NCBI RefSeq assembly: GCF_002220095.1
Contig: NZ_CP022372.1
Coordinates: forward strand, 5,024,501-5,088,500
From: Bosea sp. AS-1
GTDB taxonomy: Bacteria > Pseudomonadota > Alphaproteobacteria > Rhizobiales > Beijerinckiaceae
Length of the DNA: 64,000 nt
Direction of reading: 5' to 3'
Shown here: piece by piece, positions 1 to 64,000 of the stretch
How positions within the stretch are numbered: position 1 is the first letter of the stretch
Layout: the number at the start of each line of letters is the position of its first letter
Notes under the pieces: model-generated
The model's input: the letters and a program-made list of their open reading frames with translations, nothing else
The model's database searches: none
Told to the model about the DNA's origin: nothing
Made by a program: the position numbers and the translations under genes

Positions 1-138
1 AGCGTCGTGATCTCGATTGGCGACAACGGACAGAACAACAGCCCCAGCCTCTGCGAGATCGCGGGCTGGGTCTTCAAGTCCAATATCGACGCCACGGAGC
101 GCGGCCAGATGAAGGCCGAGATGGATGGTGCGGCATGA
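1..138 (+). CDS. C-terminal end of a phage late protein (partial)
   Basis: Reading frame open from the window edge to a TGA at 136-138, giving the last 45 residues, which begin SVVISIGDNGQNNS and end MKAEMDGAA. The family cannot be recognised from this fragment. Its stop overlaps the start of the next gene in an ATGA junction, as between most genes of this late operon, so it is probably a co-translated tail or tail-tip protein. The start lies outside the window. Confidence 0.6.
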   Translation, partial: SVVISIGDNGQNNSPSLCEIAGWVFKSNIDATERGQMKAEMDGAA

Positions 139-1283
139 CGCAATACATTCGCCCCGCCATCGCTGTTCCGGCCGTCGCCGCAGCCGTCGCCCAGGCGCAA
201 GGAGGCGAGGACAAGGATCAGCGCAGCCTTCACCGCCGCTTGTCTGCTCTGTTCGGCCCGATGCCTGGCACGACGCAGTATGGCACGATGCGCGTGCTCA
301 ACAGCACCGAATACGATCTGGCTGTGCCCGATTCCGTATACAGCGCCGCAACAGCGCTCGGTCTGGATGTCTCGGACTTCCGCTACAACTCGACGACGGC
401 GCGCGGCTCCTATGGCAACACATCGACCATCCCGTACCTGAAGAATGACGGTCTGCGCCGCCAGGTGATCATTTGCGTTGGAGATAGCCGCTGCAATTCA
501 TCGATCGGCGGCGTATCCACGAACGCGCAGGATCAGATGTGGGCGCAAGGTATCCAGACGAACGGACTGCCGACTTTCTTCTCTTCGACGACATCGTCTG
601 AGAAATTCGCCCATAACCACAGGTGGGCGCACGGCAAATCCCGCCTGATCTGGAATTTCGGCCGGGACAGCGGGCGCCTCGTCAACATCGCTGGCTGGAC
701 CTACACCATCGGCTTCAACTGGCTCGACAATATCGAGCAGATGGTCGACATGGTCGTCGGGCCGCGCCAGCAGCTCGTCATCGCGATCCACGACACGAAC
801 GATATCCCCTATGGCAGCACGAACGGAAATCCCGGCCTCGCCGCGGTCCCCGTCGGAACGCCGGGCGCGACCTACACCGGCACGATCAACTATATCGACA
901 GCTGCCTGAAGCCGTTCATCGCCGCCTTGAAGACGCGCTATGCCGCCGTGGCTGATCTCGTCTTCGTGCATTGTGGGATGTACGCGCGCGGCGCGGGTGT
1001 CGGCACGACGGACCCGGTTCTATGCGCCAAGAACGTTGAGGTGATGAACTACCTCAAGGCGAACAAGGCCATTCTCGGGATCAAGTTCGGCATCGACACG
1101 ACGCAGATTGCGGCGTTGTCGCCCACGACACCCGCCAATGTACTCAACCCGACGATCTTTCAGAACGACACCGTCCACCTCATGACCCCAGGCAACCAGG
1201 AGATGGACGGCCCGAAGGGCGCGCTGTTCGATCGCTGCCTCGGCTATGCGCCAGATCCGGCCTTCGCCGGTCTGGTCTACTAA
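135..1283 (+). CDS. SGNH/GDSL-type hydrolase, phage tail-associated
   Basis: A 382-residue protein. The segment IICVGDSRCNSS carries a block-I GDS motif with candidate nucleophile Ser118, and a terminal D345-x-x-H348 (NDTVHLM) matches the SGNH catalytic Asp-His pair. An N-terminal part of about 105 residues has no recognised domain and may anchor the protein to the virion. SGNH esterases in phage tails usually deacetylate or de-esterify surface polysaccharide; that role here is inference from family and from position just before the lysis genes. Start is the ATG in the ATGA overlap with the upstream gene. Confidence 0.72.
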   Translation: MTQYIRPAIAVPAVAAAVAQAQGGEDKDQRSLHRRLSALFGPMPGTTQYGTMRVLNSTEYDLAVPDSVYSAATALGLDVSDFRYNSTTARGSYGNTSTIPYLKNDGLRRQVIICVGDSRCNSSIGGVSTNAQDQMWAQGIQTNGLPTFFSSTTSSEKFAHNHRWAHGKSRLIWNFGRDSGRLVNIAGWTYTIGFNWLDNIEQMVDMVVGPRQQLVIAIHDTNDIPYGSTNGNPGLAAVPVGTPGATYTGTINYIDSCLKPFIAALKTRYAAVADLVFVHCGMYARGAGVGTTDPVLCAKNVEVMNYLKANKAILGIKFGIDTTQIAALSPTTPANVLNPTIFQNDTVHLMTPGNQEMDGPKGALFDRCLGYAPDPAFAGLVY

Positions 1284-1308
1284 TCCACTTCATCAGCGGA
1301 TCACCACC

Positions 1309-1509
1309 ATGAACGAGGCCTCTGTCGAGGCCGCGCTGCGCAAGCTTGGCTATGCGCCTAATGGTTGCCCTATGCGCCGCATGCAGGTGCTCAAGGCATT
1401 CCAGACGGCGCATCGCCTGCGCGTTACCGGCGTGGCTGACCCCAAGACGATCAAGGCGCTCCAAGCCGCAATGGCGGCCGGGCAACCAGCATTCAGGAAA
1501 GAACCGTGA
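1309..1509 (+). CDS. Small peptidoglycan-binding-like protein
   Basis: A 66-residue protein made almost only of a PGB_1-like repeat: LRKLGY, then VLKAFQTAHRL, then the typical turn VTGVADPKTIKAL. Free-standing modules of this kind sit beside endolysin genes and may help target the muralytic enzyme. I chose ATG 1309, in the sequence ACCACCATG after a 25-base gap, over upstream in-frame codons that would run into the hydrolase gene. Its TGA overlaps the GTG start of the next gene. The domain assignment is by eye. Confidence 0.6.
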   Translation: MNEASVEAALRKLGYAPNGCPMRRMQVLKAFQTAHRLRVTGVADPKTIKALQAAMAAGQPAFRKEP

Positions 1510-1718
1510 AGCTCGTCACTAACTGGCGACGGGTGCTGAAGAGCGCCTGGAGCCTACACACCAACATCCTGATCGTCATCGCCTGCGCGCTCGATTCAGG
1601 AATGACCTACTGGGTCGACGGGCGTGTATCGGCCAGCCTTTTCGTCGGTGTCGCGTCAGGCTTTGCTGCAGCCACTCGCCTGATCAAGCAGGACAAGGTT
1701 TCGGGGGGAGACCAATGA
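1506..1718 (+). CDS. Putative holin (DUF7940-like small membrane protein)
   Basis: A 70-residue protein starting at GTG 1506 inside a GTGA overlap. After a short amphipathic head (KLVTNWRRVLKSAWS) come two hydrophobic stretches (about 18-30 and 44-60) and a charged tail RLIKQDKVSGGDQ. Size, topology and its position directly before the lysozyme gene are those of a small phage holin, which would permeabilise the inner membrane at lysis. It resembles the DUF7940 group from memory; holin function is inference. Confidence 0.55.
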   Translation: MKLVTNWRRVLKSAWSLHTNILIVIACALDSGMTYWVDGRVSASLFVGVASGFAAATRLIKQDKVSGGDQ

Positions 1719-2197
1719 GCCGCGTCAAGAAAAGCGCGCAGGTCGCTGTCCTGACTGCGGCGCTGATCGGCGGCTTCGAGGGACTTCGCCAGAATGCATA
1801 CCCCGATCCCGCAACCAAGGGCTATCCGTGGACCGTCTGCTACGGCGAAACCAGAACAATCGACGGGAAACCGATCCGACCAGGCATGAAGTTTTCCGTC
1901 GAGGAGTGCAAGGCGATGCTTCTGGCCCGAGCCGATGAGTTCGGGACTGCAGTAGAGCGTTGCGTACCTTCGGCCAAGGACATGTCCCCGAAGCGCTACG
2001 TCGCGCATCTAAGCTTGGCCTACAACATCGGCACCGGGGCTTACTGCAAATCCAGCGTCGCTCGCCTGCAAAACGCCGGCCAGCCACGCGCTGCCTGCGA
2101 TGCTTTCATGAAGTGGAACCGTGCGGCTGGCGTCGTGTTCCCAGGCCTCACGCGCCGTCGCGCCGAAGAGCGGGCCATGTGCCTGGAGGGCCTGTGA
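1715..2197 (+). CDS. Phage lysozyme, GH24 endolysin
   Basis: A 160-residue muramidase of the T4/P22 lysozyme class that cleaves the MurNAc-GlcNAc bond of peptidoglycan. Catalytic signature: E22 in GGFEGLRQ, D31 in YPDP and T40 in WTVCYGET, with the E to D spacing of 9 seen in T4 lysozyme; the conserved YNIGTGAYC lies in the middle. Residues 8-20 are hydrophobic and directly precede the active site, so a signal-arrest-release type of export is possible. The gene starts in an ATGA overlap with the holin-like gene and its stop overlaps the spanin start. Confidence 0.88.
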   Translation: MSRVKKSAQVAVLTAALIGGFEGLRQNAYPDPATKGYPWTVCYGETRTIDGKPIRPGMKFSVEECKAMLLARADEFGTAVERCVPSAKDMSPKRYVAHLSLAYNIGTGAYCKSSVARLQNAGQPRAACDAFMKWNRAAGVVFPGLTRRRAEERAMCLEGL

Positions 2198-2577
2198 TGC
2201 TCGCCTTTCTCATGGCTCGCGCCAGCAAACCGATAATCTATGCCGCCATTGCTCTTGGCGCTCTACTCCTGGCGGGACTCGGCTTTTGGCGCGGTTTCGC
2301 GGCCATCGAGCGCATGCAGGACAAGGCGATCAAGGTAGCCGTCGCACTGAACAATGCCCAGTGGCAGGCGCAAATTCAGGCAGCCAACGACAAGGCCAAA
2401 GCCGAGCGCGAAGCACAGGCAAAGCAGGCCGAAGAGGCATCCCGGCAAGCAGCCGAAGAAATCTCCCGCCTTACCAATGAAAACGCAGATCTGGAGCGCC
2501 GCAACCGTGATCTTCCGAACCCTGACGCTTGTGGCCTTGACGCTGATCGCGTCCGGTTGCTCAACGAGAAGCGATAA
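2197..2577 (+). CDS. Inner-membrane spanin, Rz-like
   Basis: A 126-residue protein with one transmembrane segment (about 13-31) and a long charged heptad-rich region (about 45-105, AEREAQAKQAEEASRQAAEE and following) predicted to be a periplasmic coiled coil. This is the architecture of i-spanins, which with an outer-membrane lipoprotein fuse the two membranes in the last step of lysis. The next gene is nested inside its 3' part in another frame, the classical Rz/Rz1 arrangement. The C-terminus (CGLDADRVRLLNEKR) resembles the end of the spanin at the right edge of the window. Confidence 0.75.
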   Translation: MLAFLMARASKPIIYAAIALGALLLAGLGFWRGFAAIERMQDKAIKVAVALNNAQWQAQIQAANDKAKAEREAQAKQAEEASRQAAEEISRLTNENADLERRNRDLPNPDACGLDADRVRLLNEKR

Positions 2578-2776
2578 GCCGACAGTGAAGGTCGAGTTCA
2601 TTCGTCCCGACATTCCAGCAGAGGCTCGCATTGCCTGCCCGAAGCCGGTTCAAACCGAGATCAGGCGCCTTTCTGCCGCGGAAACCTTCCGCTTCTGGAA
2701 CAAGGACCGGACATCCCTGAAAATCTGTGAGCAGCGCCGCAAGGCGGCCGTAGCAGCCGCTGATGAGGCGCGCTGA
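2477..2776 (+). CDS. Outer-membrane lipoprotein spanin, Rz1-like
   Basis: A 99-residue lipoprotein starting at ATG 2477 within the Rz-like gene (+1 frame) and running past its end. Signal peptide 1-27 ends in lipobox IASGC with Cys28 as lipidation site. The mature protein opens STRSDKP, identical to the Rz1-like protein at 63654-63932. Together with the i-spanin it would bridge the periplasm and disrupt the outer membrane. Starting further upstream would place about 40 basic residues before the signal peptide, so it was rejected. Confidence 0.7.
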   Translation: MKTQIWSAATVIFRTLTLVALTLIASGCSTRSDKPTVKVEFIRPDIPAEARIACPKPVQTEIRRLSAAETFRFWNKDRTSLKICEQRRKAAVAAADEAR

Positions 2777-3114
2777 TGCCGGTTACGATTGAGCTTGTTG
2801 GCTATATTTCCGCTGCAATTGGCGCTCTTGCCTTGGTCTGGTTTCGCATCGAATCGCTTGTGAAGGTGTCTCGACGCGAACTTGCTGCCGATACAGCGTC
2901 CGTCGAGGCAGAGCTTCGCGCCCTCGGAACAGATTTCAAGAACTACCAGACCCATGTCGCAGAAACCTATGTTTCGCGGCAAGGCATGAAAGAGCAGATG
3001 GTTCCGCTCTTCGAGGCGGTGAAGGATGTTGGCAATCAGGTCCGTCACCTCAATGAACGCCTCGACCGCGTAATCGAAACGCGCCCGGCCTCGCGCCGAT
3101 CCTCCTCTTCCTGA
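2776..3114 (+). CDS. Membrane-anchored coiled-coil phage protein
   Basis: A 112-residue protein: N-terminal transmembrane helix (about 5-24, then FRIESL), then a charged helical region and a C-terminal block containing HVAETYVSRQGMKEQ and LNERLDRVIE. The same block is conserved at 63319-63657 in the other prophage, at the same place after the Rz1-like gene. No function is known to me; the position suggests a lysis accessory or spanin-associated role. The ATG overlaps the previous TGA by one base. Confidence 0.6.
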   Translation: MPVTIELVGYISAAIGALALVWFRIESLVKVSRRELAADTASVEAELRALGTDFKNYQTHVAETYVSRQGMKEQMVPLFEAVKDVGNQVRHLNERLDRVIETRPASRRSSSS

Positions 3115-3132
3115 ACCGAAGGAATCACCACC

Positions 3133-3753
3133 ATGCGGAACCTGCATATCGCGGGATTGCTGGCGCTCGCCTTCCTCATGGCAGCATGCAGCACTGCCGC
3201 CAACACCAAGCAGGCTGGTCATACCGTCAAGCTCGTCATCGACGCAGGCGGACATGGCTCCGGCGTTCACATCGGCAACGGCTTCATCGTTACCGCGGCG
3301 CATGTCGCGTCGGACCAGGCTAAGATGACGGTCAAGGCTGATGACGGCTCGTCCCGCGAAGCCACAGTGCTGTGGGTCAACAAGAAGTACGATGTCGCGC
3401 TTCTGCGTATGAACCCTGCAGAGAAGATCGGCGTTGCACGCCTGTCCTGTCGTGAGCCGCGCATGAACGAAAAGCTTCATGCTCGTGGAAACCCTGGCAA
3501 CATCGAGTTCGTGACGACCAATGGGCGCATGAGTGGCAAAGTCCGCGAGGTCGGCCCCTGGGCCTCGGTCTTCGTATTCGACGCCACGGTAGCCCCGGGC
3601 ATGAGCGGCGGTCCGGTCTTCGATACCGACGAACACGTTGTTGGTATCACCGTTGGACTGATGATTGTGCCGCTAGGCTTCAGCCCCGGACTCGTCCCGA
3701 TCTCGTACATCGTGCCGGCTAGCACGGTGTGCATGCTCATGGGCCGCGCATGA
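3133..3753 (+). CDS. Trypsin-like serine protease lipoprotein (S1C-like)
   Basis: A 206-residue secreted protease. The signal peptide ends in MAAC with Cys19 as probable lipidation site. Complete catalytic triad: His57 in TAAHV, Asp87 in YDVALL, Ser158 in GMSGGPV. The fold is a bare trypsin domain; no PDZ domain is present, unlike DegP/HtrA. A homologue with the same triad lies at 62584-63264 in the second prophage. It is embedded in the lysis operon, so it may help degrade envelope proteins at lysis or act on the lysogen surface; which is not shown by the sequence. Confidence 0.8.
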   Translation: MRNLHIAGLLALAFLMAACSTAANTKQAGHTVKLVIDAGGHGSGVHIGNGFIVTAAHVASDQAKMTVKADDGSSREATVLWVNKKYDVALLRMNPAEKIGVARLSCREPRMNEKLHARGNPGNIEFVTTNGRMSGKVREVGPWASVFVFDATVAPGMSGGPVFDTDEHVVGITVGLMIVPLGFSPGLVPISYIVPASTVCMLMGRA

Positions 3754-5003
3754 CGCCGGGCGTGACTGACGAGGTCTTGGCTGAGACGCTTGCTGCTTAT
3801 GAAGCATGCGAGCGCAATCAGACAAAGACGGCTTTGGCATTGGGTCTGTCTCGAGGCGGACTGCAGAGCCGGCTGCATCAGGCTGCAGCTCGTGGGATGA
3901 TGGGCACGAAGCCAGTTCTGCCCGGCTTCGAAATATCCAAGACGACTGCGGTGATGGACGAGTCCGGCCGCATCGTACGCGAGTTCATACAGCAGCGCCC
4001 GGAGCGTAGCGAAGGTGCCACAGTACCCGAAGGGCACATCGTCAAGGGCATCTCAACCCTAACGGACGGCGCCGGCAAGATCGTGGCCCAGTGGACCAAG
4101 ACCGCGCTGGACACTCAGGCGCAGATTGATGCCATCCAGGCTGCGGCGCAGGCGTTCAAGGACGATCTGCCCAGGGCAAAGGCGATCAAGGCGCCAAAGG
4201 CCAGCCACGCTGAACTGCTCAACATGTTCGTCGTCACCGACGTTCACATGGGCATGCTGGCCTGGCGCGAAGAATCTGGCGCTGACTACGATCTTGGCAT
4301 TGCCGAAAAGCTCTTGCTCGACTGGTTTACCGCGGCAATCGATCTGGCCCCGAACGCCCACACTGCCGTCTTGGCGCAGCTTGGGGACCTATTGCACCAC
4401 GACGGGCACGAGAGCGTCACCCCGACACATCGCCATGTTCTGGACGCAGACTCGCGACTACAAAAGGTCATCCGCGTCGTCATCCGTACGGTACGCCAGA
4501 TCATTCGCATGCTGCTCGAGAAACACCAGCATGTTCATGTCGTGATGGCCGACGCAAACCACGACCCTGCATCTGGCGCGTGGCTTCGCGAGCTATTCGC
4601 GGCGTTCTACGAGGACGAGCCACGAGTGACAGTCGATAGCACGGCCAGCACCTATTACGTCTACGAGTGGGGTGAGACGTCTCTGTTTATGCACCACGGG
4701 CACCGTAGGAATATCGGCAATGTCGACTCCGTCTTCGCGGGCAAATGGCGCGAGATCTATGGCCGGACGAAATACAGCTATGCCCATATTGGGCATCTGC
4801 ATTCGGACGAGCTCAAGTCCACGAACCTGATGAAGGTCGAGCGCCACGAGACTCTGGCCGCGCCGGATGCCTATGCCGCAAATGGTGGGTGGTTGTCTGG
4901 CCGATCGGCAAAGGTTATCACCTATTCGAAGCGCTGCGGAGAGGTGTTCCGGTCGACGCTTTCAGCCGAGATGGTTTCAGGCTGGGTGAGGGATGCTGCA
5001 TGA
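3750..5003 (+). CDS. HTH-metallophosphoesterase fusion protein
   Basis: A 417-residue protein in two parts. Residues about 5-50 form a Fis/HTH_8-like helix-turn-helix (NQTKTALALGLSRGGLQSRL). Residues about 155-390 carry calcineurin-like phosphoesterase motifs in order: TDVHMG, QLGDLLHHDG, ANHD, MHHGH and GHLH. The usual GNHD is ANHD here. Such domains are binuclear-metal nucleases or phosphatases; with an HTH, a DNA substrate is plausible. A homologue with the same fusion is at 60819-62063. Starts in an ATGA overlap with the protease gene. Confidence 0.78.
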   Translation: MTPGVTDEVLAETLAAYEACERNQTKTALALGLSRGGLQSRLHQAAARGMMGTKPVLPGFEISKTTAVMDESGRIVREFIQQRPERSEGATVPEGHIVKGISTLTDGAGKIVAQWTKTALDTQAQIDAIQAAAQAFKDDLPRAKAIKAPKASHAELLNMFVVTDVHMGMLAWREESGADYDLGIAEKLLLDWFTAAIDLAPNAHTAVLAQLGDLLHHDGHESVTPTHRHVLDADSRLQKVIRVVIRTVRQIIRMLLEKHQHVHVVMADANHDPASGAWLRELFAAFYEDEPRVTVDSTASTYYVYEWGETSLFMHHGHRRNIGNVDSVFAGKWREIYGRTKYSYAHIGHLHSDELKSTNLMKVERHETLAAPDAYAANGGWLSGRSAKVITYSKRCGEVFRSTLSAEMVSGWVRDAA

Positions 5004-5194
5004 GTGCGCATGACCGCTATCCACCGCCCCAAAAAGCCGAGCTCGTGACATTCTGGACCCGCGAGGGGCAAACCGTCATGAGCGTCGTCGCGGCCGGCAA
5101 GGTGCAGGATTTCGAAATACCGCTGCACGTCATGGAAGGAGCAGGCCGCAGAGCACTGGAGACTCTGCTGAAAGCGTGTGGCGATAAAAGATAG
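5000..5194 (+). CDS. Small conserved phage protein (DRYPPP family)
   Basis: A 64-residue protein with the segment DRYPPPQKAELVTFW and then MSVVAAGKVQDFEIP. A relative occurs at 59648-59893 in the second prophage (DRYPPPAEAELVTLW, MSITADGKTQDFYMP), so the gene is real and under protein-level conservation. No known function; no transmembrane or metal motif. It is the last gene of the rightward operon before the terminator at 5216-5249 and starts in an ATGA overlap with the phosphoesterase gene. Confidence 0.65.
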   Translation: MSAHDRYPPPQKAELVTFWTREGQTVMSVVAAGKVQDFEIPLHVMEGAGRRALETLLKACGDKR

Positions 5195-5215
5195 AATCAA
5201 TGCCAAATGGCATTC

Positions 5216-5249
5216 AAGGCTCAGTCGCAAGGCTGGGCCTTTTTTGTTT
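5216..5249 (+). terminator. Intrinsic terminator of the late/lysis operon
   Basis: A stem AAGGCTCAG pairs with CTGGGCCTT (one G-T pair) around an 8-base loop and is followed by six T, then GTTT. It stands 22 bases after the stop of the small DRYPPP-family gene and fits an intrinsic terminator for rightward transcription. Confidence 0.8.
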
Positions 5250-5285
5250 CTTGACTCCGCGCTGCCCGATGCCAGATCGGAAGGC

Positions 5286-5639
5286 ATGTTCGCCGGCCCC
5301 AACCGCCACACGCTCTACATGCACGATGTCCCGCTCCTCTGCGAATGCAAGGACTGCGGGAGAAAGGCGGCTGTTGAGTGCGGGATGCAAAGCAACATGA
5401 CGCCGCTCGCGCGGATAAGGGTCGTCTGCAGCCATTGCGGGAGCCGGAATGTCTGGCGCGGCATGGCCCACAATAAGGCGCGGACGGAAGAATGGCTTGC
5501 CGGCGATCTATCGCGGGCGAAGCTTGAGCCGCCGCACAAGGACGCTCTGTCGCGCGGCGTGCCTGACTATCGCCAAGCCCCTGTCCAGATTCCCCATGCT
5601 CCAACCGCGACAATAGCCGCGATCAGCAGGAGCATATGA
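5286..5639 (+). CDS. Zinc-ribbon-like phage hypothetical protein
   Basis: A 117-residue protein with two CxxC knuckles, CKDCG and CSHCG, about 32 residues apart, the spacing of a small zinc ribbon. The start is uncertain: an in-frame GTG at 5178 would extend it through the terminator, so I favour ATG 5286 downstream of it. No promoter is obvious in the 40 bases between. It converges with the leftward accessory genes. The paired cysteines argue that this frame is coding; the function is unknown. Confidence 0.42.
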   Translation: MFAGPNRHTLYMHDVPLLCECKDCGRKAAVECGMQSNMTPLARIRVVCSHCGSRNVWRGMAHNKARTEEWLAGDLSRAKLEPPHKDALSRGVPDYRQAPVQIPHAPTATIAAISRSI

Positions 5640-5658
5640 GCATCCCGGGGCTGGCGCA

Positions 5659-6135
5659 TCACTCCCCCTGCGCCCGGATGGCTGCGGCTTCGATCGCATC
5701 TGACAACGGATCGCCCTCCCAGTCAGCAGGCATGCACTTGCGCCATTCTGCATGCCTCGCCTTGATCGCAGCGAGCGCGGCTTCTGCGGCTAGGGCGCGG
5801 GCTTCGAGAGCGCGGCATCCGTCGCGGTAGCAGCAGGCGTTGAGCGGGATGTTGACGCCGTCGATCAGGTGGGCAGCGAGGCGCCCTTTCTCAGAGCCTT
5901 CCCGATAGGCGTTGTTCAGATCCTTGCGGGTGATGCGTTCGCCATTCTCATGGTGCAGCGACTTCTCCGCCAGGATCGGGGCGAAAAGGTCGAGGACGGC
6001 GCGAGCCGCGGAGGTGGCGATGTCGTCGCGTTCGTGGCGCCAAGCCGAAGTGGTGTCCGCGTGGAAGCGAAGCAGCAGATCCTTGATCTCCTCCTCGCTC
6101 GGCATCGCGGCTGGGGCTGTGGGGTTAGCGGTCAT
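5659..6135 (-). CDS. Phage hypothetical protein
   Basis: A 158-residue protein with no recognised domain. The N-terminal half looks helical (SEEEIKDLLLRFHADTTSAW), and there is a CCYRDGC cluster in the second half, followed by an alanine-rich helix. It is the last gene of the leftward accessory run and overlaps its upstream neighbour by about 11 bases. Proteins of this general look (SEEEI, YREG, AALAAIKARH) occur in accessory regions of siphophages of soil alphaproteobacteria. Confidence 0.55.
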   Translation of the reverse strand: MTANPTAPAAMPSEEEIKDLLLRFHADTTSAWRHERDDIATSAARAVLDLFAPILAEKSLHHENGERITRKDLNNAYREGSEKGRLAAHLIDGVNIPLNACCYRDGCRALEARALAAEAALAAIKARHAEWRKCMPADWEGDPLSDAIEAAAIRAQGE

Positions 6136-6268
6136 GGGCGGACCTCCCGAAGCTGTAGACTGATCTTACGCCGTCCCAGAATGGTGTGCGGGCATAGAGG
6201 ATACCGCCGAGCACGAAGCCCTGTACGAACGTCAGCAGCATTGCGAGAACCGCGAGCCATTCAGGCAT
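6125..6268 (-). CDS. Small single-pass membrane protein
   Basis: A 47-residue protein, MPEWLAVLAMLLTFVQGFVL and onward, with one transmembrane helix in the first 28 residues and a basic C-terminal tail. A strong Shine-Dalgarno-like GGGAGGGGAAG directly before ATG 6268 decides this start. It overlaps both neighbours by a few bases, as expected in a coupled phage operon. Function unknown. Confidence 0.5.
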   Translation of the reverse strand: MPEWLAVLAMLLTFVQGFVLGGILYARTPFWDGVRSVYSFGRSAHDR

Positions 6269-6578
6269 CTTCCCCTCCCGCCGCAGCGAGCATGGCGCGG
6301 TAGCCAGCCGCCTGACGTTGATCGCGTGGCAGGCCATCGGATAGTGTTACCCTCATTGCAGCCATGCCGGATTCGATCATCGCCTCTGTCGGCTCCTTCG
6401 GCACGAGCACCCACCCCTCAGCCTCTCCGGTAGAGCCGGGTCGGAGGGCTTGGAGGATGCGTTGTGCCGCTTCCTCAAAGCCCATGATATGATGCGCGAC
6501 AACAGCCGGTGCGAGCCCGCTCGCGTCGACCTTGATCGTATCGCGCAGGATCTGGATCAGCGCCTTCTCATCGATCAT
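6261..6578 (-). CDS. Phage hypothetical protein with VPKEPTEAM motif
   Basis: A 105-residue protein starting MIDEKALIQILRDTIK. The C-terminal part has the string GWVLVPKEPTEAMIESG followed by YRAMLAAAGGE, a combination recurrent in accessory proteins of many unrelated phages; no biochemical role is known to me. ATG 6578 is preferred because residues upstream are arginine and proline rich and look like a neighbouring frame. It overlaps its upstream neighbour by 11 bases. Confidence 0.55.
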   Translation of the reverse strand: MIDEKALIQILRDTIKVDASGLAPAVVAHHIMGFEEAAQRILQALRPGSTGEAEGWVLVPKEPTEAMIESGMAAMRVTLSDGLPRDQRQAAGYRAMLAAAGGEDA

Positions 6579-6777
6579 GGCTGGACTCCAGGGCGGCGCG
6601 GCCGGCGGGGGTGATCGCAAAGCTCGGGGATGAAAGCGCGTGCTCCCTCTTGTCGACGAGCCCGAGTTCATGGAGCCGCATGATCGGCTTGTAGGTGGCC
6701 CACAGGTGCATCCGTGAATCGCGCTCGGACAACTCGACCAGCAATTCCCGCTGCGCCTTCGTCAGCTTCTCAGCCAT
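6568..6777 (-). CDS. Small winged-helix-like phage protein
   Basis: A 69-residue protein, MAEKLTKAQRELLVELSERD and so on, with IMRLHELGLVDKRE and then FAITPAGRAALES. This is the pattern of a MarR/PadR-type winged helix: a recognition helix followed by a beta-wing ending in ITPxGRAAL. It may bind DNA and regulate phage or host genes; that is inference from a short match. It overlaps the upstream gene by 8 bases. Confidence 0.5.
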   Translation of the reverse strand: MAEKLTKAQRELLVELSERDSRMHLWATYKPIMRLHELGLVDKREHALSSPSFAITPAGRAALESSHDR

Positions 6778-7114
6778 GTCCTTCGTTCTCCTTGGCGGGG
6801 CGGGGGTGGGTTGGCCAAAGTCGCTCAGCAACGGCCGGATGCTTCTCCCGCATCCAATCTCTCTCACCGTCTTCGATGTCGTCATCTGCAAGGAAGTGCA
6901 GGTCGTCGGACCAATGCGCGTCGCGCAACTGGTAGTTTAGATCTTTGAACGCGGCTTCGCATTCGAAGTGGGTTCGGTCGGCAGCAAAGACGCCATCGTA
7001 AATCTGAACTGTCGAACGATGGCGTGTACCAATTGCGATCTCGGCCCGGCAATGGGCGCACTGGTGCGGTTTGCGAGCGACGACATCTTTGTCAAACAGG
7101 ACAGCGTCAGACAT
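6770..7114 (-). CDS. Phage hypothetical protein with a CxxC motif
   Basis: A 114-residue protein whose N-terminus has KPHQCAHCRAEIAIGTRH, a half zinc-knuckle, and a further Cys in HFECEAAFKDL. This resembles small phage proteins that bind one zinc ion. ATG 7114 follows AAGGAGGGGCGTG, a strong ribosome-binding site. It overlaps both neighbours. Function unknown. Confidence 0.55.
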   Translation of the reverse strand: MSDAVLFDKDVVARKPHQCAHCRAEIAIGTRHRSTVQIYDGVFAADRTHFECEAAFKDLNYQLRDAHWSDDLHFLADDDIEDGERDWMREKHPAVAERLWPTHPRPAKENEGHG

Positions 7115-7892
7115 CACGCCCCTCCTTATCGGTGGCGAGACAGGCGCGGATGCGGGCCTCGTAGTCGGCTTGGGCTGCGGCTTTGGCTTGGTCGAGCGTG
7201 TCGAACCGCGCGGCTAAGTGCGTACAATCGTGCGCGACGTGGTAACCATCGAACTGGGTGCTGATCTCGTAAAACGTGCCCAGCGCCGTTTCCGCGTCCC
7301 AGCGATCGACTTCGCCTTCAGTCTCATATTCGTCCCACTCCAGCGCCTTCACCCCCTGCGCGCTCTCCACCGCAGCGGGAGCGGGATGCGCGTAGAGGGG
7401 AGTCTGCCTTACCCAGTCGACGGGGTCCCAGCGCTGTTTATTGGCCAAGACGTTGGCTGCATCGATGGCGTCCCTTGTCATGTATGATCCGCCGCCCGGA
7501 TATTTGACCGGGTAATCCGGCGCCTTGAACTGCCACTCGGTCAGCCAAGCCACCGGCTCAGCGGCAGAGCTGGACGGAGACAGGGCGGCGGGTCTGCCGT
7601 TCGGGAACAGCTTGAGCCCGGCATTCGCCATGTTGGTGACGGGCTGGTCCGTCGACATGTTGGCGATCCAGTCGAGGATGTCCCAGAGCTTCGCCTCTCG
7701 CACATCCCCGCCCGCAGGCGAGGAGGGCTTGGCGATCAGCGGCAGCAACGTCGCGACGGCGATGCTCGCCTCGGGCAGGTAGTCACGCCAAAATGTCTCG
7801 ACATACTGCGCGGCGACCGCATCAGTATCGCCCATTCGCTGCTTCGACAGACAGATGGCTCGCGCGACCTTCTCTTCCAGAGCATCAGTCAT
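7107..7892 (-). CDS. Phage hypothetical protein
   Basis: A 261-residue acidic protein. Two features recur in phage accessory proteins: PVAWLTEWQFKAP in the middle and TPLYAHPAPA, a string common where a protein is built from short copied modules. The C-terminal third (FYEISTQFDGYHVAHDCTH, then FDTLDQAKAAAQADYEARI) looks like a separate small domain. No catalytic motif is seen. ATG 7892 is chosen over an upstream TTG. It overlaps the next gene by 8 bases. Confidence 0.55.
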   Translation of the reverse strand: MTDALEEKVARAICLSKQRMGDTDAVAAQYVETFWRDYLPEASIAVATLLPLIAKPSSPAGGDVREAKLWDILDWIANMSTDQPVTNMANAGLKLFPNGRPAALSPSSSAAEPVAWLTEWQFKAPDYPVKYPGGGSYMTRDAIDAANVLANKQRWDPVDWVRQTPLYAHPAPAAVESAQGVKALEWDEYETEGEVDRWDAETALGTFYEISTQFDGYHVAHDCTHLAARFDTLDQAKAAAQADYEARIRACLATDKEGRDV

Positions 7893-8241
7893 CGCCAAGC
7901 ACCTCGTCGATCAGCGGCAGCAGATTGCGAGCGTCCGAGCGCAGCGGCTCATGGTGGATCGGCCAGCGATTGAAGATCGCGCCCTCGTTCTCCTTCGCCA
8001 TGTTGAACAGAACCGTGTGGCACCGTCCGAGGACGGTCAGAGCTTTATCGAGCAACTTCTGCGTCGCATCCGCCTCGCCCCCAGCCTCCGACCCGCTCGT
8101 CGCGGCCGGGGGGATGGAGGCGATGGAGAGCAAGGCGTCTTCCAAGTTCTCGACGCTATGCTGCCGAGTGACTGGGCAATCACCTTCAGAGTGCCGGGCC
8201 TTCACGTCCGCAACGATGGCCTGAGCGATTTCCAAAAGCAT
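7885..8241 (-). CDS. Phage hypothetical protein
   Basis: A 118-residue protein from ATG 8241, MLLEIAQAIVADVKARHSEG and onward, mostly helical, with a central low-complexity linker (PPAATSGSEAGGEADATQ) and a C-terminal LLPLIDEVLGDD. No recognised family. It sits between the two overlapped accessory genes and shares their strand. Confidence 0.5.
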   Translation of the reverse strand: MLLEIAQAIVADVKARHSEGDCPVTRQHSVENLEDALLSIASIPPAATSGSEAGGEADATQKLLDKALTVLGRCHTVLFNMAKENEGAIFNRWPIHHEPLRSDARNLLPLIDEVLGDD

Positions 8242-8243
8242 GG

Positions 8244-8885
8244 TCAGGCCCTCCTTCGGTTGCGGATTGTGGTAGCGTCCGGCACGTTCTGGCAGGAGCA
8301 GTAGTCGTCCGAGCCTCGGCACGAACAGCGCGCGGCTTGCTCCTTTTGCTCTGCATCCGTCAGGCAAGCGGCAGTCTCCTTTGCCACTTCTGGATGTTCA
8401 GGCAGCGGCATCCATTTCAGCGGGACGATGTCGGAATGGAAGACGTTGCCGCTGGCCCACTTCCATACGCCATCGAGGACCATGGCCTCGCCAACCCAAC
8501 CGCCAGTGGTCGCGACCAGAAGCCATTCGTCCTCTGGCGCGCTGTCGATCGTCTGCCAACCTGCATCCACCCCGCTCGCAGGGGCTGGGGCGGAGGCGAG
8601 ATCGGCTCGGATGTATTCAGTCGGCTCGTCTTGATCGTCGCCTTCTGGCCAGACCTTATCTTCGCACCAAGTGCGCTCATCGCCTGCGAAAGGCTGGCTC
8701 CGGTCAATGGGTTCAAGCCAGATGCGTGGCGGGTCTTCGCGCACCGCCTCATCGCGCGTGGGGGTGGCCTCGGGGGTGGGGCCCCCGAGGAACCAGCCAG
8801 GCTCGCGCTTGGGGGTGTTGAGATCGGGCATCGTCTTGGCGCTGACCGCATGGATCTCGCCATCGAACGGAGGCTTAGTCTTCAT
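8244..8885 (-). CDS. DUF551-domain phage protein (copy 1)
   Basis: A 213-residue protein. Residues about 120-175 form a DUF551 domain: WQTIDSAPEDEWLLVATTGG, then WKWASGNVFHSDIVPLKWMP and LPEHPE. The flanks are disordered-looking, and the C-terminus is cysteine rich (CSCRGSDDYCSCQ). DUF551 proteins are abundant in phages and have no assigned biochemical role. A second copy of the domain, almost identical in DNA as well as protein, is in 10892-11353. Start ATG 8885 (MKTKPPFDGEIH) is chosen because the upstream extension overlaps the small gene at 8875-9006. Confidence 0.65.
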   Translation of the reverse strand: MKTKPPFDGEIHAVSAKTMPDLNTPKREPGWFLGGPTPEATPTRDEAVREDPPRIWLEPIDRSQPFAGDERTWCEDKVWPEGDDQDEPTEYIRADLASAPAPASGVDAGWQTIDSAPEDEWLLVATTGGWVGEAMVLDGVWKWASGNVFHSDIVPLKWMPLPEHPEVAKETAACLTDAEQKEQAARCSCRGSDDYCSCQNVPDATTIRNRRRA

Positions 8886-9006
8886 GGCTGATCTCCACGC
8901 TGATGTTGGATAGTTCGGATATGCCGGTGCCGACCCAGAACCCGGCCGCAGCAATGCCGATGGCGAGGAAGACGGAACACCAGATCAGAGCTTCAGGCAG
9001 TGCCAT
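8875..9006 (-). CDS. Small membrane protein, 43 residues
   Basis: A short frame encoding MALPEALIWCSVFLAIGIAA and a further 23 residues ending ISHED. Residues 6-27 form one transmembrane helix. GGGAGG lies six bases before the ATG, and the gene overlaps the 3' end of its upstream neighbour and the 5' end of its downstream neighbour, as the surrounding genes do. Function unknown; the evidence is the ribosome-binding site, the hydrophobic profile and the fit into the overlap pattern. Confidence 0.5.
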   Translation of the reverse strand: MALPEALIWCSVFLAIGIAAAGFWVGTGISELSNISVEISHED

Positions 9007-9259
9007 CCCCATCCTCCCGGCTGCCAGAAACGAGGGCGGCCTTGGGCTCAGCGCTGAAGAAGCGGTCGCCTTTGCCGTTCGGGCGCACCGTCATGTGCTC
9101 GAAGCCCATCCGGTTGCCGAGGGCTTCCCACGCCGCGTTCGCGTTCTCCTGCTGAGAGGCCGGGCGCATGCCGCCGACAATTATGTACGGGACGGGCTTC
9201 ATTGCATCGAGAAGCCCCTTGAGGTCGGCTTCGGTCATCTCATAGTCACGGCGCGCCAT
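8993..9259 (-). CDS. Phage hypothetical protein
   Basis: An 88-residue protein with YIIVGGMRPASQQENANAAW followed by LGNRMGFEHMTVRP, a pattern familiar from accessory proteins of many tailed phages. No catalytic assignment is known to me. ATG 9259 begins MARRDYEMTEADLKGLL and overlaps the upstream gene by 14 bases. Confidence 0.6.
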   Translation of the reverse strand: MARRDYEMTEADLKGLLDAMKPVPYIIVGGMRPASQQENANAAWEALGNRMGFEHMTVRPNGKGDRFFSAEPKAALVSGSREDGDGTA

Positions 9260-9650
9260 TTCGGCCTCCCAACATGACAGCGTTGATTTCGGGATTGTCG
9301 GTTGCAGCGAGGACGCGGCTGATAAGCTCGTCCTTCGAAATGCCATCTGGCGGCAGGTATGCGCCCGTCGCGTCGGTCACGGACTTAATTGCCGCACGCA
9401 TGACCTCCGCCCCTTTCCGCAGTGAGGAGAGGGAGGGCGAGGCAGGATCATTTGTGGCATCCGCGAGACCGGCAGGGCCGTTCTCCAGAGCCGATTGAGC
9501 GGAGAGGCTGAGCAATTCGACGATACTGGCGGCAAGCTCGTCAGCGTTGGTCAGAATGGCGTGGTCGTTGTAGTGCTCACCACGCACCTCAGCGTTCTCG
9601 TCGATCAAATCGGCGATTTGATCGCGCAGGCTCTTCATTGGTTCAGCCAT
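9246..9650 (-). CDS. Phage hypothetical protein
   Basis: A 134-residue protein, MAEPMKSLRDQIADLIDENA and onward, largely helical, with a possible N-terminal coiled coil and a C-terminal segment DELISRVLAATDNPEIN. No family recognised. Several starts are possible (GTG 9659, ATG 9656, ATG 9650); GGAGGAG upstream fits the last best. It overlaps both neighbours by 8 to 14 bases. Confidence 0.5.
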   Translation of the reverse strand: MAEPMKSLRDQIADLIDENAEVRGEHYNDHAILTNADELAASIVELLSLSAQSALENGPAGLADATNDPASPSLSSLRKGAEVMRAAIKSVTDATGAYLPPDGISKDELISRVLAATDNPEINAVMLGGRNGAP

Positions 9651-10176
9651 GGGCATCACTCCTCCGCGGCATCACTGACAGATCGACAAAGCGAGGATCG
9701 CCGAACCCCTTGAACATGAGGGTGAAAGCTAGACGGCCCTGCGGCTTCGCAGACGCTGGCCGGTGCGGCCGCATCAGATCGCAGGCCTCGGCTATCCGGT
9801 TGACGACATGCTCGGGTTCGCTAGCGGTTTCCGTCCACGGCACGGCCAGCAAATCCAGGTCGCGCGTGAAACTGCCGTGCATCATCAGCGCGTAACCTTC
9901 AGACCACGCAATGCAACGAGCTATCGTGAAGACCCGCGCATAGTCGGGATCGATTATGCCGTAGGGCGTTGCGGTAGCTGGGTCCGGCTCGCGGATGCCA
10001 GCTACTAATCCTCTCAACCTCTCGATCTCTTCCCTCGCCTCCGACAAGGAGAGGGACTGAGACGAGAGGGCGGAGGCTGCTTCGTGCAGAACGCGGTGCG
10101 GCCATGCGATTGACGCGCTCGGGTGCCCAACACATGCGGCCCGCAACCGCGCGATCAGGTCAGAGTGATCGGTCAT
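9643..10176 (-). CDS. Phage hypothetical protein, nucleotidyltransferase-like motif
   Basis: A 177-residue protein. After a helical N-terminal half comes ALMMHGSFTRDLDLLAVPWT, then FTLMFKGFGDPRFVDLSVMP. The GS...RDLDL string recalls the GS-x-DxD signature of the polymerase-beta nucleotidyltransferase superfamily, but the spacing is shorter than in antitoxin-type MNT proteins, so the assignment is tentative. Similar sequences are common in siphophage accessory regions. Starts at ATG 10176 in an ATGA overlap with the next upstream gene. Confidence 0.55.
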   Translation of the reverse strand: MTDHSDLIARLRAACVGHPSASIAWPHRVLHEAASALSSQSLSLSEAREEIERLRGLVAGIREPDPATATPYGIIDPDYARVFTIARCIAWSEGYALMMHGSFTRDLDLLAVPWTETASEPEHVVNRIAEACDLMRPHRPASAKPQGRLAFTLMFKGFGDPRFVDLSVMPRRSDAHG

Positions 10177-10895
10177 GCGGCCCTCCCGGATGTCACAAAG
10201 TCTGGGTGCGCAGCGGTCGAGACACAGGAATTGTGGCGCCCGGCTTTCCTCGCAATGACGAACGCACCCCACTGGTCGGCAATCGCCGCAGCATGGCCGG
10301 GCGTGAACCTGGAGCGCGCCATGCGACGCTCTTCCGGGTCCTTGGTCGGGGCCATCTGGAAGACCTCGTCGCGGGCTGTGGAGCCATCGAGCAGGCCGGT
10401 CGGCTTGAGCTTCGGCAGGCCACCCTTCGTCCACCAGCACGTGGCCTTCTTCACGTTGTCCGGGCCGGCATGGTCGGTCGCGAACCACCATGGCTGCACG
10501 GTCTGATCTGGCTTGCCGACCAGGAGCTGGGCATAGCCAAGCATCACCGGGTTTTCCCAGGCAGCGAACTCGACCGGGCATTGCTGCATGTGAAGCCAGA
10601 ACGCATGCGCGTCCCGCAGCATGTCGATGAAGCGGCCTTCGTCGATGCCGTTCTCCTTCTTCATCCCACGATAGAGATGCTTGGCGCCGGAATTCGCCAT
10701 GTAGGTGCAGGTGCGGTGGTAGATGGCCAGATCCCAGCCATCGCCCTCGATGTCGGCCCAGTCGCCCCGGTAGTGCGGGCCGGGGGCAGCCGTCGCGGAG
10801 AAGTCGCAGGACATGGCGTCGTGGCCGCGCGCGATGAACGCGTCACGGATCGTCCCGCTATATTCCCCGCCGATGAGGACACGCAGCCCCCTCAT
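10173..10895 (-). CDS. Phage DNA-methyltransferase-like (Rossmann) protein
   Basis: A 240-residue protein opening LRVLIGGEYSGTIRDAFIARGHDAMSCDF, an N-terminal motif-I-like region of a phage family often labelled cytosine-methyltransferase-like (seen in pieces: VLIGGEYSG, RDAF, GHDAMSCD). The motif usually written HPPCTYL in relatives, as I remember them, is HRTCTYM here, so the PPC core is absent and catalysis is doubtful. The C-terminal half has FTPGHAAAIADQWGAFV. A degenerate or repurposed methyltransferase fold is the best guess. It overlaps both neighbours by four bases. Confidence 0.55.
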   Translation of the reverse strand: MRGLRVLIGGEYSGTIRDAFIARGHDAMSCDFSATAAPGPHYRGDWADIEGDGWDLAIYHRTCTYMANSGAKHLYRGMKKENGIDEGRFIDMLRDAHAFWLHMQQCPVEFAAWENPVMLGYAQLLVGKPDQTVQPWWFATDHAGPDNVKKATCWWTKGGLPKLKPTGLLDGSTARDEVFQMAPTKDPEERRMARSRFTPGHAAAIADQWGAFVIARKAGRHNSCVSTAAHPDFVTSGRAA

Positions 10896-11353
10896 GACCT
10901 CTCCCTCCCTTCAGAGAGGGGGTTTTTTGGGGTGGCATCCGCGCGATTCCGGCCAGAACTCTCAGGATGTTCAGGCAGCGGCATCCATTTCAGCGGGACG
11001 ATGTCGGAGTGAAAGACGTTGCCGCTGGCCCACTTCCATTCGCCTTCGATGACCATGGCTTCGCCAACCCAGCCGCCAGTCGTCGCGAGGAGAACCCATT
11101 CGTCCTCCGGCGCACTGGCAAGATCTCGCCACGGACTGAGCTGCGGCAGCGAAGCCGCCACGAACTCGACAACTGAACGCGCCTTGTCGTCGTGACGGCG
11201 CCGCATCGAAGGCGTCATGAAGTCACGGTCGTCGCCCGACATGTTTGGGTTGCCGCGCCAGCCAGCGGCCAACAAGCGGCTCGTCTGGTCAATCAGGCCT
11301 TCGCGCCCCCTCCCATGATCCGAGAACGAGACGGGGGTGGTGAGGTCAGACAT
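10892..11353 (-). CDS. DUF551-domain phage protein (copy 2)
   Basis: A 153-residue protein whose C-terminal half is a DUF551 domain (APEDEWVLLATTGG, then WKWASGNVFHSDIVPLKWMP). This half is nearly the same as that in 8244-8885, in DNA as well as protein, whereas the N-terminal halves differ (here SFSDHGRGREGLIDQTSRLL). It is therefore a domain duplication or a product of module shuffling. No function is assigned to the domain. It is coupled to the downstream gene by an ATGA overlap. Confidence 0.62.
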   Translation of the reverse strand: MSDLTTPVSFSDHGRGREGLIDQTSRLLAAGWRGNPNMSGDDRDFMTPSMRRRHDDKARSVVEFVAASLPQLSPWRDLASAPEDEWVLLATTGGWVGEAMVIEGEWKWASGNVFHSDIVPLKWMPLPEHPESSGRNRADATPKNPLSEGRERS

Positions 11354-11819
11354 GCTGGCCTCCCGTGGCTTTGGAGAGGGCGGCTTCGTCTGCCGGGATC
11401 ATCTGGATCATGCAGGGCTCGGGCCTCGTTTCGACCCAAGGCTTGCCGTTGGGGTCGATTACGAAGACCGGCAGGCCCCCGAGATGTTCGCTGTCCCAGG
11501 TAGAATGCGCGCCATCGCGATAGGGCTTGTCGTTCGGAAGCGGGAACATTCCGCCGCCGCGCCGTGTGCGCCCCAACTCGACGGCCATTTCGCCCTTCGC
11601 GTTTTCCGCCTTGTCTCGACGGATGTCGTGCTCGCGTAGGCCGATCACTAGCTCATAGATAGCCACCCATGGGTATTCGCCCGTCTGGTCAGGCACCCAT
11701 CGAAACTGGAGACGCGGCGTAGGCAGCCCCCTCCCAGAACCATCCGGGAACGGCGCCTTCTCGGGGTGGGAGGCGCAACCGGGTATATTCCCGGGTACAG
11801 CAGAAAGTGAGCCGCTCAA
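11346..11819 (-). CDS. Phage hypothetical protein
   Basis: A 157-residue protein without recognised domains. The middle (GEYPWVAIYELVIGLREHDI) and the C-terminal part (GLPVFVIDPNGKPWVETR) look globular. The start is uncertain: a TTG at 11819 after GGAAGGGGGC is the only reasonable in-frame initiator before Met78. It is the first gene of the leftward run; nothing phage-like is seen upstream, so the prophage edge should lie just beyond it. Confidence 0.45.
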   Translation of the reverse strand: MSGSLSAVPGNIPGCASHPEKAPFPDGSGRGLPTPRLQFRWVPDQTGEYPWVAIYELVIGLREHDIRRDKAENAKGEMAVELGRTRRGGGMFPLPNDKPYRDGAHSTWDSEHLGGLPVFVIDPNGKPWVETRPEPCMIQMIPADEAALSKATGGQHV

Positions 11820-12140
11820 GCCCCCTTCCCTATCAAGCTGTTGGCTCTTCTCTTCGGCGGACGCCCTGTCCGCCAGCTGATTTCATTTCCCAGGCGATTT
11901 ATGTGTCGAGGCCATTCCTCGGGGTTTCCGTTGGTTCATGGCTGAAGACGATGCTCTCGCAATGCGGGAAACGTTGATAGTCGAGCTGGCGCTATAGCCA
12001 CTTCAGCACACCACCCAAGGTTACTTGGGTTCGCCACGAAAGCCGCGATAGCACGCCCCCAATGAGAGGCTGAGGCTGGGTCCTTTGCCGACCTGCGGAA
12101 CGCGCAGCGATGCCTGTCATGACGGTCGAGCGGTGGACGA
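11820..12140. other. Gene-free junction between prophage A and chromosome
   Basis: About 320 bases without a supportable gene. It holds two perfect stem-loops: GGCGGAC/GTCCGCC around GCCCT (11856-11874) and ACCCAAG/CTTGGGT around GTTA (12013-12030). Neither is followed by a T-run. The phage-like genes end at its left and a chromosomal porin gene ends at its right, so the attachment site should be here, but I see no tRNA or direct repeat that would place it, and no integrase is in view. Confidence 0.4.
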
Positions 12141-13481
12141 CTAGAAGGTTCGCTCGATGAAGAGCTGTGCCGAGCTCTGCCGGCCGGAGAGGCTCGCCGC
12201 ACGTCCGTTCCCAGCGAGGTCGAGCTTCTGCCAGGCAAGCGACCCTTCGAGGCCGAGACGCAACCCCTCGACCGGCGTCCAGATCAGATTCGCTGCCACG
12301 CGGTCGATCTGGATCCGGCCCGCCAACCCCGTGGGGTTCGGCACCGAAAGCCGGTAACGGCTGATATAGGCGTTGCTGGACCATTCATCCGTCCATTCGC
12401 GCCCGATCGCAACGACCCCGTTCCAGCCGCGCGTCGTCAGGTCGCCGGCAAGGACTGAAAAGGTGGTACGCTGGTCGAGCCGCGAGCCGAGATAGGGAGC
12501 GGCGTTCACCGCGCCGGCAATCTGGGCCGTCAGCGTCAGCGGTCGGTCCAGCAGCGTCCGTTCCCAGGTTGCCCCGAGAATCGCAGCTCGGCCGACGCGG
12601 CGTGAGCCGCCGGCGCTCGGCACCTCCCGCACGGCGATGCCGCCATGCAGCGTCAGCCCATCCTGTTCATAGACGAGGCGCACGACACCGTCTGGGTAGC
12701 TGTTTCCGACGGGGACCGCGGTGCGCCGGTCGACAGCGACATCCTCGGCCGAAAGCGACAAGCTGAGCTGCTCGGTCAATTGCCGCTCATAGCCGATCAG
12801 TCCAACGGTCCGGCTCGGAATCCGCCCGATGAAGGCGAAGTCGTCGCCGGCCCAGAAATCGAAACGCGAACCTGCCAGCCCGAAGACGAACGCCCCGAGC
12901 GTGATACTGGCCTCGCTCATCGTGAACGCGCGGCCATCCTCGCTGGTCGTGTCAGCGGAAAACTCGAAGGCACTCGCGAGATACTGGCCGTCGGAGAGGA
13001 TTTGCCCGGTCTCGATCCGGAAGGTCGAGGTCAGCGGGAAGCTGGTGGCGTTTTGCGGCACCTGCCCGGTCGCCCGTGCCAGTGCATTCGCCTTGTAGTC
13101 GTCGCGCTGGATTCCCGCATTAACGGTGCCGGACACTGCGATGCAGGTGCCAGAGCCCGGCGAAACGAAGCCGCGGGGGCTATCATCCTCCTCATCTTCG
13201 TCCTCAGCGTCATCGTCATCGCTTGCGGCGATGGGTTTGGGCGCGGCGGGAAGCGAAAAAAGCGGGCTCGGATCTGGAGGGGAGATCCTGCAGCTGCGCA
13301 GGAAGAGCGGAGGCTTGCTCGCGGCTTGCGCGGGTGGGCCCGTGAGCATGGCGACACATAGGGCGGCCAGCGGGACAGCGCCGCGCTCGCTTATGGCGAG
13401 CGCTACCGCGGAAAGCCGAGGCCGCGGCGAAACCGGCGATACGCCATGGTCGTCGAGCGCGAAGCGTTTCCCGATGGCCAT
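12141..13481 (-). CDS. Outer-membrane porin-like beta-barrel protein
   Basis: A 446-residue protein with a signal region (hydrophobic core VPLAALCVAMLTGPPAQAAS), a periplasmic linker with an unusual acidic run (ASDDDDAEDEDEEDD), then GTCIAVSGTVNAGIQ, which resembles the start of the barrel in rhizobial Porin_2 proteins. Alternating hydrophobic strands follow, and the protein ends SAQLFIERTF with the C-terminal Phe typical of outer-membrane barrels. The start ATG 13481 is set by the signal sequence; it may lie slightly further in. It probably forms a diffusion channel; substrate unknown. Confidence 0.65.
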   Translation of the reverse strand: MAIGKRFALDDHGVSPVSPRPRLSAVALAISERGAVPLAALCVAMLTGPPAQAASKPPLFLRSCRISPPDPSPLFSLPAAPKPIAASDDDDAEDEDEEDDSPRGFVSPGSGTCIAVSGTVNAGIQRDDYKANALARATGQVPQNATSFPLTSTFRIETGQILSDGQYLASAFEFSADTTSEDGRAFTMSEASITLGAFVFGLAGSRFDFWAGDDFAFIGRIPSRTVGLIGYERQLTEQLSLSLSAEDVAVDRRTAVPVGNSYPDGVVRLVYEQDGLTLHGGIAVREVPSAGGSRRVGRAAILGATWERTLLDRPLTLTAQIAGAVNAAPYLGSRLDQRTTFSVLAGDLTTRGWNGVVAIGREWTDEWSSNAYISRYRLSVPNPTGLAGRIQIDRVAANLIWTPVEGLRLGLEGSLAWQKLDLAGNGRAASLSGRQSSAQLFIERTF

Positions 13482-13494
13482 GGCGCAGCGGATT

Positions 13495-14520
13495 CTAGCG
13501 CAGCGGCGGGGCGTAGAGGACGCCGCCCATGCTCCAGAGCTGGTTGAGCCCGCGCGGAATGCCGAGCTTCGAACCGGTGCCGAGATTGCGTTCATAGATC
13601 TCGGCATAATTGCCACCGGCCTTGACGGCGCGGATCGCCCAATCGGCATCGAGGCCAAGCGCCTTGCCGAAACCGCCCTCCATCCCGCTGAATCGGCGCA
13701 CGTCCGGCTTCTGCGATTTGAGCGCCTCGTCGAAATTGGCGCCGGAGATGCCGAGTTCCTCGGCATTGACCAGCGCAAAATTCACCCATTTCACCACGGT
13801 GAACCAGGGAAAGTCGTCGCTGCGCACCACCGGTCCCAGTGGTTCCTTCGAGATCACATCCGGCAGCACGATGGCTTCGGCCGGCTTGGCCAGCCTGAGC
13901 CGGTCACCGTGCAGGGCCGACTGGTCGCGGGTCAGCACGTCGCATTGCCCGCCCTCGAAGGCGGCAAAAGCTTCCGCCGCGCTCGGATAGACCTTCTCCT
14001 CAAAGGTCATGGAATTGGCCTTGAAGAAGTCGGCGAGGTTGAGTTGGGTGGTGGTGCCGGCCTCGACGCAGATCTTGGCCTTGTCGAGCGAGAGCGCGGT
14101 ATCGACCTTGAGCGAGCGCTTCGCCAGGAAGCCTTGGCCGTCATGATAGGTGATGCCCGCGAAGGCCAGGCCCAGCTCGGCCTCGCGGCCGAGCGTCCAG
14201 GTCGAGTTGCGAGCCAGCAGGTCGACCTCGCCACCCTTCAGCGCGTTGAAGCGCTGGCTCGCGGAGAGCGGCGTGAATGCGACCTTGCTCGCGTCACCCA
14301 GCACGGCAGCCGCAACGGCGCGGCAGAAATCGACATCGAAGCCGCGCCAGTTGCCCTGAGCATCCTTTTCCGAGAAGCCGACCACGCCTTCGCTGACGCC
14401 GCATTGCAGGGTGCCGCGCTGCTTCACCGTATCGAGCATTCCAGCGTGGGCATGAACGGCGAGGCCGCAAAGCACGGCGAGGCCGAGGCCAGAGCGGCGA
14501 ATCCATGAGGCCTTCGACAT
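13495..14520 (-). CDS. aapJ: AapJ/BztA-type amino-acid ABC transporter binding protein
   Basis: A 341-residue periplasmic protein with a signal peptide (cleavage after VHAHA) and the family hallmark start LDTVKQRGTLQCGVSEG, then GFDVDFCRAVAAAVLGD and LLARNSTWTLGRE. These are characteristic of the general L-amino acid receptor of the Aap/Bzt systems. The end GLNQLWSMGGVLYAPPLR also fits. No permease or ATPase genes of that system adjoin, so it is either an orphan receptor or works with components encoded elsewhere; the symbol denotes family, not proven orthology. Confidence 0.88.
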   Translation of the reverse strand: MSKASWIRRSGLGLAVLCGLAVHAHAGMLDTVKQRGTLQCGVSEGVVGFSEKDAQGNWRGFDVDFCRAVAAAVLGDASKVAFTPLSASQRFNALKGGEVDLLARNSTWTLGREAELGLAFAGITYHDGQGFLAKRSLKVDTALSLDKAKICVEAGTTTQLNLADFFKANSMTFEEKVYPSAAEAFAAFEGGQCDVLTRDQSALHGDRLRLAKPAEAIVLPDVISKEPLGPVVRSDDFPWFTVVKWVNFALVNAEELGISGANFDEALKSQKPDVRRFSGMEGGFGKALGLDADWAIRAVKAGGNYAEIYERNLGTGSKLGIPRGLNQLWSMGGVLYAPPLR

Positions 14521-14564
14521 GTCTGTCTATTCCTTTCGCAGATCGACGGAAGCGGCGGGGCCGA

Positions 14565-15203
14565 TCACAGCGTCGCCTTGTGGCGGATGATGACCTTGGT
14601 GCCGACCGGCACACGGTCGTAGAGGTCGGCGATGTCGCCATTGGCGAGGCGGAAGCAGCCGGAGGAGATCGCCTGGCCGATCGTCTCCGGCTGGTTCGTG
14701 CCGTGGATGCGGAAGACGGTCGAGCCTAGATAGAGCGCGCGCGCGCCCATCGGGTTACCCGGACCGCCGGCCATGAAGCGCGGCAGATAGGGCTGGCGTT
14801 GCAGCATCTCCGGCGGCGGGCGCCAGTCAGGCCATTCCGCCTTGCGACTGACCTTGACCTGGCCGGACCAGGTAAAGCCCTCGCGCCCGACGCCGATGCC
14901 GTAGCGCAGGGCGCGGCCGTTGCCCTGTACCACATAGAGGAAGCGCTCGGCCGAATGAATCACCACTGTGCCCGGCGCCTCGTTCGAGCGGAACAGCACC
15001 ATCTGGCGAGCATAGGGCCCCTCGGTGATGCTGACTTCCTCGGTCGAGACGCGGCCCGGCTCGTCGCCGATATCCATCGTCTCCTTGATTTCCGCCGGCG
15101 GTCGCGGCTGCGCGGACGCGGCTCCCGACAAGGTGAGAAGTAGCGCCAGGCCGAAACCGGACATGACCAGGCCGCGCAGAGCGGCGCGGGTGATGATGCT
15201 CAT
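14565..15203 (-). CDS. L,D-transpeptidase (YkuD domain)
   Basis: A 212-residue exported protein with an N-terminal signal (GLALLLTLSGAASA) and a YkuD domain. The active-site signature reads RIHGTNQP followed by SSGCFRLANGD, giving the conserved His and catalytic Cys; the upstream RFLYVVQGNGRALRYGIGVG matches the domain's beginning. It would form 3-3 cross-links or attach proteins to peptidoglycan in the periplasm. ATG 15203 is preferred because GGAGG stands seven bases upstream; an earlier ATG at 15227 overlaps the lipoprotein gene. Confidence 0.88.
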   Translation of the reverse strand: MSIITRAALRGLVMSGFGLALLLTLSGAASAQPRPPAEIKETMDIGDEPGRVSTEEVSITEGPYARQMVLFRSNEAPGTVVIHSAERFLYVVQGNGRALRYGIGVGREGFTWSGQVKVSRKAEWPDWRPPPEMLQRQPYLPRFMAGGPGNPMGARALYLGSTVFRIHGTNQPETIGQAISSGCFRLANGDIADLYDRVPVGTKVIIRHKATL

Positions 15204-15217
15204 CTCATCGCCTCCGC

Positions 15218-15724
15218 TCAGCTGCATCGGCTGTAGATGAAGGTGCCGTAGCGGGTGCTCACATCGGGGTCGACGAAGCGCGCCACGATCTCCTTCGGCT
15301 TTACCGACAGCAATTCGCGATCCTGCGGATCGCCGGCCGGAGCCTCGAAGCCGAGATAGGTCTTGCCGCCGGGCCCCGCCTTTAGCCTGAGCTCGTAGAG
15401 CTTGGGATCATCCGCGACATGCATCATCACCCCGTCGCCAGGGCCCTTTGCAATCACATAGGGTTGCTTGCACTGGCTTCGCGCCTCGGCTTCGGTGCGC
15501 TTGCGATCCTTGTCGGCGTGGAAGGAGGCGACGCCCCAGCGCCCGATCAGGGCATCGCGCGTAATGCCGGTCGGGGCCGGCGCGCTTGCCGCGTCGCTGC
15601 TCGCGGTGGGCAACAGGCTCTCGCCGCCGCAGCCTGCGAGAACAAGAGGCAGAAGGACGCCGCAAGCCAGGATGGCGAGGGTTGGACGCTGCGCGCTAAG
15701 CGGCTCGACAGGGGTCCGTATCAT
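15218..15724 (-). CDS. Lipoprotein of unknown function
   Basis: A 168-residue protein with a signal peptide ending in LVLAGC, so a lipid-anchored periplasmic or outer-membrane protein. The mature part contains IGRWGVASFHADKDRKRTEAEA and ends GTFIYSRCS, which looks like a small single beta-rich domain similar to envelope proteins common in Hyphomicrobiales. It precedes the L,D-transpeptidase gene by 14 bases on the same strand, suggesting an envelope operon. Function not assignable. Confidence 0.65.
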   Translation of the reverse strand: MIRTPVEPLSAQRPTLAILACGVLLPLVLAGCGGESLLPTASSDAASAPAPTGITRDALIGRWGVASFHADKDRKRTEAEARSQCKQPYVIAKGPGDGVMMHVADDPKLYELRLKAGPGGKTYLGFEAPAGDPQDRELLSVKPKEIVARFVDPDVSTRYGTFIYSRCS

Positions 15725-16060
15725 CTTTCCTCCAGGAGAATGGCGTGATCCGTAAAGCCTCAGAGCGATAGAGACAGAGAGGTCAATTGCTGGCCGGGCA
15801 CAACCGCCCCGGCGCCGGAGCGGCAACCCTGAACGACCGACGACTAGCTCGTCAATGGGGCGCCTGGATCGCGTTGGCGGTCGCCGCGGCGGCGGGATGG
15901 GAGGAGGCTTCGCCGCCGCGCACGGTCACAGCGTGCGACGAAGCAGGGCGCCGCGAAGGCAAGCAGACGCAGTGTCGGGCGTCCAGGCATGGTTCCCTCG
16001 GCAAGGCACGTCCGAACTTGGCTTGGTCTCCGCCGTCCAAATGACAAAATAGCGGATGCC
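15725..16060. other. Intergenic stretch without a recognised feature
   Basis: About 336 bases between a lipoprotein gene start and a binding-protein gene end, both leftward. Frames on both strands are open but lack a credible start, ribosome site or protein motif. It should hold the promoter of the lipoprotein/transpeptidase pair. I see no clear promoter elements or terminator. Confidence 0.4.
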
Positions 16061-17758
16061 CTATTTGCCCCTGGACCAATTGCCGACGTCCCAGAGCTCA
16101 CTATCCCACGGGTTCATCGAAACCCCGGCGAGCGACTTTGCCGCGCCCGAGATATTGCCGCGATGCACGAGCGGGATGACGGCATAAGACTGCACCAGCA
16201 TGTCGTTCATCTTACGAGCGAGATCGGCGCGCGCCGCAATCCCGTCGGTCTTCCGCAGGGTCTGGGACAAGGCATCGTAGTCCTGCGCGCAGTAGCGCGG
16301 CATGTTGCTGCCCTGCCATTGCGTGGCCGGGGACGGGATCGCCGCACAGGTCCACTTGTTCAGGTAGGATTCCTGATCGAGCCCTTTCGAGTTGTCGGTA
16401 TACATCTCGATATCGGCGTAGAACTTCTGCCTGGTGTCCGGATTGCCGGCATCGCCGCCGAAGAAGACCGATGCACTGACATTGCGAAGATCGACGGCGA
16501 CGCCGAGGGCCTTCCAGTACTCCTTCAGCATGGCCTGGGTATCCTGCCGAACCCCGCTGGTCGAGGTCAGGAAGGACAGCCTCAGCTTCTGCCCGTCCTT
16601 CTCACGGAAGCCGTCAGCGCCAAGCTTCCAGCCGGCCTCGTCCAGCAGGGCTTTGGCCGCCGCGACATTCGGCTTCAGGCAGCCGTCATTGGCGTTCGAG
16701 ACATATTGGGCGGGTGCCGGCACGACATTGCAGGTCGACTTGCCCTGGTCGCCATAGAGAACCTCCGCGATCTCCGCCCGATCGATGGCGAGGGACAGCG
16801 CCTTGCGCACGCGGATATCGCTCAGGATCTTGTTCGGGCCGCCCGCAACAGTCGAGCGCTTGTCGCCCAGATCCGACGACGGATCGGTCAGGTTCAGGAA
16901 CAGGTATTCGACCATCGAGCCGAAAGCCGTTACCGGCCTTGCCTTGCCCGTGGAGGCCAGCTTCGCCATGACGTCGGGCGCCAGCATCAAGTTCCAGGCA
17001 TAATCGGTTTCGCCTGTCTCGAAGACGGCCCGCGCTGCGGACATCGGGTCGCCGCCGCCCTTAATCGTCACACCCGAGAAATGCGGCTTGTCGGCTTCGC
17101 GATAGGCCGGGTTCATCGCGTAGACGACGACGTCGTTCGGCTTGAAGTCCTTGACCTTGTAGGGGCCGGTGCCAATCGGCGCGAAGTTCTGCGCGGTGCA
17201 GGAGGCGATCTTGGCGCCCATACAGTCCTTGAACTGGGCTTCCTGCAGCACCGGCGTCGTCGAGCTAACGAACGGTACATAAGGGTAGGGCGTCGGCTGC
17301 GCGAACCGGATCTCAACGGTCAGATCGTCCTTGGCCAGGATGTCCTTGATGCCGTCGAAGGCGTTCGAGGCGGCGCAGCCCGCTCCCGGCGCGGTACAAT
17401 ATTTCCAGGTGAAGACGACATCCTTTGCCGTGAAGGCGCTGCCATCGGCCCATTTGACGCCGTGGCGCAGCTTCCAGGTTATCATCGTCGTGTCGGCCGC
17501 GATGCCGCCGTTTTCTTTCGTCGGAATCTCTGCCGCCAGCAGCGGCACCAGCGTGCCCTGCGGATCGAAGCGTGCGAGCGGCTCGACGATGAGCGCCGCC
17601 GCATCGACCTCCTTGCCGATCCCGGACAGGTAGGGATTCAGCGTCGAAGCGGCCTGCCAGTAGAGGATCTTGAGATCCCCATCCGAGCCTCGTTCGGCAT
17701 GGGCAGCGAAGGGCAGCAGCGCAAGTGCGGCCGCGGTCAGGAACTTGGCCGTGCTCAT
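16061..17758 (-). CDS. Oligopeptide/dipeptide ABC transporter binding protein (SBP_bac_5)
   Basis: A 565-residue periplasmic protein with a signal peptide (FLTAAALALLPFAAHA) and family-5 signatures: LVPLLAAEIPTKENGG, ITWKLRHGVKWADGSAFTAK, FAPIGTGPYKVKDF and VRKALSLAIDRAEIAEVLYG. Binding proteins of this class deliver peptides, opines or other bulky organic solutes to Opp/Dpp permeases. The permeases at 20790-22698 and ATPase at 22961-24865 are the likely partners. ATG 17758 follows GGAGA and leaves a signal peptide of normal length. The divergent RpiR gene shares its promoter region. Confidence 0.88.
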   Translation of the reverse strand: MSTAKFLTAAALALLPFAAHAERGSDGDLKILYWQAASTLNPYLSGIGKEVDAAALIVEPLARFDPQGTLVPLLAAEIPTKENGGIAADTTMITWKLRHGVKWADGSAFTAKDVVFTWKYCTAPGAGCAASNAFDGIKDILAKDDLTVEIRFAQPTPYPYVPFVSSTTPVLQEAQFKDCMGAKIASCTAQNFAPIGTGPYKVKDFKPNDVVVYAMNPAYREADKPHFSGVTIKGGGDPMSAARAVFETGETDYAWNLMLAPDVMAKLASTGKARPVTAFGSMVEYLFLNLTDPSSDLGDKRSTVAGGPNKILSDIRVRKALSLAIDRAEIAEVLYGDQGKSTCNVVPAPAQYVSNANDGCLKPNVAAAKALLDEAGWKLGADGFREKDGQKLRLSFLTSTSGVRQDTQAMLKEYWKALGVAVDLRNVSASVFFGGDAGNPDTRQKFYADIEMYTDNSKGLDQESYLNKWTCAAIPSPATQWQGSNMPRYCAQDYDALSQTLRKTDGIAARADLARKMNDMLVQSYAVIPLVHRGNISGAAKSLAGVSMNPWDSELWDVGNWSRGK

Positions 17759-17853
17759 CCTGTCTTCTCCTGTCGCTGTCCCGGCTCGCTTGGCAAAGCT
17801 TCCGGAAGGGATACGTTGATTGTTGTAACATGCTGTGCAAGATGCCTGAATTG

Positions 17854-17876
17854 AGTCAATATGTAATAAAGAATAC
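17854..17876 (+). promoter_or_regulatory. Conserved 23-bp element in the rpiR/binding-protein promoter region
   Basis: The 23 bases begin AGTCAATATGTAA and end GAATAC. A copy with two mismatches is at 22839-22861, in the other divergent promoter of the same transport gene set. An inverted relative (TTGTTGTAACAT) lies about 35 bases upstream, and the element itself contains TGTA-N8-TACA. It is a likely operator of the RpiR protein encoded immediately downstream; the binding is inferred. Confidence 0.6.
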
Positions 17877-17880
17877 AAGA

Positions 17881-18747
17881 ATGGCTGCACCGCCCCTTTT
17901 CGACAGGATCCGCAGCGAAGCCCGATCGACGGCTGAGCGAAAGGTCGCCTCGATCCTGCTCGAAGGCTATCCGACGCGCGCGCTCGCGACGGTCGAGGTG
18001 TTGGCGAAGCAGGCCTCGGTCAGCGCGCCGACCGTGCTGCGCTTCCTCGCCAAGATCGGCTTCTCGCGCTTCGCCGATTTCCAGGCGGCGGCCATCGCCG
18101 ATGTCGAGCGCCAGCTCGGTTCGCCCTTGAACAACATTCGCGCCGAAGCGTCTGGAGAGCCGCCGGAGCATGTCTACCAGCGCACCTTGCTGATGCAGGC
18201 GGAGGCGCTGCAGGTCGCGGCCGCCCAAGCCATGCCGGCGGAATTCGACGCGATCGTCGACCTGCTGGTCCCTCCGCGGGCGACGATCAAGCTATTGGGC
18301 GGGCGCTATAGCCAGAATCTCGCACAGCGCCTGGCGACACAGCTCGGCCAGTTGCGGCCAGGCGTCGCTTTCACCCCGCTGATGCTGGGCTTTGCCTATG
18401 ACGCGCTCGTCGATGCGGGGCCGCAGGACGTCTTCGTGATCTTCGACTATCGCCGCTACCAGAGCGAGCTTCTGACCTTCGCGCGCGAGGCGCGCCGGAG
18501 CGGCGCCCGCATCTGCCTGTTCACCGACATCTGGCGTTCGCCGATCGCGGAATATGCCGACGCGGTGCTGACCTCACCCGACGCCTCGACCTCGCCTTTC
18601 GGCTCGCGCGTCGTCGCTACCGCCCAGATCGAGGCAATCGTCGCCGCCGTCAGCCAGCGCTGCCGCGACTGGAGCCGCGACCGGCTCGCCCGGATCGAGG
18701 AGCTGCGCAAGCTCGGCACGGCAGAGCCGTCCGTCAAGGAAAGCTGA
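17881..18747 (+). CDS. RpiR-family transcriptional regulator
   Basis: A 288-residue protein with an N-terminal HTH_6 domain (SVSAPTVLRFLAKIGFSRFADFQ, about residues 40-62) and a C-terminal SIS-like sensor domain (about 120-250; IKLLGGRYSQNLAQRLATQL, DVFVIFDYRRYQSELL). RpiR proteins sense sugar phosphates or related ligands. Starts upstream of ATG 17881 would pass through the conserved promoter element, so they were rejected. It heads an apparent operon with the amidohydrolase and oxidase genes (gaps of 6 and -4 bases). Confidence 0.87.
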   Translation: MAAPPLFDRIRSEARSTAERKVASILLEGYPTRALATVEVLAKQASVSAPTVLRFLAKIGFSRFADFQAAAIADVERQLGSPLNNIRAEASGEPPEHVYQRTLLMQAEALQVAAAQAMPAEFDAIVDLLVPPRATIKLLGGRYSQNLAQRLATQLGQLRPGVAFTPLMLGFAYDALVDAGPQDVFVIFDYRRYQSELLTFAREARRSGARICLFTDIWRSPIAEYADAVLTSPDASTSPFGSRVVATAQIEAIVAAVSQRCRDWSRDRLARIEELRKLGTAEPSVKES

Positions 18748-18753
18748 CCCTCC

Positions 18754-19500
18754 ATGCATGCCAATCCGCCGATCGTGCTGAATCCGCATGGTCGCTTGCC
18801 CGGGTTGATCGCGGTCGATCACGCCGGGCGTTCGATTCCGCCCGGGCTCGGCGATCTCGGGCTCGCGTCCGCCTGGCGAGAAAGCCACTATTTCTGCGAT
18901 CTCGGCGTGGCGGAGCTCGCGCATGATCTCGCCTCCCGTATCGACGTGCCGATCGTGCTCTGTGATGTCAGCCGCCTCGTCATCGACGTGAACCGTTGGG
19001 TCGACGACCCCCGCTCGATCCCTGTGGCGCTGGAAGGCACCCCGATCGCGCTCAATAAAGCGTTGTCGGCCGCCGAGCGGGAAGCCCGGCAAGACGCAGT
19101 CTTCTGGCCCTATCACCGGCTCCTAGGAGAGATCTGGGCGCGTCAAACCGCGCGTCATTCCCGACCGTTCTTCTTCGCGCTTCACAGCTGCACCCGCGTT
19201 TTCGACGGCCAGCACCGTCCCTGGGACGGCGGCACGATCTGGCATGACGACGACACCCTGTCGCGCCATCTGCTCGGCCATCTCGGCACGGAGAAAGGCC
19301 TCGTGCTGGGCGACAACCAACCCTATTCCGGGCGCAGCGGCGTCTACACGGTCGATTGGCACAGCTATGGCACGGGCCTGCCGGCCTGCGGCTTCGAGGT
19401 GACCAACGATCTCCTGGAGACCGGGCCGGACCGGGCCCGCTGGGCCAGCCGCCTCGCTGGCGCCTTGACGGCCGCCATCGACCGGGAAGTCGCCGCATGA
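18754..19500 (+). CDS. N-formylglutamate amidohydrolase family protein
   Basis: A 248-residue protein with the family's conserved parts: AVDHAGRSIPPGLGDLG, LVIDVNRW, FALHSCTRVFDG, LGDNQPYSG and a late TVDWHSYGTGLPACGFEVTN. These contain the histidines and acidic residues that bind the metal. HutG-type members release formate from N-formylglutamate in histidine breakdown; relatives act on other N-acyl amino acids. No hut genes adjoin, and the neighbouring oxidase and peptide-type transporter suggest a different substrate. Confidence 0.82.
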   Translation: MHANPPIVLNPHGRLPGLIAVDHAGRSIPPGLGDLGLASAWRESHYFCDLGVAELAHDLASRIDVPIVLCDVSRLVIDVNRWVDDPRSIPVALEGTPIALNKALSAAEREARQDAVFWPYHRLLGEIWARQTARHSRPFFFALHSCTRVFDGQHRPWDGGTIWHDDDTLSRHLLGHLGTEKGLVLGDNQPYSGRSGVYTVDWHSYGTGLPACGFEVTNDLLETGPDRARWASRLAGALTAAIDREVAA

Positions 19501-20765
19501 CCCCTTTTTCAGCCGAGCCACCCTATGCGCTGACCGCCGTCGCCGCCCCGGAGACCGGGCGCCTCGCCGGCACACGGGAGGTCGACATCCTGCTGGTCGG
19601 AGGCGGCTATGGCGGCCTGCTGACCGCGATCGAACTGGCAGAGGCCGGCGCGCGCGTCGCGGTGATCGAGGCGCGCGGCATCGGCGCCGGTGGCTCCGGC
19701 CGCAATCACGGCCAATGCATCCCGGTCTTCCGCTATCTCGACCCCGCGATCCTGCCGAAGAAGGGCGTCGATCTCCTTGCCGAAGCCGGAGCACGGGTCT
19801 TCGACCGGATCGCACGGCACGGCCTGCGCTGCGAGGCGATCCAGAAGGGCACGCTCAGCGCGGCCTATAATGACCGGACCCTGGCCGCGACGCGGGCAGC
19901 ACAGGCGAAATACGCTGGCTACGGCAAAACCGACCGCTATCTGGATGCCGACGAGATCGCCGCGCTCACCGGCACCCGCGCCTTCCTGGGTGGTTGGGTC
20001 CATCGCGAAGGGGGACATGTCAATCCGCTCGGCTATGCACGCGAACTGGCGCGGCTCGCACTATCGCTCGGGGTCGAAATCTTCACCGACAGCCCGATGA
20101 CCGGATTCTCGCGCGACGGCGGCCGCTGGTGCATCCGCACGCCCGAGGGTGAAATCCGCGCCAGGGCCGTCGGCCTGACGACCGACGCCTATTCGACGGC
20201 GGCGATCCCCGGCGCGGTGACACAGGGCTTCTTCCCGCTGACGAGCTACGCCGTCGCGAGCCGCCCGCTGACGGCCGAGGAGCGCGCCGGCGTCATGCCC
20301 TCGGGCATGAATTTCGGCGACACCCATCATGATCCGATGTTCTTCCGGATCGATGCCTCCGGAAGGATCATCACCGGCGGCTTGCAGGAGCCCGGCCGCG
20401 GCAGCCGCTTCGACTACACGGCGGGCTTCATGACCCGCCGGCTGGCGCGGATCTGGCCGGTTCTCGCGGGGCTGGACTGGGACTTCATGTGGACAGGCGC
20501 CATCAGCATGGCGCTTGATCAGACACCCTCGATCCAGCGGCTCGACGACGGGCTCTGGGCGCTTTCGGGCTGGTCCGGTCGCGGGGTTCCGACCTCGGCA
20601 GCTTTGTCCGTCGCCTTCGCCCGGACCTTGGAGAACCCTGCCGCGGGGCTCGACTGGTGGCCCCAGCGGCAGCCGCCGCGGGTCGTCGCCGGCGCGTTGC
20701 TGGGGCGGATGGTGCAGCTCTGCCGCGGCCCGTTCAACCAGCTGCGGGACCGGATCGAGGGCTGA
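19497..20765 (+). CDS. FAD-dependent amine/amino-acid oxidase (DAO family)
   Basis: A 422-residue flavoprotein. The ADP-binding motif VDILLVGGGYGGLLTAIELA lies at about 29-48, followed by IEARGIGAGGSGRNHGQ, the typical site near the flavin in OrdL/gamma-glutamylputrescine-oxidase-like enzymes. The C-terminal GLWALSGWSGRGVPTSAAL is the second flavin-contact region. It would oxidise a secondary or primary amine to imine. It starts in an ATGA overlap with the amidohydrolase gene, so the two probably act in one pathway. Confidence 0.85.
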   Translation: MTPFSAEPPYALTAVAAPETGRLAGTREVDILLVGGGYGGLLTAIELAEAGARVAVIEARGIGAGGSGRNHGQCIPVFRYLDPAILPKKGVDLLAEAGARVFDRIARHGLRCEAIQKGTLSAAYNDRTLAATRAAQAKYAGYGKTDRYLDADEIAALTGTRAFLGGWVHREGGHVNPLGYARELARLALSLGVEIFTDSPMTGFSRDGGRWCIRTPEGEIRARAVGLTTDAYSTAAIPGAVTQGFFPLTSYAVASRPLTAEERAGVMPSGMNFGDTHHDPMFFRIDASGRIITGGLQEPGRGSRFDYTAGFMTRRLARIWPVLAGLDWDFMWTGAISMALDQTPSIQRLDDGLWALSGWSGRGVPTSAALSVAFARTLENPAAGLDWWPQRQPPRVVAGALLGRMVQLCRGPFNQLRDRIEG

Positions 20766-20789
20766 ACGTCCTCTTTGTGGCCGCCTTGC

Positions 20790-21698
20790 TCAGCGGGTGC
20801 GTGCTCGCGGATCCATCGCGTCGCGCAGGCCGTCGCCGATATAGTTGACCGACAGCACCGTCAGCGAAATCGCGACGCCGGGCAGGATCACCCGCATCGG
20901 ATAGAGCTGGATCTGGTCGACCGCATCGTAGAGCAGCCGCCCCCAGGTCGGGAAATCCGGTGGGAAGCCGAGCCCGAGGAAGGAGAGCGAGCTTTCGGTG
21001 ATGATCGCGCTGGCGATCCCGAGCGTCGCCGAAACCAGGATCGGCGACAGCACGTTGGGCAGGATGTGGCGCAGGATCATCTTGCCGTCGCGCGTGCCCA
21101 CCGACCGAGCGGCCAGGACGAATTCGCGTTCCTTCAGGGTGAGGACCTCGCCGCGGACGAGGCGCGCGGTATGCATCCAGCTCGTTCCCCCGATGGCGGC
21201 GACGATCAGCAGGAATATCCCGGTCTCGGCGCCGAGCGATTGCGACAGCGGCTCGCGGAACAACATCGACATGACGAGGAGCAGGGGCAGCAACGGAAGC
21301 GCGAGGAAGAGGTCGGTCAGCCGCATCAGGATACCGTCGAGCCCGCGCAGGAAGCCTGCACAAACGCCCACCAGCGTCCCCAGCACCAGCGAGAGCCCCA
21401 TCGCGGTGAAGCCGACCGTCAGCGAGACCCGTCCGCCCGCGATCAGTCGCGCCAGCATATCGCGCCCGAGATGGTCGGTGCCGAGCGGATGATCCAGCGA
21501 CGGCCCCCTGTTGCGCAGCCGCATGGAAATGGCGGTCGGGTCGAGATGCCAGAGCCAGGGGCCGGCGATGACAGCCAGCAGGATCGCGCCGAGGATCACC
21601 GCGCCAATCATCGCGCCGCGATGCTTGCGGAACCGGCGCCAGACATCGCGCGCATGGCTCGAGCGCTGGCGGGGCGCGATCGCAACAGCCTCAGTCAT
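20790..21698 (-). CDS. Opp/Dpp-type ABC permease (DppC-like)
   Basis: A 302-residue inner-membrane protein with an N-terminal anchor (RFRKHRGAMIGAVILGAILL), the DppC signature HPLGTDHLGRDMLARLIAGGR, and the EAA loop around VLAARSVGTRDGKMILRHILPN. About six transmembrane segments. It overlaps its upstream partner by 8 bases, so the two permeases are co-translated; it ends 24 bases from the convergent oxidase gene. Confidence 0.9.
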   Translation of the reverse strand: MTEAVAIAPRQRSSHARDVWRRFRKHRGAMIGAVILGAILLAVIAGPWLWHLDPTAISMRLRNRGPSLDHPLGTDHLGRDMLARLIAGGRVSLTVGFTAMGLSLVLGTLVGVCAGFLRGLDGILMRLTDLFLALPLLPLLLVMSMLFREPLSQSLGAETGIFLLIVAAIGGTSWMHTARLVRGEVLTLKEREFVLAARSVGTRDGKMILRHILPNVLSPILVSATLGIASAIITESSLSFLGLGFPPDFPTWGRLLYDAVDQIQLYPMRVILPGVAISLTVLSVNYIGDGLRDAMDPRARTR

Positions 21699-22698
21699 AG
21701 CGGATCCTCGGATCGAGAATGCCGTACAGGATGTCGGCCATCAGGTTGAACAGCACGATCAGCACCGCGAAGATGAAGGTCAGGGTCTGGACCATCGGCA
21801 CGTCGTTGGCCTGGATCGACGAGATCAGCAGCTCGCCGATCCCGTTCACCTTGAAGACCTGCTCGGTGATGATGGCGCCGCCGAAGATGTGGGGCACGCC
21901 CATCGCGATCACGGTCACGACCGGAATCATCGAGTTGCGCAGCACATGGACCAGCACCACCACCCCCTCGCTCAGCCCGTTGGCGCGAGCGGTGCGGACA
22001 TAGTCCTGCCGCAGGTTATCGAGCATCGAGGCTCGCATGAACCGGCTGATCTGGCTGGCATTGTAGAGGGCGAGCACCATCACTGGCAGAACCATCTGGC
22101 GGATCTGCGCCAGGAAGCTGTCCCAGCTCGTCACCCTCAGCGTCGTGTCGTAGAGCGAGGGAAACCAGCCGAGCCCGACCGAGAAGACCACGATCAACAG
22201 CACGCCGGTGAAGAAGGTCGGCACCGAGAAGCCGATCATCGAGAGGAAGGTGCCGATCTGGTCGAACCAGCTATGCTGGCGATAGGCCGACAGGATGCCG
22301 ATCGGCAACGCGATGGCGGTGCCCACGACATAGGCGAGCCCGACGACCCAGAGCGTCTGCGGCAGCCTCTGCGCGATGATGTCGGCCACCGGCGCGCGTG
22401 ACTGCCATGACATGACGCGCTGGCTCTCGCCTGCCAGGTTCAGCCCCAACAGCGTGTCGAGGACATGCAGCGGCTCGACCCAGAAGAACTGCTTGAGCCA
22501 CAGGAGATAGCGGACCAGCAGGGGATCGCCGAGACCGAGCGAGGCGCGCATCTTCTCCTTCACCTCGGGCGGGATCGTCAGCGGCAGCTGCGCCATCGGG
22601 TCGCCGGGCGCGAGGCCGAGCAGCAGGAAGATGACAAGGCTGATCAGCAGCAGCGTGGGGATCGCCACCAAGAGTCGGCGCAGCGTGTAATGGAGCAT
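21691..22698 (-). CDS. Opp/Dpp-type ABC permease (DppB-like)
   Basis: A 335-residue inner-membrane protein. The first helix LLVAIPTLLLISLVIFLLLG and the following LAPGDPMAQLP are DppB hallmarks, and the EAA region is YVRTARANGLSEGVVVLVHVLRN. Partner of the DppC-like permease. The gene starts at ATG 22698 and faces the ATPase gene across a 262-base divergent region that contains the conserved element at 22839-22861. Confidence 0.9.
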   Translation of the reverse strand: MLHYTLRRLLVAIPTLLLISLVIFLLLGLAPGDPMAQLPLTIPPEVKEKMRASLGLGDPLLVRYLLWLKQFFWVEPLHVLDTLLGLNLAGESQRVMSWQSRAPVADIIAQRLPQTLWVVGLAYVVGTAIALPIGILSAYRQHSWFDQIGTFLSMIGFSVPTFFTGVLLIVVFSVGLGWFPSLYDTTLRVTSWDSFLAQIRQMVLPVMVLALYNASQISRFMRASMLDNLRQDYVRTARANGLSEGVVVLVHVLRNSMIPVVTVIAMGVPHIFGGAIITEQVFKVNGIGELLISSIQANDVPMVQTLTFIFAVLIVLFNLMADILYGILDPRIRYD

Positions 22699-22838
22699 CT
22701 GGAGGCCCTAGTCGCGCGCGACGGAATGCCGGCGCGGGCGCCCGCCGACAGCGCGGCCTATGAGGTCCTGATCCATCCTGATGGCACCTGTCTCGATCGC
22801 CGGATTATGTAAAATAGATTGCAAACATGCGATTAGAC

Positions 22839-22861
22839 AGTCAATATGTAACAAACAATAC
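22839..22861 (+). promoter_or_regulatory. Second copy of the 23-bp putative RpiR operator
   Basis: The element begins AGTCAATATGTAA and ends CAATAC, matching 17854-17876 at 21 of 23 positions in the same orientation. A related ATGTAAAATAGA stands about 40 bases to its left. It lies between the divergent permease and ATPase genes, where an RpiR regulator could control both, and links them to the gene set at 16.1-20.8 kb. Confidence 0.6.
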
Positions 22862-22960
22862 TTTTTTGGAGAAAGCCCCGCCTCTCGCCGGACATTGGTT
22901 CTCGGCTGCGGGGCTGCCTCCAGGCCGATGGGATGGCCGGGCCCAGGCCCGGGAGGTTCG

Positions 22961-24865
<1,905 letters not shown>

Positions 24866-24877
24866 CCCGCGGTCGTG

Positions 24878-24904
24878 ACGCCCCTGCTAGTCGAGACGGG
24901 GCGT
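24878..24904 (+). terminator. Possible stem-loop after the ATPase gene
   Basis: ACGCCCC and GGGGCGT form a perfect seven-base stem around 13 bases, 13 bases after the stop of the fused ATPase. There is no T-run, so termination by this hairpin alone is uncertain. The rest of the space up to 25063 shows nothing else. Confidence 0.3.
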
Positions 24905-25063
24905 GCGGCGACTACGGCCTGGCTCGTGCCCTTTCCCGCCGAAATGCCGTTCATAGGACGACGCGAGTACCGTCTTGCCCGGTCCCGGAATGCTGGCGAC
25001 CCGTGCGGCCAAAGTGACATTGATCGATCCGAAGACCAGGATCGCCGGGCGCCGATCCTCTCA

Positions 25064-25510
25064 TCAGCCTTCGGCATCCATCCGATGAAGCTTCTCGACC
25101 CTGCGGCGGAAATCCTCGTCGGTCGAGAATTCCGCAGCGAGATAGGAGGAGATCAGGTCGCTGGCGAGCCAGGGACCGACGATCTTCGCGCCGATGCACA
25201 TCACGTTGACGTCGTCGTGCTCGACGCTCTGATGGGCGGAGTGAATGTCGTGGCAGACGGCGGCGCGGATGCCCTTCATCTTGTTGGCGGCGATCGAGGC
25301 CCCGACGCCGGTGCCGCAGACCATGATGCCGCGCTCGGCCTCGCCGGAGGTGACCTTGCGGGCAACTTCTCGGGCGATGTCGGGAAAGTCGACGGGCTGA
25401 TCGTCATGGGAGCCGACATCGATGACCTCGTGCCCCAGTGATTTGATGTGGTCGATGACGTGCTGCTTGAGGGACCAGCCGGCATGGTCGGAGCCGATGA
25501 CGAGGCGCAT
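25064..25510 (-). CDS. RpiB/LacAB-family sugar-phosphate isomerase
   Basis: A 148-residue protein starting MRLVIGSDHAGWSLK, with the conserved SDHAG, catalytic Cys65 in CGTGVGASIAANK and a C-terminal RRVEKLHRM. RpiB enzymes interconvert ribose-5-P and ribulose-5-P; paralogues act on allose, erythrulose or other sugar phosphates. Its place at the end of a transport operon argues for a pathway-specific isomerase rather than the housekeeping enzyme. ATG 25510 follows AGGAAAACCC. Confidence 0.85.
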   Translation of the reverse strand: MRLVIGSDHAGWSLKQHVIDHIKSLGHEVIDVGSHDDQPVDFPDIAREVARKVTSGEAERGIMVCGTGVGASIAANKMKGIRAAVCHDIHSAHQSVEHDDVNVMCIGAKIVGPWLASDLISSYLAAEFSTDEDFRRRVEKLHRMDAEG

Positions 25511-25576
25511 GGGTTTTCCTATGTGCAATTGGAACGAGGGGCCGGCGCCCTTGGCGAGCGCCGGCTTTGGATGGGA

Positions 25577-26365
25577 TCAGCCGCGCATCTCCGCGGGCAG
25601 TTCGGTGCCGTGGAACTTCTTGTAGATCGCGTTGAGCTTGCCGTTCTTGAGGTTCTGCTCGACCCAGGCGTTGAGCTTCTCAAGCAGCTTCGGCTCACCC
25701 TTCTTCACGCCGATGGCGAGGTCGAAATTGGTGATCGTGACCTTCGGCTCGAACGGGCGCGACGGTGCCTTGACGCCGATCTGGGAGACGATGGTGGCCG
25801 AGGTGGCGACGCAGTCGGCCTGGCCGGAAACCGCGGCCGTGACCATGGTCGCATCATCCTCGTAGCGGGCGAGCTTGAGATCGCGCTCCTTCATGTTGGT
25901 CAGCGTCGTGTCCTGCGTGGTGCCGCGCGAGACGGCGATCGTCTTGCCCTTCAGATCGTCCCAGCTCTTCGCCTCGACCGATTTCAGGCAGCCCACGACC
26001 GATTGCAGCGCGGCGTAGGGCTTGGAAAAGTCGATGACCTTGGCGCGATCCGGCGTAACCGACAGCGTCGAGATGATGATGTCGGCCTTGTTGGTCTGGA
26101 CGTTGGGGATGCGGGTCGCGCCAGTCGTCTGGATGAATTCGAGCTGCAGGCCCCAGTCCTTGGCGAGGAGTTCGGCGGTCTCGACGTCCGAGCCGGTCGG
26201 TTTCATGGCGCTGTCGATCATGCCCGATGGCGGGATCGCGAGATCGGTCGCGATGCGGATCTTGCCGGCCTTCGTGATGTCGTCGAGCATGTCGGCGCGA
26301 ACTGCCTGGCTGGCGCAGGCAAGGGCTGTCGTGCCGAGCAGAGCGAGCGTGAACAAGCGTTTCAT
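25577..26365 (-). CDS. Polar amino-acid type ABC transporter binding protein (SBP_bac_3)
   Basis: A 262-residue periplasmic protein with a signal peptide (FTLALLGTTALACASQAVRA) and family-3 motifs: GKIRIATDLAIPPSG, SDVETAELLAKDWGL, DIIISTLSVTPDRAKVIDFSKPY and the C-terminal LNAWVEQNLKNGKLNAIYKKF. The ligand is probably a small polar acid or amino acid. It stands between the ATPase and isomerase genes in a single-strand operon. Confidence 0.88.
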   Translation of the reverse strand: MKRLFTLALLGTTALACASQAVRADMLDDITKAGKIRIATDLAIPPSGMIDSAMKPTGSDVETAELLAKDWGLQLEFIQTTGATRIPNVQTNKADIIISTLSVTPDRAKVIDFSKPYAALQSVVGCLKSVEAKSWDDLKGKTIAVSRGTTQDTTLTNMKERDLKLARYEDDATMVTAAVSGQADCVATSATIVSQIGVKAPSRPFEPKVTITNFDLAIGVKKGEPKLLEKLNAWVEQNLKNGKLNAIYKKFHGTELPAEMRG

Positions 26366-26392
26366 CCTTGGGTCTCCTTCCCGTTTTGGTTG

Positions 26393-27145
26393 TTAGAGCC
26401 CGGTTCCGACGAACTGGGCGAGTTCCGGCGTGGCCGGAGCTGACAGGATCGAGGCACTGCCGGCCTCGTGGACCCTGCCTGCATGCATGAACACCACCTG
26501 ATCGGCGATGCCCCGAGCGAACCCCATCTCATGGGTGACCATGACCATGGTCATGCCGTCGGCGGCGAGTTGCTCGATGACCTTGAGGACTTCGCCGGTC
26601 AGCTCCGGATCGAGCGCCGAGGTGACCTCGTCGAACAGCATCACCTTGGGCTGCATGGCGAGCGAGCGGGCGATCGCCGCGCGCTGCTGCTGGCCGCCGG
26701 AGAGCTGCTCGGGATAGGCGTCGAGCTTCTCGGACAGGCCGACCCTGGCCAGCATCGCCTTCGCGAGCTCCCGCGCTTCGGCCTTGCGCATGCCCTTCAC
26801 CGAGACCGGCGCCAGCGTGATGTTCTGCTCGATGGTGAGATGGGGAAACAGGTTGTAGCTCTGGAAGACGATGCCGACGTCCTGACGCAGGGCGCGCAGG
26901 TCGATATCGGCAGCGTCGACGCGGTGGTCGCAGACCAGGATCTCGCCGGAATCGATCTTCTCGAAGCGGTCGATGCAGCGCAGCGCCGTGCTCTTGCCGG
27001 AGCCCGAGCGACCGATCAGCACCAGCACCTCGCCGCGCTCGACTGTGAAGCTGACGCCGTCCAGCACCTTGAGCGCGCCGAAGCTCTTATGGACCTTGTC
27101 GAGGACGACGATGGGGCGTTCGACGATGAGGCGTTCCTGGCTCAT
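26393..27145 (-). CDS. Polar amino-acid type ABC transporter ATPase
   Basis: A 250-residue ATPase of the GlnQ/HisP class: Walker [12 protein letters not shown]-loop [15 protein letters not shown], signature LSGGQQQR, Walker [16 protein letters not shown], and His switch [10 protein letters not shown]. It powers the permease pair encoded just upstream. ATG 27145 ([11 protein letters not shown]) was selected because a longer frame continues antisense-like through the permease genes. Confidence 0.9.
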
Positions 27146-27159
27146 GGCTATGGGTCTCG

Positions 27160-27828
27160 TCAGGCCGGCATCAGCTTCGCGCGGCCGACGCCCATGCGGC
27201 GTTCGAGACGCCGGCTGAGGAGCGAGATCGGGAAGCAGAGCGCGAAGTAGATCAGGGCGATGATCGCGTAGATCAGGAAGGGTTCGAACAGCGAGTTGTT
27301 GATGATCTGGCCGGAGCGGGCGAGCTCGACGAAACCGACGACCGAGGCGAGCGAGGTGTTCTTGATGATCTGCACCATGAAACCGACGGTCGGGGGCGTA
27401 GCGATGCGCATGGCCTGGGGCAGGATGACCTTCAGCATGCGCTGGGTACGGCTCAGGCCCAGCCCTTCGGCCGCCTCCCATTGCGGGCGCGGCACGGCCT
27501 GGATGCAGCCGCGCCAGATCTCGCCGAAATAGGCGCCGACATAGATCGTCAGCGAGGCCCCGGCCGCCCAAAGCGGCGTGATCGCGAAGCCGAGCGCCGA
27601 GAGGCCGAAATAGCCGAGGAACATGATCACCAGAAGCGGCGTGCCTTGGACGAGCTGCACATAGGCGCCGCTGATCAGCCGCACGGCCTTGCTCGGCGAG
27701 ACGCGGGCGAGCGCGATCAGGAAGCCGACGATCCCGCCACCGATGAGCGCGATCGCCGACAAGCCGATCGTCCAGAGCGCGCCCTGACCGAGGAAAAGGA
27801 GATGGTTCGCGTTGAGGGAGCCGCCCAT
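27160..27828 (-). CDS. Polar amino-acid type ABC permease
   Basis: A 222-residue inner-membrane protein, HisM/GlnP-like, with about five transmembrane segments and the EAA motif in [26 protein letters not shown]. The conserved [17 protein letters not shown] is in the second third. Pairs with the permease at 27838-28521; the two genes are nine bases apart. Confidence 0.9.
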
Positions 27829-27837
27829 GATCGACCT

Positions 27838-28521
27838 CTAGAGCGGCGTGCCGAGGCGCCGGCGGCGCGGGAAGAGGATCTGTCCCAGCCCCCAGAAGGC
27901 GGCTCGCAGGACGAGCGAGAGCGCGATATAGGCGAGCGCGACCAGGATATAGGTCTCGAAGGCGCGGTAGGTATCCGACTGGACGTAGTTGGCGACCGCG
28001 GTCAGCTCCTCGGCGGAGATCTGCGAGGTGACCGACGAAGCCAGCATCAGCAGCACGAACTGGCTGGTCAGCGACGGATAGACCTTCTCGATCGCCGGCA
28101 ACAGGATGACGTGCCAGTAAATCTGGAAGCGCGAGAGAGCGAGACCCTCCGCCGCCTCGATCTGGCTGGGCGGAATCGACTCGAAACCCGCCCGCATGAT
28201 CTCGGCGGTATAGGCGCCGACATTGATGGCGAGCGCCGCCGCAGCCACTGAGAAGGCCGAGAATTTGAAGCCGATGCTGGCGAGGCCGAAATAGACCAGG
28301 AAGATCTGAACGAGCAGCGGCGTGTTGCGGATCGTCTCGACATAACCGGCGCAAAGCCCGGCGGCGATGCGGTTACTGCTGCCGCGGCCGACGGCGCAGA
28401 GCGTACCGATCGCTCCCCCGACCACGATCGCCATGAAGGCGAGCTGCAGCGTCATCACCGCGCCGTCGAGGAAGAGCGGCCAGCGCTCCAGAACGACGGA
28501 GAAGTCGAGGTTGAGCCCCAT
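27838..28521 (-). CDS. Polar amino-acid type ABC permease
   Basis: A 227-residue inner-membrane protein of the HisQ/GlnP class: [19 protein letters not shown] and EAA segment [24 protein letters not shown]. Forms a heterodimeric channel with the neighbouring permease. Starts eight bases after the stop of the dehydrogenase gene, so it belongs to the same transcript. Confidence 0.9.
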
Positions 28522-28529
28522 CGCCGCCG

Positions 28530-29423
28530 TCAGGCCCGGTTCGTCATGCGATCATAGACGCGAAAGAGCGCCTGATTGCCGTTCCCGCCCTCGCCATGGG
28601 CGCGCGCCTCGATGTACTGGCTGGTGACCAGCGCCGTACCTGGAAGCGGCACCGAGAGCGCCTGCGCCTGCTCCTGCACGAGCCGAAGGTCCTTGAGCAT
28701 CAGGTCGATGCGGAAGCCCGCCCCGGCATCGCCGGCGATCATCGCCGGGCCGAGCTTGTCGAGCATCCAGGAGGCGGCCGAGCCGCCGAGCAGCACGGCG
28801 CGCATCTGCTCCAGATCGACGCCGGAGGCGCGGCCGAGCGCAATCGCCTCGCAGACCGCCTGGATGTTGATGCCGCAGATCAGCTGGTTGCAGAGCTTGA
28901 CCGCCTGGCCGGCGCCCGGCGCGCCGACATGGGTGATGGTCGTGCCCATGCCGCGGAAGAAGGGCTCCGCCCTGGCGAAGGCGCCGGCCTCGCCGCCGGC
29001 CATGATCGTCAACGTCGCGTTCCTGGCGCCGATCGGACCGCCCGAAACCGGCGCGTCGATGAAGTCACTACCAACGGCCTTGAGATCGGCATGCATCCGG
29101 CGGACCGCAACCGGCGAGATCGTGCTCATGTCGACGATCAGCCGCCCGCGCGGCGGTGCGGCCAGGAGCCCGCCGTCGCCGTAGATCACATCCTCGACTT
29201 GGGGCGTGTCCGGCAGCATCGTGATCGCGATATCGGCAGCCGCCGCGGCCTCGGCCGGGCTCGTCGCCGGCGTCGCTCCCTCCGCCGCCAGTGCTGCCAC
29301 CGCGTCCTCGATGATGTCGAAGACGGTGACCTGATGCCCGGCCTTGAGGAGGTTGCGCACCATCTCGCGGCCCATCGTGCCGAGGCCGATGAAGCCGACG
29401 CTGCCCTTTTCGTTTCCTGCCAT
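28530..29423 (-). CDS. 3-hydroxyisobutyrate dehydrogenase family NAD(P) oxidoreductase
   Basis: A 297-residue beta-hydroxyacid dehydrogenase. N-terminal Rossmann motif GFIGLGTMGREMVRNLLKAGH; substrate motif DAPVSGGPIGARNATLTIMAGG; catalytic Lys in GAGQAVKLCNQL. Family members act on 3-hydroxyisobutyrate, tartronate semialdehyde or threonate/erythronate. Together with an RpiB-type isomerase in the operon, a sugar-acid or polyol substrate is plausible but not shown. ATG 29423 (MAGNEKGS) is preferred over 29441. Confidence 0.87.
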   Translation of the reverse strand: MAGNEKGSVGFIGLGTMGREMVRNLLKAGHQVTVFDIIEDAVAALAAEGATPATSPAEAAAAADIAITMLPDTPQVEDVIYGDGGLLAAPPRGRLIVDMSTISPVAVRRMHADLKAVGSDFIDAPVSGGPIGARNATLTIMAGGEAGAFARAEPFFRGMGTTITHVGAPGAGQAVKLCNQLICGINIQAVCEAIALGRASGVDLEQMRAVLLGGSAASWMLDKLGPAMIAGDAGAGFRIDLMLKDLRLVQEQAQALSVPLPGTALVTSQYIEARAHGEGGNGNQALFRVYDRMTNRA

Positions 29424-29461
29424 CTTCCGCTCTCTCGGCATTGTCTGGTGAAGCAGAGGCG

Positions 29462-30223
29462 TCAGGCGCCCTGTGCGTTGCGCATGTCGGGGCGGTCGCC
29501 TTCGCCGGTAACGGCGCGGCGCCGGTATTCGTCGCCGATCGCAAAATGGCGCCGAAGCGTCACCTCGGCGCGATCGGGATCGCGCGCGACGACGGTGTCG
29601 AAGACGCGCTTGTGGTCGTCGATCAGATAGCTCTTCATCGAGCTGAACTGCTGGACGAGCTCGCGGCGGCTGCGATGCGAGCGCGCGAGCAGCGTCGACA
29701 TCGATTCATGCAGGACCGACAGCGTCGGCGAATGCGATGCAAGCACGATGGCGCGGTGAAAGTCGAAGTCGGCCGCACCGCCCGCATCGGCGTCGTCGAT
29801 CGTCTCACCGATGCGGACAAGTGCCCGCTGCAGCCGCTCGAAATCGGCGATCGTGGCGCGCTCGCAGGCCAGGCGCACGGCTTGGCACTCGATCGCGATG
29901 CGCGCTTCCATCACATCGTCGATGAGGTCGGCCTGCTGGGCGAGCGCGAGCGTGAAGAAGTCTTTCAGCATCGAAGCGTCCGGCCGCTTCACGATGGTGC
30001 CGACGCGTTCGCGGATCTCGACGATGCCGAGCATGTGAAGCGCCCGCAGAGCCTCGCGCACGATCGGTCGGCTTACCCCGAGCTGAGCGGCCAGTTCGCG
30101 TTCGGCCATGAGCCGCTCGCCCTGCTTCAGCGTGCCGTCGAGCAGCCGCTCCCGCAGATAAGCGAAGACACGCTCGAACCCCGACGCACTGTCGGCATCT
30201 TGAGCTTCCATCCCTGAAACCAT
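29462..30223 (-). CDS. GntR/FadR-family transcriptional regulator
   Basis: A 253-residue protein. N-terminal winged helix: MAERELAAQLGVSRPIVREALRALHMLGIVEIRERVGTIV (given here as the HTH about 40-80, with the typical RPIVREAL). C-terminal FCD domain about 95-225 with the Asp/His metal-site pattern (DFHRAIVLASHSP). It heads the seven-gene leftward unit and probably represses it. ATG 30223 lies inside a dyad; ATG 30211 is an alternative start. Confidence 0.87.
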   Translation of the reverse strand: MVSGMEAQDADSASGFERVFAYLRERLLDGTLKQGERLMAERELAAQLGVSRPIVREALRALHMLGIVEIRERVGTIVKRPDASMLKDFFTLALAQQADLIDDVMEARIAIECQAVRLACERATIADFERLQRALVRIGETIDDADAGGAADFDFHRAIVLASHSPTLSVLHESMSTLLARSHRSRRELVQQFSSMKSYLIDDHKRVFDTVVARDPDRAEVTLRRHFAIGDEYRRRAVTGEGDRPDMRNAQGA

Positions 30224-30266
30224 TCTTCTTCGTTCTGGTAAGACCAGTACGATGACCAGAAGAATG
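30221..30266. promoter_or_regulatory. Nested dyad, probable GntR operator
   Basis: Outer arms CATTCTTCT (30221-30229) and AGAAGAATG (30258-30266) are perfect inverted repeats. Inside them is CTGGT-AAG-ACCAG (30235-30247), which fits the TGGT-N3-ACCA form known for FadR-type GntR operators. It overlaps the start of the regulator gene, as expected for autoregulation. Confidence 0.6.
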
Positions 30267-30413
30267 AGTCAACGCCATGACGTTGACGGCGAGGCTGCCC
30301 TGCGCCCGGGAGATGCGCGCCAGCTTCGGTTCAACAAAAAAGTCTGGTCCGCGCGATCCGTTTGCGCCTCCTGGGTCGTCCTTGGTGCGCCCATCCACAA
30401 GGGAGACACACCG

Positions 30414-30719
30414 ATGACCATGGAACCCGTCGTTCTCATCAATCTGCTGAAGGTCGATCCCGGCAAACAGGCTGCCTTGATCGCCCTGCTGAAACGCAAC
30501 ATCGAAACCGTCGTCAGCACACTCGACGGCTGGCGGGCGAGCCGGCTGATCGCCGCCAGGGACGGTTCCGGCGTCGTGATCTATTCGGAATGGGATACGC
30601 CCGCCGCCGTGGAGGCGATGCGGGCCGACGCCCGGATGAGGGCCTATTTCCCGCAGATCCTCGAACTGGCGACATTCGACTCCACTCTGGGCGCAACCGT
30701 CTTCAGCGACGCGCGATGA
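30414..30719 (+). CDS. ABM-family (antibiotic-biosynthesis-monooxygenase-like) small protein
   Basis: A 101-residue protein beginning MTMEPVVLINLLKVDPGKQA, with TLDGWRASRLIAARDGSGVVIYSEWDTPAAVEAM. This is the dimeric ferredoxin-like ABM fold, found in cofactor-free monooxygenases and in stress proteins. GGGAGA stands eight bases before ATG 30414. It precedes an ECF sigma gene by about 100 bases on the same strand, and ABM proteins are often partners or targets of such sigma factors. Confidence 0.72.
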   Translation: MTMEPVVLINLLKVDPGKQAALIALLKRNIETVVSTLDGWRASRLIAARDGSGVVIYSEWDTPAAVEAMRADARMRAYFPQILELATFDSTLGATVFSDAR

Positions 30720-30824
30720 CGGCCAAGCCCCCGGCCAGAGGATCGCGGACAATCGTCCCGGCTCGCGCTACCGTTCCCGCGCGGCCGCGGACAAGCGACC
30801 GGGCGAACCGATAGGTCCCGAGAG

Positions 30825-31682
30825 ATGGACGCGAAGGATTTCGAGGAGCGCCTGCGCGCGTTCAGGCCAAGGCTGCACCGCTATTGCGCGCGCATGGTGG
30901 GCTCGTCCGTGGATGGCGAGGACGTCCTTCAGGACGCTCTCGTCAAAGCGCTTCGCGCACAGGCGGAAGGCACCGTGGTGGAGGATCCAGAAGCCTGGCT
31001 GCTCCGTATCGCCCATCGCACCAGCCTGGATTTCCTGCGCCAGCGCTCCCGCAGCAGGGTCGTTCCGCTCACCGAGAACCTGGAAGAGGTGCCGATGCCG
31101 GAAGCCGACATCGTGACGGTCGGCTTCCAGACCTTCCTGCAGCTACCCGAATTGCAGCGCTGCGCCGTGATCCTCAAGGACGTGCTGGGACATTCGGTCG
31201 AGGAGATCGCCGCCATCGCGGAGTGCACGCCGGCGGCGGCCAAATCGGCGCTCCAGCGCGGGCGCGCTGCACTGCGACAGCTGGCCCGGCAGCCCGAGGA
31301 CACGCGGCTGCCTCTGATGTCCGACGCCGATCGGCAGAAGATGACCAGCTATGTCCAGCTGTTCCAGAGCGGCGATTTCGATGCCATTCGCGCCATGCTC
31401 GCCGAGGAAGTGAAGCTCGATCTGGTGAACCGGCTCAAGCTGGAGGGGCGTGAAAACATCGGTCGCTACTTCACCCGCTATGCCGAGGAGACGCGGTGGC
31501 GCTTCTCCTTCGGCGCGGTGGAAGGACGCCCGGCTATGCTGGTCTTCGACACGGAAGGCTCGCCGGAGAGGCCCGCGCATTTCGTGCTTCTCGGTTGGCG
31601 CGACGACCGGATCACTACGATCCGCGATTTCCTGTTCTCGCCTTATGTGGTCGAGGCAGCCGACTGGGCGCGGCTGGGCTGA
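30825..31682 (+). CDS. ECF sigma factor with C-terminal SnoaL-like domain
   Basis: A 285-residue protein. Region sigma-2 (about 5-80: VGSSVDGEDVLQDALVKALR) and sigma-4 (about 105-155: LPELQRCAVILKDVLGHSVEEIAAIAECTPAAAKSALQRGRAAL) are clear. A C-terminal NTF2/SnoaL-like domain (about 165-280) replaces a separate anti-sigma factor in this group (compare ECF41-type), where it modulates activity. No anti-sigma gene adjoins. It would direct RNA polymerase to stress genes, perhaps including the ABM gene upstream. Confidence 0.85.
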   Translation: MDAKDFEERLRAFRPRLHRYCARMVGSSVDGEDVLQDALVKALRAQAEGTVVEDPEAWLLRIAHRTSLDFLRQRSRSRVVPLTENLEEVPMPEADIVTVGFQTFLQLPELQRCAVILKDVLGHSVEEIAAIAECTPAAAKSALQRGRAALRQLARQPEDTRLPLMSDADRQKMTSYVQLFQSGDFDAIRAMLAEEVKLDLVNRLKLEGRENIGRYFTRYAEETRWRFSFGAVEGRPAMLVFDTEGSPERPAHFVLLGWRDDRITTIRDFLFSPYVVEAADWARLG

Positions 31683-31686
31683 ACCG

Positions 31687-32466
31687 TCACCACGAAAGCC
31701 CGATGCCCCCGAGGATGCGCCTCGCCACGGTACGCAGGGCACGTGGATCGGCATAACCGACCGCGCGGGCGATCTGATGAGGCGGATGGCCGTCCGAGGC
31801 CAGCGCCAGGGCCCGGACGACGCGCAGCCGCGCCCGCCAGTCGCCGAAGCTGAGGCCGGTTTCGCTGCGGAAGCCACGGGTCAACGTGCGCCGGCTCGCT
31901 CCGACGCGCTGCGCCCAGCCATCGAGGTCGATCGCTGAGCCGGGATCTTTCAACAGAGCGTCGCAGACGCGCCGCAAGCGCGGATCGCGCGGTAACGGCA
32001 AGGTCAGGGAGGTTTCCGGCGCCCGCGCGATCTCGTCGAGGATGAGCGCCGCGAGATGGCCGCCGCGACCGCCTTCGTCATAGAGCATCGGCTCGGCCGC
32101 CAGCGCCGCGAGCGTCGCGGCCAGGAGCGGCGTCACCTCGAGCACGCGGCAGCCCGTCGGCAGGACGCCGACCGCCTCCGGCGTGACATAGGCCGAGCAC
32201 ATCATCACCTTGCCATGCATCCTGACCTCATGGGACAGCCGCGGCGGGATCCAGAGCGCGTGTTGCGCCGGCAAAATCCAGGTGCCGTCCTCGGCTGTCA
32301 CCAGCGTCAAACCGGAGGTGGCGTAAAGGAGCTGGGCCCGCGGGTGGCTGTGCCAGCCGGTGCTCATCCCGCCTTCATAGGATTTCGGCATCACCGCAAC
32401 GGCGCGCGGAACCGTCTGATAGGCATCGCTCTCGCCGCGCATCACATGGTCCTTTGGCCCGATCAC
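31687..32466 (-). CDS. AraC-family regulator with N-terminal cupin
   Basis: A 259-residue protein. The N-terminal half is a cupin-like sensor (STGWHSHPRAQLLYATSGLT, WILPAQHALWIPP). The C-terminal half has two HTH motifs (LDGWAQRVGASRRTLTRGF and HPPHQIARAVGYADPRALRTVARR). It is divergent from an MFS gene with 68 bases between, so it probably controls that pump. Ends four bases from the convergent sigma gene. Confidence 0.87.
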   Translation of the reverse strand: MIGPKDHVMRGESDAYQTVPRAVAVMPKSYEGGMSTGWHSHPRAQLLYATSGLTLVTAEDGTWILPAQHALWIPPRLSHEVRMHGKVMMCSAYVTPEAVGVLPTGCRVLEVTPLLAATLAALAAEPMLYDEGGRGGHLAALILDEIARAPETSLTLPLPRDPRLRRVCDALLKDPGSAIDLDGWAQRVGASRRTLTRGFRSETGLSFGDWRARLRVVRALALASDGHPPHQIARAVGYADPRALRTVARRILGGIGLSW

Positions 32467-32534
32467 GCCACAGAACGGCCCGACGCGTGCATCGGGTCAA
32501 GATAGAAAATGCGCTCCTGACTGTGAGCACCACC

Positions 32535-33731
32535 ATGTCCCCAGAGACCCTGTCCAAGCGAACCCTGCGCTTCGTCAACGCCGCCCATGCGCTCGATCAC
32601 TTCGTGCTGCTGATCTATCCGACCGCCGTACTCGCCATCGCAGCGCAGACCGGCCTGAGCTATGCCGAGCTGATCGGGCTCGCGACCGGCGCCTTCGTCG
32701 CCTTCGGCCTGTGCTCCCTGCCGATGGGCTGGCTTTCGGACCGTTTCGGACGGCGCAACATGCTTGCGGTCTTCTTCATCGGCTATGGCCTGTCCTGCCT
32801 CGGCGTCGCCAGCGCGAGCCAGCCCGCAGCCTTCGCCGCCTGGCTCCTGGTGCTCGGCGTTGCCTCCGCGATCTATCATCCGGTCGGCTCGACGATGCTG
32901 GTCAACCATGCCAGCCAGCTCGGGCGCGATCTCGGCGTCAACGCGGTCTGGGGTAATCTCGGCGCGGCTTCGGCGGCCGGCGTCACCGCACTCATCGCCG
33001 CGACTCTCGGCTGGCGCGCCGCCTTCATACTGCCGGGGCTCGTCTGCCTCGCGCTCGGCGTCGCCTTCGTGATGCTGGTTCCCGGCGACGGTGAACCGCA
33101 TGCGAACCGCGCGGGCAAGGCGGAGCTCATCCCGTTGAGCCGCCCCGTCGCCCTCCTGATCGTCTTCGCCGTCGCCATCATCGCCGGCGGCATGACCTTC
33201 AACCTGACGACCATCGCCTTGCCGAAGATCCTCGACGAGCGGCTGGGCCTCGACCTGCCGCTGGCGCTGACCGGCTCGCTGGCGACATTGGTCTTCATCT
33301 TCGGCGCCGGGGCGCAATGGCTGATGGGACGGCTCGTCGATCGCTATACGCTGCCAGCCCTGTTCGTCGGCCTCGCGCTGCTGCAGCCGATCGGCCTCGC
33401 CATCGCCGCCGTGACGCAGGGCATCCCGCTGCTGCTCGGCCTCACCCTGACGATGACCGCGATCTATGGCCAGGTCGTCGTCAACGATGCGATGGTCGCC
33501 CGCTACGTGCCGGCCCAGCACCGCGCCAAGGCGTTCAGCGTGCGCTATTTCCTCGGCTTCACGGTCAGCGGCTTCGTGGTGCCGATGCTGGCGGTCCTCT
33601 ATGCGCAGGGCGGCTTCGGGCTGGTCCTGGGCGCAGCCGCCGTCTTCGGCCTGATCGTCTGGTGCGCTTCGGTCGCCTTCTACTATCTGGCGCAGGGCTC
33701 ACGCACGGAGGTACCGACTCCAGCCGAATAG
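32535..33731 (+). CDS. MFS efflux transporter
   Basis: A 398-residue protein with about 12 transmembrane segments and the MFS motif-A variant GWLSDRFGRRNM between helices 2 and 3. The N-terminal LDHFVLLIYPTAVLAIAAQTG is typical of the fosmidomycin-resistance-like group. Likely a drug or metabolite exporter controlled by the divergent AraC protein. ATG 32535 follows the AraC promoter space; earlier codons overlap that regulator. Confidence 0.85.
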   Translation: MSPETLSKRTLRFVNAAHALDHFVLLIYPTAVLAIAAQTGLSYAELIGLATGAFVAFGLCSLPMGWLSDRFGRRNMLAVFFIGYGLSCLGVASASQPAAFAAWLLVLGVASAIYHPVGSTMLVNHASQLGRDLGVNAVWGNLGAASAAGVTALIAATLGWRAAFILPGLVCLALGVAFVMLVPGDGEPHANRAGKAELIPLSRPVALLIVFAVAIIAGGMTFNLTTIALPKILDERLGLDLPLALTGSLATLVFIFGAGAQWLMGRLVDRYTLPALFVGLALLQPIGLAIAAVTQGIPLLLGLTLTMTAIYGQVVVNDAMVARYVPAQHRAKAFSVRYFLGFTVSGFVVPMLAVLYAQGGFGLVLGAAAVFGLIVWCASVAFYYLAQGSRTEVPTPAE

Positions 33732-33857
33732 CGTCCGGCGAAACAAGCAGGGCGGGCTTTCCGTCGCCGCCCCTTCCCCCCTGCGCACCTTCTTCTAGGA
33801 TCGCGGCGCGAGGTGGCTTTCCGCCTCGCGCCAGCCTCCAGCCGCAGAAGGTCCGTC

Positions 33858-34790
33858 ATGACGCGCCACCATTTCCAGCCGACGCAATATTCGAACGTCA
33901 TCGGCACCCTGCCCGCCGTGATCGAGATCGCCAGCGGTGACAGCGTCGTGACGACCACGCTCGACGCAGCCGGCACCGATCATGACGGCGCGCAGAAGGC
34001 ACCGCGCGGCAATCCGATGACCGGTCCGTTCTTCGTGACCGGGGCGGAACCGGGCGATGCGCTTCTGGTGACGATCGAGCGGATGACGCCGAACCGCGAC
34101 ACCGGCTGGACCTATTCGCCGCTGGCGCCCGGCGTGCTCGACCCCGCGACCCTGGCCGATCTGCCGAAGCGCGAGCGCTATGAATGGACGATCGACGCCA
34201 AGGCCGGCACCGTGAAGCTGCTGGATCCCTCCCCGCGCATCCGCGACTGGAGCTTCCCGCTCAAGCCGATGCTCGGCTGCTTCGGCGTCGCGCCCGAGCG
34301 CGGCCAGTCGATCTCGACGGCGACAAGCGGCGCCCATGGCGGCAACATGGACTACCGGCTGTTCGGCCCCGGCGCGACCATCGCCTTCCCGGTCCATGCG
34401 CCGGGCGGCCTGTTCTTCCTCGGCGACGGCCATGCCTGCCAGGGCGATGGCGAGATCGCCGGCACCGGCGTCGAGACCTCGTTCGAGGTCGAGTTCCGGG
34501 TCGAGTTGCGCAAGCAGCAGAAGCTGCTCTGGCCGCGCTGCGAGACAGAGACCGACCTGCTCGTCATCGCCGCCGGACGCCCGCTCGACCAGCCCCTGCA
34601 ATTCGCCACCACCGAGATGCTGCGCTGGATCGGCGAGGACCTCGGCGTCGATGCCGTCGAGGCCAGTCATCTGCTCGGGCAGGCCGTGCGCTACGACGTC
34701 GCCAACGTCTTCAACCCGGCCTATTGCGTCGCCTGCCGGCTGGAGAAGAACGAGATCACGCGCGGCATGTCGCTGCGCGGCAAGCTCTGA
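33858..34790 (+). CDS. Acetamidase/formamidase family protein
   Basis: A 310-residue protein of the FmdA/AmdA family: GNPMTGPFFVTGAEPGDALLV, KPMLGCFGVAP, SGAHGGNMDYRLFGPGATI and LFFLGDGHACQGDGE. The conserved His and Asp around GDGHACQGDGE are part of the metal-binding active site. It would hydrolyse a short-chain amide to ammonia and an acid in the cytoplasm. Stands alone; a LacI gene follows. Confidence 0.87.
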   Translation: MTRHHFQPTQYSNVIGTLPAVIEIASGDSVVTTTLDAAGTDHDGAQKAPRGNPMTGPFFVTGAEPGDALLVTIERMTPNRDTGWTYSPLAPGVLDPATLADLPKRERYEWTIDAKAGTVKLLDPSPRIRDWSFPLKPMLGCFGVAPERGQSISTATSGAHGGNMDYRLFGPGATIAFPVHAPGGLFFLGDGHACQGDGEIAGTGVETSFEVEFRVELRKQQKLLWPRCETETDLLVIAAGRPLDQPLQFATTEMLRWIGEDLGVDAVEASHLLGQAVRYDVANVFNPAYCVACRLEKNEITRGMSLRGKL

Positions 34791-34857
34791 TCTGAAGCAA
34801 CCGCAACCGGGAGATCCGGCCCCGCTCCTGCCTTGATCGGGCGGAGTCCGCTATCGC

Positions 34858-34889
34858 TTGACAAGCCGTCATGCAACCGGTTGCATGAC
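34858..34889 (+). promoter_or_regulatory. Promoter with perfect 22-bp palindromic LacI operator
   Basis: TTGACA (34858-34863) and a weak -10 TTGCAT (34881-34886) are 17 bases apart. The space between and the -10 are covered by a perfect palindrome with half-site GTCATGCAACC (34868-34878) and its complement (34879-34889); the centre CCGG and the inner GCAACCGGTTGC are typical of LacI/GalR operators. The start codon of the lacI-type gene is only seven bases after the -10. Confidence 0.7.
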
Positions 34890-34892
34890 GTT

Positions 34893-35954
34893 ATGACACG
34901 GGGCTCGATCACGATCGGGGATGTCGCGGCGAAGGCCGGCGTGTCGCGCGCGACCGTTTCGCGCGCCTTCACCCGGCCCAACCTCCTGACGCTAGCGGTC
35001 GTCGAGCAGGTCAGGCGGATCGCAGACGAACTGGGCTATGTCCCCAACCGCATCGCGCGAGCCCTCAGCACCGGCCGGTTCGGAACGCTCGCGCTGCTCG
35101 TTCCGGACATCGCCAACCCGTTCTTCCCGCCGCTCATCCGCGCCGCGCAGGCACGGGCCGACGCACTGGGCTATGCGGTATTCCTCGGCGATTCCGACGA
35201 GACCCCCGATCGCGAGGACCGCCTGCTGGCGAAACTGGCGCCGCAGGTCGATGGCTTCGTCGTCGCCTCGCCCCGCCTCGACGAGGAGCGCATCCGCTTC
35301 CACGCGGGCCAGAAGCCGACCGTGCTGATCAACCGCGACATCGCCGATGTTCCGCGCGTGCTCATCGACGTGCGCGGCGGCATCGAGATGGCGATGACGC
35401 ATCTCTTTGCGCTCGGCCATCGCCGCATCGCTTATGTCGGCGGCCCGGCCGCGTCATGGGCAAACCAGCAGCGCGAGCAGGCCGCGATGGCGGCAGCGCA
35501 GCGCTTCGGCATCGAGGAGCTGGCCATCCCCGCCTATCGGCCGACCTACGAGGCCGGCCAGGCGGCGGTCGAGCGCCTGATCGCGGCCGGTGTCAGCGCC
35601 GCCATCGCCTTCGACGACATTGTCGCCCAGGGATTGGTCGCGGGCTTGAGCGCACGCGGCCTCGTCATCCCGCGCGACCTCAGCATCGTCGGCTTCGACG
35701 ACGTGCTGGCCGCCACGACCTATCCGCCATTGACCACGATCGACGCGCACTGCGCCGATGCCGGTGCGGCCGCCGTCGAAATGCTGCTGGAGATCATCGA
35801 GGCCGGTGGAAGGCGCGACGCTTGTCTCACCATCCCGACCCGCCTCGTCGAGCGCGCGAGCACCGGCCCGTTCACGACCGAGGAAGCGACACCCGGGCGA
35901 CCCGCATCCGCCCGGAACAAGCAGAGATCAATCGACCAAAGAGGGAGAACGTGA
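34893..35954 (+). CDS. LacI-family transcriptional regulator
   Basis: A 353-residue repressor. HTH: ITIGDVAAKAGVSRATVSRAF (about 5-25) with hinge helix YVPNRIARALSTGR; the periplasmic-binding-like core follows with ALLVPDIANPFFPPLI and GFDDVLAATTYPPLTTI. The ATG at 34893 gives the normal LacI N-terminus, and the transcript would start at or next to it, so it may be leaderless. Translation is coupled to the next gene (stop and start overlap by one base), so it likely controls the binding-protein gene and itself. Confidence 0.88.
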   Translation: MTRGSITIGDVAAKAGVSRATVSRAFTRPNLLTLAVVEQVRRIADELGYVPNRIARALSTGRFGTLALLVPDIANPFFPPLIRAAQARADALGYAVFLGDSDETPDREDRLLAKLAPQVDGFVVASPRLDEERIRFHAGQKPTVLINRDIADVPRVLIDVRGGIEMAMTHLFALGHRRIAYVGGPAASWANQQREQAAMAAAQRFGIEELAIPAYRPTYEAGQAAVERLIAAGVSAAIAFDDIVAQGLVAGLSARGLVIPRDLSIVGFDDVLAATTYPPLTTIDAHCADAGAAAVEMLLEIIEAGGRRDACLTIPTRLVERASTGPFTTEEATPGRPASARNKQRSIDQRGRT

Positions 35955-37138
35955 TGTCACGATGGTCAATCCTCGCCGCCGCAGCGGCGTTGATCGGGCT
36001 CGGCCCGCTTGCGGCCCAGGCCCAGACGAAACCTGCCCTGCCCAAGCCCAAGGCACCGCTGACGATCAGCGTCATCGACGTCGCCGGCGACCTGCAGATC
36101 AGCCAGCCCGCGATCGAGAAATTCCAGAAGGAACACCCGGATCTCGTCGGGCGCTTCATCTTCACCAAAGCGACGGCGCCGGAGCTCGCCGGCAAGCTCA
36201 AGGCGCAGCAGCAGGCCGGGCGCGTCGACATCGACTTCGTCCTGACCGGCAACGATGCGCTCGCCGCCGGCATGGAGCAGAATCTCTGGCTCGAGATCTT
36301 CCCCAAATATGCCGACCGCTTTCCCGCGCTCGACAAGCTCTACATCCCCGGTGCCTATGCCATGCAGAAGATGGCGCGCGGCCAGGCGATGGTGCTCGAC
36401 TGGTACCCGTCAGGGCCGCTGCTCGAATACGACCCGGCCAAGGTCAAGGACATGCCGAAGACGGCCGAGGAGCTGCTCGCCTGGTGCAAGGCGCATCCCA
36501 ACCGCTTCATGTATGCGCGTCCGGCGAATTCGGGGCCGGGCCGCACCTTCGTGATGGGCCTGCCCTATCTGCTCGGCGACAAGGACCCGCTGGATCCGGT
36601 CAAGGGCTGGGACAAGACCTGGGCCTATCTCAAGGAGATGAACGACTGCATCGAGTACTACCCGTCCGGCACCACCGCGACGATGAAGGAGCTTGGCGAC
36701 GGCTCGCGCGACATCATCGCCACCACCACCGGCTGGGACATCAATCCGCGCTATCTCGGCATCGTGCCGGAGAACTTCAAGGTGGCGACGCTGAAGGGCT
36801 TCCACTGGGTCGGTGATGCCAACTACATGGCGATTCCGAAGGGCGTCACGGGCGAGAAGCTCGACGTCGCGCTGGCGCTGATGGCCTATCTGCTGGAGCC
36901 GGCCCAGCAGGCCTACATGTACGACCATGGCTACATGTATCCCGGCCCCTCGATCCATGGCGTGACCGTCGAGATGGCGCCCAAGGAGAGCCAGGAAACG
37001 ATCGCCAAGTTCGGCCGGCCGGAATATGCCGATATGATCGCCAACAACCCGACCGAACCGCCGCTCGACGCCAAACCGCTGGTGACGATGTTCGAGAAAT
37101 GGGACCGCGAGATCGCCGGCAACAAGGCAAGGCAGTGA
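35954..37138 (+). CDS. ABC transporter binding protein (family 1)
   Basis: A 394-residue periplasmic protein with signal peptide (LAAAAALIGLGPLAAQAQ) and TISVIDVAGDLQISQPAIEKFQKEHPDLVGR, then KLKAQQQAGRVDIDFVLTGND. Family 1/polyamine-type receptors bind sugars, polyamines or iron; the ligand is not evident. It has no permease genes of its own but faces the operon at 37188-41289, whose permeases it may share. GGGAGA lies before ATG 35954. Confidence 0.83.
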   Translation: MSRWSILAAAAALIGLGPLAAQAQTKPALPKPKAPLTISVIDVAGDLQISQPAIEKFQKEHPDLVGRFIFTKATAPELAGKLKAQQQAGRVDIDFVLTGNDALAAGMEQNLWLEIFPKYADRFPALDKLYIPGAYAMQKMARGQAMVLDWYPSGPLLEYDPAKVKDMPKTAEELLAWCKAHPNRFMYARPANSGPGRTFVMGLPYLLGDKDPLDPVKGWDKTWAYLKEMNDCIEYYPSGTTATMKELGDGSRDIIATTTGWDINPRYLGIVPENFKVATLKGFHWVGDANYMAIPKGVTGEKLDVALALMAYLLEPAQQAYMYDHGYMYPGPSIHGVTVEMAPKESQETIAKFGRPEYADMIANNPTEPPLDAKPLVTMFEKWDREIAGNKARQ

Positions 37139-37187
37139 AGGCTGCCGGCGGTGCGACGCAAGCCGCATCGCCGGATCTCGCTCGCGC

Positions 37188-38000
37188 TCAGGCGCCGACC
37201 TTGGCGAGCACGTCGGCGCGCAGGAAGCGCTCGATGAACAGCATGAACAACACCGAGGGTACGAGCAGGATCAGCGCCGTGATCGAGGCGACCTGGTAAT
37301 TGCCACCCATCGCCGCGTTGTAGAGCAGCAGCGGTAGCGTCGTGACCTGCGGCACGCCGACGAAGAAGGTGCCGGTGAACTCGTCGAGCGACTCCAGGAA
37401 GACGAAGATGCCGCTGGCGATGATGCCGGGAGCGGCTAGGGGCAGCGTCACCGAGAAGAAGGTCTTGAGCGGCGAGGCGCCGATGTTGCGGGCCGCGAGC
37501 TCCAGATCCCGGTCGACGGCGCCGAAGGCCGCCGCGGCGATCCAGACCGAATAGACCAGACCATGCGCAGCGTGGACGAGCACGACCGCGAAGACCGTGC
37601 CGTTGATGCCGAGCTGGTAAAAGATGCGCGCGACGTTGATGTAGATCGCGACCGAGGGAAAAGCCTGCGGCAGCAGGAACAGGATCATGAAGAAGGCGCG
37701 CGCCGGCAGCTTCAGCCGCGCCAGCGCATAGCCGGCAGGGATCGAAAGCGCGAGCGCAACGACGACGGTCAGCACCGCGATCCAGACCGAGGTGCCGAGC
37801 GAGGCCATGGCGTCGCCGGTTGGCCGGAAAACCTGCTCCCAATAGCGCGTGCCGTAGGTCACAGGCAGCTTGTAGGGCGTGTACCAGCGCTCGGCGACGG
37901 ACCAGAGCGCCAGATTGGCGAGCGGGCCGATCAGCACGAAGGCGAAGGCGGCGAGCAGGAAGGCGGCGAGCGTCGCCCGCGCGGTGGAAGCGAGGCGCAT
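37188..38000 (-). CDS. ABC permease (PotC/UgpE-like)
   Basis: A 270-residue inner-membrane protein with about six transmembrane segments and the EAA-loop DLELAARNIGASPLKTFFSVTLPLA. It is coupled to the preceding permease by an ATGA overlap and is the last gene of a leftward four-gene ABC operon. ATG 38000 (MRLASTARATLAAF) fits that overlap. Confidence 0.88.
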   Translation of the reverse strand: MRLASTARATLAAFLLAAFAFVLIGPLANLALWSVAERWYTPYKLPVTYGTRYWEQVFRPTGDAMASLGTSVWIAVLTVVVALALSIPAGYALARLKLPARAFFMILFLLPQAFPSVAIYINVARIFYQLGINGTVFAVVLVHAAHGLVYSVWIAAAAFGAVDRDLELAARNIGASPLKTFFSVTLPLAAPGIIASGIFVFLESLDEFTGTFFVGVPQVTTLPLLLYNAAMGGNYQVASITALILLVPSVLFMLFIERFLRADVLAKVGA

Positions 38001-38836
38001 CACGGCGCACCCTCCTTCGCCATGCCGCGCTTGAGATAGATGATCGCTGCGCCGGCGGAGATCAGATAGGTGATGACGCCGAGCGCATTGGCCGTGGAGT
38101 AGTCGCCATAGGCATTGATGCGGAAGGCCATGTCGACGGTCAGCATGGTCGGCTGCGAGCCCGCCACCATCATCGGCACCGACAGCACCGAGAGCATCGT
38201 CACGAAGGAGAGGACGAGCGCGACGAGCAGCGTCGGCATCACCTGCGGCAAGGCGAGCTCGATCAGCACGCGGATGCGGGAGGCACCGAGATTGCGTCCG
38301 GCTTCGAGCGTCGCACGGTCGATGGCGGCGAGCGCGCCGGCGAGGAGCAACGCGACGAAGGGCGTCTGCTTCCAGACGAAGGTGGCGATGATGCCGCGCC
38401 AGTCGAGGAAGCTCACCGCCTGCAGCGGCTCCATCAGGCCGAGCGAGACGAAGGTGTTGTTCATCAGCCCGTTCTTGGCGAGGAAAGTGCGCATGCACTG
38501 CGCCGCGACGATGAAGGGGATGAAGAGCGGCCAGCGATAGAGCGCCTTCAGCGTGCCGACGATGTACGGATTCTCGCCGAGCGTCAGGGTGCCGGCGATG
38601 ACGATTGCGGCGAGCCCGGTGAAGAAGCAGGAGGCGAGCACGATGACGATGGTGAAGACGACGTCGCCGGAATAGAGCTCCCAGGCCTTGCCGAAGGACT
38701 GCAGCGAGAAGCCGCCATCTGGCCCGGTGAAGGCCGAGATCAGCGAGAAGCTGAGCGGATAGACGAACAGCGCCGCTACGAGTGCGAGACCGGGCGCGAT
38801 CAGCAGCAAGGCGAGCTGGCGTTGAGAAAGGCTCAT
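38000..38836 (-). CDS. ABC permease (PotB/UgpA-like)
   Basis: A 278-residue inner-membrane protein: first helix LALLLIAPGLALVAALFVYPL, EAA loop ATLEAGRNLGASRIRVLIELALPQ. Partner of the next permease. ATG 38836 (MSLSQRQLA) is preferred over an ATG seven codons upstream. The 190 bases before it are occupied by an intergenic palindromic repeat. Confidence 0.88.
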   Translation of the reverse strand: MSLSQRQLALLLIAPGLALVAALFVYPLSFSLISAFTGPDGGFSLQSFGKAWELYSGDVVFTIVIVLASCFFTGLAAIVIAGTLTLGENPYIVGTLKALYRWPLFIPFIVAAQCMRTFLAKNGLMNNTFVSLGLMEPLQAVSFLDWRGIIATFVWKQTPFVALLLAGALAAIDRATLEAGRNLGASRIRVLIELALPQVMPTLLVALVLSFVTMLSVLSVPMMVAGSQPTMLTVDMAFRINAYGDYSTANALGVITYLISAGAAIIYLKRGMAKEGAP

Positions 38837-38887
38837 GGCGAGCGGCGCTTTCGGCAACGAAGGGGGGGCAGGAATCCAAAAGCGCGA

Positions 38888-38992
38888 CGGTCATCCCGGA
38901 CAAGCGGCGTCAACCGCGCCGATCCGGGATCCGTGCCTGAACCGTTCCGGCAGGGATCCCGGGTCTACGCTTCGCTCCGCCCGGGATGACCG
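38888..38992. repeat. Intergenic palindromic repeat element
   Basis: Outer arms CGGTCATCCCGG (38888-38899) and CCGGGATGACCG (38981-38992) are perfect inverted repeats; inner arms GATCCGGGATCC and GGATCCCGGGTC match at 11 of 12. The element contains ACGCTTCGCTCC and GATCCGTGCCTG, wording I associate with dispersed intergenic repeats of Hyphomicrobiales. It sits inside an operon between the binding-protein and permease genes and would form a long hairpin in the mRNA. Confidence 0.65.
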
Positions 38993-39027
38993 TGTCTGTT
39001 CCACATGTCATCCCGCGCGGAAAAGGC

Positions 39028-40158
39028 TCAGTTCGCGACCTTCTTCTCGTAACCCTCGAGGATGTCGTTGAAGTAGGGCGCGATCGGGAAGGGCTTGGCA
39101 TTCTTGGACAGGTCGGCCGGGGTGATGTCGGTGAAGAGCTTGTCCCAGGCGGCCTTGTCGAGCTTGCCTTCGAGGTTCTTGGCGTCGATGCCCGGATACC
39201 AGTTGAACTTCTTGACGATGCCGTCGGCCTGGACCTGCGGCGAGGTGGCGAGCGCGATGAACTCCTCAGCCAGCTTCTTCTGCGCCGACTTCTCCGGCAC
39301 AGAATAGTACATGGGCTGGCCGGGCATGCCGGGCGCGGCGAGCTTGAGCTTCATGTTCGGTGGCAGCTTGCCGTCAGCCTGCCAGGAATAGAACATGTCG
39401 ACCCAGACCGGCCCCATCGCGATCTCGCCGCGGTTGAGCATGTCGAGCGTGCCGGCATTGCCGGGGGTGATGACGACGTTCTTGTTGAAGTCCTTGAGCT
39501 CGGCGAAGGCGGCATCCCATTTGGCCTTCTCGGCTGCGTCATAGGGGCCCTGGATCAGCTTGTCGGCATCGCCGCCAAAGGCATAGACCCAGCCGGCGAC
39601 GAAGGCGACGCCGGACATGCCGCCCTTGATGCCGTTATAGCCGAACTGCTTCGGGTTCTTCTTCACCCACTCCTTCAGCTCGGTGAAGTTGGCGGGCGGG
39701 TTCTTCAGCATGTCGGCGTTGTAGGCGAGCGCCGTCTGCGACTGGAACATCGGCATCACGTAGCCGGAGACGTCAGAGCCGAGCGAGTTCTTGGCGGTCT
39801 CGCTGGAGACGAGCTTCGAGGTATCGACATTGCCCGTGTACTTGGCGAGCAGGCCTTCCTTGACCATCTGGCCGGCGGCCTTCTGGTGGATGACGACCAC
39901 GTCGAAATCGGTGGCGGCGGCGCCTTTCTGGGCGTCGAGCTTCTCGTAGATCTTCTGCGAGCCGGAATCGCCCGGACCGGTCCCGACCGAGACGACCTTC
40001 ACGCCGGGGTGGGCCTTCTCGAACATCGGGGCGAGGTAGTCCTTCACGTAGTCGACCATGTTCTGGTCGCCGGCGGAGGCGACGTTCAAGGTCTGCGCCG
40101 ATAGTGGCGATGCCACGATCAGCGCGGCGAGCGAGCAGGCAAGCGTGAGGATGCGCAT
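39028..40158 (-). CDS. ABC transporter binding protein (polyamine/iron type)
   Basis: A 376-residue periplasmic protein with signal peptide (LTLACSLAALIVASPLSAQ) and TLNVASAGDQNMVDYVKDYLAP, GDSGSQKIYEKLDAQK, DFDVVVIHQKAAGQM. It belongs to family-1 receptors; ligand unknown. It is the second gene of the four-gene ABC operon (ATPase, receptor, two permeases) and a second, different receptor lies opposite at 35954-37138. Confidence 0.85.
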   Translation of the reverse strand: MRILTLACSLAALIVASPLSAQTLNVASAGDQNMVDYVKDYLAPMFEKAHPGVKVVSVGTGPGDSGSQKIYEKLDAQKGAAATDFDVVVIHQKAAGQMVKEGLLAKYTGNVDTSKLVSSETAKNSLGSDVSGYVMPMFQSQTALAYNADMLKNPPANFTELKEWVKKNPKQFGYNGIKGGMSGVAFVAGWVYAFGGDADKLIQGPYDAAEKAKWDAAFAELKDFNKNVVITPGNAGTLDMLNRGEIAMGPVWVDMFYSWQADGKLPPNMKLKLAAPGMPGQPMYYSVPEKSAQKKLAEEFIALATSPQVQADGIVKKFNWYPGIDAKNLEGKLDKAAWDKLFTDITPADLSKNAKPFPIAPYFNDILEGYEKKVAN

Positions 40159-40173
40159 GTGTCTGACTCCCTG

Positions 40174-41289
40174 TCAGGCGGCGATCCCGGCCTCGGTCGC
40201 CGGGAAGATGTGAAGGCGCTGCAACGGAATGCGCAGTCCGACCTTCGTTCCGAGTTCGTGACGGCCGACATCGTCGACCGTGATCTGGCGGCCGGCGGCC
40301 TCGACCTTGTAGCGATAGATGCCACCGGGATAGGCGCGCGCGGCAATCGTGCCGGGGACGAGAAGGTCGCCACCCGAGCCCGGTGCATCGAGCGCGCCAA
40401 GGCTGGCGACGTCGTCGCGGAAATAGGCGAGCACCTCGCCGGCCGGCAGCGCGGCGGCCGCCTCGGCCGCGAGCGTCGCACGAGCCCCGCCCGCGGCGAC
40501 GGAGGCCTGCGCTCCACCGCGCTCGATGCTGAGCGGCAGAACATTCTCCGCGCCCATGAAATTGGCGACGAAAGCACTGGCCGGACGGTCATAGACCTCT
40601 TCGGGCGTACCGACCTGGGCGATCCGGCCCGCCTGCATGATGACCAGCCGGTCGGCCATGGTCATGGCCTCCTCGCGGTCATGGGTGACGTGGACGGCGG
40701 TCAGCCCGAGTCGTTGCTGGATGGCGCGGATCTCATGGCGCATGGTCATGCGGATCTTGGCGTCGAGGTTCGACAAAGGTTCGTCGAGCAGAAGGATGCC
40801 GGGGTCGATGGCGAGCGCGCGACCGAGCGCGACGCGCTGGCGCTGGCCGCCGGACAGCGCCGTGACCTTGCGGTCCTCGTAGCCGGCAAGACCGAGGAAG
40901 CTCAGCATCTCGCCGACCTTGGCAGCGATCTCGGCCTTGGACTTGCCACGCAGCTTGAGGCCGTAGCCGATGTTCTGCAGCACGGTCATATGCGGCCAGA
41001 GCGCATAGGACTGGAAGACCATCGCCATGCCGCGCTTTTCCGGCGGCAGCCCGGCGACATCTCGGCCACCGACGACAATAGAACCGGACTCGACCGGGAC
41101 GAAACCGGAGAGCGAACGGAGCAGCGTGGTCTTGCCGCAGCCGGAGGAGCCGAGCAGCGCCGTGAAGCTGCCGGGCGCAAAATCCAGGTCGATGCCGTGC
41201 AGCACCCGTGTGCCGCCATAGGCGACCTTGAGGCCACGCACGGCGATGGCAGCACCGCTGCCCGCTCTGGCTTGCGTTTCCGGCTGCAA
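40174..41289 (-). CDS. ABC ATPase (PotA/UgpC-like, with TOBE domain)
   Basis: A 371-residue protein: Walker A LGSSGCGKTT, Q-loop MVFQSYALWPHMT, signature LSGGQRQR, Walker B LLLDEPLSNLDAKIR, switch VTHDREEAM. A C-terminal TOBE/OB-like domain (about 240-360) is regulatory in this subclass. First gene of the leftward operon; a 36-base palindrome lies just upstream of its start. Confidence 0.9.
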   Translation of the reverse strand: MQPETQARAGSGAAIAVRGLKVAYGGTRVLHGIDLDFAPGSFTALLGSSGCGKTTLLRSLSGFVPVESGSIVVGGRDVAGLPPEKRGMAMVFQSYALWPHMTVLQNIGYGLKLRGKSKAEIAAKVGEMLSFLGLAGYEDRKVTALSGGQRQRVALGRALAIDPGILLLDEPLSNLDAKIRMTMRHEIRAIQQRLGLTAVHVTHDREEAMTMADRLVIMQAGRIAQVGTPEEVYDRPASAFVANFMGAENVLPLSIERGGAQASVAAGGARATLAAEAAAALPAGEVLAYFRDDVASLGALDAPGSGGDLLVPGTIAARAYPGGIYRYKVEAAGRQITVDDVGRHELGTKVGLRIPLQRLHIFPATEAGIAA

Positions 41290-41315
41290 GGCCTACTCCC
41301 CACCTTTGCTTTTGT

Positions 41316-41351
41316 TGCCAGGTAATGGAATTTTTCTTCCATTACCTGGCA
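41316..41351. promoter_or_regulatory. Perfect 36-bp inverted repeat, probable operator
   Basis: Arms TGCCAGGTAATGGAA (41316-41330) and TTCCATTACCTGGCA (41337-41351) are exact complements around TTTTTC. It lies 27 bases upstream of the ATPase start and 60 bases upstream of the divergent phosphodiesterase gene. The length, perfection and place suggest the binding site of a dimeric repressor acting on one or both; no regulator of matching type is beside it. Confidence 0.6.
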
Positions 41352-41410
41352 TGATTGAAATAAACATTACGTACGGGGCGCAGTCTATGCAAGAGCTTTG
41401 TGAAACTCAG

Positions 41411-41926
41411 ATGACAACGCGGATCCATTCTCTCTGGCTGATGGCATCGTCCACCGACGAGGCGATGCTGACGGATCTCGTCGACGAATTGTCGGGGCGC
41501 TTCCGCACCCCGCGCTTCGCCCCCCACCTGACATTGCAAGGTGACACGACGATGCCGCTGGCCGCCCTGGAGCACGCGGTTGCCGCGGCTGCGGAAACGG
41601 TCACGGCCTTTGCGGAACCCGTCACTCTGGTCGAAGGCAGCGACGCCTTCTTCCGTTCCTTCTATGCCCGCTTTGCCGTCTCACCGCCGCTGACTGCACT
41701 CAAGCGCGCGCTCGATCCCGAGGCGCTCGGCAGCTTCATGCCGCATGTCTCGTTGCTCTACGGCCCCGTCGAGCCGACGGCCAAGACGGCGGCCATCGCC
41801 GAAGTGAATGCACGGCTCGCCGGCCGCAGCATCCACTTCGATCGGATCGGCATCGTGACCTCTGGACAGGATATCCCGATCGCGGAATGGCGGGTCGTCG
41901 CCAGCGTGCCCCTGCAGGCGGCCTGA
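41411..41926 (+). CDS. 2H phosphoesterase, cyclic phosphodiesterase-like
   Basis: A 171-residue protein with the two 2H motifs, PHLTLQGD (about residue 36) and PHVSLLYG (about 115), whose His and Ser/Thr residues form the active site. The overall pattern (LVDELSGRFRTPRFAPHLTL, LAGRSIHFDRIGIV) resembles the plant/bacterial cyclic phosphodiesterase group that opens 2',3'-cyclic nucleotides or ADP-ribose cyclic phosphate. Start ATG 41411 (MTTRIHSLWLM) is preferred over ATG 41351, which lies inside the palindrome. Confidence 0.78.
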   Translation: MTTRIHSLWLMASSTDEAMLTDLVDELSGRFRTPRFAPHLTLQGDTTMPLAALEHAVAAAAETVTAFAEPVTLVEGSDAFFRSFYARFAVSPPLTALKRALDPEALGSFMPHVSLLYGPVEPTAKTAAIAEVNARLAGRSIHFDRIGIVTSGQDIPIAEWRVVASVPLQAA

Positions 41927-41940
41927 CGCAGCCCGCGGCG

Positions 41941-43740
41941 CTACTCGCCGGTCAGCTCGCGGTTGCGGCGGCTGACCTCCTCGCTGTAGCGCTTGATCGC
42001 ATGCGCCTCGCTGAGGATGCCAACGAGGCGGCGGCTCTCGCGGTCGGCGACCACCGGCAATGCCTCGCTCTCCGCCTCATCGAAGAGCTTGAGCGTGTCG
42101 CGCACCGACATGTTCGCCAGCAGCATCTTGTCCGGATTGCGCAGGAGATGGCGCACCGTGCGCGGCGCCGGCTCGGCGACGGCCTCCTCGTCGAGGGCCG
42201 GGTCCGGCTCATAGAGCGCACCCGGCGGCACCATGCCGGCATAGGCCTCGTTCGGGCCGACGGCGACGAGGTAGTTGGTCGAGCCCGGTGGGTATTTCAG
42301 CCGCGCCTCGGCGATCGGGGCGTCCGCCTCGATCTTCGGCACCTCGAGGCGCATCATGCTGCCCGCGGTGAGGTCACGGATCCAGCCGACGTCATAGGCG
42401 CCGCGGATGCTCTCGCCGCGCAGATGGAAGCGCCAGGTCGCGAAGGAGAAGCCGAAGAGCCGGCGGGTCACCAGCGAGGCGGCGCCGGCCGCCCCCATCA
42501 CTGCCAAGGTGAGCTTCAGGTCGCCGGTCATCTCGAGCGCGAGCAGCGCCATCGTCATCGGGCCGCCGACGATCGAGACGGCGAGCGAGCTCATGCCGAC
42601 CAGCGCGAACAGTGTCTCGTGGCCGATGAGATTGGGGAAGAAGGGGGTCAGCAGGCCGATGAAGAGCCGCCCGGTCACGACGCCGAGCAGCAGCGAAGCG
42701 AAGAACAGGCCGCCGCGGAAGCCCGAGCCGATCGAGACCGAAGAGGCGAGCGCCTTGGCGACCAGCACCAGCGTCAGCAGGCCGAGACTGGTCTCCATGC
42801 CGAGGTAGAGATTGATGGCGCCATGCCCGGCCGAGAAGACGGCAGGAATCCAGATGGCGAGCCCGCCGACGACGAGACCGCCGAAAGCCGGGCGCAGATA
42901 GGTCGGGATGCGCGAGCGCCGGAAGCCCGCCTCGACGAAGGCGGCTGCGCGCATCACCACGATGCCGACGAGGCCGCAGGCGGAACCGAGGAGCACGACC
43001 AGTGGCAGATCGGAGATCGTGATCGACCCGATCGCCGGCACCTCGACCGACAACAATGCCGGGGAGAGGATGTCGTGGGTGACGGTCGCCATGAAGGTCG
43101 CGGCCATGACCGGCACGAAGACAGCGATCGAATAGCTGCCGAGGATGAGCTCGAAGGCGTAGAAGGCGCCGGTCAGCGGCGCGTCGAAGGCGGCTCCGAT
43201 CGCGCCGCCGGCCGCGCAGCCGACGATGAGCCGCATATCCGCCCGGCGCAGGCGCAGGCGCCGGCCGATATGGGAGGCGAAGCCGCTGGCAGCCTGCGTG
43301 TAGCCGGCTTCGAGGCCGACCGAGGCGCCGAAGCCGCTCGAGCCGATGGTCTGCAACGCCACGATAATGCTGTCGCGCATCGACATGCGCCCGCCATGCA
43401 GGGCGTTGGCCTCGATCGGATCGACCGGCTGGCTGCGCCGACGGAAGAAGAACCAGGAGGCGAAACCGACCACGAGGCCGCCCGCTACCGGCCCCGCAAC
43501 GGCGCGCCAGGACGGGATGTCGGTCACGACCGACAGGCGCTGGCCGCTGGCGATGCCGAAGACCAGCTCATGCATGAGCTGCGTCGCCATCGACATGGCG
43601 ACGACGACGAGGCCGGCCAGGATGCCGATCAGCGAGGCGAGGACGACGATGCCGATCTCGCTGGAGCGGATCAGCGCGCGCAGGCCCTGCTGCGGATCCG
43701 CAGGCGAGGCGTCGGGAGCGGGGGCTTTGACGGTGATCAA
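41941..43740 (-). CDS. ClC-family chloride channel/transporter with CBS domains
   Basis: A 599-residue membrane protein with about 10-12 transmembrane segments (30-430) and a C-terminal CBS pair (about 450-590; MLLANMSVRDTLKLFDEAESEALPVV). ClC features: FGASVGLEAGYTQ, where the gating Glu is retained but the following GP of canonical GREGP is AGY, GGAIGAAFDAPLTGAFYAFE, and IGSGFRGGLFFASLLLG, where the usual Pro of GxFxP is missing. It moves chloride or another anion across the inner membrane; the altered filter makes the selectivity uncertain. Confidence 0.85.
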   Translation of the reverse strand: MITVKAPAPDASPADPQQGLRALIRSSEIGIVVLASLIGILAGLVVVAMSMATQLMHELVFGIASGQRLSVVTDIPSWRAVAGPVAGGLVVGFASWFFFRRRSQPVDPIEANALHGGRMSMRDSIIVALQTIGSSGFGASVGLEAGYTQAASGFASHIGRRLRLRRADMRLIVGCAAGGAIGAAFDAPLTGAFYAFELILGSYSIAVFVPVMAATFMATVTHDILSPALLSVEVPAIGSITISDLPLVVLLGSACGLVGIVVMRAAAFVEAGFRRSRIPTYLRPAFGGLVVGGLAIWIPAVFSAGHGAINLYLGMETSLGLLTLVLVAKALASSVSIGSGFRGGLFFASLLLGVVTGRLFIGLLTPFFPNLIGHETLFALVGMSSLAVSIVGGPMTMALLALEMTGDLKLTLAVMGAAGAASLVTRRLFGFSFATWRFHLRGESIRGAYDVGWIRDLTAGSMMRLEVPKIEADAPIAEARLKYPPGSTNYLVAVGPNEAYAGMVPPGALYEPDPALDEEAVAEPAPRTVRHLLRNPDKMLLANMSVRDTLKLFDEAESEALPVVADRESRRLVGILSEAHAIKRYSEEVSRRNRELTGE

Positions 43741-43988
43741 GGCGGAAGCCCGTCAGGCAGAGGGTTTGCGTCGGCCGGCGGTCGCATAGCGCGAGGGCAA
43801 TGACAAGGGCAAAGCCAACGCGAACGCCGAAGCGCCATGCTCTCACGGCCCATATTTCGGAAAAGTTATTTGGTTCCATGTCTTGCAGGCATGCCGGCCA
43901 CGCTCGACGCAGCGTTGATTGTCATGATTCCAAGGTGAAGCTTGGCAATATGGCCGCTGCGCCGGTCGCCGATGCAACGAGGTCCTCC

Positions 43989-44729
43989 ATGCCGTCCCCC
44001 TCGCCCAGCCGGCGCCAGTTTCTCGCCTCCACCGGAATGATGCTGCTGATCGCCTCGATCCCCGAGGCGCGGGCGGCGGAGCATTCGGGCACCTTGCCCT
44101 GGAAGCCCTTCGCGGCCCTGCCCCCCACTCCCTTGCCGGGCGGGCGCTGGTACGTCTTCACGCCCGACGAGGTTCGCACCGTCGAGGCGATCGTCGACCG
44201 GCTGATTCCGGCAGACGAGCTGAGCATCGGCGGCAAGGAAGCCGGTTGCGCGAGCTTCATCGACCGCCAGCTCGCCGGCAGCTTCGGCTCGTCGGAACGC
44301 CTCTACACGCAAGGCCCTTTCGCCGCCGGGCTGCCGACCCAGGGCTACCAGGGCAGCGAAACGCCGACCGGCCGCTATCGCGAAGGGCTCGCCGCCCTGA
44401 ACAAGCACACGCGCGCCACGCTCGGCGGCAAGGCCTTCTTCGAGCTGGCACCGGCGGATCAGGACAAGGCCCTGCAGGATTTCGAGGCCGGCAAGGTCGA
44501 CTACAAACCGGCAGCAGGCTTCTTCAACCTCGTGCTGCAGAACACGATGGAAGGCTTCTTCGCCGACCCGATCTATGGCGGCAACAAGGACATGGCCGGC
44601 TGGAAATTCATCGGCTTCCCGGGCGCCCGCTACGATTACCGCGACTATGTCACGGCTCACAACAAACCCTTCCCCCTACCGCCTTTATCGATAGCCGGGC
44701 GGCCGGAATGGAAGACGGGCGACAAGTAA
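43989..44729 (+). CDS. Gluconate 2-dehydrogenase subunit 3-like protein (Tat-exported)
   Basis: A 246-residue protein with a twin-arginine signal (SRRQFLASTGMMLLIASIPEARA). The mature part contains FTPDEVRTVEAIVDRLIPADELSIGGKEAGCASFID, typical of subunit 3, which escorts the flavoprotein through the Tat system and joins the complex. It ends 16 bases before the GMC flavoprotein gene. ATG 43989 has GAGG upstream; an ATG at 43950 would lengthen the region before the twin arginines. Confidence 0.85.
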   Translation: MPSPSPSRRQFLASTGMMLLIASIPEARAAEHSGTLPWKPFAALPPTPLPGGRWYVFTPDEVRTVEAIVDRLIPADELSIGGKEAGCASFIDRQLAGSFGSSERLYTQGPFAAGLPTQGYQGSETPTGRYREGLAALNKHTRATLGGKAFFELAPADQDKALQDFEAGKVDYKPAAGFFNLVLQNTMEGFFADPIYGGNKDMAGWKFIGFPGARYDYRDYVTAHNKPFPLPPLSIAGRPEWKTGDK

Positions 44730-44745
44730 GGCCGGGAGCAGAGAG

Positions 44746-46509
44746 ATGGCACGCAAACTGCCCCGCAAGGACGTCGTCATCGTCGGGCTCGGCTGGACCG
44801 GTTCGATCCTGGCGCATGAGCTGACCGATGCCGGCCTCGATGTCGTCGCGATCGAACGCGGCCCCTGGCGCGATACGGCGACAGATTTCAACGTCGCCTA
44901 TGCGCCCGATGAGTTGCGCTACGCCGTGCGCAAGGACCTGTTCCTGCAGCCGGCTCAGGAAGCGATGACGATGCGCAACAACGTCTCGCAGACGGCGCTG
45001 CCGATGCGCGACTACGGCTCCTTCCTGCCCGGCACCGGCGTCGGCGGCGCGGGCACGCACTGGAACGGCCATACCTGGCGCTTCTTCCCGAGCGACTTCG
45101 TGCTCAAGACGCATCTGACCGAGCGCTACGGCGCCGACCGGATCGCCGACCTCCAGATCCAGGACTGGGGCGTCACCTATGACGAACTGGAAAGCGCCTT
45201 CGACCGCTTCGAATATCTCTGCGGCATTTCCGGCAAGGCCGGAAACCTGAACGGCGCGGTCCAGCAGGGCGGCAACCCCTTCGAGGGTCCGCGCAAGCGC
45301 GACTATCCGCTGCCGCCGATGCAGATGACCTATGCGCCGACGCTGTTCGCGGAAGCGGCGCGGTCCAAGGGCCTGCACCCCTTCCCCACGCCCTCCGCCA
45401 ATCTCTCCGGGCCTTATGTCAATCCGCTCGGCATCGCGATGGGGCAGTGCACGGCCTGCGGCTTCTGCGAGCGCTTCGGCTGCGCCAACTACTCGAAATC
45501 GAGCGCGCACACGACCGTGCTGCCGGTCCTGATGCGCAAATCGAATTTCGAGGCGCGCACCGAATGCGAGGTGCTCAAGATCAACCTCGCGCCTGACGGC
45601 AAGACGGCGACCGGCGTCACTTATATCGACGTCAACGGCGAGACCTTCGAGCAGCCGGCCGACCTCGTCCTGCTGAATGCCTATGGGCTGTTCAACATCA
45701 GGCTGATGCTGCTCTCCGGCATCGGCAAGCCCTATGATCCCTCGACCGGCGAAGGCACGGTCGGGCGCAACTACTGCTATCAGACCAATGCCGGGGCGCA
45801 GGTCTTCTTCGAGGGCAAATACATCAATCCGTTCATCGCGGCCGGCGCGCTCGGCCAGACAGTGGACGACTACAATGGCGACGCCTTCGACCATGGCCCG
45901 CTGAATTTCGTCGGCGGCGCCGGCATCAACTGCATCCCGACGAACGGACGCCCGATCCAGTACCGGCCGGTGCCTCCGGGCACGCCGCGCTGGGGCTCCG
46001 CCTGGAAGAAGGCGACGAAGCAGTATTACAACAACACGCTGACCTTCTCGTCGCAGGGCTCCTCCTATGCGACGCGCGGCAACTATGTCGACCTCGATCC
46101 GACCTACAAGGACCGCTTCGGCCGGCCGCTGCTGCGCATCACCTTCGACTTCCCAGACAACGACATCCGCATGTCGAACTTCGTCAGCGACCGCATGAAG
46201 GAGATCGCCGACGCGCTCGGCGGCAAGCAGTCCGTCGTCGCCAAGCTGCAGAAGGGCTGGAACTCCGTACCCTACCAGAGCACGCACAACACCGGCGGCG
46301 CGATCATGGGCACCGACCCCAGGACCAGCGCCGTCAACCGGCACCTGCAGAGCTGGGACGTGCCGAACGTCTTCGTCATCGGCGCTTCCGCTTTCCCGCA
46401 GAACGCCGGCAAGAACCCGACCGGCCCGGTCGGCGCGCTCGCCTACTGGGCGGCCGACGCGATCCGCAACCACTACCTCAAGAACCCCGGCAAGCTGGTG
46501 GAAGCATGA
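44746..46509 (+). CDS. GMC oxidoreductase, FAD-dependent dehydrogenase large subunit
   Basis: A 587-residue flavoprotein of the gluconate/glucose dehydrogenase type. FAD motif VVIVGLGWTGSILAHEL (about 10-26), LPGTGVGGAGTHWNGH, and the C-terminal GMC end HNTGGAIMGTDP and SAFPQNAGKNPTGPVGALAY. A cysteine set QCTACGFCERFGC from residue 235 matches the iron-sulfur motif of bacterial FAD-GDH. It oxidises a sugar or sugar acid in the periplasm and passes electrons to the cytochrome encoded next, with which it overlaps in ATGA. It has no signal of its own, so it relies on subunit 3. Confidence 0.9.
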   Translation: MARKLPRKDVVIVGLGWTGSILAHELTDAGLDVVAIERGPWRDTATDFNVAYAPDELRYAVRKDLFLQPAQEAMTMRNNVSQTALPMRDYGSFLPGTGVGGAGTHWNGHTWRFFPSDFVLKTHLTERYGADRIADLQIQDWGVTYDELESAFDRFEYLCGISGKAGNLNGAVQQGGNPFEGPRKRDYPLPPMQMTYAPTLFAEAARSKGLHPFPTPSANLSGPYVNPLGIAMGQCTACGFCERFGCANYSKSSAHTTVLPVLMRKSNFEARTECEVLKINLAPDGKTATGVTYIDVNGETFEQPADLVLLNAYGLFNIRLMLLSGIGKPYDPSTGEGTVGRNYCYQTNAGAQVFFEGKYINPFIAAGALGQTVDDYNGDAFDHGPLNFVGGAGINCIPTNGRPIQYRPVPPGTPRWGSAWKKATKQYYNNTLTFSSQGSSYATRGNYVDLDPTYKDRFGRPLLRITFDFPDNDIRMSNFVSDRMKEIADALGGKQSVVAKLQKGWNSVPYQSTHNTGGAIMGTDPRTSAVNRHLQSWDVPNVFVIGASAFPQNAGKNPTGPVGALAYWAADAIRNHYLKNPGKLVEA

Positions 46510-47726
46510 AGAAGGCAGCGCTCCTCGCCGGCCTTGCGGCCGCAGCCATCGTCGGGACGCAAGGTCTTGCCTCCGACCTGTTCGACCGCATCAATGCCGG
46601 CCGCTACCAGGCCATCCTGGCCGATTGCGCGGCCTGCCACACCAAGCCCGGCGGCAAGCCCTTTGCCGGCGGCGCGCCGCTGCAGACGCCCTTCGGCGCC
46701 CTGGTGCCGTCCAATATCACGCCTGACGCCGAAACCGGCATCGGCTCATGGACCTATGCGGATTTCCGCAGCGCGCTGAAGACCGGCATCGGCAAGGACG
46801 GCAAGCGGCTCTATCCGGCGATGCCTTACCCGGCCTATGCCGCGATGAAGGATTCCGACATCGCCGATCTCTGGGCCTATTTCCAGAAGGTCGAGCCGGT
46901 CTCGAACCGCGTCGTCTCGAACCAGCTCCCCTTTCCGTTCAGCATCCGCACCGCGATGATCGGCTGGAACCTCCTCAACTTCTCGCCGAAGGAATTCCAG
47001 CCCGACCCGAACAAGACGGCGGAATGGAATCGCGGCGCCTATCTCGTCACGGGAGCCGGCCATTGCGGCACCTGCCACACGCCGAAGAACATGACCGGCG
47101 CCGACAAGGGCGACGAATTCCTGCGCGGCGGCAATCTGCAGAGCTGGTACGCGCCCAACATCACCAGCGACGCGCATAAGGGCATCGGCAGTTGGTCGGC
47201 CGAGGATATCGTTGCCTACCTCAAGACCGGCGCGAACCGCTTCGACATCGCGTCGGGGCCGATGGCGGAGGCCGTCAGCCACTCCACCAGCCTGTGGAAC
47301 GACGCCGATCTCAAGGCTGTCGCGACCTATCTCAAGGACGTGAAGGGCGACAGCACTGCGGCTCCGCCGCCGATCCCGGCAACCGAAGCGGCGATGACCG
47401 CCGGCAAGGCGATCTATCTCGACCGCTGCTCGGCCTGCCATGTCTCGACCGGTCAGGGGCAGGCTTCGCTGTTCCCGACCCTGGCCAAGGCGCCGGTGGT
47501 CAACAATGGTGATCCGACCTCGCTGATCCGTGTCGTACTGCAAGGCAGCCAGGCGGCCGCGACGAGCGCCAAGCCGACGACGCCGGCGATGCCCTCCTTC
47601 GGCTGGAACCTCAGCGATGCCGACGTCGCCAACGTGCTGACCTATGTCCGCAACAGCTGGGGCAACGCCGCCCCGCCCGTGACCGCCGGGCAGGTCAAGG
47701 ATCTGCGGGCCGCGCTGACACGGTAG
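46506..47726 (+). CDS. Triheme cytochrome c subunit of the dehydrogenase complex
   Basis: A 406-residue exported protein with signal peptide (ALLAGLAAAAIVGTQGLAS) and three CxxCH sites: CAACH from Cys41, CGTCH from Cys187, CSACH from Cys308. This is the architecture of the membrane-linked cytochrome subunit in alcohol and gluconate dehydrogenases, which hands electrons to ubiquinone or the respiratory chain. Third gene of the three-gene complex operon; ends 3 bases from the convergent regulator gene. Confidence 0.92.
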   Translation: MKKAALLAGLAAAAIVGTQGLASDLFDRINAGRYQAILADCAACHTKPGGKPFAGGAPLQTPFGALVPSNITPDAETGIGSWTYADFRSALKTGIGKDGKRLYPAMPYPAYAAMKDSDIADLWAYFQKVEPVSNRVVSNQLPFPFSIRTAMIGWNLLNFSPKEFQPDPNKTAEWNRGAYLVTGAGHCGTCHTPKNMTGADKGDEFLRGGNLQSWYAPNITSDAHKGIGSWSAEDIVAYLKTGANRFDIASGPMAEAVSHSTSLWNDADLKAVATYLKDVKGDSTAAPPPIPATEAAMTAGKAIYLDRCSACHVSTGQGQASLFPTLAKAPVVNNGDPTSLIRVVLQGSQAAATSAKPTTPAMPSFGWNLSDADVANVLTYVRNSWGNAAPPVTAGQVKDLRAALTR

Positions 47727-47729
47727 GCT

Positions 47730-48203
47730 TCAGATCGGGACCGCGAGCCCGGTCTTGACCCGGTCCATGGCGACGAAGCTGCGAAACTTGCGGATGTTGG
47801 GATTGGCGAAGAAGAGCCGGCGGGTCAGCGCCTCATAGGCCGTCATGCTCGGCACCAGAACGACCAGCATGAAGTCGACCTCGCCGGTGACGTAGTAGCA
47901 CTGCTGCACCTCCGGCGCCGCCAGGAAGGCGCTCTTGGCGGCATCGATGTCGGGTGCCGTCTCGCTGACCAGCTCGACCTCGACGAAGAGCGTGATCGGA
48001 TGGCCGAGAGCCGCCGGGTCGACCACAGCGACATTGGCCCGGATGACGCCCTGCGCCTCCATGCGACGGATGCGGCGCTGCACCGCCGGGGCCGACAAGT
48101 TCACCTGCTCGCCGATCACCCGCTGCGGGGTCGTGTTGTCCTGCTGGAGGATGGCGAGGATCGCCCGATCGAAAGCGTCGAGTTGGACATCCGGCTCGGC
48201 CAC
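47730..48203 (-). CDS. Lrp/AsnC-family transcriptional regulator
   Basis: A 157-residue protein. HTH: LDAFDRAILAILQQDNTTPQRVIGEQVNLSAPAVQRRIRRME (in pieces: DRAILAIL, SAPAVQRRI). RAM sensor domain about 75-150 with CYYVTGEVDFMLVVLVP. Start GTG 48203 follows GGAGGGCGGC; a GTG at 48230 is possible. Divergent from diaminopropionate ammonia-lyase, which it probably controls in response to an amino acid. Confidence 0.87.
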   Translation of the reverse strand: MAEPDVQLDAFDRAILAILQQDNTTPQRVIGEQVNLSAPAVQRRIRRMEAQGVIRANVAVVDPAALGHPITLFVEVELVSETAPDIDAAKSAFLAAPEVQQCYYVTGEVDFMLVVLVPSMTAYEALTRRLFFANPNIRKFRSFVAMDRVKTGLAVPI

Positions 48204-48308
48204 GCCGCCCTCCGCGAAACAAACTTGCACAGTGCCAGCGCAGTTTCAGCGCAACTTTCATCGGTTTTGCAATATCCATTCATCAAACGACAGAATGGCG
48301 AGGCGACG

Positions 48309-49496
48309 ATGCTGCTGCTCAACACGCACCATGACTACGGGCGCGATCTCGACCCGGTGGATCTCGCGACGCTCGGCCCGGAAGGTGCGGCAGCGATCAC
48401 ACGCCATCTCGCCCAGCGCCCGGGCCATGCGCGGACCCCTCTCCATTCGCTGCCGGGGCTGGCGGCGGCGCTCGGGATCGGCGGGCTCTATATCAAGGAT
48501 GAGGGCCAACGCCTCGGCCTCGGCAGCTTCAAGGCGCTCGGCGGTGCCTATGCCGTAATCCGGCTGGTGCTGGAGGCTGCTGCCGCCAAGCTCGGCCGGA
48601 CGCTCGACGATTCCGACATCAACGACCCGGCTGTGCGGGCCGTTGCGGCTGGCATGACCTTCGCCTGCGCAACCGACGGCAACCATGGCCGATCCGTCGC
48701 GCAGGGCGCTGAGCTCGTCGGCGCCCGCTCCGTGGTCTTCGTCCATGGCGGTGTCAGCGACGAGCGCGTCGCAGCCATCGCCCGCTTCGGCGCCGAGATG
48801 GTGCGCGTCGCCGGCACCTATGACGATTCGATCGTCGAGGCGGCGCGCGTCGCGGCGGAACAGGGTTGGACCGTCGTCTCCGACACCTCCTGGGACGGCT
48901 ACGAACGCATTCCAGGCCTGGTGATGCAGGGCTATACCGCGATCGCCCAGGAGGCCTTCGATCAGCTTCCCGCGCGGCCGAGCCATGTCTTCGTCCAGGC
49001 GGGCGTCGGCGGCATCGCCGCGGCGCTGGCCGCGCAGATGTTGACGCAGTTCGGCGCCGACCGCCCCTTCTTCACCGTGGTCGAGCCCGAGCTTGCAGCC
49101 TGCATCTTCGAAGCCGCGCGGCAGGGTCATCCGGTCAAGATCGCGCATGGCGCGCCGACCGTGATGGCGATGCTCGAGTGCTACGATCCCTCGCCCTTGG
49201 CACTGCGCGTGCTCTACCGCGCTGCCGACGCTTTCCTCACGGCTGCCGATTCCGACGCGGTCGAGGCGATGAACCGCTTGGCACGACCGGCTTCGAACGA
49301 TCCCGCGATCGTCGCCGGCGAGAGCGGCTCAGCCGGCCTCGCAGGACTGCTGGCGGCCCTGCACCATCCGCAGACGCGCGCGGCTTTGAAGCTCGACCGC
49401 GCGTCCAAGGTCTTCCTCGTCAACACCGAAGGCGCGACCGATCCGGCGCGCTATGCCGAGCTGGTCGGATTGTCACCTGAAGAGGTGGCACGGTGA
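48309..49496 (+). CDS. dpaL: Diaminopropionate ammonia-lyase
   Basis: A 395-residue fold-type-II PLP enzyme. PLP lysine K75 in GLGSFKALGGAYA, TDGNHGRSVAQGAELVG and the phosphate loop QAGVGGIAAALAA identify it, with ESGSAGLAGLLAAL near the C-terminus. It splits 2,3-diaminopropionate to pyruvate and two ammonia. Length fits the family (about 400). The start ATG 48309 lies 105 bases from the divergent Lrp-type gene. Coupled by a GTGA overlap to a glutathione-transferase gene. Confidence 0.87.
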   Translation: MLLLNTHHDYGRDLDPVDLATLGPEGAAAITRHLAQRPGHARTPLHSLPGLAAALGIGGLYIKDEGQRLGLGSFKALGGAYAVIRLVLEAAAAKLGRTLDDSDINDPAVRAVAAGMTFACATDGNHGRSVAQGAELVGARSVVFVHGGVSDERVAAIARFGAEMVRVAGTYDDSIVEAARVAAEQGWTVVSDTSWDGYERIPGLVMQGYTAIAQEAFDQLPARPSHVFVQAGVGGIAAALAAQMLTQFGADRPFFTVVEPELAACIFEAARQGHPVKIAHGAPTVMAMLECYDPSPLALRVLYRAADAFLTAADSDAVEAMNRLARPASNDPAIVAGESGSAGLAGLLAALHHPQTRAALKLDRASKVFLVNTEGATDPARYAELVGLSPEEVAR

Positions 49497-50170
49497 ATCG
49501 GCCTCTGGAGAAGGGCGTGGCGCCGCTGCCGCTCTACTCCCAGAGCCATTCGCCCTATGCCCGCAAGGTCGTGGTCTTTGCCCACGAAGCCGGGCTCGCA
49601 GAGCGACTCGCGGTGCTGCATCACGAAACCAGCCCGACCAACCGCAACGATGCCGTCTTCGCCGTCAACCCGCTCGGCAAGGTGCCGGTGCTGATCACGC
49701 CGGAGGCTGGGACGATCTTCGATTCCCTGGTGATCTGCGACTATCTCGACGGCCTCCACGCGGGGCCACGCCTGATCCCGACCGACGGCCCGGCGCGCTG
49801 GGACGCGCTGCGCCTACATGCCATCGCGCAAGGTCTCTGCGACGCCGGCATCGCGTTGCGCTGGGAGACCGAGCGCCGCCCCGCTCATCTGCGCCATCCG
49901 CCGCTGGCCGAGGGGCAGGCCGCCAAGCTGGCCGAATCCTACGACGTCATCGAGCGGCAGAACGGGCTCGACGGCCCTATCCATCTCGGCCACATCGCGC
50001 TGGCGACGGCGCTTGCCTGGTTGGAATTCCGGGTGCTGCCGGATTTCCGTGCCGGCCGGCCCAAGCTCGCGCTCTGGTACGAAGCCTTCTCCGCGCGCCC
50101 GTCGATGAAGGCGACGGATTATTCCGGGGAGACGCAGGATGCTCCGTCGGCCGCTGCCATTGCCGGATGA
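49493..50170 (+). CDS. Glutathione S-transferase family protein
   Basis: A 225-residue protein. Thioredoxin-like N-terminal half: PLYSQSHSPYARKVVVFAHE and NPLGKVPVLITPEAGTIFDSLVICDYL, with the cis-Pro in KVPVL and the glutathione-contacting DS pair. A helical C-terminal half with HIALATALAWLEFRV. Start is GTG 49493 in the GTGA overlap with dpaL. The substrate is unknown; linkage with dpaL is by translation coupling. Confidence 0.85.
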   Translation: MNRPLEKGVAPLPLYSQSHSPYARKVVVFAHEAGLAERLAVLHHETSPTNRNDAVFAVNPLGKVPVLITPEAGTIFDSLVICDYLDGLHAGPRLIPTDGPARWDALRLHAIAQGLCDAGIALRWETERRPAHLRHPPLAEGQAAKLAESYDVIERQNGLDGPIHLGHIALATALAWLEFRVLPDFRAGRPKLALWYEAFSARPSMKATDYSGETQDAPSAAAIAG

Positions 50171-50231
50171 CCGGCTGACGTCGTAGCAGGGACGCGCGGC
50201 CCGCCATCCGGCCGCCTGCCGGAGGCCCCCG

Positions 50232-51428
50232 ATGAAGCTTCGTCCCGATACGCTGGCGATGACGGCCGTCCTCGCCATGCTGACGGCGCTGGGCCCGCTC
50301 TCGACCGATTTCTACCTGCCTTCGCTGCCCGAAATCGTCCAGGTCATGAGAACGGATGTCGCCGGCGCGCAGGCGACGCTCTCTTCCTTCCTCTTCGGCT
50401 TTGCCGCCGGGCAGATCGTCTGGGGGCCGCTGTCGGACCGGCTCGGCCGCCGGCCGATCCTGCTCGCGGGGCTGGGCCTGTTCGCGCTGGCGACACTCGC
50501 CTGCGCCTTTGCGCCCTCGATCGAGGCCTTGACCGCGGCCCGCGCGCTGCAGGCGCTTGGCGCCTCGGGGCCGATCGTACTCGGGCGCGCCATGGTCCGC
50601 GACCTCTATGAAGGCGCGCGCGCCGGGCGCGAACTGGCCCGGATGGGCACGATCATGGGGCTCGTTCCGGCCATAGCCCCCGTCATGGGCGGCGTGCTGC
50701 AGGTCGCCTTCGGCTGGCGCTCGACCTTCATCGCCTCGCTCGCCTTCGCGCTCGGCCTCGCCGCGCTCATTGCCACCGCGATGCCCGAGACGCTGCGGCA
50801 ACGCTCGCCGCAGCCGCTGTCGTTGCCGGCAATCTTCCGTGGCTACGGTACGCTGCTGCAGAACCGCGCCTTCCGGGTCTATGTAGGCCTGACGGCGCTG
50901 GCCTATGCCGGGCTCTTCGCCTTCATCTCGGGCTCGTCCTTCGTGCTGACGGCCGTCTACGGGCTGACGCCGGTGCAGTACGGCTTCTCCTTCGCCTTCG
51001 GCGTCTTCGGCTATATCGGGGGCACGATCCTGGCCCAGCGCCTTGTCGGCCGGCGCGGCATGGACGGCGTCATCGCGCTCGGCGTGCTGCTGCTCGCCTT
51101 GGGCGGGCTGCTGATGCTCGGCAGCGTCGCCACCGGCGCCGGCGGAGCTTTCGGAGTCGTCTTGTCCTGGGCGGTCTATGCCTGCGGCGTCGGCCTCGTC
51201 ATGCCGCAGGCCCAAGCTTCCGTCATGATGCCCTTCCCCGAGCGCGCCGGGGCGGCCTCCTCCTTCAGCGGGCTTTGCCAGATGCTGCTTTCGGCCTGCG
51301 TCGGGCTCGTCGTCGGCCAGCTGCTGAAGAGCGCCGCGCTGCCCCTGCCGCTGGTAATGTCGACGCTCGGCATCGCGGCCTTCCTGCTGTTCAACCTGAC
51401 CGGCCGCATCCGCGCGGCCAAGAGCTGA
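50232..51428 (+). CDS. MFS drug exporter, Bcr/CflA type
   Basis: A 398-residue protein with 12 predicted transmembrane segments. The opening LGPLSTDFYLPSLPEIVQVM and motif A GPLSDRLGRRPILLAGL are those of Bcr/CflA proton-driven exporters. No divergent regulator is present. The ATG is preceded by GGAGG. Ends 3 bases from the convergent penicillin-binding protein gene. Confidence 0.88.
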   Translation: MKLRPDTLAMTAVLAMLTALGPLSTDFYLPSLPEIVQVMRTDVAGAQATLSSFLFGFAAGQIVWGPLSDRLGRRPILLAGLGLFALATLACAFAPSIEALTAARALQALGASGPIVLGRAMVRDLYEGARAGRELARMGTIMGLVPAIAPVMGGVLQVAFGWRSTFIASLAFALGLAALIATAMPETLRQRSPQPLSLPAIFRGYGTLLQNRAFRVYVGLTALAYAGLFAFISGSSFVLTAVYGLTPVQYGFSFAFGVFGYIGGTILAQRLVGRRGMDGVIALGVLLLALGGLLMLGSVATGAGGAFGVVLSWAVYACGVGLVMPQAQASVMMPFPERAGAASSFSGLCQMLLSACVGLVVGQLLKSAALPLPLVMSTLGIAAFLLFNLTGRIRAAKS

Positions 51429-51431
51429 CGA

Positions 51432-53597
51432 TCAGCCGCCGAACAGACGCTCGAAGAAGTTCTTCTCCTGTGGCTGTGGCGGCACCCAGGCGCGATCGCC
51501 GCCGAGCGGCATCGGGCCGCCCTGCTGCTGCGGCGCGGCCTGCGCGACTGGCGCCTCGATCGGCGTCGGCGCGCCCTGCCAGAAGCCGCCGGGCAGCGGG
51601 ATCGGCTGCGCCCCGGCATGGGCGAGCTTCATGTACTTGCCCCAGATCTCGCCGGGCAGGCCGCTGCCGGTGACGCGGCGCATCTGCGAATTGTCGTCAT
51701 TGCCGACCCAGACCGAAGTGACGAGCCGGGCGGTGAAGCCGACGAACCAGGCGTCGCGGTAATCCTGCGTCGTGCCCGACTTGCCGCCGACCTCCCAGCC
51801 GGGGATGTTGAACTTGCTGCCGGTGCCACCGTTCATGACGCCGTAGAACATCGTATCCATCATCGCCAGCGGCTGCTTCTGGATGACCGGGCCGAAGCTG
51901 TTGGCCTTGCGGGCATAGACGACCTTGCCGTTGGTGGCCTTCACCTCGCGGATGACATAGGGCAGCACCGACTGGCCGCCATTGGCGAAGGTGGCGTAGG
52001 CCGCCGTCATCTCGAGCGGCGTCACCTCGGAGGTGCCGAGCGCCAGCGACGGATTGGGCTGAAGCGCCGAGCTGATGCCGAGGCGCTGCGCGGTGCGGAC
52101 GACCTCACGCGGCGTGACCTCCTGGATCAGCCGGGCCGCGACGGTGTTGAGCGAATGCTGCATCGCGGTGCGCAGCGTCACCGGGCCGCGATAGGAGCGC
52201 GAGTAGTTCTCCGGCTCCCAGCCCTTGATCGAGATCGGCGCGTCGTCGCGGATCGTGTCAGGGGTCAGTCCCTTCTCCATCGCCGTCAGATAGACGAAGG
52301 GCTTGAAGGAGGAGCCCGGCTGGCGGCGCGCGGCTGTGGCGCGATTGAACTGACTCTTGGTGTAGTCGCGACCGCCGATGAGCGCGCGGATGGCACCGTC
52401 CGGCGCCAGCGAGACGACCGCCCCTTGGGAGGCGTGCAGCTTGGCGCCCTGCGCCGCCAGCGCGTCGACGAGGATGGTCTCGGCCGAGCTCTGCAATTTG
52501 GTGTCGATCGTCGTCAGCACGGTGACGTCGCCGTCGACCGCACCGATGAAGTCGTCGAGCACGTCCATGACGTAGTCGGCCGCGTAATTGACCGAGCCGG
52601 CACCGGTACGCTCCGGCACCTCGGCAGGCGCCGTCATCGCGGTCTTGGCCGCGTCCTGCGAGATGAAGCCCTGGTCGGCCATCGCGGCGATCACGAGCTT
52701 TGCCCGCTTCTCGGCCAGATCCGGGTTGCGGTTCGGCGCCAGCCGCGACGGCGCCTGGACGAGGCCCGCCAACATCGCCGCCTCGGCGATCGTCACCGAG
52801 CGCGCCGATTTGTTGAAGTAGCGCTGCGCCGCCGCCTCGACGCCATAGGCGCCCGAGCCGAAATAGACGCGATTGAGATAGAGTTCGAGGATCTGGTCCT
52901 TGGTGTAGGTGCGCTCCAGCCACAGCGCCAGGATCGCCTCCTGGATCTTGCGGGCGGCGGTGCGCTCCTGCGTCAGAAAGAGGTTCTTGGCGAGCTGCTG
53001 GGTCAGGGTCGAGCCACCCTGCACGCCGCTGCGACCGCGCAGATTGTTGACCACGGCACGGGTGATGCCGACCGGATCGACGCCGAAATGGTCGTAGAAG
53101 CGCTTGTCCTCGATGGCGACGAAAGCCTTGGGCAGATAGGGGGGCACCTCGCCCAGCGTGATCGTCCGACCGCCTGTCTCGCCGCGATTGGCGAGCAGCG
53201 AGCCGTCGGCCGCGAGGATCGCGATGTTCGGCGGCCGGCGCGGCACGGTGAGCTGGTCGATCGGCGGCAGTTGCGAGGCGTAATAGGCCACGACCCCGCC
53301 AACGCCGATCACGCACCAGAGGCCGAGCACCATCGTCCAGTAGAACAGGCCGCCGAAGAGCGAGCGCCGCCGACGCCGTCCACGCTTCTTGCCGCCACCA
53401 CCGCCGCCGCCCGCGCGCTTGTCGCGGCGCGGGGGATTGCGCAGCTGCCGCTCAGGCTCGGTACGGGCCGGAGCCTTCTGAAAGCGGACCGGACGGTCGT
53501 CGGGAGAAAGACGCATGTCACCATCATCGCGGCTCTCGCCACGCTCATCGCCAAAGGAGGGCTCGCGCCGCTCGCCTCGTGAAAACCGGTCGTTCAT
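51432..53597 (-). CDS. Penicillin-binding protein 1A, bifunctional
   Basis: A 721-residue inner-membrane protein. A basic, glycine-rich cytoplasmic head is followed by a transmembrane helix, then a GT51 glycosyltransferase domain (VAIEDKRFYDHFGVDPVGI, GGSTLTQQLAKNLFL) and a transpeptidase domain with SSFK, SLN and KSGTT motifs. It polymerises and cross-links peptidoglycan. ATG 53597 (MNDRFSRGERREP) is preferred over 53654. The C-terminal tail is rich in proline and glutamine and ends EKNFFERLFGG. Confidence 0.9.
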   Translation of the reverse strand: MNDRFSRGERREPSFGDERGESRDDGDMRLSPDDRPVRFQKAPARTEPERQLRNPPRRDKRAGGGGGGGKKRGRRRRRSLFGGLFYWTMVLGLWCVIGVGGVVAYYASQLPPIDQLTVPRRPPNIAILAADGSLLANRGETGGRTITLGEVPPYLPKAFVAIEDKRFYDHFGVDPVGITRAVVNNLRGRSGVQGGSTLTQQLAKNLFLTQERTAARKIQEAILALWLERTYTKDQILELYLNRVYFGSGAYGVEAAAQRYFNKSARSVTIAEAAMLAGLVQAPSRLAPNRNPDLAEKRAKLVIAAMADQGFISQDAAKTAMTAPAEVPERTGAGSVNYAADYVMDVLDDFIGAVDGDVTVLTTIDTKLQSSAETILVDALAAQGAKLHASQGAVVSLAPDGAIRALIGGRDYTKSQFNRATAARRQPGSSFKPFVYLTAMEKGLTPDTIRDDAPISIKGWEPENYSRSYRGPVTLRTAMQHSLNTVAARLIQEVTPREVVRTAQRLGISSALQPNPSLALGTSEVTPLEMTAAYATFANGGQSVLPYVIREVKATNGKVVYARKANSFGPVIQKQPLAMMDTMFYGVMNGGTGSKFNIPGWEVGGKSGTTQDYRDAWFVGFTARLVTSVWVGNDDNSQMRRVTGSGLPGEIWGKYMKLAHAGAQPIPLPGGFWQGAPTPIEAPVAQAAPQQQGGPMPLGGDRAWVPPQPQEKNFFERLFGG

Positions 53598-53944
53598 CCT
53601 GTCCCGTTCGGCCGAAATCCCGCCCCTGCAAACGATCAGGTCTACAGGATTCAAACATGGCGCTTTCCCGGCTGTTCCGGTAAACCAGTAAACCGGACTC
53701 TAGCAATATCAGTTACTTAGCCAATAATTGCATAAGGGTTCGTTAAACGAAATTTGGCGCCAGGTCCGAATTTTACGGGCTGGCGGCCTATTGGTTTTCG
53801 TAAAAAACTGGAAAGTTTACTGTTCACGTTCCGTTTGCGTTCAGCCGCGGCGCCGGATTCTTTAGGGCTCAACCAACCACCTAACCCGTGGCCAGGGTCG
53901 TCCTGCTTGCGGTCAAGGTGAGTCGGCGGCCCGACTGGTCGGGC
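53598..53944. other. Junction between chromosome and prophage B
   Basis: About 350 bases without a gene. The left part (53650-53830) is AT-rich compared with its surroundings and should hold the promoter of the penicillin-binding protein gene. At 53928-53945 a perfect stem GGCCCGAC/GTCGGGCC around TG directly follows the first prophage gene's stop but has no T-run. The attachment site of prophage B should lie here; no tRNA or integrase is seen. Confidence 0.4.
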
Positions 53945-54451
53945 CTAGCAACTCTGATTTCCGATAGCTGCCGATATCCTGCCTGCGGGGTCCGCCTCGT
54001 CCTGCGCATCGATATCCATCCTCACGGCAGCCCGCCAGGGCGCGCGGGCTGGCCTCTTGTTCGTAGGGTGCGCGGGATGCAGGCCTATAGGCGCCGCACC
54101 GGCGCGAACTGCGTCGTAGGCTTCCGCTCTAGCCGATCCTGTTTTCAGGCGCAGCGCCCTAACCCACTCATCGATTTCTGCCGGTGTCGACGCATCAGCC
54201 AGCGACTTGGCGTCTCGGAACTTAGCAGCCACGGCGTCAAGCTCGTCTTGTGTCGGTTCGCGGCGGTAGGAAGCGTACACGCCCTCCCAGTCGTATGCCA
54301 TGATATCGAGCTTTGCAGTCGCGCGCGCCTCCGGAGGAACAGCGTCTAGAGCAGACTGCAGGCAGGCGATCCATTCAATGAGAAGGTCGCCGTCGGGTGT
54401 AGCCAATTCCACACTGACGTCGACCATGCCTTCGCTGTTGATGTTCGTCAC
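53945..54451 (-). CDS. Phage hypothetical protein
   Basis: A 168-residue acidic protein with no recognised domain: MVDVSVELATPDGDLLIEW near the start, AKLDIMAYDWEGVYASYRRE in the middle and a basic C-terminus. Start GTG 54451 lies in a GTGA overlap with the HTH gene upstream, and AAGGAG precedes it. Last gene of the three-gene unit under the promoter at 54859-54887. Confidence 0.5.
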   Translation of the reverse strand: MTNINSEGMVDVSVELATPDGDLLIEWIACLQSALDAVPPEARATAKLDIMAYDWEGVYASYRREPTQDELDAVAAKFRDAKSLADASTPAEIDEWVRALRLKTGSARAEAYDAVRAGAAPIGLHPAHPTNKRPARAPWRAAVRMDIDAQDEADPAGRISAAIGNQSC

Positions 54452-54639
54452 TTCCCCATCTCCTTCGCTAGATCCACGCCGTAACGTTCTATGTAAGCCA
54501 GCAGGCGGGCCATGTACTCCGGCGCCCCGTCGGCGGCATAGCGCTGGCTTGTTCGCTGTGTGACGCCCAGCAGCGGCGCAATCGTCGTCTGATTGTAGCC
54601 GAGCCGCTGCAAGGCGGCCCGGTAGGCTTCTGGGGTCAT
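54448..54639 (-). CDS. Small HTH phage protein, possible repressor/Cro-like
   Basis: A 63-residue protein with a helix-turn-helix, YNQTTIAPLLGVTQRTSQRYAADG, followed by a short helix ending AKEMGK. It resembles small XRE/Cro-like DNA-binding proteins of phages. It lies in the operon behind the operator-filled promoter at 54859-54887 and is the only HTH protein near the three operator sites, so it may bind them; not shown. Starts in an ATGA overlap. Confidence 0.6.
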   Translation of the reverse strand: MTPEAYRAALQRLGYNQTTIAPLLGVTQRTSQRYAADGAPEYMARLLAYIERYGVDLAKEMGK

Positions 54640-54836
54640 GAGCGCACCACCCGCCAATCAATGCAATTGTCGTTGAAGGCCGCGCCGAAGGCTGAGAACC
54701 CTTCGATGCGCGCTGCCGCAAGAGCGGCGCGCACATCGCTCGTCTTGACGACGAGGCGGCGGGTGTAGTTGTCGCCCTGCGCCTTGGTCGACGTGAACTC
54801 ATATTCAATGATGTAATCGCGCGTCGTGCGGCTCAT
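54636..54836 (-). CDS. Phage hypothetical protein
   Basis: A 66-residue protein beginning MSRTTRDYIIEYEFTSTKAQ, with VVKTSDVRAALAAARIEGF and a C-terminal NDNCIDWRVVRS. It looks like a small alpha/beta fold. First gene after the palindromic operator at 54858-54884; GGAG precedes the ATG. Confidence 0.5.
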   Translation of the reverse strand: MSRTTRDYIIEYEFTSTKAQGDNYTRRLVVKTSDVRAALAAARIEGFSAFGAAFNDNCIDWRVVRS

Positions 54837-54857
54837 GTCCGTCTCCTTCAATAAGCC

Positions 54858-54887
54858 CTTGATACGACAATTTGTCGTATCAAGCAA
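54858..54887 (-). promoter_or_regulatory. Phage promoter 1 with operator in the spacer
   Basis: Read leftward: -35 TTGCTT (54887-54882), 17 bases, -10 TATCAA (54864-54859). The spacer and -10 are covered by a near-perfect palindrome, half-site CTTGATACGACAA, single central base, and its complement (54858-54884). The core fits TACGACA-N3-TGTCGTA, shared with the two promoters at 55.3 and 55.6 kb. Confidence 0.7.
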
Positions 54888-54905
54888 GCGGAAAACTTGG
54901 GCGCC

Positions 54906-55112
54906 CTACCACTTCTTTTTCGGATCGTCGGAGAGTTCGAAAGCTTGCGAGCGAGCGCGCCCAGCCAGCAGGCCAAGCGACTGCCCGAAGGCGCGCAGAC
55001 GCTCAGCGTCGCCCTCTTCCTGTATCGCCTCTGCAATCTCGCGGAGCAGGCCCTGAATCCGGTTGTCGGCCATCCGCTCAACAGGGAAGCGGTAAAGCTT
55101 GGCCTCCGCCAT
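54906..55112 (-). CDS. Phage hypothetical protein
   Basis: A 68-residue protein, MAEAKLYRFPVERMADNRIQ and onward, mainly helical and acidic, ending SDDPKKKW. It starts in a TGATG overlap with its upstream partner and belongs to the two-gene unit of promoter 2. No family recognised. Confidence 0.45.
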   Translation of the reverse strand: MAEAKLYRFPVERMADNRIQGLLREIAEAIQEEGDAERLRAFGQSLGLLAGRARSQAFELSDDPKKKW

Positions 55113-55276
55113 CACACCTCCTCCGTGTTGCCGACCAGCCAGTAGGCGTCCTTCAACTGCGACACCGGACGAACCTGAACCATCAGATTTTTGGTCTTGG
55201 TGTTGATGTAGCGGCTGATGACGCGACCAACCGTGCCGGTTTTTGTGTTGCGGATGAATTCGGCTGCGTTGGTCAT
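55112..55276 (-). CDS. Small phage protein
   Basis: A 54-residue protein: MTNAAEFIRNTKTGTVGRVI, then RYINTKTKNLMVQVRPVSQL. It could be a small beta-rich fold. The leader before ATG 55276 carries AAGGGAG. First gene behind the promoter-operator at 55302-55339. Function unknown. Confidence 0.45.
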   Translation of the reverse strand: MTNAAEFIRNTKTGTVGRVISRYINTKTKNLMVQVRPVSQLKDAYWLVGNTEEV

Positions 55277-55301
55277 GTCCGTCTCCCTTGCTGATGAATC
55301 G

Positions 55302-55339
55302 TTTATACGACAATCCGTCGTACACGTCAATATGTCGTA
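55302..55339 (-). promoter_or_regulatory. Phage promoter 2 with two operator copies
   Basis: Read leftward: -35 TTGACG (55330-55325), 17-base spacer, -10 TATAAA (55307-55302), close to consensus. One operator (55306-55322, core TACGACG-N3-TGTCGTA read leftward) fills the spacer and meets the -10; a second, weaker copy (55323-55339) covers the -35. Their spacing is 17 bases. Confidence 0.75.
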
Positions 55340-55341
55340 GC

Positions 55342-55368
55342 AAAGAAAAAGGCGCCCGAAGGCGCCTT
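55342..55368 (-). terminator. Intrinsic terminator
   Basis: On the minus strand AAGGCGCC and GGCGCCTT form a perfect stem around a stable TTCG tetraloop, followed by TTTTTCTTT. The hairpin begins at the stop codon of the gene at 55368-55601, so it ends that single-gene unit. Confidence 0.85.
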
Positions 55369-55601
55369 CATTTGAACTTTGCCAGGTGCTCGTTGATCTC
55401 CTTGGCGAACCTGCTCTTAGCGCGATTCTCAGCCTTCCATTGGCGAGTGGAAAGGAAGGCGTCAACCTCGCTTCCATCTTCGAGCTTGCGGATGCTGCGC
55501 ACCCACACGATCGCGCGTTCTTTGCCCTCGGCGTCCGGCATGCTGGTGAGGATCACCTTGTAGTCCTTGCCGTCAATGGTGGTGCGATGCGTCGTGCCCA
55601 T
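55368..55601 (-). CDS. Phage hypothetical protein
   Basis: A 77-residue protein, MGTTHRTTIDGKDYKVILTS and onward, with ERAIVWVRSIRKLEDGSEV and a helical C-terminus (RFAKEINEHLAKFK). ATG 55601 follows GGAGGAC. It is transcribed alone, between the triple-operator promoter and the TTCG-loop terminator, so it is a tightly regulated single gene. Function unknown. Confidence 0.5.
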   Translation of the reverse strand: MGTTHRTTIDGKDYKVILTSMPDAEGKERAIVWVRSIRKLEDGSEVDAFLSTRQWKAENRAKSRFAKEINEHLAKFK

Positions 55602-55623
55602 GTCGTCCTCCGTTCTTGAAATG

Positions 55624-55676
55624 AACATAGACGACATATTGTCGTACGTCAACATGTCATACGAAAAAATGTCGCA
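55624..55676 (-). promoter_or_regulatory. Phage promoter 3 with three tandem operators
   Basis: Read leftward: -35 TTGACG (55652-55647), 17 bases, -10 TATGTT (55629-55624). Three copies of TACGACA-N3-TGTCGTA-like sites follow at 55630-55646, 55645-55661 and 55660-55676, each 15 bases from the next, with 13, 12 and 12 matches of 14 to the core. The first fills the promoter spacer. Confidence 0.72.
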
Positions 55677-55703
55677 ATAAAAAACCCCGCACTAGGCGGG
55701 GTT
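55677..55703 (-). terminator. Intrinsic terminator
   Basis: On the minus strand AACCCCGC and GCGGGGTT pair around a five-base loop and are followed by TTTTTTAT. It stands about 25 bases after the stop of the gene at 55729-55938 and ends the long leftward accessory operon. Confidence 0.85.
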
Positions 55704-55728
55704 ATGCGCGAGTCCGTATATCGCCAGT

Positions 55729-55938
55729 TTATGCGCATACGCGCATAAACTTGGCGGCAAGCCACTGCATGAACGTTGGCGGCGGCAGAACCGGCCCGCT
55801 CTTGCGTTCGGCCAGCAGCGTGCCGGTGTTGTCGAATATTCGCACCTCGCCTGGCCCGAACTCCGCCTGCAGCCGGCGCGCCTGCTCCTGCGGATCCGTG
55901 ACGACCTCGCCGGCCTCGTTGTAGATGGTGATGGTCAT
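55729..55938 (-). CDS. Phage hypothetical protein
   Basis: A 69-residue protein: MTITIYNEAGEVVTDPQEQA, then EVRIFDNTGTLLAERKSGPV. It looks like a small beta-rich fold. Its stop codon lies inside an inverted repeat (GTTTATGCGC/GCGCATAAAC around ATAC, extended by CGCCA/TGGCG; 55722-55756). Last gene of the accessory operon; overlaps the previous gene by four bases. Confidence 0.5.
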   Translation of the reverse strand: MTITIYNEAGEVVTDPQEQARRLQAEFGPGEVRIFDNTGTLLAERKSGPVLPPPTFMQWLAAKFMRVCA

Positions 55939-56195
55939 AGGCTGGTCTCCGGTCGCTTGTTGTCGACCTTCGACCAGCAGTCGTCATAAAACGCCTGAGC
56001 CGCTGCAAGGTCGCAGCCTTCGTGAAGCACAACCTCGTCAGGGTGCAACTCCATGGCGCGCATCCGATACCCCGCCAGCGGGGACGGAACTAACACCTCG
56101 CGATTGCCGATCGTGTGGGCAACAACGAGATAGTATGGTGCTCCGTCACGCGACACTGTGCGCAGTTCGTAGAAGCCCATCTTATAGACGCTCAT
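55935..56195 (-). CDS. Phage hypothetical protein
   Basis: An 86-residue protein, MSVYKMGFYELRTVSRDGAP and onward, with YRMRAMELHPDEVVLHEGCD and AQAFYDDCW. Coupled to the next gene by ATGA. No family recognised; ATG 56195 was chosen because upstream residues are arginine-rich and overlap another coding frame. Confidence 0.48.
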   Translation of the reverse strand: MSVYKMGFYELRTVSRDGAPYYLVVAHTIGNREVLVPSPLAGYRMRAMELHPDEVVLHEGCDLAAAQAFYDDCWSKVDNKRPETSL

Positions 56196-56200
56196 CACCC

Positions 56201-56416
56201 CTACTCCGTCGTCACATACGAAGGGTACTGGTACTGCCAGCCTTCGGAATGCGGGATGGGCGCCATCATCAACCCGTCTGGCTGCTCGCCTTCGGGCCAC
56301 CACGATAGATAGAGCCCCAGAGAGTTGAGCGCGGCGACATAGCGGCGATTCCAATTTCCATCCGCCTCGCCAGCAATCTCGCCAGCTCGGTTCATCTTGT
56401 CGATGATGTCGGTCAT
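56201..56416 (-). CDS. Phage hypothetical protein
   Basis: A 71-residue protein, MTDIIDKMNRAGEIAGEADG and onward, with a tryptophan/tyrosine-rich C-terminal half (YLSWWPEGEQ, GWQYQYPSYVTTE). It overlaps the upstream gene by four bases. No function assigned. Confidence 0.48.
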   Translation of the reverse strand: MTDIIDKMNRAGEIAGEADGNWNRRYVAALNSLGLYLSWWPEGEQPDGLMMAPIPHSEGWQYQYPSYVTTE

Positions 56417-56625
56417 TCCCGCTCTAGCTCCAATTTCCGCTGCACTTCCTCTAGAACGGCTCGATACGGCTTGATTTCACGCATCATCACAGGCGGCGGA
56501 ATATCCAGCGGTCGGTCGCCAAATCTGACGCGGCACTCTCCCTCTTTGTAGATGTGCACCCACTCTGACCCGGCCTCCATGCTAAGAAACCCACAGTCGT
56601 CATATGTGCAGACGATATTGCCCAT
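56413..56625 (-). CDS. Phage hypothetical protein
   Basis: A 70-residue protein, MGNIVCTYDDCGFLSMEAGS and onward, with a charged C-terminal helix (YRAVLEEVQRKLELERE). A GTG at 56634 would make a GTGA overlap with the upstream gene and is an alternative start. Two Cys (CTYDDC) in the N-terminus. Function unknown. Confidence 0.48.
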   Translation of the reverse strand: MGNIVCTYDDCGFLSMEAGSEWVHIYKEGECRVRFGDRPLDIPPPVMMREIKPYRAVLEEVQRKLELERE

Positions 56626-56630
56626 CACCC

Positions 56631-57050
56631 TCACCCCTTCGGAGCCGCGGTCGGCGGCAGCACATAGAAGACAAGCTCGCCGTCGTTGTTGTCGGATCCG
56701 CCCCTACCGCGAACCGGCAAGCCCTTCTCCAGATTGGCCTGCGCCTCGCCGGCGGCTTTACGGGCTTTCTCTGTGGCTGGAATAGTGTGCAGCCGTGTCC
56801 CGGTTGGTGTCCGCACCAACAAGAGCACGTTGTCTTGATCGACGCTGGCGTGGACCACATCGAACTCACCCGCCGGTGCTGTCTGCACAGCATAACCCAA
56901 CAGGCTCGAGCCGTAGGCGTAGAAGGCAAGCGGCAAGGCGACCAGCACCGGCACGGCAACAAAGAGCCACCTACGCCGCGACGTCTCCACCAACAACCAC
57001 GCCAGCGGCGCCAGAACGGCCAGCGTGGCGGCTACGGTTAGGGCTAGCAT
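56631..57050 (-). CDS. Phage membrane protein of unknown function
   Basis: A 139-residue protein with two transmembrane helices (about 2-21 and 29-48) and a C-terminal soluble domain (about 55-139; FDVVHASVDQDNVLLLVRTPTGTRLHTIPATEKA). ATG 57050 overlaps the end of the VUT-type gene. It lies directly behind the transporter and DpdA-like genes in the same operon, so it may be a partner, but nothing in the sequence says what it does. Confidence 0.5.
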   Translation of the reverse strand: MLALTVAATLAVLAPLAWLLVETSRRRWLFVAVPVLVALPLAFYAYGSSLLGYAVQTAPAGEFDVVHASVDQDNVLLLVRTPTGTRLHTIPATEKARKAAGEAQANLEKGLPVRGRGGSDNNDGELVFYVLPPTAAPKG

Positions 57051-57586
57051 GGGCGGGGCTCCTGATTGCGGCGTGCCACAAGCCAGGTGTGCAGAGCGAC
57101 GGCCGCAATTGCGCTTGCCCACATTTTCCCGACGAACTGCCCACCCATGTAATCTAGCGAGCCAAACGCGATCAGAAGAAAGACGGCGCTATCAACTAAG
57201 GCCCCGACGACGCCGCTAGCCATCACCGCGAGGGCTAGGCCCCGCTTGCGGAGAGGCTGATACACGCCATAGTCCGCCAACTCGGCCAACACGAACGCGG
57301 CGACGGACGCCAGCAAAAGAGTGGGTGGCGCAAACAGCGCCGAAAGGACAGCGCCGACGCCCAAGGCCGCGAACACCCCCGTCGCGCCGTGCCTCTCGTT
57401 GATCCAGTCCCGAAGAACAAGAGCAAGCCCGACGAGCAACACGCCGCTTGGCGCCATGAGGCCGAAGCCAACAGGGATCAGGCATGGCCCGCTAGGCACA
57501 CACACCGAACCGACGTTGCCAATGAGCCAGTTGGCAGCGGGTATCGTGGCGGCGAACAGCAGGAACGGAAGCATCCGACGCAACAT
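57044..57586 (-). CDS. VUT/YhhQ-family transporter (queuosine-precursor type)
   Basis: A 180-residue integral membrane protein with about six helices. Family marks: ATIPAANWLIGN near the start, APSGVLLVGLALVLRDWINERHG, LAELADYGVYQPLRKRG and ASGVVGALVDSAVFLLIAFGSL. The VUT family includes YhhQ, which imports preQ0/preQ1, precursors of 7-deazaguanine bases. A phage rarely needs such a transporter unless it salvages these bases; the adjacent DpdA-like gene supports that use. It starts in a TGATG overlap with the deoxyribosyltransferase-like gene. Confidence 0.75.
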   Translation of the reverse strand: MLRRMLPFLLFAATIPAANWLIGNVGSVCVPSGPCLIPVGFGLMAPSGVLLVGLALVLRDWINERHGATGVFAALGVGAVLSALFAPPTLLLASVAAFVLAELADYGVYQPLRKRGLALAVMASGVVGALVDSAVFLLIAFGSLDYMGGQFVGKMWASAIAAVALHTWLVARRNQEPRPC

Positions 57587-57990
57587 CACGCGGTCCTCTC
57601 GTTCAGAAACGAGACCGCAGCATCCAACGAAGAGAACACTGCCGAACTATGATACACGAGCCACGGGCTCAGCGGCTTACCGCTTTTGTCGACCACAATG
57701 GCGGGGATGCCATTGTCATATGCAAACAGCACCTCCATCGACGTGCCGACTGACGGCTTTTCATAGTAGACGAGCAACGAATCGCACTGCAGGATGTCTG
57801 ATTTGTCGTTCTCAACGATTTCAGATGCAATGCCAGGCTCAAGTTCGCGCCCACGATAGTCGCGCACCATAGGGTCGAAGCAAATTCCGTCCAGCTTTTT
57901 GGCGCAATAGTCCCGCCAGTCTTTTGCTTCTTCGTCTGTGCAGCCATTGATGGGGCCGCAAAGGTAGACTTTCTTACCCAGCGATTGCAT
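57586..57990 (-). CDS. Nucleoside 2-deoxyribosyltransferase-like protein
   Basis: A 134-residue protein: KKVYLCGPINGCTDEEAKDW at the N-terminus, CFDPMVRDYRG, then DILQCDSLLVYYEKPSVGTSMEVLFAYDNG (given as pieces DILQCDSLLVY and GTSMEVLFA, with candidate catalytic Glu86). These are the NDT fold's nucleotide-binding and catalytic segments. NDTs swap bases on deoxynucleosides or hydrolyse them. ATG 57990 has GGGAGA upstream; the gene overlaps the DpdA-like gene by 17 bases. A role with deazapurine nucleosides is speculation. Confidence 0.68.
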   Translation of the reverse strand: MQSLGKKVYLCGPINGCTDEEAKDWRDYCAKKLDGICFDPMVRDYRGRELEPGIASEIVENDKSDILQCDSLLVYYEKPSVGTSMEVLFAYDNGIPAIVVDKSGKPLSPWLVYHSSAVFSSLDAAVSFLNERTA

Positions 57991-58675
57991 TGAACAGGTC
58001 TCCCTCGTTGTCATTTGAGGCGCGCAGGCTCCATTTCACTGGGCACTGCACGGCATCTATTCGGCGCGCCATGCGCTCTGGACAGGATGAGGTGTCTTTG
58101 AAGTTTCGCGCGACGTTTACGCTGTCGGCACTGGCAAACGGCCATCGATCGCCGCACATCGCCAGTCCGCGCAGCATGTGAACCCAAGGACGCAAGCCAC
58201 GCCGCTCGAGATGATTGAACGCCTCGTCAGCGCGCCGTTCCCACGCCGGCGAGCCAACCTGCCAATAGGCTCCGGACGAGCCGAAGCAGATGCGCGGCCA
58301 AGCATCGGCAAGTTCAAGCAGGTAGTCGAACTCAAGCCCCATATGCCAAACAGGCGCGCCGAGGTGCTTGGGGAACGGCCACTGCTTGACCAGATCGCGC
58401 TGCTGCTCAGCCGTGCCGTCGATAACGTCCGGAACGACCGCCCAGTGGGGGTGTCCGAGCCGGCTTTCAAGCCACGAGAAGAAGCGCGCCCAATCCGGCT
58501 CCTTGCCACCGCGAAAGAACGTAAAGGCGCCATTGTCCCACATAACAGACTGGCCATGCTGCAAGCACCACTCAGCATCGCCCGGATTGGCGAACGACAC
58601 GCAGAAGTGCTTGCCGGCCATCTTCATAAGGTCGATGCGCGGCGTAAGCGGTGTGCCGTGGTAGTGAATTGTCAC
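57974..58675 (-). CDS. DpdA-like (TGT-fold) putative DNA base transglycosylase
   Basis: A 233-residue protein with TGT-like features: SVMWDNGAFTFF (Asp47) where tRNA-guanine transglycosylases have DSGGFQ, VVPDVIDG (Asp83), CFGSSGAYWQVGSP, VHMLRG and FASADSVNVARN (Asp184), comparable to the nucleophile region of TGT. DpdA enzymes exchange guanine in DNA for a 7-deazaguanine. Proteins with this HYHGTP...DNGAF...DSTNVARN layout are widespread in phages. Start is GTG 58675 in a GTGA overlap with the ExbD-like gene. Activity is inferred; no biosynthesis genes for the base are in view. Confidence 0.68.
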   Translation of the reverse strand: MTIHYHGTPLTPRIDLMKMAGKHFCVSFANPGDAEWCLQHGQSVMWDNGAFTFFRGGKEPDWARFFSWLESRLGHPHWAVVPDVIDGTAEQQRDLVKQWPFPKHLGAPVWHMGLEFDYLLELADAWPRICFGSSGAYWQVGSPAWERRADEAFNHLERRGLRPWVHMLRGLAMCGDRWPFASADSVNVARNFKDTSSCPERMARRIDAVQCPVKWSLRASNDNEGDLFNAIAG

Positions 58676-59223
58676 TTCCCCACCATCCTAGTTTGCTGTT
58701 CAAACACTTCCGCACTACCATCGGCCCGCACATTCATCGCCGCCAGCGTCCGCTCCTGGCCCTGCGTGTCGAAGGTGACGGCGGACTCTTTGATGACGGA
58801 ATAGGGGTTCAGCTTCAGCACGCGCATGCGGACGGTTACCGGGGACGCGAGCCGATAGGCGTGCACGTTGAACGTGTAGGTGCCGGGCGCTACCGCCCGC
58901 ACCGTCACGACCTCGCGTCGGTCGTTTATCGCCCCGTTGCCCGTGCCCGTATTGTCGGTGTCGAGGAACATGACTTCCGTCTTGCGACTGCCGAAGAACA
59001 CGATCTTTCCGTCCGGCCCCTTGGCGTACAGGTCGACGTCGCTGGCGCTCCCGTCGTCCCACGTCATCTCCACCAAGAACTCGGCCTTCGGCGTCAGGAC
59101 GCCGGCCGCTGGTTTGGGGTCGCCGAAGACGGAAATCAGCATCATGGCCAGCAGGACACAAACGACCGTCATCGCCATATCGAGAAAGGCCGGCGACAGA
59201 CCCTCACGCGCTCGCCTCATCAC
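58672..59223 (-). CDS. ExbD/TolR-like protein with unusual periplasmic domain
   Basis: A 183-residue protein. Residues 1-34 are a short basic head and one transmembrane helix, GLSPAFLDMAMTVVCVLLAM, that matches the ExbD/TolR helix including the proton-carrying Asp (Asp15, PAFLDM; compare TPFIDV). The remainder is periplasmic: a beta-rich domain with WDDGSASDVDLYAKGPDGK, LDTDNTGTGNG and APGTYTFNVHAY, reminiscent of DUF2135-type folds rather than the ExbD/TolR or OmpA domain. It overlaps the TolQ-like gene by 20 bases, so the two are almost certainly partners. Confidence 0.65.
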   Translation of the reverse strand: MMRRAREGLSPAFLDMAMTVVCVLLAMMLISVFGDPKPAAGVLTPKAEFLVEMTWDDGSASDVDLYAKGPDGKIVFFGSRKTEVMFLDTDNTGTGNGAINDRREVVTVRAVAPGTYTFNVHAYRLASPVTVRMRVLKLNPYSVIKESAVTFDTQGQERTLAAMNVRADGSAEVFEQQTRMVGK

Positions 59224-59638
59224 CCACCTCCAAAATCTTGATCTGCGTCTTGAGCGCGATTGCGCACGCCAACCCGACGAGGGAGCAGTGAAGCTTGGTG
59301 AGAACGCCGTGAAGGATGGCGGTTTTGAATGCAGGCGATGACGGATCCAGGCCGCTCAAGGAATTGAACGCCACGGCGAGGCCGATAAATGTCCCGAGGA
59401 GTCCAATGCGCTCCATGGTGTCAGCCATGTACCAAGTGAACTCGTAATCGCTATCGCCGGCGCGAACCTTCCAGCCCAGCCACGCCGTACAGGCTGCGTA
59501 GAGGGCGACAACGGCCAGAGCCAACCCAGTCGCGTCTTGCCGCCACAGCACCGCGCCGTAGCCCAACATAAGCGCCACAGAAGCGCCGACGGCGGTAAGG
59601 CAGGTCCACAGCCACCAGCGGGCAATGTGGGCAGGCAT
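59204..59638 (-). CDS. MotA/TolQ/ExbB-like proton-channel protein
   Basis: A 144-residue membrane protein with about four helices (8-32, 37-56, 77-95, 116-134). The last two carry the family signature: MERIGLLGTFIGLAVAFNSL and LTKLHCSLVGLACAIALKTQ, with the small-residue helix facing used to pack around ExbD-type helices. It is shorter than TolQ or MotA. With the ExbD-like partner encoded next it would form an ion-driven complex in the inner membrane. In a prophage this is unexpected. Confidence 0.68.
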   Translation of the reverse strand: MPAHIARWWLWTCLTAVGASVALMLGYGAVLWRQDATGLALAVVALYAACTAWLGWKVRAGDSDYEFTWYMADTMERIGLLGTFIGLAVAFNSLSGLDPSSPAFKTAILHGVLTKLHCSLVGLACAIALKTQIKILEVGDEASA

Positions 59639-59647
59639 GGGCGCCTC

Positions 59648-59893
59648 CTATTGAATGAGAGTGTTTTCCGCCAGCTGCTCAGCCACCTCGCGAAGCAGGT
59701 AGACCAGCCGTTGTGGCGGCATGTAGAAGTCTTGGGTTTTGCCGTCTGCGGTGATGGACATCACGACCCGGCCGCCGCGCTTCCATAGCGTGACTAGCTC
59801 GGCTTCGGCGGGCGGCGGGTAGCGGTCCGGCGTTACTGCGCTAGTCGCAGTAACCAGCGACGGGTGGTTGATGATCTCAATCCAACCCGCCAT
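59648..59893 (-). CDS. Small conserved phage protein (DRYPPP family)
   Basis: An 81-residue protein, related to the one at 5000-5194: DRYPPPAEAELVTLW and VVMSITADGKTQDFYMP. It is longer at the N-terminus (MAGWIEIINHPS). The match across the two prophages supports both genes. ATG 59893 overlaps the stop of the 30-residue gene upstream in TGATG. Function unknown. Confidence 0.62.
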   Translation of the reverse strand: MAGWIEIINHPSLVTATSAVTPDRYPPPAEAELVTLWKRGGRVVMSITADGKTQDFYMPPQRLVYLLREVAEQLAENTLIQ

Positions 59894-59985
59894 CACTTCG
59901 CCCCCACAACAGCAATGAGGGTGTCGAGCTTTTGGCAGACCGCGACACCGACCCAGATAAGCGTCAGCCAAATCACCGCCCGCAT
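59893..59985 (-). CDS. Predicted 30-residue membrane microprotein
   Basis: A short frame encoding MRAVIWLTLIWVGVAVCQKL and ten more residues ending VVGAK. Residues 3-18 form a transmembrane helix. It starts in a TGATG overlap with the DUF3310 gene and ends in a TGATG overlap with the next gene, so it fills an otherwise non-coding gap exactly. No ribosome site is needed if coupled; function unknown. Confidence 0.42.
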   Translation of the reverse strand: MRAVIWLTLIWVGVAVCQKLDTLIAVVGAK

Positions 59986-60407
59986 CACGCCGCCACCCCG
60001 TACTTCAGCTCCAGCAGCAACTGCGCCTCGTGGATGATCTTCTCCACGTCCTCCCTGCCTTTGCCCGTCGGCTTGTCGTGCCGGAAGGCGCGCTTGACGA
60101 TGTTGGATTCCAGCGACTCCATCTTGTTCTTGACGCAGAATTCGACGGGCTGAATCGCGGCGCCCTTGTAGTGATTGCCGCCGACCTGCTGAGAGAGGGC
60201 GCTGCCCGTTGATGCGCCCGGCGCATCAACTAGGCGGTAGGCGACGATGTCTCCGCCGCCGTAGTGGTGCTCCCAGTCCCACGTACCCGCCGCAGCTGTC
60301 CAAGTTTCAGCCGGGTCATCATGGTCGTCACGAAACCGCACCGACACCCGCCTGTAGTTGTCCTCCACCGGGCACTCGCCGCCGTTCCATTCAATCCAGT
60401 CGGTCAT
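59985..60407 (-). CDS. DUF3310-domain phage protein
   Basis: A 140-residue protein. The C-terminal half is a DUF3310 domain: QVGGNHYKGAAIQPVEFCVK, then RAFRHDKPTGKGREDVEKIIHEAQLL, common in tailed phages and of unknown function (sometimes called a nucleotide-kinase-like or MazG-like phage protein). The N-terminal half (DWIEWNGGECPV, DIVAYRLVD) is another frequent phage module. ATG 60407 lies in an ATGA overlap. Confidence 0.72.
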   Translation of the reverse strand: MTDWIEWNGGECPVEDNYRRVSVRFRDDHDDPAETWTAAAGTWDWEHHYGGGDIVAYRLVDAPGASTGSALSQQVGGNHYKGAAIQPVEFCVKNKMESLESNIVKRAFRHDKPTGKGREDVEKIIHEAQLLLELKYGVAA

Positions 60408-60604
60408 TCCACGCTCCTGAAAGTCATAAGGCGCCACGCGGCTCGGCGTTCGGGATGGCAGCGCCGCCATTCAAAGGCGACGTTGTTCCAGGCATCGACG
60501 ATGCCGCCGGCGAGGACGATGAAGGGGAAGGCTAGGACCGCAAGGACCACCAAACCCCACACTGCCAGCCCGCGCAGATAGCGGTTGCGGATGGAGAAGA
60601 TCAT
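60404..60604 (-). CDS. Small membrane protein
   Basis: A 66-residue protein, MIFSIRNRYLRGLAVWGLVV and onward, with one or two transmembrane helices in 10-36 and a basic C-terminus (FEWRRCHPERRAAWRLM). ATG 60604 overlaps the upstream gene by four bases. Function unknown. Confidence 0.5.
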   Translation of the reverse strand: MIFSIRNRYLRGLAVWGLVVLAVLAFPFIVLAGGIVDAWNNVAFEWRRCHPERRAAWRLMTFRSVE

Positions 60605-60819
60605 GGGGCGCGCTCCATGGAAACGACCCAGCGGCGCCAAGAATTGAGGCCGCTAGAGCAGGCAAGCGCTTGCTTGGCGGCGTCGTCCCAGCCTGTCGCG
60701 GGTACGGTCAGCGTCACGTCGCGCGACGGATAGTCGAGGTCGTGACTTTCAAGGTACGGATGTCGTCCATCCAGATGAACGACGACGCGATACGGATACT
60801 TCTGCTTGCGCCACCACAT
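60601..60819 (-). CDS. Phage hypothetical protein
   Basis: A 72-residue protein, MWWRKQKYPYRVVVHLDGRH and onward, with DVTLTVPATGWDDAAKQALA. It looks like a small beta-rich fold with a C-terminal helix. Start ATG 60819 is in a TGATG overlap with the phosphoesterase gene. No family recognised. Confidence 0.5.
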   Translation of the reverse strand: MWWRKQKYPYRVVVHLDGRHPYLESHDLDYPSRDVTLTVPATGWDDAAKQALACSSGLNSWRRWVVSMERAP

Positions 60820-62063
60820 CACGCCGCCTTCCTTTCCTGCTTGTGGTTGTCGTTGGCGGCGTCTGGCATCACGACGCGCACGCGACCGACTTCGCCCATG
60901 CCCTTGTGGTAGGTGATCGTCTGGAGAGACCGGCCGGACGTGAAACCTGCGCCGAAGTGCCACTCGTCCTGAACAATAGGCGCCTGATGAGACTCGCACA
61001 CCACGCCGCCGCCTTCAGTCACAAACCCCGACTTATGGTGGACGTGGAAGCCATGCGCGTATCGGTATCGCGTCGCGCCCCACATTACTGGCTGGCGGGC
61101 CGCCATGACCTGCGGCATGTCCTTGAGCTTGGTTTCGTCGCCGTGCGTCGCGGCAAGCATCACCGAGCCGTGCTGGTGGTAGAAGAATTTGGACTGGTCC
61201 AAGTCGACGGTCACGCGCGGGTCGTCGCGATACCAAGCTGACAGATACCAAGCGATAACCGGCGCCGTCTCGCGGTCGTGATTGCCCTTCAGATTGCGGA
61301 CAATGACCCGGCCGTTGTGGCGCAGGGCGGCGTCAACCGTGCGCGCCATGAGGCGCCCGGCAACTTCCATGCCCTTCTGGTGGCGACCGTCTACGTCCAG
61401 CTTATTGTGCGAACGCTCCGTCTCGTTGCGGTTGTTGTCAGCATGAAGCAGGTCGCCGCCGCCAAGAACCACAGCCACGCCGGCGCGCGGCGAGCGGGCG
61501 ATAGCGTCCTCAATGCCGTCGCCGATTTCGCGCTCGGCGATTTTCAGATCCCAATCCCGGCCCGTCTCGCGATGCCAGGAGAACATGCGCACATGCCAAT
61601 CGTTGCACGGCACAAGGTTGAGCAGGTCATCGTCTACGTGCGCAGGAGGCGGCGAGATCGGCGACCGGGGCTCGTAGCCTACGAACGCGGCCTTCAACGT
61701 CTCGACAAGGTCAACCGGGTCGCGCTCTTCACCCGTCTTCTGCCACTGCTGGATAATGCGCCCTTCGGCGTCGACCAGCGCAGACACGGCCTTGACCCGG
61801 TGGCCCGCGGGAACCTCCCACGCCGCACCGTGCTCCTTAACTTGCTTGATCCAGGCTTCGCCGTCCCTGCTGGCGATGCTCTTAATCGCGAACCCAGGCA
61901 GTACAGGCTCAGTGCCCATCAGACCGCGCTCAGCCGCTCGCCGCAGGCGGTTCTGCAATGTGCTGCGCGCGATATCGAGTTGCTGCGCCGTCGCGCGCTG
62001 ATTGCGCTCGTTGACTTCGTAAGCAGCGACAGTTCGCACAAGTTCTTCGTCGGTAAAGGTCAA
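60819..62063 (-). CDS. HTH-metallophosphoesterase fusion protein
   Basis: A 414-residue protein related to 3750-5003. HTH at about 5-45 (NERNQRATAQQLDIARSTLQNRL, then MGTEPVLPGF), phosphoesterase motifs NDWHVRM, GGGDLLHADN, KGNHDRE, THGD and GFHVHH in order at about 150-370. Unlike the prophage A copy it keeps the standard GNHD. Binuclear-metal active site likely; DNA or a nucleotide as substrate is inferred. It ends in TGATG overlap with the next gene and overlaps the upstream gene by four bases. Confidence 0.78.
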   Translation of the reverse strand: MTFTDEELVRTVAAYEVNERNQRATAQQLDIARSTLQNRLRRAAERGLMGTEPVLPGFAIKSIASRDGEAWIKQVKEHGAAWEVPAGHRVKAVSALVDAEGRIIQQWQKTGEERDPVDLVETLKAAFVGYEPRSPISPPPAHVDDDLLNLVPCNDWHVRMFSWHRETGRDWDLKIAEREIGDGIEDAIARSPRAGVAVVLGGGDLLHADNNRNETERSHNKLDVDGRHQKGMEVAGRLMARTVDAALRHNGRVIVRNLKGNHDRETAPVIAWYLSAWYRDDPRVTVDLDQSKFFYHQHGSVMLAATHGDETKLKDMPQVMAARQPVMWGATRYRYAHGFHVHHKSGFVTEGGGVVCESHQAPIVQDEWHFGAGFTSGRSLQTITYHKGMGEVGRVRVVMPDAANDNHKQERKAA

Positions 62064-62317
62064 ATGTCGTTTCCTCGAGTGATTTTGCCGAACACGTCGC
62101 AGACATCGCCCCGCTCAAGCGCCGCTGCGATTTCTTGGCGATTGGCGACTGCCCCTGCGCGCCGCATGACGTAATCAACACAGCGCCGACGCTCTGCGAG
62201 GACGGCGCTGGCGATGGCGTCGATCAGGGGAATTGGCACGGAGGCTGGATTCTGCCAATCATCGATCGCCCGCTGCGCCGCCATCCAAACGTCAGCCGGT
62301 ATTTCGGAAGCGGTCAC
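62060..62317 (-). CDS. Phage hypothetical protein
   Basis: An 85-residue protein: MTASEIPADVWMAAQRAIDD, then AIASAVLAERRRCVDYVMRR, a helical pattern also seen in phage accessory proteins that start with 'SEIPADVWxAA'. No function is known. Inserted between the membrane protein and the phosphoesterase gene, which are adjacent to the protease in prophage A. Confidence 0.52.
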   Translation of the reverse strand: MTASEIPADVWMAAQRAIDDWQNPASVPIPLIDAIASAVLAERRRCVDYVMRRAGAVANRQEIAAALERGDVCDVFGKITRGNDI

Positions 62318-62535
62318 GGCACGCGCTTCCAGATGACCTTGCTGTCATCAAGTGCGGTGAGGAGAAAAGTCAAAAGCGCAACCAAGATTGCAATCGGCCC
62401 CATCAATGACAGTAAGCCTAAGATCGCGGCATCTTGCGCAGTAACGTCAAACTCGCGACGCCAGCCGCGTACAAATAACCAGAATGCGAGCGCGCCGGCC
62501 GCAGCCCAAATTCCCATAACAGCCGCTAGTTCCAT
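62314..62535 (-). CDS. Small membrane protein, two helices
   Basis: A 73-residue protein, MELAAVMGIWAAAGALAFWL and onward, with transmembrane helices at about 5-22 and 42-64 and a charged loop between. It is holin-sized, but its place after the spanin and protease genes is not the usual holin position. ATG 62535 follows GGAGGGTGGG. Overlaps the next gene by four bases. Confidence 0.5.
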   Translation of the reverse strand: MELAAVMGIWAAAGALAFWLFVRGWRREFDVTAQDAAILGLLSLMGPIAILVALLTFLLTALDDSKVIWKRVP

Positions 62536-62545
62536 CCCACCCTCC

Positions 62546-62585
62546 AAAAACAAAAACAGCCCCGCAGCCTCACGGCCACGGGGCT
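62546..62585 (-). terminator. Intrinsic terminator after the protease gene
   Basis: On the minus strand AGCCCCG and CGGGGCT (62558-62585) form a stem with a partly paired loop, followed by TGTTTTTGTTTTT. It starts at the protease stop codon and lies before the next gene, so the lysis genes and the accessory operon are separated by at least partial termination. Confidence 0.72.
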
Positions 62586-63264
62586 AATCAACACGAGCCA
62601 GCAGCATGCAAACGGTGCTGCCCGGCACGATGAAAGAAACCGGAAGGTAGCTGACGCCACCCATCGCGGTCGGAAGCTGCATAAGCGCAGACACAAGGCC
62701 GACGACGCGACCATCGGCGTCAAACACCGGGCCGCCGCTCATCCCAGGCGCAACTGTGGCGTCAACCACCATGACGCTTTCCAGACCGCCGACCTTTCGG
62801 GCCTTGCCTGCGATTCGTCCGTATGTCGTGATGAATTCAAGGCTGGCTGGGTTCCCAGCCAGCGACACATTCTCGCCGACTGCGGGCTCGCGGCAGCCAA
62901 GGCTTGCAACGGAAATGCCCATCTCGTCTTTGATGCGCAGAAGAGCGACGTCGAAGTCAGCGTTAATCCAAAGCACGCGCGCCGCGCGCTCCTTGTCGTC
63001 ATCCGACTTGACGGTTACGGCCGCGCCGCCAGCAACCACATGCGCCGCCGTGACGATATAGCCGTCTCCGATATATGCCCCGCTTCCGTGCCCTCCGCCT
63101 GTGCGGAGCAGCACCGTCGCGCCCGCCAGCTTTACCGCGGGAACGTCGGCAAGGGCAGCATATTCAATGGCGGGCGGCTGGTCGGCGGCTACCAGAGCCG
63201 GGGACCCCGCAGCGCAGGAAGCCAGGACAGCACACAAGGCCGTAGACATCAGAAGCTTGCGCAT
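62584..63264 (-). CDS. Trypsin-like serine protease lipoprotein (S1C-like)
   Basis: A 226-residue secreted protease related to 3133-3753. Lipobox LASC with Cys17 as probable lipidation site. Catalytic triad: His in TAAHVVAG, Asp in FDVALLRI, Ser in GMSGGPVFD. No PDZ domain. Both prophages carry it after the coiled-coil protein, so it is a stable part of the lysis-end module. A promoter-like sequence at 63293-63322 gives it separate expression. Confidence 0.8.
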   Translation of the reverse strand: MRKLLMSTALCAVLASCAAGSPALVAADQPPAIEYAALADVPAVKLAGATVLLRTGGGHGSGAYIGDGYIVTAAHVVAGGAAVTVKSDDDKERAARVLWINADFDVALLRIKDEMGISVASLGCREPAVGENVSLAGNPASLEFITTYGRIAGKARKVGGLESVMVVDATVAPGMSGGPVFDADGRVVGLVSALMQLPTAMGGVSYLPVSFIVPGSTVCMLLARVD

Positions 63265-63292
63265 GGGAGTCGCCCTTGGTTAAGACGACTCC

Positions 63293-63322
63293 GTTATAGC
63301 GATGTTTGACGTCAAAAGTCAA
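63293..63322 (-). promoter_or_regulatory. Promoter of the protease gene with central palindrome
   Basis: Read leftward: -35 TTGACT (63322-63317), 18 bases, -10 TATAAC (63298-63293), 29 bases before the start codon at 63264. The spacer contains the perfect palindrome TTTGACGTCAAA (63305-63316), a possible regulator site. Confidence 0.6.
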
Positions 63323-63657
63323 GTACTCGTGCGCCGTGGCGCCCGCCCCTCGATCACCCGATCCAGCCGTTCGGTCACGTGCGCGAGCGTGTCGGAAATT
63401 CCCTTGATAGCCGCCATAATCTGCTCAGTCTGCTCTCGCAGCCCAGCCTTTGACACGTAAACTTCCGCAACATGGAGTTTGTGGGCGGCCAAGGAGTCCG
63501 CAAGGACGTCAACCTTTGTCGATGCCAGTACGGCCGCCTGCATGGCGTCCTGCTTCGCGCGTTGAATTGCCCCGTCTATCTTCCACCAAACGCCCCACAA
63601 GGCGCCAAGCACTGTCAAGGCAAAGCCGACTACGGCCATAAGCTCCGGACCGCTCAT
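63319..63657 (-). CDS. Membrane-anchored coiled-coil phage protein
   Basis: A 112-residue protein, the counterpart of 2776-3114: N-terminal transmembrane helix (GFALTVLGALWGVWWKIDG), and a conserved C-terminal block with LHVAEVYVSKAGLREQ and TERLDRVIEG. Same length as its relative. It ends over the -35 of the protease promoter. Overlaps the Rz1-like gene by four bases. Function unknown. Confidence 0.62.
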   Translation of the reverse strand: MSGPELMAVVGFALTVLGALWGVWWKIDGAIQRAKQDAMQAAVLASTKVDVLADSLAAHKLHVAEVYVSKAGLREQTEQIMAAIKGISDTLAHVTERLDRVIEGRAPRRTST

Positions 63658-63932
63658 CGAGGCACCGGAAGGCCAATGACGCCAACAACTGCTTTATGCC
63701 GCGCCCGGCATGAGACGAGTTCGCGTCTATCCGAGCCCCAAAGGTTGACGACGTCCTTCTCTGTCAAGCGACGCTTTGGAATCGAAACTGGGCCGCTGCA
63801 CTCCTTGCGCATCTCATCCGACAACTTCGGCACGACTAATTCAGTCCTAATCACCGGCTTATCGGATCTCGTCGAGCAGCCCGCCGCGCTCAGCGCTAAC
63901 GCCGCAACCATCGCCATCAGGCAACGCTTCAT
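63654..63932 (-). CDS. Outer-membrane lipoprotein spanin, Rz1-like
   Basis: A 92-residue lipoprotein with signal MVAALALSAAGC (Cys19) and STRSDKP after it, as in 2477-2776. The mature part has a conserved Cys in MRKECSGPVSIPKR and a tail rich in charged residues. It overlaps the 3' part of the Rz-like frame at 63859-64000, giving the same nested arrangement as in prophage A. Confidence 0.68.
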   Translation of the reverse strand: MKRCLMAMVAALALSAAGCSTRSDKPVIRTELVVPKLSDEMRKECSGPVSIPKRRLTEKDVVNLWGSDRRELVSCRARHKAVVGVIGLPVPR

Positions 63933-64000
63933 TCTTGTTCCTCAGTTTTTCATATGCGTCAGCTGCGGCTGCGTCTGCGGCGCCCCGTGCCGCTTCGGCG
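63859..64000 (-). CDS. Rz-like inner-membrane spanin, C-terminal end (partial)
   Basis: The frame is open from the right edge to TAA at 63861-63859. It reads AAADAYEKLRNKNEALPDGD and ends GCGVSAERGGLLDEIR, comparable to the end of the i-spanin at 2197-2577 (CGLDADRVRLLNEKR). The nested Rz1-like gene supports it. The start and transmembrane part lie outside the window. Confidence 0.55.
   Translation of the reverse strand, partial: AEAARGAADAAAADAYEKLRNKNEALPDGDGCGVSAERGGLLDEIR

Follow-up and report, generated by a model that had tools for sequence, protein, structure and literature searches.

DpdA-only phages, which use a host or imported precursor, have been described, and so has phage-borne YhhQ (Hutinet 2019; this and the other papers are cited from excerpts). 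HRTV-29 is another carrier of DpdA in which preQ0 genes are absent (PMC8651126). Among nucleotide-handling enzymes, DNPH1/Rcl is a 2'-deoxynucleoside 5'-phosphate N-hydrolase and DmtZ is an NDT-like enzyme of Z-DNA phages (NAR 2026, PMC12884076). Classical NDTs have no phosphate pocket, and a phosphodeoxyribosyltransferase obtained by design is present in the literature and the PDB. In the excerpts of open-licence papers found, an NDT-like protein is not proposed as a partner of DpdA, and such a proposal may be in print elsewhere. The term 'deoxyribosyltransferase' means DpdA itself in PMC8306585 and belongs to a general remark in PMC6884629; PMC13329287 offers a related hint, with QueC-like cluster 4 genes lying beside PfkB-NDT fusions.

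Organization of the prophage locus

The window analyzed here is a stretch of 64,000 nucleotides from Bosea sp. AS-1. A sequence-only reading had claimed three overlapping prophage genes in it with DNGAF, VPDV and DSVNVARN motifs; every motif was found, and all three ORFs lie on the minus strand. They encode D, a DpdA-family guanine transglycosylase-like protein of 233 aa (57974..58675); N, an NDT/DNPH1-fold nucleotide glycosidase/transferase-like protein of 134 aa (57586..57990); and V, a VUT/YhhQ-type (PF02592) membrane protein of 181 aa (57044..57589). Judged by their sequences, the matches of the three proteins to phrog_887, PF05014 and PF02592, respectively, are beyond chance. Counted from its first ATG, the ORF of N reaches 58014 (57586-58014, 142 aa). 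The ATG at 57990 is the more likely start: it is preceded by GAGGGAG, and 134 aa is the length both in the database call for N itself (P0001) and in its nearest relatives among the matches listed (P0002-P0004). With the start placed there, D and N overlap by 17 nt and N and V by 4 nt, the GTG start codon of V overlapping the stop of N.

The region is prophage-like, as the locus is 100% identical to the IMG/VR viral contig IMGVR_UViG_2758568013_000002 and the genes around the cassette have matches in phage families of exonucleases, proteases and Rz-like spanins. An ORF at 58672-59223 (minus strand) has a weak PPC-like domain, below the Pfam cut-off. Because its stop runs into the start codon of D, a longer operon may include the cassette.

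DpdA-family protein

D matches phrog_887, 'queuine tRNA-ribosyltransferase', with E 7e-40 among the PHROG profiles. The same profile is matched by DpdA of phages 9g, CAjan, 7-11, MED16 and Dp-1, and not by that of nt-1 (DpdA2). Residues D47, D83, H111, H166 and D184 of D are aligned with the same residues in those five proteins, and the D[NS]GAF, H and DS motifs, like the family itself, are common to D and the phrog_887-type DpdAs of 9g, CAjan, 7-11 and MED16. The nearest to D of the proteins compared is MED16 DpdA (33% identity over 219 aa), and MED16 DNA is reported to contain dADG. The claim of a DpdA-like protein was thus borne out by a profile common with the studied phage DpdAs and by the Asp and His positions kept; from its sequence, D is very probably a DpdA-family enzyme. 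Phage 7-11 resembles the present prophage in that preQ0 genes were not seen in it. Unlike the phrog_887-type DpdAs compared, D is joined to V and N.

D gave no Pfam match of any kind, including TGT (PF01702) and DpdA (PF23859); the single PF01702 match in its own genome lies away from D. The phrog_887 proteins of two viral loci (L013, L118) and of Aminobacter phage Erebus were also without a PF23859 match, and profile comparison of D with the PF23859-matching proteins was weak (prob 7.6, E 0.0046). This Pfam family seems to cover a DpdA subfamily other than that of D. PDB sequence searches with D or its profile gave nothing relevant, and in the 397 genomes of the order searched for D its own genome was the sole match. 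The fold match of the D model in Foldseek was weak, with nothing below E 0.001. The first rank in VIA-align for this model was Cap10 (9ntn, 'NDG modification', in complex with CdnD), the best TGT being within 1 Z. This model-based result is hinting that phage DpdA may be akin to the TGT-fold defence protein Cap10.

VUT-type membrane protein and the source of the base

V matches PF02592 above the curated cut-off (E 9e-12) and phrog_4899 with E 8e-38; on the former match, its earlier designation as VUT/YhhQ-type is sound. It shares this Pfam match with the YhhQ/VUT transporters (PF02592, TIGR00697) and is shorter than they are. The score of V against TIGR00697, the curated queuosine precursor transporter family, was 40 bits, under the cut-off of 50.95, and V was therefore classed as VUT-type and not as YhhQ. 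Against PRK11212 it had 25 bits, the comparison value being 252.

The linkage of V to D was found to be close. Among the best 80 of 173 D relatives, a VUT gene was near the D-like gene in 77 of the 80 IMG/VR loci, always on the same strand (77/77) and within 529 nt. It lay within 300 nt in 75/80 and upstream in 28, and when D was clustered at 80% it was found in 26 of 27 clusters. In two of the three loci without VUT, D is at the contig end. Inspection around the D-like gene of cultured phages revealed VUT nearby in 5/6; Caulobacter phage DMCA has an annotated 6-carboxytetrahydropterin synthase in its place. The D and V half of the cassette is thus a new example of the described DpdA-only/YhhQ phage systems. 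In Sinorhizobium phage phiLM21, the 8.5 kb examined contain a close V homologue (L004, 3947-4474) and lack a D-like gene.

The sequence-only reading had noted no folE, queD, queE or queC in view and had called the cassette salvage-type. The former statement stood for FolE: a phage-derived model had no match in the 60 kb that start at the IMG/VR boundary. For the same 60 kb the other searches were weak: QueE was sought with one phage sequence for which no control worked, and the QueD query, also from a phage, missed even the host PTPS. The genome does have QueC (PF06508) and PTPS (PF01242) matches, which fall outside the prophage. In the host genome, TGT, QueC and QueF are encoded, as are a protein of the PTPS/QueD type and a host VUT; PF06508 has a further, weak match there. 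With such a set the host may supply the base. The argument for salvage from the lack of queC in view is ruled out by these host genes. It is also undercut by three cultured phages that have N close to preQ0 genes. Furthermore, the CAjan, Dp-1 and Erebus records contain VUT along with preQ0-synthesis genes (two of the three VUT matches are under the Pfam cut-off), and V alone therefore does not imply salvage. The salvage type is consequently not specifically supported. The chromosomal VUT of the host adjoins queC (C3:1655215-1656439).

Fold and active site of the middle protein

N matches PF05014 of the NDT superfamily with 32.4 bits, the cut-off being 28.8 (E 1e-7), and its fold is that of NDT/DNPH1, in agreement with the NDT-like assignment made earlier. 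A PDB sequence search with N alone gave nothing relevant. Residues D70, S88, E94, S116 and W118 are invariant in 206/206 N sequences, and Y17 in all 204 having a residue there; this set joins 86 loci and 120 database proteins, unclustered and with the own protein counted twice. When N is aligned with rat DNPH1, S88 corresponds to the phosphate serine, E94 to the nucleophile and S116 to the second serine, roles known from PMC10603095 and PMC3834327. The Tyr, Asp and Glu of DNPH1 and its two phosphate serines are all matched in N (Y17, D70, E94, S88 and S116). The serine pair suggests that N has a phosphate pocket, and 2'-deoxynucleoside 5'-monophosphates (dNMPs) are favored, with reserve, as its substrates.

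N shares with DNPH1/Rcl the fold, the Tyr/Asp/Glu set and the phosphate serine pair; it differs in being set in a phage operon with DpdA and in the LTEHV motif, which contains the water-activating Glu. Neither this motif nor an EH pair was found at that place in N, where the loop alignment is ambiguous, and for this reason N was not classed as DNPH1. The residue of N opposite DNPH1 E55 is P48 by one alignment and I44 by a second, so that the argument for N as a transferase depends on the alignment. DNPH1 E55 mutants have a second, hydrolytic step about 150-fold slower. In DmtZ, mutation of a comparable proline left transfer and hydrolysis unaltered by HPLC, and the kinetics gave a tenfold loss of hydrolysis. 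DmtZ and N, compared by description and not by sequence, are both NDT-like phage enzymes beside a modified-base system; unlike N, DmtZ goes with PurZ0/dutZ and the Z base and has a catalytic Asn where N has Asp.

Pyrimidine metabolism is the reading given for the NDTs of archaeal viruses (PMC8651126). For N, the role of an ordinary nucleoside transferase of this kind is ruled out by its phosphate serines and by its linkage to DpdA.

Linkage of N to DpdA in viral loci

The 86 N loci from IMG/VR include the own locus and comprise 12 from one search and 74 new ones from the best 80 of 163 N relatives; the protein searches covered the best 120 of 1994 and the best 120 of 4363 matches. A TGT-like ORF scoring 80 bits or more was present in 60 of the 86 loci, on the same strand in all 60 and within 300 nt in 53. 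After clustering of N at 80%, it was found in 42/62, within 300 nt in 37. The own-prophage control gene gave 3 loci only, and dCMP deaminase (35 loci) and RusA (30) were therefore taken as controls, both from phages carrying a D-like gene. A TGT-like ORF was found in 1/65 of the control loci. The Fisher P of 6e-20 by loci and 5e-17 by N clusters is rough, since the loci are related. The control loci are unclustered.

Motif or PHROG/Pfam checks add six N loci with a TGT-like partner, giving 66/86; with the criterion widened in this way the controls also gain at least one locus, L276, which shares its contig with L139 and overlaps the DpdA of the latter, a protein that the 80-bit model misses in the N and control sets alike. 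This model was iterated on the loci from one Edwardsiella phage protein and could drift. By BLAST linkage, the 66 partners comprise 44 of the phrog_887 type, 16 of the phrog_15826 type, 5 of the phrog_1279 type and 1 other. The phrog_15826 group is looser and has 'unknown function'; the strict count of phrog_887 and phrog_1279 is 49/86. A PHROG check of 54 representatives gave overlapping matches to phrog_887 (38), phrog_15826 (20), phrog_1279 (5) and phrog_7068 (4), and 5/54 matched the Pfam DpdA family. D47 and H166 are invariant in these 54 proteins, and D83 and D184 nearly so. The linkage thus extends across many phages and is stronger than was foreseen when the middle gene was singled out as the part that would be new.

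N pairs with more than one DpdA subfamily. In the N tree (71 sequences, few columns and many open forks), the sister pairs L111/L133 (SH-aLRT 98) and L017/L166 (99) have DpdA types that differ within each pair, the DpdAs of L133 and L166 matching PF23859. The preQ0 genes are also neighbors of N in cultured phages. In Erebus, N lies between queD and folE with a 4-nt overlap on each side; RHph_X3_2 has queE, one small gene and N, with queC 30 nt on; and in Edwardsiella ZHS, N follows the TGT-like gene by about 0.9 kb, near queC and folE. HRTV-29 also has an NDT. No such annotated neighbors occur around N in Moorella MTATph1, PhiCh1 and vir520, the last of which has an unassigned radical-SAM gene. 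Among the 86 N loci, VUT is present in 13 and queC, folE or queD in 11.

No TGT-like gene was recognized in 20 of the 86 N loci. One of these, L014, has a queD-like gene and, at the edge of its contig, a TGT-like fragment of 25 bits. In N loci on bacterial or archaeal genome contigs, a TGT-like gene was found in 1/13. Profiles phrog_887 and PF23859 were each matched in 0/25 whole records (4 phages and 21 IMG/VR N contigs whose locus had no profile match), which proves no absence, as both also missed HRTV-29 and the motif-bearing neighbors in L015 and L018. The latter neighbor is a 412-aa ORF (L018, 6757-7995) that ends just upstream of N, has FVDSGAF and gave no Pfam or PHROG match; it is maybe an undescribed DpdA type.

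A match to N was found in 3 of the 13 phage records searched; CAjan, 9g, 7-11, nt-1, Dp-1 and MED16, six phages in which 7-deazaguanine DNA has been studied, gave none, so insertion does not require N. Among the best 80 of 173 D relatives, N stands beside D in the own locus alone. This, together with its absence from the studied phages and the partnerless N loci, makes N an accessory to DpdA systems and not a requirement. It is likely that N works with DpdA. Genomic linkage sets two partners of DpdA; V is known in kind, N is not proposed as such in the papers found, and the linkage of N points to an unstudied step in phage DNA disguise.

Proposed reaction of N and alternative explanations

As a full explanation, D, N and V may make up a prophage cassette that modifies DNA with 7-deazaguanine, N being a dNMP base exchanger; we regard this as plausible and slightly short of an even chance. 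What has been shown computationally is that D belongs to its family, that N has the fold and the active-site residues described, and that N is linked to DpdA and D to V; the substrates, the direction and the biological pay-off of the cassette are what we infer. D would replace guanine of the phage DNA with a 7-deazaguanine supplied as the free base, for example preQ0 or a derivative, and V would carry such a base across the membrane. N would attack a dNMP via a covalent deoxyribose-5-phosphate-Glu94 intermediate and transfer the sugar to another base in preference to water, a bias that may follow from the lack of a conserved water-activating Glu. The reaction would be d(7-deazaG)MP + guanine <-> dGMP + 7-deazaguanine, by which the 7-deazaguanine would be kept as the free base for D and the displaced guanine would end in dGMP. 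This reaction in this direction is a tentative proposal and rather doubtful, and the same caution applies to N being the first of a new class, the phage 2'-deoxyribose-5-phosphate base exchangers for 7-deazaguanine.

Hydrolysis could account for N as well: a DNPH1-like enzyme would destroy stray 7-deazaguanine dNMPs and so prevent their reuse, or would free the base by water alone so that it can be used again. DNPH1 is a pool sanitiser (PMC10603095), and N keeps its phosphate serines, Tyr, Asp and Glu; the missing LTEHV motif and the slow hydrolysis of the E55 mutants make this role unlikely, yet DmtZ still hydrolyzes. Rather unlikely, too, is the use of N for synthesis in the forward direction, in which deoxyribose-5-phosphate would be moved from dGMP to preQ0, kinases would bring the product to the triphosphate, part of the modification would be made ahead of replication, and DpdA would fill the rest. 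DmtZ runs an analogous reaction for the Z base, and Hutinet 2019 leaves possible both a modified dGTP route and undetected 2'-deoxyribosyltransferases. However, N accompanies DpdA in 66/86 loci and does not replace it, and the base-exchange chemistry of DpdA works on finished DNA.

The 20 partnerless loci and the absence of N from six studied phages would suit a neutral or unrelated neighbor, that is, a general phage nucleotide gene sharing early operons with dpdA by chance. This is improbable in view of the 60/86 against 1/65 in the controls, one of which is itself a nucleotide enzyme (dCMP deaminase), and of the switching of N between partners from different DpdA families. It is equally improbable that D is a TGT-like fold without DNA exchange, or that the target of the cassette is tRNA or something other than DNA, since the PHROG match and key residues are those of studied DpdAs and the 33% identical MED16 enzyme comes from a phage with dADG in its DNA.

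The base-exchanger reading bears on how DpdA phages without preQ0 genes come by the modified base and process it. Provided that N handles nucleotides of 7-deazaguanine, DpdA systems would have an arm in the nucleotide pool, as the Z-DNA phages do, and guanine would be exchanged both in DNA by DpdA and in the nucleotide pool by N. As N is a single short enzyme, the idea is testable in vitro. Possibly relevant to the dNMP idea is an ORF at 59985-60470 (minus strand), the C-terminal part of which matches phrog_236 'nucleotide kinase' and phrog_26149 'deoxynucleoside monophosphate kinase' with E of about 4e-6. Two N-like genes in tandem were observed in a 181-kb viral contig (L158, 7538-8432), where the adjoining ORF is dCMP deaminase-like by eye.
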